Of a DNA stretch of 34,538 nt, positions 1 to 34,538 are shown piece by piece. How positions within the stretch are numbered: position 1 is the stretch's first letter; each line of letters starts with the position of its first letter. The position numbers were made by a program, and so were the translations under genes. This stretch comes from Thiobacillus denitrificans (GTDB lineage Bacteria; Pseudomonadota; Gammaproteobacteria; Burkholderiales; Thiobacillaceae), in assembly GCA_020725005.1 (NCBI GenBank), contig DYFW01000015.1, forward strand, positions 1-34,538. Direction: 5' to 3'. The notes under the pieces are model-generated. The model was not told the DNA's origin. It made no database searches and saw only the letters and a program-made list of their open reading frames with translations.

Positions 1-1079
1 TCGAGCACTTCGCGGTTGTAGAAATAGGTCACGTTGTCGAGCGCCTCGTCGAGCGCGCCGGTGGTCTCGCCGACGCGCAACATGCGGATCACCAGCGGCG
101 GGAACAGCGCCAGCGACTGGAAGCTTTCCGACAGGCCCTGGCCGTCGGCGATCTGCTGCGCGGCGCGGCGGATGCCGGCGGCGATCACGCGGTTGCCGGC
201 GACCAATTCGCCGGCGCGCAGCGCGTCGAGCACGGTCACGCCCGAGCGGTACATCATCGCCAGCGTGTTGGTGAAGCGCGCGAGCACGATCTTCTGCAGG
301 ACCGGGCCGAGCAGGGGCAATCGCAGCTGAACGCGATCCCACCAGTTGCGCCCGGCTTCGGTCCGGCGCACCCACAGCGGCAGCGCGGTGCCCGCGGCGA
401 GGAGCAGCACGAGTCCGGCCAGCCAGTAAGACTGCATCGCGCGGGAGACCGCCATCAGGACCAGCGTCGGCAGCGGCAGCGCCACGCCCATGGTCTGGAC
501 CAGCGAGAGTATCTGCGGCACCAGGTAGAGCATCAGGAACAGGATCGCCGCGCCGACCACGGTGAGCACGATCGCCGGGTAGATCATCAGGCGCTTGGCC
601 TTGGCGGCGACGTCCTCCTGCCACTTCAGCGATTCAGCGAGGCGTTCGAACACCGCGTCGAGCAGCCCGGTCTGTTCGCCCGCCCGGACACTGTGGACGA
701 ACACCGCGCCGAACACCGCCGGATGCGCGGCCAACGCCTGCGACAACACCTTGCCGCCTTCCAGGTCCTCCAGCAGCGCGGTCAGCACGTCGCGGAAGCC
801 GCGCTTGTCCATGCTGTCGCGCAGGTCGCGCAAGCCGTCGAGCAGGGGGATGCCGGCACGCGTGATGTAGCGCATGTGGATGCAGAAGGTCACGAGGTCG
901 CGCCGCGTCACCCGCTCGCGACCGCGCGGCGCGTACTGGCGCGCCAGTTCCGATAGTGTGATGAGGTCGAGCCCCATGCGCTTCAAGCGCAGTTCGAGGT
1001 CGACCTCGTTGACCGCCGACAGCGTGCCTTTCACGGTGCGGCCGGTCTGGTCGATGGCGCGGTAGTCGAAGAAAGGCAT
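1..1079 (-). CDS. mshG: MSHA/type II secretion inner-membrane platform protein (GspF/PilC family), partial
   Basis: Polytopic platform protein that couples the assembly ATPase to pilin polymerisation in the inner membrane. I translated the minus strand from the ATG at 1079: it begins MPFFDYRAIDQTGRTVKG, the usual GspF/PilC N-terminus. Two homologous T2SSF domains follow, the first around residues 65-185 with the RAGIPLLDGL motif, the second starting near 270 with YRSGVTVLDALRAG. Hydrophobic segments lie near residues 165-190 and 215-240. The C-terminus runs off the left edge after about 359 codons, so roughly the last 40-50 residues are missing. It is the last visible gene of the minus-strand pilus operon. 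Oddly, the start codon abuts the heptamer repeat array and I see no Shine-Dalgarno sequence before it. The family is certain; the mshG name rests on the neighbouring mshE/L/M-like genes. Confidence 0.9.
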   Translation of the reverse strand, partial: MPFFDYRAIDQTGRTVKGTLSAVNEVDLELRLKRMGLDLITLSELARQYAPRGRERVTRRDLVTFCIHMRYITRAGIPLLDGLRDLRDSMDKRGFRDVLTALLEDLEGGKVLSQALAAHPAVFGAVFVHSVRAGEQTGLLDAVFERLAESLKWQEDVAAKAKRLMIYPAIVLTVVGAAILFLMLYLVPQILSLVQTMGVALPLPTLVLMAVSRAMQSYWLAGLVLLLAAGTALPLWVRRTEAGRNWWDRVQLRLPLLGPVLQKIVLARFTNTLAMMYRSGVTVLDALRAGELVAGNRVIAAGIRRAAQQIADGQGLSESFQSLALFPPLVIRMLRVGETTGALDEALDNVTYFYNREVL

Positions 1080-1083
1080 GGGT

Positions 1084-1230
1084 GTCAGGGGACAGGGGAC
1101 AGCGGACAGGGGACAGCCGACAGCGGACAGCCGACAGCGGACAGCCGACAGGGGACAGCGGACAGCCGACAGGGGACAGCAGACAGCCGACAGGGGACAG
1201 CAGACAGCCGACAGGGGACAGCAGACAGCA
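1084..1230. repeat. Tandem heptamer array, GACAGNN x about 20
   Basis: Uninterrupted tandem 7-bp units. One imperfect unit at 1084 (GTCAGGG) is followed by 20 perfect GACAGNN units from 1091 to 1230. The last two bases are only GG, CG, CC or CA. The array starts five bases upstream of the mshG start codon (minus strand) and continues into the 96-bp repeats at 1231. It lies in the 412-bp gap between mshE and mshG, while other gaps in this operon are 12-25 bp or overlaps. Seen directly. The function is unknown; replication slippage could change the copy number. Confidence 0.95.
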
Positions 1231-1497
1231 GACAGTCGCAGCGCGAGTGTGTGCCGCGCACCCCCCCTGTCCGCTGTCCGCTGTCCGCTGTCCGCTGACT
1301 CATACGACAGGGGACAGCCGACAGCAGACAGTCGCAGCGCGAGTGTGTGGCGCGCACCCCCCCTGTCCGCTGTCCGCTGTCCCCTGTCCGCTGACTCATA
1401 CGACAGGGGACAGCAGACAGCCGACAGTCGCAGCGCGAGTGTGTGCCGCGCACCCCCCCTGTCCGCTGTCCGCTGTCCGCTGTCCGCTGACTCATAC
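1231..1497. repeat. Composite 96-bp tandem repeat, 2.8 copies, with inverted heptamer arms
   Basis: Three near-identical units start at 1231, 1327 and 1423, exactly 96 bp apart; the third ends at 1497. Each holds a GACAGTC start, a unique core of about 30 bp ending in a C-run, three to four inverted heptamers (CTGTCCG, one CTGTCCC), and GACTCATAC. The first two copies then carry a few direct GACAGNN heptamers leading into the next copy. Direct GACAG and inverted CTGTC runs flanking a short core could fold into long hairpins in DNA or RNA. Differences between copies are single bases (for example GTGCC/GTGGC) and heptamer variants, so duplication looks recent. The final GACTCATAC contains the complement of the mshE stop codon. 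Confidence 0.93.
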
Positions 1498-3186
1498 CCG
1501 TCCCGTCAGATCGACCACCCGCGCGACTTCCGACAAGGAAGTCACGCCGTCCTTCACGCGCTGGATGCCGTCCTCCGCGAGCGGGCGGTAGCCGTGCGCG
1601 ATCGCGGCACGGCGGATCTCGTGCAGCGGCGCGTGATTGGCGACGAGCTCGTCGATCTCGGGGTCCATGCGCAGCAATTCGATCAGTGCGAGGCGGCCGC
1701 GATAGCCCTTGTTGTTGCAGGCGGGGCAGCCGACGGCATGGTAGATCGGCGCGTCGCCGGTTTGCCAGCCGAGAATGCGCGCCTCGTCCTCGTCCGGCGT
1801 GTAGGCTTCCCGGCAGTGCGGACACAGCTTGCGCACCAGGCGCTGGGCGACGACGCCGATGATGTTGCCGGCGAGGATGCCGGGCGTAATGCCGATGTCC
1901 ATCAGGCGCGGGAACACGCCGAGCGCGGAGTTGGTATGCAGCGTGGTGAACACCTGGTGGCCGGTCATCGCGGCGCGGAAGGCCATCTCTGCCGTGTCGC
2001 GGTCGCGGATCTCGCCGACCAGGATGATGTCCGGGTCCTGCCGCATGATCGAGCGGATGCCGTTGGCGAAGTCGAGCTTGATCGTCTCGTTGACCGAGCT
2101 CTGGCGCATCAGCGTGACCGGGTACTCGACCGGGTCTTCCAGCGTCATGATGTTGACCGTCTCGTCGTTGAGATGCGAAAGCATCGAATACAGCGTGGTC
2201 GTCTTGCCGGATCCGGTCGGGCCGGTGACGACGAGGATGCCTTCGGGGCGCGCCATCATCAGTTGCAGTTCGCGCAGCGCGTCGTCGGTGAACCCCATCT
2301 GCTCCAGCGGCATGATCGACTTCTCGCGGTCGAGGATCCTGAGCACCAGGTTCTCGCCATGGATGCCGGGCTGGCTGGAGACGCGAAAGTCGATCGGCCT
2401 GCCGTTGAGCGTCAGCGACATGCGGCCGTCCTGCGGCGCGCGCGTCTCGGCGATGTTCATGCCCGAAAGCACCTTGAGTCGCACCAGGATGCCCGGCCAG
2501 TAGGTCTTGTGCAGGCTGCGGATCTGCTCCAGCACGCCGTCGATGCGGTAGCGGATGCGCAGGAAGGCGTGCTCGGGTTCGAAGTGGATGTCGCTCGATT
2601 CGCGCTTCACCGCATCGGTGAGCAGCGCGCCGACCAGCCGCACCACCGGCTGGGTGTATTCCTCGGTTTCCGGGTTGAGGCTGGCGTAGTCGACCTCGCC
2701 GGTCTCGATCTCGCGCAGGATGCCGTCGAGCGAGAGGTCGAAGCCGTAGAACTTGTCGATGTATTCGAGCAGCTGCGCCTCGCTCGCCAGCAGCGTGTCG
2801 ATCTCGATCTGTCCGCCGAGCGCGGCGCGCAGCTGGTCGAGCGCGACGACGTTGAACATGTCGGTGGTCGCGAGCGTCAGCACGTTGCGCGCGGCGTCGT
2901 GCGCGATCGGCAGCAGGTGGTGGCGGCGCGCGAATTCCTCCGGCACCAGCTGCAGCGCCTCGGGGTCGGCGACGACCTGGGTGAGGTCGATGCCCTGGCT
3001 GCCGAGCGCGTTGGCGAGCTGGTCGCGCAGCACCGCCTCGGTCATGAAGCCGAGCGCGACGAGCTGGCGACCGATGGGCAGGCCGGTGGTCTTCTGTTCC
3101 TTCAGGCCGATGCGCAGCTGGTCGAGGGTGATGAGCCCCTGCGAGACCAGGGTTTCGCCCATGCGGAGTTTTTTTCTGCGCTCCAT
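1492..3186 (-). CDS. mshE: MSHA biogenesis / type II secretion assembly ATPase (GspE family)
   Basis: Cytoplasmic hexameric ATPase that powers pilus or pseudopilus extension, 564 residues. The N-terminal MshEN/GspE_N domain (about 10-150; many homologues bind c-di-GMP here) begins MGETLVSQGLITLDQL. The ATPase core has Walker A GPTGSGKT (322-329), the Asp box and Walker B region ILVGEIRDRDTAEMA, and the His box TGHQVFTTLHTNSA. A C-terminal tetracysteine zinc motif, CPHC ... CPACNNKGYRGR, is typical of the family. I start at the ATG at 3186 (MERRKKLRMGE), 11 bp after the mshN-like stop; the ATG at 3162 is an alternative. The frame stays open far upstream, but that stretch is antisense-like residue composition inside the previous gene. 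The stop codon falls in the last copy of the 96-bp repeat. The family is certain, the msh subtype likely. Confidence 0.93.
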   Translation of the reverse strand: MERRKKLRMGETLVSQGLITLDQLRIGLKEQKTTGLPIGRQLVALGFMTEAVLRDQLANALGSQGIDLTQVVADPEALQLVPEEFARRHHLLPIAHDAARNVLTLATTDMFNVVALDQLRAALGGQIEIDTLLASEAQLLEYIDKFYGFDLSLDGILREIETGEVDYASLNPETEEYTQPVVRLVGALLTDAVKRESSDIHFEPEHAFLRIRYRIDGVLEQIRSLHKTYWPGILVRLKVLSGMNIAETRAPQDGRMSLTLNGRPIDFRVSSQPGIHGENLVLRILDREKSIMPLEQMGFTDDALRELQLMMARPEGILVVTGPTGSGKTTTLYSMLSHLNDETVNIMTLEDPVEYPVTLMRQSSVNETIKLDFANGIRSIMRQDPDIILVGEIRDRDTAEMAFRAAMTGHQVFTTLHTNSALGVFPRLMDIGITPGILAGNIIGVVAQRLVRKLCPHCREAYTPDEDEARILGWQTGDAPIYHAVGCPACNNKGYRGRLALIELLRMDPEIDELVANHAPLHEIRRAAIAHGYRPLAEDGIQRVKDGVTSLSEVARVVDLTGRV

Positions 3187-3197
3187 GGTGATCGCGC

Positions 3198-4325
3198 TCA
3201 GCGAACCGATTTCAACTGCTGCACGCGCGCCTCGGCCTGCCCACGGTCGAAGCGGTGCACGCCGCCGAGCGCGAGCGCCTTCTCGTAGTAGCCGAGCGCC
3301 GCCGGATACTGGCGCAGCTGGTCGAGGCTCACCGCGAGGTTGAAGGCGTAATCGGCATTGCCGGGCGCGGCGCGGTAGGCCTCGAAATAGGCAGCCTGCG
3401 CCTCGTTCCAGCGCCCTTGCTCGGCGTAGAGGTTGCCGAGCGTCTGGTACAGGTGCGCAGCCGGTTCGCGTTCGATCAAGAGCTTGAGCCGGCTTTCCGC
3501 CGCCTGGCCGTCGGTGCTGCCGAGCAGGTCGAGCAAGGCGCCCTGCGCGGTGGCGTTGCGCGGGTCGAGGTCGAGCACTTCGCGGTACAGGCGCTGCGCG
3601 TCGGCGTCGCGGTTCTGCACGCTGGCGATCGCGGCGAGCCCGAGCAGCGCGTCGACGCTGCGCGTCCGCGCGGCGACCTGCGCATACAGTTGCTGCGCCT
3701 CGGCCAGCGCGCCGCGCTGGTAGGCGGCGTAGGCCTGGGTGAGCAGCGCGGACTGGCTGTCCGGCTGGAAACGCGGCGCCACGGCTGGGGGCGCCGTGCG
3801 CTCGGCCGCCGGGGGCGGCGCAGGCCGCGCCAGGGGGGCGGCCTGGGAGGCAGGCGCCGCAGGCGCGGGCGCGGCAGTCAGGGCGGGCGCGGCAGGCGCG
3901 GCAGGCGCGATGGGCGCGTTTGCAGGGGGCAGCGGCGCCGGCGCCAAGGCGACAGGCTGGGGCGGCGCGACGGCAGGCGCTGCGGCAGGCGCGACAGGCG
4001 GTGGCGGCGCGTTCACGGGTTGCAACTCGACATACAGGTAGACGCCGTAGCCAAGCGCGACCAGCACGGCGATCAGCGCAGTCGCCGGCACCAGCGATAA
4101 CTGCGGCAGGCGGAAGGCCGGCCGGCGCGGGGCTTCGCTGGCACCGCTGCTCTGGCCGAAAATCAGCGGCGGCGGCTCGACCCATTCGCGCGCACGCGCG
4201 GCGGGGGAAAGCCCTTCAAGTTCGAGCGCGTTCCCGGCCGGCTCGCCCGCGTCGGACGGCTCCTTGCCGCCGCGACCCGACTGCGACGCCTCGGCCTGTT
4301 TCAGGGCCTTGAGCAGCAGGCTCAC
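3198..4325 (-). CDS. mshN: MshN-like TPR protein with one membrane helix
   Basis: Likely inner-membrane scaffold of the pilus apparatus, 375 residues. The N-terminus MSLLLKALKQAE matches the short cytoplasmic motif of MshN/GspB-type proteins. A transmembrane helix lies near residues 75-98. Then comes a long Pro/Ala-rich periplasmic linker (about 103-175) and at least four TPR-type repeats (about 190-365), with phrases such as AYAAYQRGALAEAQQLYAQVA and LGNLYAEQGRWNEAQAAYFEAY. It lies between mshL (25-bp gap) and mshE (11-bp gap), which supports translation as one operon. The linker and TPR domain may reach towards the MshL secretin in the outer membrane; that is an inference. The symbol is assigned from gene order and architecture, since sequence conservation in this family is low. 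Confidence 0.78.
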   Translation of the reverse strand: MSLLLKALKQAEASQSGRGGKEPSDAGEPAGNALELEGLSPAARAREWVEPPPLIFGQSSGASEAPRRPAFRLPQLSLVPATALIAVLVALGYGVYLYVELQPVNAPPPPVAPAAAPAVAPPQPVALAPAPLPPANAPIAPAAPAAPALTAAPAPAAPASQAAPLARPAPPPAAERTAPPAVAPRFQPDSQSALLTQAYAAYQRGALAEAQQLYAQVAARTRSVDALLGLAAIASVQNRDADAQRLYREVLDLDPRNATAQGALLDLLGSTDGQAAESRLKLLIEREPAAHLYQTLGNLYAEQGRWNEAQAAYFEAYRAAPGNADYAFNLAVSLDQLRQYPAALGYYEKALALGGVHRFDRGQAEARVQQLKSVR

Positions 4326-4350
4326 CGGAAGCTCCGCACGCGGGTGGGGG

Positions 4351-6120
4351 TCATGGCGCGCTCCGCGCGGCCGGCAGCAGGCGCTGGAATTGGCGCAGCT
4401 CCTCGCTTTCCAGCGTCGGGTTGCTGACGATGATGGGGCGCAGGAAGATCACCAGCTCGGTCTGGCTGTTGACGCGTTCGTGCTGGCCGAACACCGCGCC
4501 GATGCCCTCGGGGCGCGAGAGCACCGGCAAGCCGTCGCGCGCGTTGTTGGTGTCGTCCTGGATCAGGCCGCCGAGGATGACGGTCTGGCCGCTCTTCACC
4601 TGCAGCAGCGATTCCATCTCGCGGACCTGGATCACCGGGACTTTATTGCTGATGTTCAGTCCGCCCTGCTTCAACAGCGGGCTGGGGTCCTCCACATCGC
4701 CGACCTTGCGGGTAATGGTGGGGCGGACGGTGAGGGAAACCAAGCCATTCTCGCCGACCTGCGGAGTCACGCTCATGACCACACCGACGGGAACCGTGTG
4801 CGCTTCGGTTTTAACGGTGGAGGGCAGCACAAGCCCGGAAGCGGTGACAGTGCCTTGTGCCACATCGATGGAAAAGTAAACCAGGTTGTTGACGACTTTC
4901 AACAGCGCAGTCTGGTTGTTGAGCGCCATGAGTTTCGGACTCGACAGTACCTTGGTGTTGCCGAACGACTCCAGCAGGTTGATCGCGGCCTCGAAACCGT
5001 TGCTGCCCGTGTTGGTGTAGGTCGCGGTGATGAAAGGCGTCAGCGAACTGGCGAGCGCGCTGGTGGTTTTGGTCGTGATGCTCCAGCCGCTGGCGCCGGT
5101 GGCAAGGGTTTTTTTCCAGTCGATACCGGCGCGGTACTGGTCCTTGAGCGTCACTTCGACGATGGTGGCCTCGATCAGCACCTGCCGCTGCGCCGACTGC
5201 ATCACGCGGTCGAGATACTGCTGCACGAGTTCGTGCTGGTGCGAGGTGCCGAGCACGGTGACGGTGCCGGCGACCGGGTTGACCGCGACGTCGTGGCGGG
5301 CGTCGACGGTCGTCTGTCCGGCGAACGCGGCGGTGAAAAGCTGCGCGGCGCCCTGGCCGGCCTTGCTCGCCGCCTCAGCTTGCGACACGCGCTCGGCACG
5401 GGCGATTTTCTCGGCTTCGAGACGCGCGGCGCGTTCCTCGCTGCTCTGCGTGACGGCGCGGGTGCCGGCGAGCATGGTGCGGATGTTGTCGGCGAGCACG
5501 GTCCACAAGTCGTTGTTCGACTGGCTGGCGACGGTAGTGGTCGACGAATTGCCGCCCGCCGTGCCGGGACTGCCCGTGCCGCCGGCCGCCGCGGTCGCGG
5601 CGCCGCCGGTGCTGGCGATCTGCGCCGCGACGCCGACACTCGAGGTGGTGTTGCGCGCGACGTTCACATAGTTGACCGTGTAGGTCTTCACGTAGGGCGT
5701 GTCGGGCATGACCGACACGGTACGGCCGTGCATTTCGTAGCGCAGGTTGGCCTGCCGCGCGATGCGCTCGAGGATCGCGGGCAAGGGTTCCTGCACGGCG
5801 TTGAGCGAGACATTGCCCGAAATCCCGGGATGCAGGTCGATGTTGTACTGGGTGTCGCGCGCGATCGAAAACAGCAGGTCCTTCACCGGCACGTCGTTGA
5901 CGACCACGGTGTAGGTGGGCACGGATGCGGCGGGTTTCGGCGGTGGCAGCGCGGGCGCGGCCTTGACCGGCGCCGGCGGCGGCGCGACGACCGGCGGCGC
6001 GGGCTGGGTGATGTGGCCGGGCGAGGTGTCGAACGCCGGCGGCGGCACGCAGCCGGCGAGCAGCATCGCGCCGGCCAGGGCCGGCCAGGTCGATCGCGGA
6101 AAGTACGGCAAAGCGTTCAT
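4351..6120 (-). CDS. mshL: MshL-type pilus secretin, outer-membrane lipoprotein
   Basis: Outer-membrane secretin channel for the MSHA-like pilus, 589 residues. The start at 6120 (MNALPYF) forms an ATGA overlap with the mshM stop. A lipoprotein signal peptide ends in the lipobox LLAGC at about residue 20-24. After a Pro/Ala-rich stretch there is a secretin/TonB short N-terminal domain (about 75-165, beginning TYTVVVNDVPVKDLLFSIA). An N1-like domain follows, then a Ser/Gly/Ala-rich insert (about 180-200). The C-terminal secretin domain includes QVLIEATIVEVTL, VPVIQVREMESLLQVKSGQ and VILGGLIQDD. The reading frame continues upstream into mshM, but the lipoprotein signal settles the start. Tight spacing with mshM and mshN-like indicates one transcript. 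Confidence 0.92.
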   Translation of the reverse strand: MNALPYFPRSTWPALAGAMLLAGCVPPPAFDTSPGHITQPAPPVVAPPPAPVKAAPALPPPKPAASVPTYTVVVNDVPVKDLLFSIARDTQYNIDLHPGISGNVSLNAVQEPLPAILERIARQANLRYEMHGRTVSVMPDTPYVKTYTVNYVNVARNTTSSVGVAAQIASTGGAATAAAGGTGSPGTAGGNSSTTTVASQSNNDLWTVLADNIRTMLAGTRAVTQSSEERAARLEAEKIARAERVSQAEAASKAGQGAAQLFTAAFAGQTTVDARHDVAVNPVAGTVTVLGTSHQHELVQQYLDRVMQSAQRQVLIEATIVEVTLKDQYRAGIDWKKTLATGASGWSITTKTTSALASSLTPFITATYTNTGSNGFEAAINLLESFGNTKVLSSPKLMALNNQTALLKVVNNLVYFSIDVAQGTVTASGLVLPSTVKTEAHTVPVGVVMSVTPQVGENGLVSLTVRPTITRKVGDVEDPSPLLKQGGLNISNKVPVIQVREMESLLQVKSGQTVILGGLIQDDTNNARDGLPVLSRPEGIGAVFGQHERVNSQTELVIFLRPIIVSNPTLESEELRQFQRLLPAARSAP

Positions 6121-7430
6121 CGGGATCCAGTCGCCAGGGCTATGTTGCGCATTTTGCCGACCGTGCGCAGGAACGGCTCGCCGGCAGGCGTCACCGGCAG
6201 CGTGTGCAAGGCCGCCAGCGCCGCCTCGCGGTCGGGAAATTCGCCCGCCAGGATCATCCACGCCGGGCTGCCGCGGCTGAGGCCGTGCAGCACGCGCACC
6301 GGCCGTGGCACGTCGGTGGCGAGGCCTTGCAGTAATACGGCCGCGGCGGCCGCATCTTTAGCCGAGGCGATCTGGATCACATGGGTGCCGGGCGCGGCGG
6401 TGGCGAGCCAGCGGCTGGTCTGGCGGGCGAGTTCGGCCAGGTCGGGGGCCGGCGCGGTTCTGGCCGGTGCCGCCAGGGCCGGCGCCGGCACGGCCGCGGC
6501 GCCCGGTGGCGTGCGGGCGAAGAGCCACCACACGGCAAGTCCCAGCACGCCAAGCGCGGCCGCGAGGACGAGGGCGAGCCAGGTTCGCCGGTCGCCTTGC
6601 CTACCCGCGCCGCGCGGCGCGGGAGGGGTCATTTCGGCGTCGTTCGCCGCCGCGGCCAGATGCGCCGGCGTCAGCGTGTGGGTCTGGTCGGCGTAGGCGG
6701 CGAGCAGGGTCTTGTCGGCGAGCACGTTGATGCGGCGCGACAGCCCGCCTGACAGCGCGGCCATGCGACTGACCAGGGGCGCGGGGAAGAGGTCGGGGCC
6801 GCGGTAGCCGGCGACCGCGAGTCGCGCGCGCAGGTAGTCGGCGACTTCGGCCTCGCTGAGCGGGGAGAGCCTGAGGCTCAGCGTGATGCGATCCTTCAGT
6901 TGGCGGATGCGCGGGTCGGCGAGCTGGGTGTCGAGCTCGGGCTGGCCGAACAGCACGATCTGCAGGAGCTTGTCGGTCGCGGTTTCCAGATTGGTGAGCA
7001 GGCGCAGGAATTCGAGGTTGTCGAGCGCGATGCCCTGCGCCTCCTCGACGAAGACGACGACGCGGCGGCCTGCTGCGTGGCGCGCCAGCAGCGTGGCGTT
7101 GAGCTGGGCGAGCCGTGCCTGGCGGGTCGGTTCGGGCGTGTCCACGCCGAGGTCGGCGAGGATCGCCGCCAGCATGTCGTCGGGCGCGAGGCTGGGGTTG
7201 CCAAGGTAGACGCTGTCGATGTGGCCTGGCAGTTGCGCTGCCAGCTTGCGGCACAGCATGGTCTTGCCGCTGCCGACTTCGCCGACCACCTTGATGATGC
7301 CCTCGCCCTGTTCGATGGCGTAGAGCAGCGCGGCGAGCATTTCGCCGCGCTGGCCGCCGGCGTACCAGTATTCGGTATTCGGCGTGATGCGGAACGGTGC
7401 TTCTTTCAGGCCGAAGAATTCGACGTACAC
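6117..7430 (-). CDS. mshM: MshM/ExeA-like AAA ATPase with membrane helix and SPOR-like tail
   Basis: ATPase proposed to help insert or position the secretin through peptidoglycan, 437 residues. It starts at a GTG (7430) giving (V/M)YVEFFGLKEAPFRITPN, the classic ExeA/MshM opening. Walker A GEVGSGKT is at 50-57, Walker B-like VVVFVEEAQ near 118-126, and a sensor region is FGQPELDTQL. A single transmembrane helix (about 280-300, WLALVLAAALGVLGLAVWWLF) divides the cytoplasmic ATPase from a periplasmic part. The last 80 or so residues (VIQIASAKDAAAAAVLLQGL ... AWMILAGEFPDREAALAAL) follow the pattern of a SPOR peptidoglycan-binding domain; this is my reading, not a search result. It starts 12 bp after the regulator's stop with no clear ribosome binding site, suggesting translational coupling, and its stop overlaps the mshL start. 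Confidence 0.9.
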   Translation of the reverse strand: MYVEFFGLKEAPFRITPNTEYWYAGGQRGEMLAALLYAIEQGEGIIKVVGEVGSGKTMLCRKLAAQLPGHIDSVYLGNPSLAPDDMLAAILADLGVDTPEPTRQARLAQLNATLLARHAAGRRVVVFVEEAQGIALDNLEFLRLLTNLETATDKLLQIVLFGQPELDTQLADPRIRQLKDRITLSLRLSPLSEAEVADYLRARLAVAGYRGPDLFPAPLVSRMAALSGGLSRRINVLADKTLLAAYADQTHTLTPAHLAAAANDAEMTPPAPRGAGRQGDRRTWLALVLAAALGVLGLAVWWLFARTPPGAAAVPAPALAAPARTAPAPDLAELARQTSRWLATAAPGTHVIQIASAKDAAAAAVLLQGLATDVPRPVRVLHGLSRGSPAWMILAGEFPDREAALAALHTLPVTPAGEPFLRTVGKMRNIALATGSR

Positions 7431-7442
7431 GGGGGCGTGGAC

Positions 7443-8873
7443 TTAGTCGTTTCCGTAGGTTTGCATGCGGCTGTACAGCGTGGTGCGGTTGATGCCGAGC
7501 AGCTTGGACGCCTGCGACAGGTTGCCGTGGGTCATGTTGAGCGCGGCTTCGACGTAGGCCTTTTCCCACTGGCGCAGAGTAACGTCGAGGTTGAAGTTGG
7601 CGAGCGTCTGCAGTTGTTTGCGCGCCATTTCGATCAAGGCGCGGCCGTCGCTGGCAAGCGGGATTTCCTGCGGATAGGCCTGGTCGGTGTCGAGCTCGGC
7701 CTCGAGCTGCTGCGGGGTTACCGTCATGCCGGGGTACTTGGTCGTCAGGCGGATGGCGATGTTGCGCAGTTCGCGCACGTTGCCGGGGAAGTGGTAGTCG
7801 GCCCACATCTGCTGCGCGCGTGCGTCGAGCGTGAACGGCTGGGTCTTGGCCTCGCGGGCATAGAACTCGCGGAAGTGGTTGAGCAGGGTGAGCTTGTCCT
7901 CGCCCATTTCCCGGAGCGGCGGCACCGCGATCGAGAACACGCTGAGCCGGTGGTAGAGGTCGGCGCGGAAGCGGCCGGCCTTGATCTCGGCGCGCAGGTC
8001 GCGGTTGGTCGCGGTGACCACGCGCGCGTTGGAAAAGCGCGGCTGGGTTTCGCCGACACGCTGGTATTCGCCGTTTTCCAGGACGCGCAGCAGCTTGGCC
8101 TGCAGCTCCAGCGGCAGTTCGCCGATCTCGTCGAGGAACAGGGTACCGTTCTCAGCTTCCTCGAAATAGCCGGCGCGCGCGCTGGTGGCGCCCGTGAACG
8201 CGCCCTTGGCGTAGCCGAACAGCGTGGGTTCGACGAGTGTGGGCGAAATCGCCGCGCAGTTGAGCGCGAGATAGGGTTTGTTTGCGCGCGGCGACAGCTG
8301 GTGCAGGCTCGCGGCGACCTTTTCCTTGCCGCTGCCCGATTCACCCTCGATCAGCACCGGGAAGGGCGCGGCGGCGTACTGCTTGATCTGCTCGCGCAGC
8401 TTGTCCATGGCGGGACTCGTGCCGACGATGCCCGAGTCCTTGGTCGGCGCGGGCACCTTGTCGGCGCTGCGCTCGGCGTCCTGCACCAGCAGTGCGTTGA
8501 ACAGGAGCGACTTCAGCCGCTCCGGCTCGCACGGCTTGGCGACGAAATCGATCGCGCCGAGCGCGCGCGCGTGGCGCGCGTTGGCCTCGTCGCTCTGGCC
8601 CGAGAGCACCAGGATCTTGATGCTGGGCGACACGCCGAGCAGGTCGGCGATGAGCGCGAAGCCTTCGTCCGGCTTGTGCGGTTGCGGCGGCAGGCCGAGA
8701 TCGACCAGCGCCAGCTGCGGCGGCTCGTCGAGTTGCATCAGCAGGCTTTTCACCTGCGCGCGCGATTCGGCGGCCGAAATGTCGAAGTCCTTGCCGAGGA
8801 CGTAGGTGAGCGTATCGGAAATCAGCGGGTCGTCGTCGACGATCAGCAAGCTGGGTTTGTTGGGGTGGGCCAC
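7443..8873 (-). CDS. Sigma-54-dependent response regulator (receiver, AAA+, Fis-type HTH)
   Basis: NtrC-type activator of sigma-54 promoters, 476 residues. The GTG start at 8873 is chosen because AGGAGG lies a few bases upstream and the protein then opens with a receiver domain ([11 protein letters not shown]). Acidic residues are at 13-15, the likely phosphorylation site is D58, and the lysine of VAKP is at 113. The AAA+ domain has Walker A GESGSGKE (177-184), the sigma-54 contact motif GAFTGA (224-229) and Walker [11 protein letters not shown] (243-252). The C-terminus carries a Fis-like helix-turn-helix, [20 protein letters not shown]. Overall it resembles the PEP-CTERM/PrsR group of regulators, but that placement is uncertain. 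As the first gene before mshM it probably controls the pilus locus. No partner histidine kinase is in the window. Confidence 0.9.
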
Positions 8874-8945
8874 GTCTCCTCCTGGTCGAACGGCGCCGAT
8901 CCTGCGCGATGGCCGCCACGGCGGGCATTTCGCGCATGTCGGGTT

Positions 8946-8961
8946 TTCGACGATTGTGCCA
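8946..8961 (-). promoter_or_regulatory. Candidate sigma-54 promoter, good -24 and poor -12 element
   Basis: On the minus strand, TGGCAC (8961-8956) matches the -24 box of sigma-54 promoters. At the expected spacing the -12 box reads TCGA instead of TTGC, keeping the G but not the following C. It lies about 75 bp upstream of the response regulator start, in the gap that follows the terminator of the 561-residue gene. It could allow autoregulation of the sigma-54 activator operon. The match is partial, so this is only a candidate. Confidence 0.25.
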
Positions 8962-8984
8962 GAGACCCGCTGAAAGTAAAACCG

Positions 8985-9012
8985 GAACAAGGCCCGGAAC
9001 GGGGCCTTGTTC
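8985..9012 (-). terminator. Rho-independent terminator after the 561-residue protein gene
   Basis: Perfect 11-bp inverted repeat (8985-8995 with 9002-9012, arms GAACAAGGCCC / GGGCCTTGTTC) and a 6-base loop. On the minus strand it starts 12 bases after the stop of the 9025-10710 gene and is followed by CCGGTTTTAC, a short T-run. It probably ends transcription of that gene before the pilus operon begins. The T-tract is short, so efficiency may be modest. Confidence 0.75.
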
Positions 9013-9024
9013 GAGAGGTGCCGG

Positions 9025-10710
9025 TCAGCGCCGGACCGGGGTGATTCCGACGCGCATCCAGCCTTCGCAGTGCTCGAGCGGCTGGGCGAGCGCGATGTAG
9101 CGGTGTTCGTTCTCGCCCCGGATCTCGAAGATCTTGCCCGGCGAGTAATGCACCGGATCGATGATGACCGACTCGGGTTCGCCGCCCAGCCACAGGCTGG
9201 CGTGCGGCAGCGATGCGCCGCTGTTGTCGATGCCGTCGACGGTGTAGCTGGGCGTCGTCGAGTCGTACAGCATGGCGAGCGTCGGCGTCTCGGTCAGCGT
9301 CTCGATGCCGATGCGGGCGGTGTCGTCGCTCAGGCGCGAGAGCCGGCGCACCACGCCGAGCCGCCATTTGTCGGTTTCCTGGACCTTGAGGCCGATGAGG
9401 GCGCCGACGCGCAGCCAGTCGCGGTCGCGCGATTCTACGGTGGCGCCGTAGCCGAAGCGGCTTTCGTCTTCCATCACCCAGCGCTCGACTTCGGGAAGAT
9501 GCGCTCTGCATGGCACCCGGCTGCGCGAGTGCTGGTCACGCGTGCGATCGGTGACGAAGCCGTAGATATGCACTTCGTCGGCCTGCGTGGCATCGAGGCC
9601 GATGCCGTAGGGCGATACCGTGACGGGCCCGTTCGATGCCTTGATCTGGTTGATGATGGCATCGAGGCCGTGCGTGACGTCGATCAGCAACTTGACCGCG
9701 GCACGCGGCGCGCGCCGCTGCTCGCGATTATCCAGGCTGTCCCACCGGTGCTGCAGGGTTTCGAGCAACTCGATGTTGTCGGCGGTGCGGGGAATGGCGG
9801 GCAGGTCGTCGACGGCCTGCCCGCGCCCTTCGCGCAGCGCGGTACGGGTGGCTTCGATCCGTTGCAGCAGCGCGGCGGTCGACCAGAAGCGCAGCGGCTT
9901 GTCAGGTTCGGGCTTGCGCACCCGGCGCGGCCCGTGGTCGGCCGACAGGTCGACGACGAAATGATGCGCCGTGTCGTCGTAGGTCGTGTCCAGTTGCAGC
10001 ACGTCGTGCCAGCCCATCAGCCAGCGGTCGACCAGGTCGAGCTGCTTGGGGTAGAGCGAGCCGGAGTTGGCCAGGTCGAGCATCAGGATGTGCAGGTAGG
10101 CGGTTTCGCAGCTGCAATCGGAGGTGTCGTCAGGGTAGACCCGCATGCGCATGCGATGGGAGCCGCCCGCCTCGGCGTTCTGGTAGAGGCGGTGCAGGCG
10201 CTGCCACAGCTTGTCGGTGGCGGGCAGGTAGCGGATGGCGCGCCATTTCAGCAGTTGTCCGAAGGCGCGGATGGCACGCAGGGTGATCAGCGGGACGAGC
10301 GGATCCTGCTCGCCCTTGTGGACTTGCCGGGCGAGGTACAGCGCGAAGGCGTGGTAGCCGCGCGCAATCTCCCAATAAAAATTGTAGATCGCGTGCCAGA
10401 GCTGACTTTCGACCTGACGCGACATGCGCGGATTGCGCAGGTATTGTTGAGTCAAGGTGTCCTGCAGGTCGCGCGATCTTTCGTCCAGCAACATGAAAAT
10501 CGCCAGCCGGTCGCGGTTGAACTGCTCGGGTCCGCCCTCGAAGCGCTTGAGCGCGCCCAGGATCGCCTGCTGGGATTTGAACGCATCCGCCAGCGGCAGC
10601 GTTTCCAGCCAGCGTCTGGCCGTCTTGAGGTTGACGAGCGGATCGTCGCCGCGCTTGCCGAAAGGCGCCAGCCAGGAGAGCTTCGAGACAAATTCGGACA
10701 GAGGGCTCAT
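9025..10710 (-). CDS. Conserved protein of unknown function, 561 residues
   Basis: I do not recognise a named family. The protein is soluble, with no signal peptide or membrane helix. The N-terminal 180 residues look alpha-helical and arginine-rich (for example LQDTLTQQYLRNPRM). A CSC pair is near residues 199-201 (DCSCETAYLHILMLDL). The C-terminal third is beta-rich and ends GWMRVGITPVRR. The stretch QRRAPRAAVKLLIDVTHGL (331-349) resembles the RxxxR and DxSxxG motifs of PilZ c-di-GMP-binding domains, but Thr replaces Ser and spacing is short. A second NSGAS motif occurs near 465. Proteins of this length are, as I recall, found in other betaproteobacteria. It is probably cytoplasmic and transcribed alone or with alaS (74-bp gap), and is followed by a terminator. 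A c-di-GMP role beside a pilus locus is speculation. Confidence 0.75.
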   Translation of the reverse strand: MSPLSEFVSKLSWLAPFGKRGDDPLVNLKTARRWLETLPLADAFKSQQAILGALKRFEGGPEQFNRDRLAIFMLLDERSRDLQDTLTQQYLRNPRMSRQVESQLWHAIYNFYWEIARGYHAFALYLARQVHKGEQDPLVPLITLRAIRAFGQLLKWRAIRYLPATDKLWQRLHRLYQNAEAGGSHRMRMRVYPDDTSDCSCETAYLHILMLDLANSGSLYPKQLDLVDRWLMGWHDVLQLDTTYDDTAHHFVVDLSADHGPRRVRKPEPDKPLRFWSTAALLQRIEATRTALREGRGQAVDDLPAIPRTADNIELLETLQHRWDSLDNREQRRAPRAAVKLLIDVTHGLDAIINQIKASNGPVTVSPYGIGLDATQADEVHIYGFVTDRTRDQHSRSRVPCRAHLPEVERWVMEDESRFGYGATVESRDRDWLRVGALIGLKVQETDKWRLGVVRRLSRLSDDTARIGIETLTETPTLAMLYDSTTPSYTVDGIDNSGASLPHASLWLGGEPESVIIDPVHYSPGKIFEIRGENEHRYIALAQPLEHCEGWMRVGITPVRR

Positions 10711-10784
10711 GGGGAAACCGGTACCTGCTCAGTAAAAAGGGTCCGTCACGGATCGAGCAATTTCCATACCTGTGTGATTACGGC

Positions 10785-13403
10785 TCAGGCCAGTCTTTCC
10801 TGAACCCAGGCGGCCACGGAGGCCAGCGCCCCCGGCAGCTTCGCCGCGTCGGTGCCGCCGGCCATCGCCATGTCGGGCTTGCCCCCGCCCTTGCCGCCGA
10901 CCTGCGCGGCCACATGGTTCACCAGTTCGCCGGCCTTGAGCCGGCCGGTGACATCGGGCGTCACGGCGGCGATCAGGCTGACCTTGCCGTCGACGACGGT
11001 GCCGAGCACCAGCGCGCAGGACTTCAGCTTGTCACGCAGCCTGTCGGCGGTTTCGCGCAATGCCTTGGCATCCACGCCGTCCAGTTGCGCCGCCAGCACG
11101 CGCACGCCCTTCACGTCGACCGCCTGCTGCAGCAGTTCGTCACCCTGGCTCGACGCCAGCTTGGCTTTCAGGCGATCGAGCTCCTTTTCCTGCGCGCGGC
11201 TGTGTTCGATCAGTTGCGCCACGCGCTCGGCGGCGTCGAGCGGCGTGGCTTTCACCATGTGCGCGATGGCGCCGAGCTGCCGCTCGATGTCGTCGAGGTA
11301 GGCGAGCACGCCGGTGCCGGTGGTCGCCTCGATGCGGCGGATGCCGGCGGCCACGCCGGTTTCGAGCAGGATCTTGAACGCGCCGATGTCGCCGGTGCGC
11401 GCGACGTGAGTGCCGCCGCACAGTTCGCGACTGCTTCCGATGTCGAGCACCCGCACCTCGTCGCCGTATTTCTCGCCGAACAGCATCATCGCGCCGGTCT
11501 TCTGCGCTTCCTCGATCGGCATCACGCGCGCCTGCGTCGGCGTGTTGGCGAGGATCTCGGCGTTGACGCGCGCCTCCACTTCGCGGATCTGCGCCGGCGT
11601 CATCGGGGTGGGCTGCACGAAGTCGAAACGGGTCTTGTCGGCGTCGACCAGCGAGCCGCGCTGCTGCACGTGCGCGCCGAGCACCTCGCGCAGCGCCTTG
11701 TGCATGAGATGGGTGACCGAATGGTTGCGCATGGTGCGCGCACGCGCGTCCTCGTCGACGCGTGCGAGTACCGCGTCCCCCACCGCCAGCGAGCCGGTCT
11801 TGACGATGCCGTGATGGCCGAACACCTGGGCCTGGATTTTCTGCGTGTCCTCGACCGCGAACTGGCCCTGCGTGCCCTGCAGCCACCCGCGGTCGCCGAC
11901 CTGGCCGCCGGATTCGGCGTAGAAGGGCGTGTGGTCGAGCACGACCACGCCGAGTTCGCCTTCCTTCAGTTCATCGACCGCGGCGCCGTCCTTGTACAGC
12001 GCGAGTATGGTCGCGTCGTGGGTGAGCGTGTCGTAGCCGTGAAAGACCGTCGCGGCGCCGGAATACTCGAGCGCCGCGCCGAGCTTGAACTTGCCGGCGG
12101 CGCGCGCCTGCGCCTTCTGGCGCGCCATCGCGGCGTCGAACGCGGCGGTATCGACGCCGACGTTCGCTTCGCGGCAGATGTCGGCGGTGAGGTCGAGCGG
12201 GAAGCCATAGGTGTCGTGCAGCTTGAACGCGAGCTCGCCGTCGAAGGGGGCGCCGGCGGGCAGGGACTTGAGCGCGGCCTCGAGGATGCCCATGCCGTGC
12301 TCGATGGTCTCGAAGAAGCGTGCCTCCTCCTGCTTGAGGATGTCCATCACGCGCGCCTGCGCCTGCACCAGTTCCGGGTAGGCCTCGCCCATCACCGCGG
12401 CGAGGTCGGGCACGAGGCGATGGAAAAAGGCTGCGCGCACGCCGAGCTTGTAGCCGTGACGGATCGCGCGGCGGATGATGCGGCGCAGCACGTAGCCGCG
12501 GCCCTCGTTGCCGGGAATGACGCCGTCGACGATGAGGAAGGCGCACGCGCGGATGTGGTCGGCGATGACCTTGAGCGAGTTGTTGGCAAGATCGCTCGTG
12601 TTCGTTTCGCGCGCGGCGGCGGCGATCAGCGCCCGGAACAGATCGATGTCGTAGTTGGAGTGCACGTGCTGCATCACCGCGGAGATGCGCTCCAGCCCCA
12701 TGCCGGTGTCGACGCTGGGCTTGGGCAGCGGGTGCATGGTGCCGGCCTCGTCGCGGTTGAACTGCATGAACACGTTGTTCCAGATCTCGATGTAGCGGTC
12801 ACCGTCCTCGTCGGGCGAGCCGGGCGGGCCGCCGGCGACCTCGGGCCCGTGGTCGTAGAAGATTTCGGTGCAGGGGCCGCAGGGACCGGTGTCGCCCATC
12901 GCCCAGAAGTTGTCGGAGGCGTAGCGCGCGCCCTTGTTGTCGCCGATGCGGACGATGCGTTCCCTGGGCACGCCGATGTCGTTGTGCCAGATGTCATAGG
13001 CCTCGTCGTCCTCGGCGTATACCGTCACCCACAGCCTGTCGGCGGGCAGTTTCAGCACCTCGGTGAGGAACTCCCACGCGTACTTGATCGCCTCGCGCTT
13101 GAAGTAGTCGCCGAAGCTGAAGTTGCCCAGCATTTCGAAGAAAGTGTGGTGGCGCGCCGTGTAGCCGACGTTCTCGAGGTCGTTGTGCTTGCCACCGGCG
13201 CGCACGCAACGCTGCGATGACACCGCGCGGGTGTAGGGGCGGCGGTCGAGGCCGAGAAACACGTCCTTGAACTGCACCATCCCGGCGTTGGTGAAAAGCA
13301 GCGTCGGGTCGTTGGCCGGCACCAGCGGGCTCGAGGGAACGATGGTGTGGCCCTTGGAGGCGAAAAATTCGAGGAAGCTCTGGCGGATGGCGCTGCTTTT
13401 CAT
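10785..13403 (-). CDS. alaS: Alanyl-tRNA synthetase
   Basis: Charges tRNA-Ala with alanine in the cytoplasm, 872 residues, a normal length. The class II catalytic domain opens with [20 protein letters not shown] and contains the family signatures [31 protein letters not shown] and [16 protein letters not shown]. The editing domain has the zinc-binding HxxxH motif in [11 protein letters not shown] (around residue 560) and CGGTH at 662-666. The C-terminal DHHA1-like domain follows, including the glycine-rich [15 protein letters not shown]. The start at 13403 (MKSSAIRQ) fits the family; the leader has no strong Shine-Dalgarno sequence. It is divergent from the DUF1415 gene across 86 bp, which must hold both promoters. 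Nothing is missing or unusual in the coding sequence. Confidence 0.98.
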
Positions 13404-13489
13404 TTTTGACGGGGGTGAGCGTGAACGACGGACAATAAGCCATTGTATCCGTTAAAGTTCCGACCTTACAGGCGGCAAGGACTGGGAAA

Positions 13490-14059
13490 ATGCGCGACGA
13501 GGACGTCATCGCGGCGATGCGCGAGTGGATCGAGAAGGCGGTGATCGGGCTCAACCTGTGCCCGTTCGCCAAGGCGGTCTACGTGAAAAAACAGGTGCGC
13601 TACGTGGTCAGCCACGCGCCGCATCTGGACGGCCTGCTCGAAGACCTCGACCGCGAACTGGATTTCCTCGCCGCGGCGGACCCCGGCGAAATCGACACCA
13701 CGCTCTTGATTCACCCCACGCTGCTGCCGGATTTCCTCGATTTCAACGACTTCCTGCAACTGGCCGAGGCTGCGGTCGGCGAGCACGGGCTTGACGGCGT
13801 GATCCAGATCGCGAGTTTCCACCCGCGTTTCCAGTTCGAGGGCACCGCACCCGACGATATCGGAAACTTCACCAACCGCGCGCCGTTTCCCGCCCTGCAC
13901 CTGCTGCGCGAGGCGAGCATCGAACGCGCGGTCGCTGCCTTCCCCGAGGCCGAGACGATCTATGCGGCAAACATCGAGACGATGGCACGACTGGGCCTGG
14001 CAGGCTGGCGGGCGCTGTGGGCACCGCCGGCGGCGCCCGACGCAGGCGACAAAAAGTAG
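13490..14059 (+). CDS. DUF1415 family protein
   Basis: Small cytoplasmic protein of unknown biochemical role, 189 residues. It is recognised by the family's N-terminal pattern EWIEKAVIGLNLCPFAK (about residues 12-28), the HPTLLPDFLDFNDFL segment and the GVIQIASFHPRFQFEG segment followed by NFTNRAPFPALHLLREAS. The conserved Cys in NLCPFA and the two His-containing segments could form an active or metal site; this is an inference. An AAGGA sequence about 10 bases upstream supports the ATG at 13490. It is transcribed away from alaS. A 71-bp gap separates it from the ArsR-rhodanese gene, which has its own promoter-like region, so it is probably not part of that operon. Confidence 0.88.
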   Translation: MRDEDVIAAMREWIEKAVIGLNLCPFAKAVYVKKQVRYVVSHAPHLDGLLEDLDRELDFLAAADPGEIDTTLLIHPTLLPDFLDFNDFLQLAEAAVGEHGLDGVIQIASFHPRFQFEGTAPDDIGNFTNRAPFPALHLLREASIERAVAAFPEAETIYAANIETMARLGLAGWRALWAPPAAPDAGDKK

Positions 14060-14068
14060 AAATAACGC

Positions 14069-14110
14069 TTGCCAAATGGCGGCGGGTGCAATAGTCTAAT
14101 AATCATTAGA
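14069..14110 (+). promoter_or_regulatory. Candidate promoter and ArsR-type operator dyad
   Basis: A perfect 6-bp dyad, TCTAAT-AATC-ATTAGA (14095-14110), lies 20 bp before the ArsR-rhodanese start codon in an otherwise GC-rich region. A TTGCCA hexamer (14069-14074) makes a plausible -35 box; 17 bp later comes TAGTCT (14092-14097), a weak -10 box overlapping the left arm. ArsR-family repressors usually bind short AT-rich dyads over the promoter and control their own operon, so this is the likely autoregulatory site. Confidence 0.6.
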
Positions 14111-14130
14111 TTGTTTTACGGACGCCACGC

Positions 14131-14805
14131 ATGACCGACGCCAGCCGCAGCATCAAGGACCGCCTCTACGCGCAGGTCGCCCGCATGGGCAAGGCCATCT
14201 CCAGTCCCAAGCGGCTGGAATTGATCGAAATTCTCTGCCAGGGCGAAAAAACCGTCGAACAACTCGCCGCCGACGCGCAGATCTCGGTCAAGCTCGCCAG
14301 CGCCCACCTCAAGGAACTGCGCCAGGCGCAGCTCGTGGAAGCGCGGCGCGATGGCAAGTACGTGCACTACCGGGTGGCGTCGCACGCCGTCGGCGATTTC
14401 TGGGTAGCCTTGCGCACGCTGGCGGAGGACCGCCTGGTCGAGCTCCAGCTCGCGCTGGCGCAGCTTGCCGAGCACAGCGACGAACTTTCCCCGCTTGCGC
14501 CCGAGGAATTGCTCGCCCGCGCGGCGCGCGGCGAGGTGGTGGTGATCGACGTGCGCCCGCGCGAGGAGTACGACACCGGCCACCTGCCGCACGCGCAATC
14601 GATGCCGCTCGACGAATTGCGTGCGCGCATTCGCGAATTGCCACGCAGGAAACCCGTCGTTGCCTACTGTCGCGGCCCCTTCTGCCTGTGGGGCAAGGAA
14701 GCGCTCGCGCTGCTGCGCGAGGAAGGGCTGCGCGCCAGCCGCCTTCAGACGGGCGTCGCCGAATGGCGCGCAGCCGGCCTGCCCCTCGTCAGCCCCGATC
14801 AATGA
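14131..14805 (+). CDS. ArsR-family winged-helix regulator fused to a rhodanese domain
   Basis: Predicted sulfur-responsive transcription factor, 224 residues. The N-terminal ArsR-type winged helix (about 10-100) includes SSPKRLELIEIL, the recognition region ISVKLASAHLKELRQAQLVEARRDGKYVHYRV. A short helical linker leads to a rhodanese domain (about 118-222) with VVIDVRPREEYDTGHLPHA and the active-site loop CRGPFC (C180, C185). C36, in EILCQGE, occupies a place like the first redox cysteine of SqrR/BigR persulfide sensors; I see no second cysteine in the wHTH part. The rhodanese cysteine could instead receive sulfane sulfur. It sits 19 bp upstream of the persulfide dioxygenase gene, and an operator dyad precedes it. 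Regulation of this operon by persulfide or sulfide is an inference from architecture and neighbours. Confidence 0.92.
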   Translation: MTDASRSIKDRLYAQVARMGKAISSPKRLELIEILCQGEKTVEQLAADAQISVKLASAHLKELRQAQLVEARRDGKYVHYRVASHAVGDFWVALRTLAEDRLVELQLALAQLAEHSDELSPLAPEELLARAARGEVVVIDVRPREEYDTGHLPHAQSMPLDELRARIRELPRRKPVVAYCRGPFCLWGKEALALLREEGLRASRLQTGVAEWRAAGLPLVSPDQ

Positions 14806-14824
14806 GCCATCTTCAGGAGCCGCC

Positions 14825-15556
14825 ATGTTCTTCCGCCAATTGCTGACCCAGGACGCCACGCTTTCCTATTTCTTCGGCTGCGGTTCGTGCCACGTCGGCG
14901 TCGCCGTCGATCCGGTGCTCGGCGACGAGCAATGGTTCCTCGACGAAGCGGCGAGGCAGGACGTGAAGATCACGCATGTGATCGACACCCACGTCCACGC
15001 CGACCATTTCTCGGGTGGCCGCAGGCTCGCCGAACTCGCCGGCGCGAAATACTGCCTGCATGAATCCAACGCCGGCCGTGTGGCCTACCCGTTCGAGCCG
15101 CTCGCGGACGGGCAGCGCATCGAGGTCGGCAACGTGGCGGTCGACGTGCTGCACACGCCGGGACACACGCCCGATTCGGTATGCCTCGTCGTGACGGACA
15201 AGCGCCGTGCCGAGACGCCCTGGTTCGTGCTCACCGGCGACACGCTCTTCGTCGGCAGCGCCGGCCGGCCCGACCTTGCCGGCCGGGAGGCCGAAATGGC
15301 GGCGCAGCTTTACGACACGCTGCACGCCCGCCTGCTGACGCTGCCCGGCGAGGTCGAGCTCTACCCGGGGCACACGTCGGGCAGCGCCTGCGGCACCGGC
15401 ATGTCGGGCAAGCCGATGTCGACGCTCGGCTTCGAGAAACGCTCGAACGCGATGCTCTCGATGAGCAGGGAGGAATTCGTCGCCGCGCTCACCGCCAGCA
15501 TCCCGCCGCGACCGGCGGAAATGGACCGCATGGTCGCGTTCAACCTCGGTCGCTGA
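14825..15556 (+). CDS. Metallo-beta-lactamase-fold persulfide dioxygenase (ETHE1-like)
   Basis: Predicted non-haem Fe(II) enzyme that oxidises glutathione persulfide to sulfite and glutathione in the cytoplasm, 243 residues. The ATG at 14825 follows AGGAG with good spacing. The metallo-beta-lactamase motif is THVHADH (55-61). The three expected iron ligands are visible: H56, H114 (TPGH) and D139 (TGD). GSAGRPDL (145-151) and YPGHTSGSACGTG (180-192) are also family-typical. Longer in-frame starts lie inside the regulator gene and would give an unrelated N-terminus. Its position straight after an ArsR-rhodanese regulator, with two further sulfur-related genes downstream, supports persulfide removal over other hydrolase roles. 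The sulfite produced could feed SoeABC. Glyoxalase II-like activity is a less likely alternative. Confidence 0.88.
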   Translation: MFFRQLLTQDATLSYFFGCGSCHVGVAVDPVLGDEQWFLDEAARQDVKITHVIDTHVHADHFSGGRRLAELAGAKYCLHESNAGRVAYPFEPLADGQRIEVGNVAVDVLHTPGHTPDSVCLVVTDKRRAETPWFVLTGDTLFVGSAGRPDLAGREAEMAAQLYDTLHARLLTLPGEVELYPGHTSGSACGTGMSGKPMSTLGFEKRSNAMLSMSREEFVAALTASIPPRPAEMDRMVAFNLGR

Positions 15557-15558
15557 AC

Positions 15559-16878
15559 ATGTCGATGATGCATGACATGGCGCACGCGGCGGACGACTAC
15601 CGCTACGGCATCCGCCACAACCTCGCCCAGTTCTCGCACCAGCTGGTGCAGGTGTTCTTCGTCGGCCTCGCCATCGGCATGTTCCGCACCGTGGTGCCGG
15701 CGCTCGCCGAGACCGAGTTCGGCGTGGCCCGTGGCTCGTTCATGATGCTGATGGCCTTCGTCACCGCCTTCGGGTTTGTCAAAGGTGCGATGAATTTCGT
15801 CGCCGGGCGGCTCTCCGAGCGCATCGGCCGCAAGCAGGTGCTGCTCATCGGCTGGCTCGCCGCGCTGCCGATCCCCTTCATGATCCTGTACGCGCCGACC
15901 TGGAGCTGGATCGTCGCCGCGACCGTGCTCCTGGGCGTGAACCAGGGCCTCGCGTGGTCGATGACGCAGACGTCCAAGCTCGACCTCACCACCGCCGACC
16001 AGCGCGGGTTCACCATCGGGCTCAACGAGTTTTCCGGCTACTTCGGTGTGGCGGTGGCGGGCATCGTCACCGGCTATCTCGCCACCGCGTACGGCGCGCG
16101 CGAAGGCTTGATGATTTTCGGCCTGACCGTGGTGGCGCTCGCCGGCCTGCTGACCCTCCTGTGGGTGAAGGACACCCTGCCGTGGGCGTACGCCGAGGGC
16201 AAGAAGCACGCCGCCGGCCTCATGCGCGGTCCAAAGCCGCGCTATCCGGCCCATATTTCCGCGACGCCCACGACCTGGGAGGTCTTCACCCTGATGTCGT
16301 GGCGCGACGTGCGCCTGGCGTCGATCAGCCAGGCAGGGCTGGTCGAGAAATTCGTCGACGCGCTGGTGTGGGTGTTTTTCCCCGTCTATCTCTACCAGCA
16401 GGGATTGAGCCTCGCCGGCATCGGTTGGGTGGTCGGCGTCTACGGTTTCGTCTGGGGCATCTCGCAGTTCATCACCGGCCATCTGTCCGACCGCCTCGGC
16501 CGCAAGCTGCCCATCGTCGCCGGCATGTGGCTGTGCGGCGCCGGCGTCGCGCTGGTGCTCGCGGGCGAGGGCGAGCTGTGGTGGTCGTTCGCCGCCGCGG
16601 TGATGGGCTTCGGCATGGCGCTCTTGTATCCCACGCTGTCGGCGGCGGTGTCCGACATTGCCCATCCCAACTGGCGCGGCTCCGCCATCGGCATCTACCG
16701 CTTCTGGCGCGACACGGGCTACGGCATCGGCGCGCTGCTCCTGGGCGCGGTGGCCGCGCTCGCCGGCGGCATCGAGGCCGGCTTCTGGTTCACCGCCGCC
16801 GCCATGTTCGTCTCCGGCCTCATCGTGCTGCTGGCGTGCGAGGAAACGCATCCGCGCCTCAATCCCGCCAGGGATTGA
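15559..16878 (+). CDS. Major facilitator superfamily transporter
   Basis: Inner-membrane transporter of 439 residues with about twelve hydrophobic segments. The N-half loop between helices 2 and 3 carries the MFS signature in GRLSERIGRKQVLLIG, and the C-half repeats it in GHLSDRLGRKLPIVAG. The N-terminus is Met/His-rich (MSMMHDMAHAADD). The start at 15559 is two bases after the dioxygenase stop, so translation is probably coupled; no separate Shine-Dalgarno sequence is seen. The substrate cannot be read from sequence. The place between a persulfide dioxygenase and an exported rhodanese suggests a sulfur compound or an export role, but this is guilt by association. Confidence 0.9.
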   Translation: MSMMHDMAHAADDYRYGIRHNLAQFSHQLVQVFFVGLAIGMFRTVVPALAETEFGVARGSFMMLMAFVTAFGFVKGAMNFVAGRLSERIGRKQVLLIGWLAALPIPFMILYAPTWSWIVAATVLLGVNQGLAWSMTQTSKLDLTTADQRGFTIGLNEFSGYFGVAVAGIVTGYLATAYGAREGLMIFGLTVVALAGLLTLLWVKDTLPWAYAEGKKHAAGLMRGPKPRYPAHISATPTTWEVFTLMSWRDVRLASISQAGLVEKFVDALVWVFFPVYLYQQGLSLAGIGWVVGVYGFVWGISQFITGHLSDRLGRKLPIVAGMWLCGAGVALVLAGEGELWWSFAAAVMGFGMALLYPTLSAAVSDIAHPNWRGSAIGIYRFWRDTGYGIGALLLGAVAALAGGIEAGFWFTAAAMFVSGLIVLLACEETHPRLNPARD

Positions 16879-16899
16879 TCGCTTCATCAGGGAGTTCGC

Positions 16900-17355
16900 A
16901 TGAACAAAACGTTCGTTACCATGTTTGCCAGTCTGTCGCTGCTGGCTACGCCGGCCTGGTCGACAGAAAACCCTGCCGTGGTCGATGCGCTGTCCGGCTA
17001 CCTGGATTTCGCCGAATACGGCAGCAGCCTGATCTGGCCCGAGCAAATCCCGAGGGAAGACTGGAAGAAGGTCTTTATCGTCGATGCGCGCGATGCCGCC
17101 CAGTACGCCAAGGAACACATTCCCGGCGCGGTGAACATCGAGTGGCGTCAGGCGGTGGCGCGCCGCGCCGAACTGCCGAAGGACCGCATGGTGGTGATGT
17201 ACTGCAACTCCGGTTCGCTGTCGGCACAGGCCGTGTTCGCACTCCGTTTATTGGGTTACGACAACGTCAAGGTGCTGCAGGACGGCATCGAGGGGTGGAA
17301 GCGGAAGGGTGGCTTCGACGCCCACGCGCGTGCCAGCGCGCCGGCCGGACACTGA
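16900..17355 (+). CDS. Exported rhodanese-like protein
   Basis: Small periplasmic sulfurtransferase-like protein, 151 residues. A Sec signal peptide (about 1-21, cleavage near PAWS-TEN) precedes a single rhodanese domain containing FIVDARDAAQYAKEHIPGA and the catalytic loop YCNSGSLSAQ with C102. The usual CxxGxR loop has Leu where Arg is common, which may alter substrate choice. A good ribosome binding site (AGGGAG) lies about 7 bases before the ATG at 16900. The 21-bp gap from the MFS gene fits an operon. Rhodaneses bind sulfane sulfur as a cysteine persulfide; here it would do so outside the cytoplasm, perhaps handing sulfur to or from the transporter. That partnership is an inference. Confidence 0.88.
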   Translation: MNKTFVTMFASLSLLATPAWSTENPAVVDALSGYLDFAEYGSSLIWPEQIPREDWKKVFIVDARDAAQYAKEHIPGAVNIEWRQAVARRAELPKDRMVVMYCNSGSLSAQAVFALRLLGYDNVKVLQDGIEGWKRKGGFDAHARASAPAGH

Positions 17356-17375
17356 TCCTCAGGCACAGCCCCGCT

Positions 17376-18020
17376 ATGAACGCCGCCGACTACGACGCCT
17401 GGTACGCCACGCCGCGCGGCCGCTGGATCGGCGAAACCGAATACGCGTTGGCGGCGCGCTCGTTGGCCGCCCAGCCGGGCGAGCGCCTGCTCGACGTCGG
17501 CTGCGGCACCGGCTGGTTCAGCCGCCGCGCCGCGGCAGACGGGCTCACGGTGACAGGCGTCGACCCGAACGCCGAATGGCTGGCCTACGCGCGCGCCCAC
17601 GGCCCGGGCATCGCGTGGCTCGGCGGCGATGCGCGCGCACTGCCGTTCGCCGACGCGAGCTTCGACCACGTGCTGTCGATGGCTGCGCTGTGTTTCGTCG
17701 ACGACGAACGACAGGCCGTGGCCGAGTGCGTGCGCGTCGCGCGGCGCCGCTTCGCCCTCGGCTGGCTCAACCGGGCCAGCCTGCTGTACCTGGACAAGGG
17801 CCGCCGCGGCGGCAGCGGTGCCTACCGCGGCGCCCGCTGGCACACTGCGCGCGAGGTGCGCGCCCTGTTCGCCGGCCTGCCGGTCAGACACCTGTGCGTG
17901 CGGTCGGCGGTATTCCTGCCCTCGGCGTCGGGTTTCGCCCGCGCGCTCGAGTGCGTCGTTCCCGGAGCGCTGCCGTGGGGCAGCGTGCTGGTGGTGAGCG
18001 GGGACAGGTTGCTAGGCTGA
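17376..18020 (+). CDS. Class I SAM-dependent methyltransferase (Methyltransf_11 type)
   Basis: Cytoplasmic S-adenosylmethionine-dependent methyltransferase, 214 residues. Motif I is LLDVGCGTGWFSRR (from residue 38); the acidic end of the second strand is VTGVDPN, and the third motif is FDHVLSMAALCFVDDERQAV. There is no signal peptide or membrane segment. The gene starts 20 bp after the rhodanese stop, with no strong ribosome binding site, and is the last of the run that begins with the ArsR-rhodanese regulator. The substrate is not evident. A thiol or sulfide methyltransferase would suit the context, but nothing in the sequence proves this. A 66-bp gap separates it from moxR. Confidence 0.88.
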   Translation: MNAADYDAWYATPRGRWIGETEYALAARSLAAQPGERLLDVGCGTGWFSRRAAADGLTVTGVDPNAEWLAYARAHGPGIAWLGGDARALPFADASFDHVLSMAALCFVDDERQAVAECVRVARRRFALGWLNRASLLYLDKGRRGGSGAYRGARWHTAREVRALFAGLPVRHLCVRSAVFLPSASGFARALECVVPGALPWGSVLVVSGDRLLG

Positions 18021-18086
18021 AGCGCTCATTGCCGCGCTCCGGCCGGGCCGCTACGCTGCGAGGCTTCATCGATCCCCAGGATTGCC

Positions 18087-19034
18087 ATGTCGAATCAGGC
18101 TCGCATACTCGAACTGCGCGCGGCGCTGTCGCAGGTCATCGTCGGCCAGCAGAACCTGCTCGACCGGCTCGTCATCGGCCTGTTGGCCGACGGCCACGTG
18201 CTGGTCGAGGGCCTGCCCGGGCTGGCCAAGACGACCGCGGTGAAGACGCTCGCGGCGGCGATCCAGGGCAGCTTCCGCCGCATCCAGTTCACCCCCGACC
18301 TGCTGCCGGGCGACCTCACCGGCACCGACATCTATCACGACGGCGCGTTCGAGTTCGTCGAAGGCCCGTTGTTCCATGAAATCATCCTCGCCGACGAGAT
18401 CAACCGCGCGCCGGCCAAGGTGCAGGCCGCGCTCCTGGAGGCGATGCAGGAGCACCAGATCACGGTGGGCGGGGTGACGCGCCCCTTGCCGCCCTTGTTC
18501 ATGGTGATGGCCACGCAGAACCCGTTGGAGCAGGCCGGCACCTACCCGCTGCCGGAAGCCCAGCTCGACCGCTTCCTGTTGCATGTGTCGCTCGACTACC
18601 CGAGCGATGCCGAGGAGCTCGACATCCTGCGCCGCGACCGCGCCAGCGACGGCCACCCGGCGGTGGCGCCGGTGGTCGACGCCGCCACCGTGCTCGCCGC
18701 GCGCGCCGAGGTGCACAAGGTGCACGTGGCGGACGCGGTCGAACGCTACATCGTCGCGCTGGTGCGCGCCACCCGCGCGCCCGGCGAATGGCGGGCCGAC
18801 TGGGCCCAGGCGGTGGACGTGGGCGCCAGCCCGCGCGCTTCGCTCGCGCTGCTGCATGCGTCCGCCGCCGCCGCGTATCTGCGCGGGCGCGACTACGTCA
18901 CCCCGGACGACGTGCGCGAACTGGCGGCCGACTGCCTGCGGCATCGCATCGTGCTGAGTCTCGACGCGCGCCTGCAGAAGCTCGAGCATGACGCCTTCAT
19001 CGCCGGCCTGCTCGAGGCTATACCTGCGCCGTGA
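18087..19034 (+). CDS. moxR: MoxR family AAA+ ATPase
   Basis: Cytoplasmic AAA+ ATPase thought to act as a chaperone in assembly of enzyme complexes, 315 residues. Walker A is GLPGLAKT (42-49), in the MoxR form with Ala-Lys-Thr; Walker B is IILADEINRAPAKVQAALLEAM; the sensor region is MATQNPLEQAGTYPLPEAQLDRF. AGGA precedes the ATG at 18087. It is the first gene of a six-gene, overlapping plus-strand set. The order moxR, DUF58, DUF4381, VWA, VWA-TPR and BatD is the standard MoxR/Bat layout. The stop overlaps the GTG of the DUF58 gene (GTGA). The client complex is unknown; location next to sox and soe genes suggests an envelope or respiratory complex. Confidence 0.95.
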   Translation: MSNQARILELRAALSQVIVGQQNLLDRLVIGLLADGHVLVEGLPGLAKTTAVKTLAAAIQGSFRRIQFTPDLLPGDLTGTDIYHDGAFEFVEGPLFHEIILADEINRAPAKVQAALLEAMQEHQITVGGVTRPLPPLFMVMATQNPLEQAGTYPLPEAQLDRFLLHVSLDYPSDAEELDILRRDRASDGHPAVAPVVDAATVLAARAEVHKVHVADAVERYIVALVRATRAPGEWRADWAQAVDVGASPRASLALLHASAAAAYLRGRDYVTPDDVRELAADCLRHRIVLSLDARLQKLEHDAFIAGLLEAIPAP

Positions 19035-19993
19035 GCCTGGCGCGCGTCACCGCCTGGCTGCGGCGCGGCGGGCAGGGCAGGGCGGTGACGCGCGGGCACG
19101 CCCCGCTCATCGCGGCGGACGAGCTTGCCGGGCTCGCCGCGCAGGCGGGCCTGCTGGTCGGGCAGCAGGTGCCCGAGGTGCACGATCACCACGCCGGCGA
19201 CTGGGCCTCGCGCTGGCTGGGGCGGGGTCTGGATTTCGAGGAATCCCGTCTGTACAGCCCGGGCGACGACATTCGCGACATGGACTGGCGCACCACCGCG
19301 CGTACCGGCCGCGCGCACCTCAAGATCTACCGCGAGGAACGCCAGCCGCTGGTGCAACTGGTGATCGATCGCGGCGCGACCCTGCGCTTCGGCACCCGTC
19401 GCCGGCTCAAGGCCGCGCAGGCGGCGCGCGTGGCGGCGGTGCTGGCGTTCGCCGTCACCGCGCGCAACGGCGTGCTCGGCGCGACGCTGTGGGACGCCCA
19501 GGACGAAACGCTGCCCGCGCGGCACGGTCGCGCCGCCGCGCTCGACGTGATCCGCCGCGCCGCCGCCCCGTGCCCGCCGCTGGCCGATCCGGCGCCGACC
19601 GACGCGGTCCGCCATGCCGATCGCCTCGCCCGGCTCGAGGCCGCGCTGCCGCGCGCCGCGCGCGTCGTCCTGGTCAGCGATTTCGCCTGGCTCGCGGAGG
19701 CGCACGTCGATGCGCTGGCGCGGCTGGCGGCACGCTGCGACGTGCGGGCGATCCAGATCGTCGATCCTGCCGAACGCACGCTGCCGGACCTGGGGCCGGC
19801 GTATTTCCACGACATGGCGAGCGGCCAGCGCGTGTGGATCGATACCGGCGCGGCGTCGGTGCGCACGGCCGCGCGCGCGGCGCTGGCCGCCCGGCTGGCG
19901 GCGCAGGCGCGGAGCCTTGCCCGTGCCGGTGCGCGCCACCTGCAGCTCGACAGCACTGCCGACGACCTCGTGACGCAACTGATCCATGCCTGA
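19031..19993 (+). CDS. DUF58 domain protein
   Basis: Companion of MoxR ATPases, 320 residues. It starts at GTG 19031 overlapping the moxR stop by four bases. The DUF58 core is recognised by SRLYSPGDDIRDMDWRTTARTGRAHLKIYREERQ (within about residues 73-110), followed by a von Willebrand A-like fold with VQLVIDRGATLRFG and VVLVSDFAWL. The MIDAS metal site appears degraded (DRGAT). No clear signal peptide or transmembrane helix is seen. The stop overlaps the start of the DUF4381 gene by eight bases. The role is probably as a peripheral partner that links MoxR to the membrane Bat proteins; known only by association. Confidence 0.92.
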   Translation: MSLARVTAWLRRGGQGRAVTRGHAPLIAADELAGLAAQAGLLVGQQVPEVHDHHAGDWASRWLGRGLDFEESRLYSPGDDIRDMDWRTTARTGRAHLKIYREERQPLVQLVIDRGATLRFGTRRRLKAAQAARVAAVLAFAVTARNGVLGATLWDAQDETLPARHGRAAALDVIRRAAAPCPPLADPAPTDAVRHADRLARLEAALPRAARVVLVSDFAWLAEAHVDALARLAARCDVRAIQIVDPAERTLPDLGPAYFHDMASGQRVWIDTGAASVRTAARAALAARLAAQARSLARAGARHLQLDSTADDLVTQLIHA

Positions 19994-20414
19994 TCCGCGC
20001 CAGGAACTCGCCGACATCGTGCCGCCGTCGCCGCCCGGGGCGATCGCCGCTGCGGACGGCGACCTCGCCGGCTGGGGGCTCGCCGCGCTCGGCGTGGCGG
20101 TGCTGGCGGCGGGGCTCGCCTGGGGCTGGCGGCGCGGACGCGCTGCGCGTGGATTGCGCGCCATCGCCGTCGCGGCCGCCGCGCGGCAGGGTACGCCGGC
20201 CGTGCTCGCGGGCCGGCTCGACGCCTGGGCGCGCGCACGTTTCCGGCTAACGCGGCTCGACGCCGCGCAGGCGCCGGCCGGTGTCGCCGCCGTCGATTGG
20301 GCCGACTGGGTCGTGACGCTCGAGCGCCTGCGCTTCGCGCCTGCAACGACCGACGATCTCGCCACGCTCGCCTCGCTGTGCACGCGTGCGCGTAGCTGGA
20401 GCCGCCATGTTTGA
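19986..20414 (+). CDS. DUF4381 single-pass membrane protein of the Bat operon
   Basis: Small membrane protein, 142 residues. It begins MPDPRQELADIVPPSPPGAI, a DUF4381 hallmark, followed by a transmembrane helix near residues 30-48 (GLAALGVAVLAAGLAWGW) and an Arg/Ala-rich cytoplasmic tail rich in helical segments. The start overlaps the DUF58 stop by eight bases and its own stop overlaps the batA start by eight. This protein is regularly found between DUF58 and the VWA proteins in proteobacterial MoxR clusters. Its biochemical role is unknown. Confidence 0.85.
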   Translation: MPDPRQELADIVPPSPPGAIAAADGDLAGWGLAALGVAVLAAGLAWGWRRGRAARGLRAIAVAAAARQGTPAVLAGRLDAWARARFRLTRLDAAQAPAGVAAVDWADWVVTLERLRFAPATTDDLATLASLCTRARSWSRHV

Positions 20415-21372
20415 GTGGGCGCAGCCGCTGTGGCTCGCGCTGCTGCCGGCGGTCGCCGGCTGGGCCGCGCTGGCGTGGCGGCGCGCGCAGGGCGAGGCGC
20501 CGGCGATCACGCTCAAGCATCCCGCGCTGCCGCTCGATCGCATCGCGCGCCTGCCGGCGCCCAGCCTGCGTGCGCCGCTGCTCCTGCGCGCGCTGGCCTT
20601 CACCCTGCTGGTGGCGGCGTTGGCGCAGCCGCGCGAGGTCGGCGACTGGATCACGCCGCCGCCGGAAGGACGCGACATGGTGCTGCTGGTAGACGCCTCG
20701 CGCACCCTGAGCATCCGCGACTTCACGCAGGGCGGGCACGAGGTCGAGCGCATGGCGGTGCTGAAGGCGACGCTCGCGCGTTTCGTCGCAGGCCGCCCCG
20801 GCGACCGCTTCGGCGTCATCGTGTTCGGCAGCGAGGTGGCGACGCTCACCCCGCCGACCTTCGATCACGCTCATGTTGCCGCGCAGATCGCCCGCATCCA
20901 GGTCGGCATGGCGGGCGACGACACCGCGCTCGGCGACGCGCTCGGCATGGCGCTCAAGCAGGTGCGCACGCGCCGCCTGCGGCCGGCCGTCATCCTGGTG
21001 AGCGACGGCGCCGACAGCAACGCCGGCATCCTGACGCCGGCAGAGGCGCTGGCGGTCGCGCACCAGGCCGGCGTCGCGATCCACGCGCTGCAGTTCGGCA
21101 GCGACCCCTACGCAGCGGGGCGCGAGGCACGCGGCGACCCCGACCCGCAACCGGGGCTCGCCGACCTCGCGCGGCTCACCGGCGGGCAATTCTTCGCCAT
21201 CGCCAGCGCCGACGATGCCGGGCGTGTCATCCGCGCGATCGACGCGCTAGAACCGACCCTGTCGGCGCCGGGACGCGCGCGCGAGGTGCGCGACTGGTAC
21301 TGGGCGCTCGTGGCCGTCGCCGCCGCGCTGCTGATCGCCGCGCAGGCCTGGGGCACGAGGCGCAGCGCATGA
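20407..21372 (+). CDS. batA: BatA-like von Willebrand A domain membrane protein
   Basis: Inner-membrane protein with a periplasm- or cytoplasm-facing VWA domain, 321 residues. The ATG at 20407 (MFEWAQPLW) is preferred over the in-frame ATG at 20386 because homologues begin with a short F/W-rich segment at a membrane helix. Helices lie near 7-24 and 58-74, with another near the C-terminus (about 298-315). The VWA domain covers roughly 90-285. Its MIDAS motif is DASRT (96-100), with Thr in place of the second Ser of DxSxS; Thr can still coordinate the metal only in part. The downstream VSDGADSNAG motif is intact. It overlaps batB by four bases (ATGA). The function is probably complex assembly or stress tolerance with MoxR. 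Confidence 0.9.
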   Translation: MFEWAQPLWLALLPAVAGWAALAWRRAQGEAPAITLKHPALPLDRIARLPAPSLRAPLLLRALAFTLLVAALAQPREVGDWITPPPEGRDMVLLVDASRTLSIRDFTQGGHEVERMAVLKATLARFVAGRPGDRFGVIVFGSEVATLTPPTFDHAHVAAQIARIQVGMAGDDTALGDALGMALKQVRTRRLRPAVILVSDGADSNAGILTPAEALAVAHQAGVAIHALQFGSDPYAAGREARGDPDPQPGLADLARLTGGQFFAIASADDAGRVIRAIDALEPTLSAPGRAREVRDWYWALVAVAAALLIAAQAWGTRRSA

Positions 21373-23099
21373 TCGACACCCTGCTGCACCTCCAGTGGCG
21401 CGAGCCGCTGTGGCTGGTCGTCGCGGCGGTGCCGCCCGGGTTCGTCGCGTGGCGCTGGCGCCGCCGCGCGCGCGTGCTGCACTACGCCGATGCCGATCTG
21501 TTGCCGTGGGCGGCGAGTGTGGCGGGCAAGCGTACTGGCTTCGGCGCACGCGCCATCCTCGAGGCGCTGGCGTGGATCCTGCTCGCGCTCGCCGCTGCTG
21601 GCCCGCGCCTGCCGCTGCCGTTGCACGACGGGCAGGCGACGCCGCGCCATCGGCTGACGGCGATGGTCGTGCTCGACGTGTCGGCGTCGATGCGCGCGGC
21701 CGACATCGTCCCGGATCGCCTGGCGCGTGCGCGGCTGGAACTGCTCGACTGGCTGCCGCGGCTTGCCGGCGAGCGCGTCGGCCTCGTCGTCTACGCCGGC
21801 GAAGCGGGCCTGCTGCTGCCGCCGACCGACGACGCGGCGCTGCTGGCGCGCGCGCTCGACCAGGTCGACTCGCGCCTGATCGAGGCGCCCGGCACCAACC
21901 TCGCCGCCGCACTCGATCTTGCACGCGCGCAACTCGCTGCCGCGCCGGGCAAGGCGAAAGCCGTGCTGCTCGTCACCGACGCCGAGGCCGACAGCGTCGA
22001 CGCCGCCGCGCAGGACGCCGCCGACGCGCTGCGCGCCGCGCGGGTGCCGCTGTTCGTGCTCGGCGTCGGCACCGAGGCCGGCGCGCCGGTCCCGCTGCCG
22101 GGCGGCGGCTGGGCCGAATTCGACGGCGCGCCGGTGATCAGCCGCATGGCCGCGCCGACCTATCGCCAGTGGGCGAGCGCGAGCGGCGGGCGTTTCGTCG
22201 TGGCGAGCGACGGTGACGCCGACTGGACGGCGCTGCACGACAACGGCCTTGGCGCATTGCCGGGCGAACCGCTGCCGCCCGAGACGGCTGCGGCCTGGCG
22301 CGAACTCTACGCCTGGTGCCTGGCGCCGGCGCTGGCCCTCCTGATGGCGACGGCGCTGCCGCGTCGCGTCGCGGCGCTGCTCGCGCTCGGCGTCATCGGC
22401 GCAGTGCTGGCGCCGCCGCCGGCGCGCGCCGACGCGCCGGCGGCCTGGCAGGCGTGGCAGCAGCGCGATTACGGCCGCGCCTACCTCCTGTATCTCGACG
22501 TCGGCGGCTATCCCGGCCAGATGGGCGCCGGCGCCGCGGCATGGCGCCAGGCCGACTACCCGGCGGCGATGCGCCATTACGGCGCCGCGCTCCTGCTCGC
22601 CGGCAGCGACGCGCAGCGCGCCGACGCGCTCTACAACCTGGGCAACGCGCATTACGCACGCCGCCAGTGGCAGGCGGCCTACGAGGCCTACGCCGCCGTG
22701 CTGCGCGTGCGGCCGCAGGATGCGCGCGCGAGCCGGAATCGCGAACTGGCGTGGCAGAAACTCAGGCAGGAACGTCCGGAAACGCCACGGGAAAGCGACC
22801 TCGGCGGGCGTCGCGGCTTCATCGCCGAGGGCCGCATCCAGCTCGACAGCCAGACCGGCGCGACGCCGGGCGACCCCGAATTCGGGCCGCCTGGCTTGCA
22901 GCGCGATCGCGGCACCAGCGGCGCGGGCGCCACCGCGGCGTCGGGCGCAGCCGCGCCGATGATGGTGCGTGTCGAGCCCGCGCTGGCCCTGTCCGGCCTG
23001 AAGAAACTCGATCGCCTGCAGGACCGCCCGGACAGCCTCCTGAAAAACCTGCTCAAACAGGATGCGCGCGGCGGAGACGCGGCGCGCCGGCCATGGTGA
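21369..23099 (+). CDS. batB: BatB/BatC fusion: VWA domain plus TPR repeats
   Basis: Inner-membrane protein of 576 residues joining two Bat functions. The N-terminal part has helices near 14-30 and 62-78, then a VWA domain with an intact MIDAS, DVSASM (103-108), and LLVTDAEADS. A central hydrophobic stretch (about 315-350, including a signal-like ALLALGVIGAVLAPPPARA) leads to a periplasmic TPR part (about 355-460) with YGRAYLLYLDVGGYPGQMGAGAAAWRQADYPAAM and ADALYNLGNAHYARRQWQAAYEAYAAVL. The last 110 residues are low-complexity and polar. In some bacteria BatB and BatC are separate; in many proteobacteria they are fused as here. Overlaps with batA (4 bp) and batD (7 bp) argue for coupled translation. 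Confidence 0.9.
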   Translation: MIDTLLHLQWREPLWLVVAAVPPGFVAWRWRRRARVLHYADADLLPWAASVAGKRTGFGARAILEALAWILLALAAAGPRLPLPLHDGQATPRHRLTAMVVLDVSASMRAADIVPDRLARARLELLDWLPRLAGERVGLVVYAGEAGLLLPPTDDAALLARALDQVDSRLIEAPGTNLAAALDLARAQLAAAPGKAKAVLLVTDAEADSVDAAAQDAADALRAARVPLFVLGVGTEAGAPVPLPGGGWAEFDGAPVISRMAAPTYRQWASASGGRFVVASDGDADWTALHDNGLGALPGEPLPPETAAAWRELYAWCLAPALALLMATALPRRVAALLALGVIGAVLAPPPARADAPAAWQAWQQRDYGRAYLLYLDVGGYPGQMGAGAAAWRQADYPAAMRHYGAALLLAGSDAQRADALYNLGNAHYARRQWQAAYEAYAAVLRVRPQDARASRNRELAWQKLRQERPETPRESDLGGRRGFIAEGRIQLDSQTGATPGDPEFGPPGLQRDRGTSGAGATAASGAAAPMMVRVEPALALSGLKKLDRLQDRPDSLLKNLLKQDARGGDAARRPW

Positions 23100-24517
23100 G
23101 AACGGCCCTGTTCCTCGCGCTGCTCGCGGCGGGCAACGCCGGCGCTGCCTCGCTCGGCGCGCGGCTCGACAAGACGACCGCGGCGCTCGGCGAGGCGATC
23201 ACGCTCACCGTCGAGGCGCGCGGTGTCGAACTCGACGCCGTCGATCTTCGCGCGCTCGGCGAACACTTCGAACTGAAAGGCCAGACCCTGAGCCGCGGTA
23301 GCGACAGCGCGACCCTGGTGGTGTCGCTCTACCCGCGCGGCACCGGCGTGCTGGCGATTCCGCCGCTCGCCGCCGGCGGCCGCCGCACCGCGCCGCTCGC
23401 GGTCACGGTCACCGACGGCAGCGAAGCGGTGCCGCGGGTGTCGCTGCAGTGGTCGCTCGAACCCGCCGCGCCCTTCGTCAACCAGCCCGCGCGGCTCAGC
23501 CTCGCGATCTGCGACGACGGCAGCCTGCAATGGCAGCGCCCCGTGCTGCCGGGGCAGGCCGGCCGCGTGCTGCGCGCGCTCGGCGAGACGGAAGACGCGG
23601 CCGAACGCGGCGGCGCGCCCTGCACGCTGCACCGCTATGACTGGGCGTTGCTGCCGACGCGCGAAGGGGAGGCGCAGCTACCCGCGGACATGCTCGACGC
23701 CCGCCGCTACGGCGAACGCCTGCGCTTTCCCGGCCCCGCGTTCGCCTACCGCGCCCAGGCCTTGCCGGCGTGGCTGCCAGCGCACGTGCCGCCGGTCGCG
23801 CCGACCGTCGAGGCCGGCCCCTGGCCGGCACGCTGGCCGATCGACCGCCCGCTCGCCTGGCGCGTCGTCGTCACCGGCGGCTATGGCACGGACGGCCTCA
23901 AGGCCCTGCTCGACATGCAAATGCGTGAATCGCCCGCGTTCGCCGTGTACCCGCCCCTGATCGAAGTGCTGGCACCGGAGGATCCCCATTCGCCGCTCAC
24001 GCGTCACGCGGTGACGCTATTCCTGCAACCGCGCATGACCGGCGCGTTTACCCTGCCTGCGCTGCGGCTGCCGTGGTTCGATCCGGCGCGCGGCGAACTC
24101 GCTGGCCGCGCGCTGCCCGCGATGCAACTCCGCGTGTTCGATCCGCGCTGGCAGCGTGCCGGCGAGGCCGGCGCGGCGCTGGCTGTCGCCGGCCTGCTCG
24201 CCGCGCTGGGCTGGATCGCACGCCGCATGCTCGCCTGGCGGCGCGCGCGCCGACGCGGCCTCGCCGCGATCCGCGCGGCACACGACGCCGACGCGCTGGC
24301 GCGCGCCGTCCGCGCCTTCTCGCTCACGGGGGCCGCGCCCGCGCCCAGCCTGGGCGCGTGGCAGCGACAGTTGCAGCGCGAAAGCGGCGTCGACGCGGCC
24401 GCCGCCGTGGCGCGGCTGGAACGGCACTGCTTCGGCCGCGAGGCGCACGCGGTGTCGGCATTGCGGGAGGATTTCCTGCGTGTGCTGGCGGACGCGCGGC
24501 CGCGGCACCCGGCATAG
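23093..24517 (+). CDS. batD: BatD-like protein (oxygen tolerance family)
   Basis: Periplasmic protein anchored by a C-terminal membrane helix, 474 residues. The ATG at 23093 lies inside the end of batB and gives a clear signal peptide (MVRTALFLALLAAGNAGAAS). Repeated Ig-like beta-sandwich segments follow, with family-typical phrases such as LGEAITLTVEARG, FELKGQTLSRGSDSATLVVSLYPRG and PFVNQPARLSL. A helix near residues 360-378 (AGAALAVAGLLAALGWIARRML) precedes an Arg-rich cytoplasmic tail of about 95 residues. It is the last gene of the MoxR/Bat operon and is followed by a strong terminator. BatD has been linked to aerotolerance in Bacteroides; in this setting its role is unproven. Confidence 0.88.
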   Translation: MVRTALFLALLAAGNAGAASLGARLDKTTAALGEAITLTVEARGVELDAVDLRALGEHFELKGQTLSRGSDSATLVVSLYPRGTGVLAIPPLAAGGRRTAPLAVTVTDGSEAVPRVSLQWSLEPAAPFVNQPARLSLAICDDGSLQWQRPVLPGQAGRVLRALGETEDAAERGGAPCTLHRYDWALLPTREGEAQLPADMLDARRYGERLRFPGPAFAYRAQALPAWLPAHVPPVAPTVEAGPWPARWPIDRPLAWRVVVTGGYGTDGLKALLDMQMRESPAFAVYPPLIEVLAPEDPHSPLTRHAVTLFLQPRMTGAFTLPALRLPWFDPARGELAGRALPAMQLRVFDPRWQRAGEAGAALAVAGLLAALGWIARRMLAWRRARRRGLAAIRAAHDADALARAVRAFSLTGAAPAPSLGAWQRQLQRESGVDAAAAVARLERHCFGREAHAVSALREDFLRVLADARPRHPA

Positions 24518-24623
24518 GCAGGACACGATCCGCTTCCCGTGCCACATCCGACTGACGCACTGTTGACTTGGAATCCGGTTCCTGGCGGTTGGGAACATCG
24601 CCGCCGCACGAAATGCGGACGAC

Positions 24624-24650
24624 AAAAAAGCCCGGCGAACCGGGCTTTTT
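24624..24650. terminator. Bidirectional rho-independent terminator between batD and soxA
   Basis: Stem GCCCGG (24630-24635) and CCGGGC (24640-24645) with a CGAA loop, flanked by six A on the left and five T on the right, so it works in both directions. It sits between the converging batD (107 bp away) and soxA (19 bp away) genes and would end both operons. The rest of 24518-24668 shows nothing recognisable. Confidence 0.93.
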
Positions 24651-24668
24651 CGGGGTGGCGCGTGTGAC

Positions 24669-25514
24669 TTATTTGCGGAACACCGAGGCCTTCATCGGCA
24701 GGCCGTTCGACAGGTAGGAGTGGAAGTACTCCAGGTTGTTCATCATGGTGCTGCCGGCTGGCGGCGAGACCGCGCGCACCGAGCGATAGCAGCCGACGTA
24801 GCGCTGCTGCAGCTGCACCAGGTTGTCGCCGCCGCGGAACACCGGCCAGTGGACGGTGTGGCCGACCGCGGGCGAGATCAGCTCGGAACGCAGCTTCACG
24901 CCGGCGTTCTGCACGTGGCAGTTGGCGCACGCGAAGTTGAGCTGGCCCTTGCGGGTGAAGAAGCTCTTCTTGCCGTCCTCGTACGCTGCCAGCGCCTTGG
25001 GCCCTTCGACCTTGACGTTGGTCAGCATGCCGTCGGAGAGCGTGCGCAGGTAGGCATTGAGCACGCCCATGGTCTTGACGTCGTCGACCTTCCAGGCAGC
25101 CTCGCCGTTGGCGACGCGGCAGTCGTTGATGACGTCGTTCAGCGTCACGACCTTGCCGCGGGCCTCGTCGAACATCGGGTAGTTGCCGGCGATCATCTTG
25201 CCGCCGTTGGGCAGGCAGTCCGAAAGCTTCTTGCCGCTTTTCAGCGGCGTCTCGAACATCTTGCGGCCCTGCTCGACCACCGAGTCGAACGGCGGGAACT
25301 CCATGATCGCGTCGTACTGCGCCTTGGCGTCCGGGTCGAAGGCCAGCGCGCCGTACACGTAGTCGTCGAGTTTGACGTGCGGGTATTTTTCCGTGTAGTA
25401 CTTGATGAAGTCCTGACGGTCTTTCTCCGGGCTCGCATGGACATTGACCGCGCCCAGCGCGATCCCCAGCCCCGCAACCCCTGTCAGCAGTTTCATAATG
25501 ATTTGTTGTTTCAT
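24669..25514 (-). CDS. soxA: SoxA, c-type cytochrome subunit of the SoxAX thiosulfate-loading complex
   Basis: Periplasmic partner of SoxX that joins thiosulfate oxidatively to the SoxY cysteine, 281 residues. The ATG at 25514 is preceded by GGAGGA. A Sec signal peptide ends near VHA-SPEK (27). Only one haem motif is present: CANCH (196-200). The active-site cysteine persulfide ligand is C242 in RYVGCYRSVR. The N-terminal region has C100 and C132 where di-haem SoxA has a CxxCH, so this is a mono-haem SoxA in which these two cysteines probably form a disulfide, as known for some SoxAX. It is the last gene of soxXYZA. Its stop lies just before the bidirectional terminator. soxB and soxCD are not in the window. 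Confidence 0.96.
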   Translation of the reverse strand: MKQQIIMKLLTGVAGLGIALGAVNVHASPEKDRQDFIKYYTEKYPHVKLDDYVYGALAFDPDAKAQYDAIMEFPPFDSVVEQGRKMFETPLKSGKKLSDCLPNGGKMIAGNYPMFDEARGKVVTLNDVINDCRVANGEAAWKVDDVKTMGVLNAYLRTLSDGMLTNVKVEGPKALAAYEDGKKSFFTRKGQLNFACANCHVQNAGVKLRSELISPAVGHTVHWPVFRGGDNLVQLQQRYVGCYRSVRAVSPPAGSTMMNNLEYFHSYLSNGLPMKASVFRK

Positions 25515-25583
25515 GCCGTCCTCCAGAAACCTGATGATTGAAGCGGAGCGGGGCCGGAGCCCCGCTCGCAAGGCAACGACTGT

Positions 25584-25898
25584 TCAGCCGATCTTGGCTT
25601 CGGCGCTGTTCTTGTCGCCGGTATTGTCGACCCACTTCACGGCGACGGTGTCGCCGGCCTTGGCGCCCTTGACGCGGAAGCCGAGGAAGGGGTTCTTCGA
25701 GACCGCGGGGCCGATCTCGGCGTCGAGCACGGTCTTGCCGTTGAGCGTGGCCGTCACTTCGGTGATGTAGTGGGCGGGCACCAGCTGACCGGTCTTGGCG
25801 TCCTTGCGGGTACCGGTTTCCATCGGGTGGTTCATCAACACTTTGACGTCGGCGACGTCACCGGCCATGGTGGCGCGGATACGCATGGGTTCAGCCAT
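25584..25898 (-). CDS. soxZ: SoxZ, sulfur-carrier complex subunit
   Basis: Forms the SoxYZ carrier that holds sulfur intermediates on the SoxY cysteine, 104 residues. The whole protein is the SoxZ Ig-like fold: MRIRATMAGDVADVKVLMNHPMETG, VPAHYITEVTATLNGK, SKNPFLGFRVKGAKAGDTV. There is no signal peptide; SoxZ is exported as a complex with Tat-borne SoxY. AAAGGA about 9 bases upstream supports the ATG at 25898. It is 51 bp after soxY and 69 bp before soxA. Confidence 0.97.
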   Translation of the reverse strand: MAEPMRIRATMAGDVADVKVLMNHPMETGTRKDAKTGQLVPAHYITEVTATLNGKTVLDAEIGPAVSKNPFLGFRVKGAKAGDTVAVKWVDNTGDKNSAEAKIG

Positions 25899-25949
25899 TG
25901 GGCAGTCCTTTCCTGAAAGAGAGTAAGTAGGGTCGTCCGGGGAATCCGA

Positions 25950-26417
25950 TCAGCCGCCGCAGCCGCCGATGGTGACTTTCACTTCCTTGGCGGCGGTGTA
26001 GTTCTTGCCGCCGGCGGTGACGACCGCGCGGACCAGCGAGGTCTGGCCCATCTTGATGCGGGTGGAGATGAAGCCCTCGGCGCCGCCGGCGAGGCCGAAG
26101 CTGCCGACCAGCGGGGAGGCGTTCTTCTCGGCGAGGATGGCGATGCTGGTGGTGCCGGCGATGCCGGAGGTGACCTCGACCGGGACGACGGCGCCGTTTT
26201 CGGCGATGTCCGGGGCCTTGATGGTGATGTCCTTGCTGTCGGCCGGGCTGGCGATGCCGAGGCCCTTCAGCGCGTCGCCGACGCTCTTGGATTCGAAGGC
26301 GGCCTTGTTCCAGGCGGCCATCGCCTGGGTCGGCTTCAGCAGGCCCGCCGCCACGGCCACCGCCACGGCGCCGGCGCCGGCTGCGCCTTTCAGTACGTTT
26401 CTGCGAAGTGCGTTCAT
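25950..26417 (-). CDS. soxY: SoxY, sulfur-carrying subunit
   Basis: Periplasmic carrier whose C-terminal cysteine holds thiosulfate-derived sulfur, 155 residues. The protein ends in the defining GGCGG motif, with C153 as the attachment site. A twin-arginine type signal, NALRRNVLKGAAGAG, directs folded export with SoxZ. Two ATGs compete: 26423 and 26417. I choose 26417 because the AGGAG upstream is eight bases away, whereas it is only two bases from the 26423 codon. The mature region holds the usual SoxY segments IKAPDIAENGAVVPVEV and GFISTRIKMGQTS. It is 39 bp downstream of soxX. Confidence 0.96.
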   Translation of the reverse strand: MNALRRNVLKGAAGAGAVAVAVAAGLLKPTQAMAAWNKAAFESKSVGDALKGLGIASPADSKDITIKAPDIAENGAVVPVEVTSGIAGTTSIAILAEKNASPLVGSFGLAGGAEGFISTRIKMGQTSLVRAVVTAGGKNYTAAKEVKVTIGGCGG

Positions 26418-26456
26418 GGGCATATCTCCTGATTGAACTATTGAATTAATGATTGG

Positions 26457-26837
26457 TTACAGACCGTATACGAAATCGGTCACCTTATCGATTTCGGCTT
26501 CCGTCAGGACGCCATGCTTGCCATAGGGAATCATGGAGGTGGCCGGGTTGGTGACCATCGGATCCCAGATCTTGGCGCGCAGGGCGGCCTTGTTCGGGTA
26601 GCGGGCGCTCATGGCGATCAGCGGCGGACCATACAGGCCGGGCGACTCGGCGTCCGGCACCGTCGGCATGGCGTGGCAGGCCAGGCAATTGCCCTTGGAA
26701 CGGTTGAACGCGATGTCCTTGCCGGTTTCTTCCTTCTTGGGCGCCGCAGCGCCGGCGGCGGGCGCTTGTTGGGCCAGCACGCTAGCCGACAGCATGAGGG
26801 CGCTGATCGCACAGGCTGCTGCTACATACTTTCGCAT
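26457..26837 (-). CDS. soxX: SoxX, mono-haem cytochrome c subunit
   Basis: Electron-accepting partner of SoxA in the periplasm, 126 residues. A signal peptide (MRKYVAAACAISALMLSASVLA) is followed by one haem site, CLACH (51-55), and the likely distal ligand M102 in SMIPYGKHGVL. This is the short mono-haem SoxX form. The ATG at 26837 has AGGAGG six bases upstream; an ATG at 26843 touches that sequence and is less likely. It is the first gene of the soxXYZA operon, with a candidate promoter about 90-120 bp upstream. Confidence 0.95.
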   Translation of the reverse strand: MRKYVAAACAISALMLSASVLAQQAPAAGAAAPKKEETGKDIAFNRSKGNCLACHAMPTVPDAESPGLYGPPLIAMSARYPNKAALRAKIWDPMVTNPATSMIPYGKHGVLTEAEIDKVTDFVYGL

Positions 26838-26906
26838 GGTCATCCTCCTAATTTTTGACGTGTGACGAGTGCGCTTTCCACATGGGGCTGCCGTGCGGTG
26901 AACGCT

Positions 26907-26957
26907 ATCCAGACAATGGATGGGCCAAGGATAGTGGAATTCGTTTTTTCGGCGCAA
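26907..26957 (-). promoter_or_regulatory. soxX: Candidate sox promoter with adjacent dyad
   Basis: On the minus strand TTGCGC (26957-26952) and TATCCT (26933-26928) are 18 bp apart and match -35 and -10 boxes at four of six positions each. The spacer has an A-tract. Just downstream of the -10 box lies a short dyad, ATCCA-GACAA-TGGAT as read on the plus strand (26907-26921), well placed for a regulator. The remainder of the 26838-27038 gap shows nothing else I can name. Confidence 0.5.
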
Positions 26958-27038
26958 GGCCGGGGGCGCAATTTTACGGCCCTGGCGCGGGGTAAATTCC
27001 TACCAGCCGCGTGAAACGGCGCGTTGCGGCCGATGCGC

Positions 27039-28460
27039 TCATTTCTGCCGCTGTGCCTTTTCGGCGGCTTCCCAGTCGCGCCGCCGCGCTTCGGCCGCCG
27101 ACAGCTCGTGAAAGCTGCCGTCGCCGGCCCGGATGCCGAGGTTGATCTGCTCGATGGCGGCGACGAGGTTGCCGGCGAGCGCGAGCGCCTCGGCCTGCGC
27201 GCGGTGGCTCTGCAGGCGGTGGCCCAGTTGCGCGTGGGCCTCGGCGGCGAGCCGCCATAGCCGGCGGTCGAGCGGATACAGGGTGAGCTGGCGGTCGAGA
27301 CGCTCGAGCGCGTCGGCGTGCCGACCGCTCGCGATCAGCGCGGCGGTGTAGCCATACTGCAGCGGCCGGTAGCCCGGGTGGGCGCTGACGCCGGCGGCGT
27401 AGCGATCGAGCGCGCGCGCGGGGTTCCCCGCGGCAAGCGCCGCCTGCGCCGCGAGCTGCTGGAGCATCGGGTGCACCGAGGGACCGGCGAGCAGCGGCTT
27501 CAGTTCGGCTTCGGCCTCCTTGAACAGGCGGGCGCGCACCAGCGCCGCGACGAGCGTGTAGCGCGCTGCGGTCTCGTTGCTGAAACGTCGCTCCTTCAGT
27601 GCGGCCCGCGCCGCGGCGACGGCGTCCTGCGGTGTGCCGTCCGCGGCGCGCAGGCGCGCCCGCACCAGCTGGAAGTCGAGGCTATCCTGCACCTGCTGGT
27701 AGGGGGCGGACGCGCTGCGCGCCTCCATGTCCGCGATGCGGTCGCTGGTGAGCGGGTGGGTGCGCAGGTAGGCGGGCGCGCTGCTGTCGTAGAAACGGCT
27801 GGCGCGCTGCAGGCGGTTGAAGAAACCGCTCATGCCGCGCGGATCGAAGCCGGCGCGGCTGAGCATGTCGTAGCCGAGGCGGTCGGCTTCGCGCTCGTAG
27901 TCGCGGCTGTAGTTGAGCTGGTTCTGGATCGAATACGCCTGGGTCGAGGCGATCGCCGCGCCAGCCACGTTGGGATTGGAACGCGACGCCAGGAGCGCCA
28001 GCGCGAGCGCGGCCAGGGTCGGCCAGTAGCTCCGGGACTGCGCGGCGACCATCCGCGCGATATGGTCCTGGGTGACATGGGCGATTTCGTGCGCGACCAC
28101 GCCGGCGAGTTCGGATTCGCTCTGCGCCGCCAGCAGCAGGCCGGTGTGCACGCCGATGTTGCCGCCCGGCAGGGCGAACGCGTTGATGGTCGGGTCGCTG
28201 ACGACGAAAAAGGTGAATTCGCGCTGGTTGCGCGCGCTCACCGACACCAGCCGATAGCCCAGCTGGTTGAGATAAGTCTCGATCTCGGGATCGTCGAGAT
28301 AGCGCGGGTCGGCGTAGACGTCGCGCAGGATGGCGCGGCCGATCGCCTGTTCCTCCTGGTCGGAAAAGTACTGGCGCGAGACCTCGCCCAGGTCGGGCAG
28401 GTCGGCAGCGCCCACCGGCTGGACGGCGAGCGAAACGGCGAGCAGGGTGCGCAACAGCAT
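27039..28460 (-). CDS. bepA: BepA-like M48 metalloprotease with TPR repeats
   Basis: Periplasmic zinc protease and chaperone for outer-membrane protein assembly, 473 residues. A signal peptide (about 1-18, PVGAA) precedes the M48 domain: HEIAH (124-128) gives two zinc ligands and the glutamate base, and EREAD (189-193) the third ligand. The conserved HPLTSDR (235-241) matches the regulatory histidine loop known in E. coli BepA. The C-terminal half (about 255-460) consists of TPR repeats. The ATG at 28460 gives the signal peptide; in-frame starts farther upstream run into moaC antisense. It is divergent from moaC across 79 bp and ends about 200 bp before soxX, so it could read towards the sox operon. 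Confidence 0.92.
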
Positions 28461-28539
28461 CAGGACAGGGGGCAGGCAGACGGCGACATTTCGATTAGGA
28501 TGCGCGGATTGTCGAACAGGTTCCGGTATTTCACGAACG

Positions 28540-29013
28540 ATGAGCGAATTCACCCATTTTGACGCAGCCGGCCGCGCCGTCATGGTCGACGTCGCCGCCA
28601 AGGCGGATACCCGCCGCGTGGCGGTGGCCGAGGGCCGCATCCGCATGCTGCCCGAGACGCTCGCGCGCATACTCGCCGGCCGTGCGGACAAGGGGGACGT
28701 GCTCGGCATCGCGCGCATCGCCGCGATCCAGGCGACCAAGCGTACCGCAGAACTGATTCCGCTGTGCCATCCGATCGCCCTGACGAAGGTGGACGTGGAC
28801 CTCGTGGCCGAAGTCGCGGTCTCTATGATCGTTTGCCGGGTCACCGCCGAAACCGTCGGCAAGACCGGCGTCGAGATGGAGGCGCTGACCGGGGTGTCGG
28901 TCGCGCTCCTGACCATCTACGACATGTGCAAGGCGGTCGATCGCGGCATGGTGATGTCGGACATCCGGCTCCTGGAAAAGCAGGGCGGACGCTCCGGGCA
29001 CTGGAAGGCATAG
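28540..29013 (+). CDS. moaC: Cyclic pyranopterin monophosphate synthase
   Basis: Second step of molybdenum cofactor synthesis: with MoaA it makes cyclic pyranopterin monophosphate. The protein has 157 residues, the usual length. Family motifs are visible in order: [74 protein letters not shown]. The catalytic lysine and aspartate regions are intact. The ATG at 28540 gives the standard [15 protein letters not shown] start. It is divergent from bepA. Its place a short distance upstream of soeA, a molybdoenzyme, fits a shared need for the cofactor, though two genes and a hairpin lie between. Confidence 0.97.
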
Positions 29014-29061
29014 TCAAAACGGCCTCTTGCACCAGCACCGCGCTGCGGCAAGATGCGGGCC

Positions 29062-29775
29062 ATGAACACGAAACATTTTGCAGGCGTGGGGCTTGCGCTG
29101 GTGCTCGCGCTTGGCGTACCCGCGGCGCATGCCGATCTGCCCGAACATCGCATCTTCGCCGCCGCTGGCGAGCGCCTGCTGTTGTGGGTGTCGTCCGAGC
29201 GCGGGCGCACCGAGCCGGAACTGCACGCGGCCGAGCAGCTCGCGGCACGCGGCGTGGAAACCTGGTCGCTCGACCCGGTGAACGCCTACTTCCTGCCGCA
29301 GTTGCCGCGCAGCATGGACGCGGTGCCGACGCCGGACATGGTCGAATGGTTGCGCGCCGCGCTGGCGCGCGGCAAGCCGGTGACCGTCTACGCCGTGGCG
29401 CGCGCGGCGGTGCCGGTGCTGCGCGCTGCGGCGGCGCTCGCGCCGGCCGAGCGGGCGCGCCTGTGCGTGATGCTTGCCTATCCGAACCTTTATACCGCCG
29501 CCGAGCCGCTGGCCGAGCCGGCGTATCTGGACTTCGGCAGCCTGGCCGGCCTGCGCGTGCACGTGCTGCAGCCGCGTCGCTCGGCCGCCACGCCGTGGCT
29601 GCCCGGCCTGCTCGCCAGCCTCGAGGCGCAGGGCGCGGTGGTGCGACACGCCATCCTCGAAAACCTGCGCGAGGGCTGGTGGATGCGCGAGACGCCGACC
29701 GCGTTCGAAGTCGCCGAGGGCCGCCGCATGCACGAACTGCTGCTGCGTGAATTGAACGAATGGGGATGCAAATGA
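29062..29775 (+). CDS. Exported protein of unknown function, degenerate alpha/beta-hydrolase-like
   Basis: I do not recognise a named family. A 237-residue protein with a signal peptide (MNTKHFAGVGLALVLALGVPAAHA), so it is probably periplasmic. The mature part alternates strands and helices like an alpha/beta hydrolase: LLLWVSSERG, PVTVYAVARAAVPVLRAAAAL, LCVMLAYPNLY, LRVHVLQPRR. Where a GxSxG nucleophile elbow would be expected it reads VARAA, so it is likely not an active serine hydrolase. The ATG at 29062 is preferred over 29053 because it gives a standard signal peptide; neither has a good ribosome binding site. It ends in WGCK, and its stop overlaps the TlpA-like start (ATGA), so the two are likely co-translated and may work together. 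Confidence 0.75.
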   Translation: MNTKHFAGVGLALVLALGVPAAHADLPEHRIFAAAGERLLLWVSSERGRTEPELHAAEQLAARGVETWSLDPVNAYFLPQLPRSMDAVPTPDMVEWLRAALARGKPVTVYAVARAAVPVLRAAAALAPAERARLCVMLAYPNLYTAAEPLAEPAYLDFGSLAGLRVHVLQPRRSAATPWLPGLLASLEAQGAVVRHAILENLREGWWMRETPTAFEVAEGRRMHELLLRELNEWGCK

Positions 29776-30296
29776 AATTGCGAAGAACGATGGGGATGAT
29801 CGCGGGCCTGCTGCTGGCAGGCCTGGTGCAGGCGGCCGGTTTCGAGGCGCGGCCGGCGTCGCCGGCGCCACAACTCAAGGCGCAGGATCTCGCCGGCGCG
29901 ACGCGCACCCTGTCCGACTACCACGGCAAGGTCGTGCTGCTCAATTTCTGGGCGTCGTGGTGCCCCCCCTGTTTGCGCGAAATGCCGTCGATGGAGCGCC
30001 TGCGTGTGAAAATGGTCGGGCGGCCGCTGGCGATCGTCGCGGTCGACAGCGCCGAGACGCGTGAGGAGGTCGACGCCTTCCTGGCGAAAATGCGGGTCGG
30101 CTTCCCCGTCCTGCTCGATCCCGACGGCAGCAACACCAAGCGCTGGAAGGTGTTCGCGCTGCCGACCACCTTTCTCCTCGATGCGTCGGGGCGTATCCGC
30201 CATGTGCTCACCGGTCCGACCGAATGGGACGAGGGCGAGGCGTTGTCGAAGATCGAAGCCTTGCTGGCGGAGCCGCCGCCCGGGCCGCAGCGATAG
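29772..30296 (+). CDS. TlpA/ResA-like periplasmic thioredoxin
   Basis: Membrane-anchored or secreted thiol-disulfide oxidoreductase, 174 residues. A signal sequence or anchor (about 6-22) precedes a thioredoxin fold with the active site WCPPC (63-67) and the cis-proline loop ALPTTFLLD. The ATG at 29772 overlaps the previous stop and has GGGGA at about the right distance; in-frame ATGs at 29760 and 29766 are less likely. Proteins of this type reduce cytochrome c apocysteines or other periplasmic thiols, and SoxW-type relatives keep SoxY active. With soxXYZA nearby either role is plausible; the sequence alone does not decide. Confidence 0.9.
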   Translation: MKLRRTMGMIAGLLLAGLVQAAGFEARPASPAPQLKAQDLAGATRTLSDYHGKVVLLNFWASWCPPCLREMPSMERLRVKMVGRPLAIVAVDSAETREEVDAFLAKMRVGFPVLLDPDGSNTKRWKVFALPTTFLLDASGRIRHVLTGPTEWDEGEALSKIEALLAEPPPGPQR

Positions 30297-30440
30297 GCGC
30301 CGGGACGGCCGAAAACCTCACAAAAATCAAGGAATTCCATCAATCCGGCTTATGGGTGCATCAAACGTTTTGCTTGCAAGCGCCGGCGACTGGCGGGCAA
30401 AATAACAGCATATTCGGAAAAGTTAATATAGCCGTTCCCC

Positions 30441-30478
30441 ACAGCGCCGGCGCACAAGGATGTGCGCCGGCGCTGTTT
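30441..30478 (+). terminator. Strong hairpin, probable terminator after the TlpA-like gene or soe leader element
   Basis: A perfect 16-bp inverted repeat (30441-30456 with 30461-30476, beginning ACAGCGCCGGCG) closes on an AGGA tetraloop and runs into TTT. It is very GC-rich. It lies 145 bp after the TlpA-like stop and 92 bp before the soeA start. The short T-run fits a rho-independent terminator; read the other way it could be a leader or mRNA-stability element. Between 30297 and 30440 there is an AT-richer stretch (around 30395-30430) that may hold a promoter, but no clear -35/-10 pair is seen. Confidence 0.7.
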
Positions 30479-30517
30479 CGAGTCGTCACCTAGTATGTTA
30501 ATTCCGGGCAGGTCGAT

Positions 30518-30539
30518 CGCGACCCCGCAAGGGGTCGCG
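30518..30539 (+). promoter_or_regulatory. soeA: GNRA-tetraloop hairpin in the soeA leader
   Basis: A perfect 9-bp stem, CGCGACCCC / GGGGTCGCG, closes on a GCAA tetraloop, an especially stable RNA loop class. It lies 30 bases before the soeA ATG and about 20 bases before its GAGG ribosome binding site, so if transcribed it would form in the 5' leader. It could protect the message or tune translation. No protein or ligand-binding aptamer is recognised. Confidence 0.6.
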
Positions 30540-30569
30540 GGGGAACAATTTACTCAACCACGAGGCAGC

Positions 30570-33446
30570 ATGAACGCCAAGATCAAACTCGAAAACCACG
30601 ACGCGCAGGAAATCAAGTACACCACTTGCTACATGTGCGCCTGCCGCTGCGGCATCAAGGTGACGCTGGAGGACAACAAGGTCCGCTTCATCCAGGGCAA
30701 CCGCAACCACCCGACCAACCAGGGCGTGCTGTGCGCCAAGGGCTCGGCGGGCATCATGAAGCAGTACTCGACCGCGAAACTCACCCAGCCGCTGATGAGG
30801 AAACCCGGCACCGAGCGCGGCGAGGGCATCTACGAGCCGATCACGTGGGATCAGGCGCTCGACGTACTGACCGAGCGTCTCGAGGAAATCCGCGCAACCG
30901 ATCCCTCCAAGCTCGCCTATTTCACCGGCCGCGACCAGATGCAGGCGCTCACCGGCCTGTGGGCGCAGCAGTTCGGCACCCCCAACTGGGCGGCGCACGG
31001 CGGCTTCTGCTCGGTCAACATGGCGGCGGCCGGCCTCTACACCATCGGCTTCTCGTTCTGGGAATTCGGTGCGCCCGACTGGGATTACGCCAAGTATTTC
31101 ATCATGTGGGGCGTGGCCGAAGACCACAGCTCCAACCCGATCAAGATCGGTCTCGAGAAACTCAAGCGGCGCGGCGGCAAGTTCGTCACCGTCAACCCGG
31201 TGCGCACCGGCTACTCGGCGATCGCCGACGAATGGCTGCCGATCAAGCCCGGCATGGACGGCCTCCTGGCCATGTCGATGGTGCACGTGCTCTTGAAGCA
31301 CGAGCAGTTCGACTATGAATTCCTGGTGCGCTATACCAATGCCTCGTGGCTGGTGGTACAGACGCCGGGCGAGAAGGGCGACGGCCTGTTCCTGCGCGAC
31401 GAGAACGGTCATCCCCTGATCTGGGACATCGAGAAAGAAGCGTTCAGGAACGGCATGGACGGCGACATCGCGCCTGCGCTGTTCGGCGAGTATGTCGCGC
31501 CCGACGGCCGCCGCGTCAAGACCGTCATGTCGCTCGTCGCCGAGCGCTATCTCGACGCGCGCTACGCGCCGGAGAACGTCGCGCTGGAAGTCGGCCTGCC
31601 GGCCGAGACGATCGAGCGCATCGCGCTGGAAATGGCGCACGTCGCCTTCCAGGAGACCGTCGAGCTGCCGATCGAATGGACCGACGTGTGGGGCAGGAAG
31701 CACGACAAGGTCGTGGGACGCCCGGTCGCGATGTACGCGATGCGCGGCATTTCCGCGCACTCCAACGGCTTCCACGCCTGCCGCGCGGTGCACTTCATCC
31801 AGATGCTCCTGGGCGCCCTCGACGCGCCGGGCAACTTCCGCGCCCGCGCGCCGTACCCGAAGCCGATTCCGCCGCACCAGCTGCCGGAAAACAACATCGA
31901 CATCATCAACGCGCCGAACACGCCGTTGAGCCGTCCGCCGCTCGGTTTCCCGACGCGGCCGGAAGACCTGGTGGTCGACGAGTTCGGCAACCCGCTGCGC
32001 ATCGACAAGGCCTACTCGTGGGAAGTGCCGATCGCCTCGCACGGCATGATGCACATGGTCATCACCAACGCGGCGAACCACGACCCCTACGCGATCGACA
32101 CACTCATCCTGTTCATGGCGAACATGGCGTGGAACTCGACCATGAACACCAAGAACGTGCAGGAAATGCTGCGCGCCAAGGATCCGGAAGAGCCCGACAC
32201 CTACAAGATCCCCTTCCTGGTGGTGATCGACGCCTTCCACTCGGAGATGACCAACTTCGCCGACCTGATCCTGCCGGACACCACGTATCTCGAGCGTCAC
32301 GACACGATCTCGCTGCTCGACCGTCCGATTTCCGAACCCGACGCCGCCGCCGACGCGATCCGCTACCCGCTGGTCAAGCCCGACCGCGACGTGCGTCCGT
32401 GGCAGGAGGTCATGGTCGAGCTCGCCAGCCGCCTGAAATTCCCGGCCTTCACCAACCCGGACGGCAGCCGCAAGTTCAGCGGCTACCAGGACTTCATCGT
32501 CAACTTCGAGCGCTCGCCGGGCGTCGGCTTCCTCGCCGGCTGGCGCGGCAAGGACGGCACCCAGTCGCTCAAGGGCGAGCCGAACCCCAGGCAGTGGGAA
32601 AAATACATCGAGAACCAGAGCTTCTTCGCCCACCACTGGCCCGACAACCAGAAGTACATGCGCTACGCCAACAAGGACTACCTCGACGTGGCGGCGGACG
32701 TCGGCTTCGTCGGCAAGGTCGAGCCCATCATCATGCAGTTCTATTCCGAGCCGCTGCAGAAATTCCGCCTCGCCGGCATGGGCCTGTACGACGGCCCGCA
32801 GCCCAACAACCAGGTCGACCGTGAGCGCCTGGTGAAGTATTTCGACCCGCTGCCGATGTGGTACGAGCCGCTCGAGCAGCAACGCGTCGACGCGAAGGAA
32901 TATCCGTTCTTCGCGCTGACCCAGCGTCCGATGTTCATGTACCACTCGTGGGATTCGCAGAACGTGTGGCTGCGCCAGATCATGGCGCAGAACTACCTCT
33001 ACATGAACGCCCGACGCGCCGCCGAAATGGGCATCAAGGACTTCGACTGGGTGTGGGTCGAGTCGCACAACGGCAAGATCCGCTGCCAGGTCAAGACCAT
33101 GGAAGGCACGCAGGAAGACACCGTGTGGACCTGGAACGCCATCGGCAAGCAGAAGGGCGCGTGGGGCCTGAAGCCGGACGCGTCCGAAGCGACCAAGGGT
33201 TTCCTCCTGAACCACCTGATCTCCGAGCTGCTGCCGGAAAAGGCGGGCGAGCGTCGCGTCACCAACTCCGACCCGGTCACCGGCCAGGCCGCGTGGTTCG
33301 ACCTGCGCGTCAAGATCTGGAAGGCCGCGCCGGGCGAGACCGGCTCGTGGCCGCAGTTCGACACGCTCAAGCCCCTGCCGGGCGACGAGCGCTACGAGCG
33401 CCCGGAGGTGCTGCGCTACGACGCCCGCAGCCACGAGAAGAAATGA
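30570..33446 (+). CDS. soeA: SoeA, molybdopterin subunit of cytoplasmic sulfite dehydrogenase
   Basis: Catalytic subunit of the SoeABC complex, oxidising sulfite to sulfate in the cytoplasm, 958 residues. The N-terminal [4Fe-4S] binding cysteines are C20, C23, C27 and C55 (CYMCACRCG and CAKG). The likely molybdenum ligand is C147 in HGGFCSVN. Molybdopterin oxidoreductase and dinucleotide-binding domains follow, including NPVRTGYSAIADEWLPIKPG and, near the C-terminus, YMNARRAAEMGIKD. No twin-arginine signal is present, which separates SoeA from exported PhsA/PsrA-type polysulfide or thiosulfate reductases. GAGG precedes the ATG at 30570; the frame stays open upstream but crosses the hairpin. 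SoeB and SoeC genes follow. A thiosulfate or polysulfide reductase-like role is the main alternative. Confidence 0.93.
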   Translation: MNAKIKLENHDAQEIKYTTCYMCACRCGIKVTLEDNKVRFIQGNRNHPTNQGVLCAKGSAGIMKQYSTAKLTQPLMRKPGTERGEGIYEPITWDQALDVLTERLEEIRATDPSKLAYFTGRDQMQALTGLWAQQFGTPNWAAHGGFCSVNMAAAGLYTIGFSFWEFGAPDWDYAKYFIMWGVAEDHSSNPIKIGLEKLKRRGGKFVTVNPVRTGYSAIADEWLPIKPGMDGLLAMSMVHVLLKHEQFDYEFLVRYTNASWLVVQTPGEKGDGLFLRDENGHPLIWDIEKEAFRNGMDGDIAPALFGEYVAPDGRRVKTVMSLVAERYLDARYAPENVALEVGLPAETIERIALEMAHVAFQETVELPIEWTDVWGRKHDKVVGRPVAMYAMRGISAHSNGFHACRAVHFIQMLLGALDAPGNFRARAPYPKPIPPHQLPENNIDIINAPNTPLSRPPLGFPTRPEDLVVDEFGNPLRIDKAYSWEVPIASHGMMHMVITNAANHDPYAIDTLILFMANMAWNSTMNTKNVQEMLRAKDPEEPDTYKIPFLVVIDAFHSEMTNFADLILPDTTYLERHDTISLLDRPISEPDAAADAIRYPLVKPDRDVRPWQEVMVELASRLKFPAFTNPDGSRKFSGYQDFIVNFERSPGVGFLAGWRGKDGTQSLKGEPNPRQWEKYIENQSFFAHHWPDNQKYMRYANKDYLDVAADVGFVGKVEPIIMQFYSEPLQKFRLAGMGLYDGPQPNNQVDRERLVKYFDPLPMWYEPLEQQRVDAKEYPFFALTQRPMFMYHSWDSQNVWLRQIMAQNYLYMNARRAAEMGIKDFDWVWVESHNGKIRCQVKTMEGTQEDTVWTWNAIGKQKGAWGLKPDASEATKGFLLNHLISELLPEKAGERRVTNSDPVTGQAAWFDLRVKIWKAAPGETGSWPQFDTLKPLPGDERYERPEVLRYDARSHEKK

Positions 33447-33477
33447 GCCGTCCCCGAACAAATAAGCGAGCACAAAC

Positions 33478-34173
33478 ATGAGACTTGGATTGGTCATCGA
33501 CCTTGACGTATGCGTGGGCTGCCACGCCTGCGCCATCGCCTGCAAGGAATGGAACGCGTCCGGCACCATCGGCCCGCTGTCCGACTACCAGCCCTACGGC
33601 GCCGAGCCGTCGGGCGTGTGGTTCAACCGGATCCGCCATTTCGAGATGGACGAGTATCCGCACAACAAGACGGTCAACTTCCCGATGTCGTGCATGCACT
33701 GCGAGGACGCCGACTGCGTCACCGTGTGCCCGACCGGCGCCTCCTACAAGCGCGCCGAGGACGGCATCGTGCTGATCGACCAGGACAAGTGCATGGGCTG
33801 CAACTACTGCTCGTGGGCCTGCCCCTACGGCGCGCGCGAACTTGACCGCGCCTCCGGCACCATGAAGAAGTGCACCCTGTGCATCGACCGCATCTATGAC
33901 GAGCAGCTGCCGGTCGAGGAGCGCCAGCCCGCGTGCGTGCTGACCTGCCCGGCGCACGCGCGGATGTTCGGCGACTTCGACGATCCCGATTCGGCGGTGT
34001 CGCGCACCGTGCGCGAGCGCGGCGGCTTCCCGCTCATGCCCGAGCTCAACTACAACCCGACCAACCAGTACCTGCCGCCGCGCCGCAAGCCGGTGATCGA
34101 GGTCCAGGCCAAACCCAAGGGTGGACTGAAGGAAAGCATCAAGCAGTTCGCCAACAAGCTGGTGCGCCGCTGA
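33478..34173 (+). CDS. soeB: SoeB, four-cluster iron-sulfur electron-transfer subunit
   Basis: Carries electrons from SoeA to the membrane subunit, 231 residues. Four [4Fe-4S] cysteine groups are visible: CVGCHACAIAC (12-22), CMHCEDADCVTVCP (about 80-93), CMGCNYCSWACP (about 105-116), and CTLC with CVLTCP (about 131-160). This is the DmsB/NrfC-like layout. The ATG at 33478 is 31 bp after the soeA stop. A basic, lysine-rich tail (GGLKESIKQFANKLVRR) ends the protein. No export signal is present, in keeping with a cytoplasmic complex. Confidence 0.95.
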   Translation: MRLGLVIDLDVCVGCHACAIACKEWNASGTIGPLSDYQPYGAEPSGVWFNRIRHFEMDEYPHNKTVNFPMSCMHCEDADCVTVCPTGASYKRAEDGIVLIDQDKCMGCNYCSWACPYGARELDRASGTMKKCTLCIDRIYDEQLPVEERQPACVLTCPAHARMFGDFDDPDSAVSRTVRERGGFPLMPELNYNPTNQYLPPRRKPVIEVQAKPKGGLKESIKQFANKLVRR

Positions 34174-34203
34174 TCGCGGCCCCGCATCGAGTCAGGAGTT
34201 AGC

Positions 34204-34538
34204 ATGCATCCCGCATTCTCTGTCATTTTCTTCACCGTCGCGTCGGGCGCGGGCTTCGGCCTGATCTCGCTCTTGTTCATCGCCGACTTCTTCAAGCTCG
34301 GCGGCAGCTTCAGCAATGACCAGCTCGTCGCCGGCGGCCTCATCGCCCTCGGCCTCATCGCCTTCGGCCTGTTGTCGTCGACCTTCCATCTGGCCAACCC
34401 CAAGAACGCCTGGCGTGCGTTTTCGCGCTTCCGCACCTCCTGGCTGTCGCGCGAGGGCGTGTTCGCCGTCGTCTTCATGCCGATCGCGCTGATCTATCTG
34501 GGCAGCATCATGTTCGACGCCCCGCAGTGGCTGCGCGT
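34204..34538 (+). CDS. soeC: SoeC, membrane anchor subunit, partial
   Basis: Integral membrane quinone-reducing anchor of the sulfite dehydrogenase, DmsC-like. Only the first 111 or so codons are in the window; the gene runs off the right edge. The ATG at 34204 has AGGAG about 5 bases upstream. Three hydrophobic segments are visible (about 5-28, 41-60 and 82-102), and the loop TFHLANPKNAWRAFSRFRTSWLSREG between the second and third is typical of DmsC-family subunits. It is 30 bp after soeB. Confidence 0.92.
   Translation, partial: MHPAFSVIFFTVASGAGFGLISLLFIADFFKLGGSFSNDQLVAGGLIALGLIAFGLLSSTFHLANPKNAWRAFSRFRTSWLSREGVFAVVFMPIALIYLGSIMFDAPQWLR

Follow-up and report, generated by a model that had tools for sequence, protein, structure and literature searches.

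The window, that is, the whole 34,538-nucleotide stretch of Thiobacillus denitrificans DNA that was analysed, opens with two genes on the reverse strand. mshG (3 to 1079), truncated at the window end, was identified by its T2SSF domain, and mshE (1492 to 3186) by its T2SSE and MshEN domains. The 412-bp spacer that parts them (1080 to 1491) is wholly array apart from a few bases by the mshG ATG, which lies 6 bp from the array bound set by TRF; the first-pass annotation had correctly described an array that splits a tight operon. On the forward strand, antisense to msh, a GACAGNN tract (1086 to 1235) stands beside the mshG start codon, and its end is overlapped by the first of three 96-bp units on the same strand (1209 to 1304, 1305 to 1400, and 1401 to 1496), each built from a direct GACAG arm, a GC-rich core, and an inverted CTGTC arm. 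The last of these units runs into the end of mshE (1492 to 1496) and takes in its stop codon (1492 to 1494). Read along the transcript, the spacer therefore consists of a GACAGNN-type arm, a GC-rich core, and a CTGTCNN arm, repeated three times, and then a long CTGTCNN tract that stops about 4 to 6 bases short of the mshG ATG.

TRF analysis of the window revealed period 7 at 1086 to 1235 (21.4 copies, 81% matches), period 21 over the same interval with a higher proportion of matches (92%), and period 96 at 1209 to 1497 (3.0 copies, 96%). Given that period 21 outperformed period 7, heptamer triplets must have been duplicated as units; identity between the dinucleotide words of the heptamer tract was 0.59 at lag 3 versus 0.05 at lag 1. 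GACAG was counted 21 times in 1086 to 1236, such that the tandem run noted in the first-pass annotation is present but comprises 21, not 20, heptamers. Pairwise comparison of the three 96-bp units gave 93, 92, and 95 identical bases out of 96, with four variable columns; they are near-identical, as first described. A three-heptamer pattern matched the window 29 times, compared with 0 matches in 100 dinucleotide shuffles (a control for the GACAG pattern in the window only), and the composite array is real. GTATGA, comprising the last mshE codon and the stop, is present in each 96-bp unit; the unit was therefore evidently multiplied in place, along with the end of mshE. Judged from its periods, the array has grown at three scales (7, 21, and 96 bp). 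Its outermost heptamers are of the TCAG type. The genome is a 388-contig draft with an estimated contamination of 4.55%, and exact array copy numbers may be wrong.

The strand expected to be transcribed with msh was predicted to fold at -275.6 kcal/mol (z -9.8 versus 100 shuffles), and single-stranded DNA folds of the three 96-bp units gave z values of -4.2 to -6.2, consistent with the initial proposal that the arms are able to fold back. A transcript of mshE and mshG would be expected to carry a very stable hairpin. A consensus promoter scan of 900 to 1700 found no promoter-like site, and a terminator scan found none in the array, the sole terminator-like site lying inside mshE. When the window was compared with Rfam, only microRNA models were returned, far under their gathering scores, and these were read as hairpin noise. 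A G-quadruplex was also considered and rejected: no motif of four G-tracts of at least 3 (loops of 1 to 7) was found on either strand of this array or of ten TCAGG elements of relatives. A plasmid search with mshE returned distant homologues only.

Of the ten GACAGNN sites in its genome, which together gave 69 matches to three consecutive units, the mshE-mshG array is the largest. The others comprise three sites in a prophage region of contig C147 and one each at fliE, folD, an endonuclease/exonuclease-family gene, dnaX-ffs (where ffs was confirmed as the small SRP RNA), accC-prmA, and ileS. Most of these arrays have no full second arm. The ileS array is in coding sequence, and the rest, read by eye, lie at gene ends or in spacers; at mshE-mshG, accC-prmA, dnaX, folD, and fliE, where the genes were confirmed, the array is sense after a stop codon or antisense before a start codon. 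The three arrays of C147 (L002, L007, and L026) lie in a Mu-like prophage region (G000:C147:23547-38051), and Mor-family and Mu-like protease domains adjoin two of them; these arrays probably lie in DNA that arrived as phage. When one stretch of this region was searched against a phage collection, no match was obtained. The fliE array (L003:1470-1610) is flanked by two stretches of ~21 bp with one base different (GGATCCCGG.CCTCAGACCGC), which looks like a flank duplication. An eleventh array, on contig C201 (L005, G000:C201:34392-34780), was excluded from the site counts; it is of mixed word, with CTGTC and CAGTC heptamers alternating in 14-bp units, and contains a run of N. Block gene conversion among the arrays was assessed and found no support: shared dinucleotide order scored 67, versus 67.35 in order-shuffles (ten loci, few words). 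Because the dinucleotide order is not common to the sites, nothing points to block copying among the arrays.

Relatedness to a dispersed repeat, as initially suspected, is borne out by these ten sites and by similarly built arrays in other members of the genus. The relatives recovered with mshG bear names that are mostly Thiobacillus or Hydrogenophilales. A search for the GACAGNN word and the 96-bp core, as advised in the first-pass annotation, found four-unit arrays in 4 of 56 genus genomes (53 matches in our genome, 13 in G013, 5 in G046, and 1 in G038) and five-unit arrays in 4 of 300 order genomes (39 matches in our genome; 3, 1, and 4 in the others). In the 56 genus genomes the core was matched at this one mshE-mshG junction only; whatever else the 96-bp unit matched was heptamer sequence, apart from a brief segment at the core edge in G044. 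GACAGNN is thus nearly private to this genome, on counts that carry no internal control, the reversed GACAG pattern being the pattern itself.

Three preset heptamer words (GACAGNN, TCAGGNN, and GAGCGGN, written here as GACAG, TCAGG, and GAGCGG) were counted in each genome, and others may exist. Genomes G002, G003, and G004 gave 52, 62, and 76 TCAGG matches, respectively, with neither GAGCGG nor four-unit GACAG in any of the three; the reversed control for TCAGG matched only in our genome (2) and in G013 (14). G006 gave 69 GAGCGG matches, 1 TCAGG match, and no four-unit GACAG, and our own genome gave 69 GACAG (three units), 13 TCAGG, and 0 GAGCGG matches. Mixed genomes were also found: G013 (32 TCAGG, 49 GAGCGG, 13 GACAG), G026 (27 TCAGG, 23 GAGCGG), and G047 (133 TCAGG, 29 GAGCGG). 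Since the sites of G002 to G004 and G006 were chosen by word, uniformity within a genome was judged from these whole-genome pattern counts. In each of the three words, at loci chosen by word, conservation is higher over the opening five or six positions than over the remaining one or two. TCAGG arms were convergent in 40 of 56 genus genomes, with 38 to 68 bases between the arms (479 matches, several per element), versus 0 of 56 for divergent pairs at the same distance. Our own set has one divergent neighbour pair, which probably arises from adjacent 96-bp units.

When the same gene junctions were compared among genomes, arrays were found at the same places in different words. At accC-prmA, the GACAG/CTGTC arms of our genome correspond to TCAGG in G003 and to GAGCGG in G006. 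At dnaX-ffs, our genome and G038 have GACAG facing CTGTC, and G003 and G004 have TCAGG facing CCTGA; G038 carries GACAG here although TCAGG is the commoner word in that genome. At fliE, our CTGTC tract stands alone, and G006 has a GAGCGG tract together with an inverted CCGCT-type tract. At folD, CTGTC in our genome corresponds to a short CCTGA tract inside a longer insert in G003. In all, for six of the seven non-prophage sites of our genome, one or more other genomes carry an array of a different word at the corresponding position; for the seventh (on C132), no match was present among the fetched loci. GAGCGG arrays of G006 or G013 and TCAGG arrays of G002 or G004 likewise occupy the same gaps (L269/L249; L270/L245; L273 with L238 and L220; L280/L214); the pair L270/L245 covers two sites, at one of which the G-rich strand differs. 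The site pair formed by L274 with L229, L240, and L222 was left out, as the alignments fail to bracket the array. A chance estimate for the shared sites assumes 2500 equally likely junctions and is a rough guide on which no claim was built. Taken together, the compared junctions show that different species have array sites in common but spell them with different words, in both arms if two are present.

The array in ileS makes a clean marker, since each replacement has to leave the reading frame intact. A search of 25 genus genomes for ileS gave matches in 19, of which 14 became loci. In all 14, 7-bp-periodic sequence (degenerate in G032) is in frame at the same codon position, our own array being L034:1087-1117 on contig C150. 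By eye, the word is TCAGG in seven genomes (including G032), GAGCGG in four, GACAG-like in two (our genome and G013), and a hybrid in one (G030). In 11 of 14 genomes the ileS word is also the commonest of the three words in the genome; it differs from the commonest word in G052 and G013, and is the hybrid in G030. TCAGG counts are higher in the seven genomes with TCAGG in ileS than in the four with GAGCGG (one-sided Mann-Whitney p 0.006, with kinship ignored). On a tree built from the ileS flanks (12 labelled rows, without G013 and G030), at least 4 word changes are required, compared with a mean of 4.4 for shuffled labels; strong support is limited to 2 of its 11 inner branches, which by themselves require 2 or more changes for each of the two commoner words. 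In two alignments viewed, both to one IleRS type, the stretch aligns with a segment one residue shorter and therefore need not be an insertion; the region may be a tolerant loop.

The mshE-mshG junction was then considered in relatives. A search with mshG gave 46 loci, one of which (L080) was dropped as the mshG start is missing, leaving 45 relatives to be classed. The spacer is at least 80 bp long, or cut by a contig end, in 39 of 45. Among 40 measured mshE-mshG loci (our own included, and L065 counted as short), 33 have a spacer of at least 80 bp, versus 18 of 251 at the six other msh junctions (8/46, 0/45, 5/44, 1/44, 0/35, and 4/37). TCAGG heptamer palindromes (class B) are present in 13 relatives (L046, L064, and L065 assigned by eye), a palindromic element of ~450 to 650 bp or its remnant (class C; the remnant in L078 is 97 bp) in 21, and an element with CACAGAG-type inverted ends (class D) in 4; one 83-bp spacer is unclassified, and six relatives have short spacers of 19 to 55 bp. 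Our own locus is the sole one with GACAG. Six contigs end inside the spacer, before mshE (L052, L054, L056, L064, L073, and L079). In L065 the mshE stop is missing at its usual place and mshE reads into the array. L064:1-197 holds an inverted copy of the mshG start at the contig end beside the palindrome, probably an assembly artefact.

The class C element matches its own reverse complement and has long inverted ends (AAAAGAAAGTAAC-type), for example at L043:4387-5000. In L069:4554-4961, a GxxExxY gene (TIGR04256) lies between inverted CACAGAG-type repeats, the gene family having been confirmed in L069 only; the class D spacers of L071, L072, and L075 are similar to that of L069, and palindromes with CACAGAG-type ends were also seen in other msh spacers of L065, L069, L072, and L075. 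When five class B, four class C, and two class D elements were used as BLAST queries against 449 kb of the relatives' DNA, matches at the junction versus elsewhere numbered 12 versus 0, 21 versus 0, and 4 versus 5, respectively. In whole genomes, at least 33 class C copies of ~230 bp or more were found, and mshG was in the stretch for 17 of 30 fetched; since this search scored 11 first-look candidates per genome, copies elsewhere are undercounted. Judged from these comparisons, the mshE-mshG junction is a hotspot, filled mostly by three unrelated palindromic families.

On the mshG tree, the element class requires 21 changes versus 22.0 for shuffled labels (69 of 200 shuffles as low); element family is no more clustered than shuffled labels and shows no phylogenetic signal. 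The close sisters L059 and L085, for example, carry a class B and a class C element, respectively. These data indicate that one operon junction can hold unrelated palindromes in closely related species. Two functional readings of the folds found no good support. Compensatory pairing was sought in the TCAGG elements (9 of 13 aligned), where 4 of 42 predicted pairs were double-changed and kept, and the covariation term was unfavourable; arm likeness in these elements comes from the shared word, and there is no strong case for selected pairing. A hairpin that juxtaposes the mshE stop and the mshG start was likewise not favoured, as the stop-start graph distance in the predicted fold of our spacer was no better than in shuffled spacers (6 of 10 as low). 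Corresponding values were 55 of 110 for class B and 80 of 160 for class C; class D alone had a shorter distance (7 of 40 shuffles as low, from four loci).

Heptameric G-rich repeats have been described in Xanthomonas (GGGAATC) and Nostoc (GGGGA(C/T)T) by Rehm et al. (2015, PMC4692102). According to the available text of that paper, convergent inverted pairs number 70 in Xcc and 75 in Xac, the Xanthomonas repeats favour gaps between aligned genes (sense strand after the stop, antisense before the start), and the majority of Xac heptameric repeats are transcribed; heptameric repeats are over-represented in several bacteria, with a function that Rehm et al. regard as not established. The arrays reported here are alike in having units exactly 7 bp long, in which some positions are conserved and others vary, in forming convergent inverted pairs (in our own units and the TCAGG pairs of the genus, several of our own arrays being one-armed), and in lying within 50 bp of gene ends at the five junctions read by eye (mshE-mshG, accC-prmA, dnaX, folD, and fliE). 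They differ in that the word GACAGNN is not of the GGGNATC type and has no four-GGG quadruplex motif, in that our array has been multiplied in place to a 96-bp unit, and in that the word differs among congeners at shared sites, which is not reported in the available text of PMC4692102. REPINs, associated with RAYTs (Bertels and Rainey 2011, PMC3116915), similarly are extragenic inverted pairs of conserved ends around a variable hairpin spacer, but, as far as the available text goes, their ends are a 16-mer REP rather than tandem heptamer arrays, and the link to Y1 is weak here. The DUS dialects of the Neisseriaceae, with thousands of copies, a demonstrated function in DNA uptake, and a distribution of dialects that matches the phylogeny (Frye et al. 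2013, PMC3630211, available text), also consist of a short dispersed word that is constant within a species and different among relatives. Unlike DUS, our words occur as tens of tandem arrays and are unclustered on the ileS tree. Tandem 7-bp units of other words occur in another phylum, as the heptanucleotide repeats of the cyanobacterium Calothrix, named STRR. The Calothrix repeats are mentioned in the available text of PMC4692102. Heptameric units, convergent pairs, gene-end placement, and shared sites are thus known from what is available of Rehm et al. (PMC4692102). Among the matches listed in a search of non-subscription literature, no paper was found to describe the replacement of one heptamer word by another at a common site; as far as that search reaches, novelty lies in the Thiobacillus words, in their divergence at shared sites, one of them coding, and in the hotspot within msh.

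On balance, we favour the view that the mshE-mshG array is an expanded heptamer-armed palindromic array of the kind described by Rehm et al., whose word has been homogenised across sites. The G-rich arm is placed sense just after the upstream stop and antisense just before the downstream start, between co-directional genes; the array would grow by replication slippage or unequal recombination at the fold-back; and the word may spread among the sites of one genome through some homogenising process. Because the same word occurs at dispersed sites and different words occur at one site in relatives, local growth alone is not expected to suffice. Ectopic recombination, a template-using enzyme, re-seeding of preferred sites, time and again, by a mobile palindrome, and selection by a reader protein are candidates for such a process; the dinucleotide order of our arrays gave no direct signature of ectopic recombination. 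The array would form part of the mshE and mshG transcript as a long hairpin, presumably tolerated for the most part, some palindrome being present at this junction in most relatives examined; the hairpin would at most tune mRNA stability or translation, and any effect on msh expression is one that we infer.

Could the element instead be mobile? One alternative is a REPIN- or MITE-like element, with heptamer arms and a GC hairpin core, that depends for its movement on a Y1 (RAYT-type) transposase gene at another locus and for which the junction is an insertion hotspot. REP-like GC hairpin cores are frequent in the TCAGG-armed elements, Y1_Tnp occurs in 40 of the 56 genus genomes and was matched twice in our own, the sister loci L059 and L085 carry different element families, and three of our arrays are inside the Mu-like region. 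The Y1 count also correlates with the convergent-pair count (Spearman 0.37, p 0.005), a weak and confounded association that is uncorrected for kinship. However, G031 and G053 have 20 and 8 convergent-pair matches with no Y1 match, no target duplication was noticed by eye around our element, and both the single site of the 96-bp core among the 56 genus genomes and the sharing of array sites between species, as opposed to random scatter, argue against mobility; we regard this explanation as unlikely. It is less likely again that the arrays serve for recognition, that is, that a putative DNA-binding reader (an uptake receptor, a nucleoid protein, or a segregation protein) recognises the conserved positions of the word and that the two co-evolve, in the manner of DUS dialects and ComP. 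The better conserved first positions of all three words and the difference in words among genomes, with at least four changes on the ileS tree, agree with a reader, but the sites number tens, not thousands, the arrays are partly degenerate, and the conservation was scored at loci selected by the words themselves, where slippage with selection could yield the same pattern.

The first-pass annotation had also proposed a phase-variation or dosage switch, in which slippage would alter spacer or hairpin length and so the mshE:mshG ratio and pilus output. Long, nearly perfect tandem arrays are prone to slippage, and this one, with periods of 7, 21, and 96, is located in a pilus operon. Against a switch, arrays of the same kind adjoin dnaX, accC, prmA, folD, and fliE and sit inside ileS, the scanned region around the array has no promoter-like site, and the mshE-mshG spacer of Thiobacillus thioparus DSM 505 (L055) is merely 19 bp; Rehm et al., in the available text, considered phase variation unlikely for their own repeats (PMC4692102). 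The proposal is therefore not upheld, and a switch seems to us quite improbable. Assembly artefact or contamination is the least credible of the alternatives. The fragmented draft with its estimated contamination, the N gap in the C201 array, and the six relatives' contigs that end short of mshE would all fit an artefact, yet a single contig spans our array with reading frames intact on both sides, and arrays of the same design stand at mshE-mshG in other genomes.

Returning to the homogenised heptamer array, the combined data look like a concerted, though not pure, replacement of dialects, and suggest that rewriting of the word can affect an entire genome; against pure dialects, G013, G026, and our own genome are mixed, the ileS word departs from the commonest word in G052 and G013 and is a hybrid in G030, and the dnaX-ffs array of G038 is not in the commoner word of that genome. 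It is possible, and we offer it tentatively, that heptamer-array sites are inherited, including the in-frame one in the essential ileS, and that the word is rewritten genome-wide by a trans-acting process, with non-allelic arrays changing dialect together. That arrays arise anew at favoured sites, instead of being inherited and having their word replaced, is a serious alternative, because the msh junction itself behaves as a favoured site. Given the different words at shared sites, the process that copies or selects a word must reach numerous sites within each genome. If true, such rewriting would amount to concerted evolution of dispersed microsatellites in bacteria, and its driver would be a copying or recombination machine or a co-evolving DNA-binding reader; arrays at one site in different words provide a natural experiment. 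The TCAGG elements of L047 and L062 contain ACAGG heptamers and, together with the outermost TCAG-type heptamers of our own array, are as expected for words in transition.
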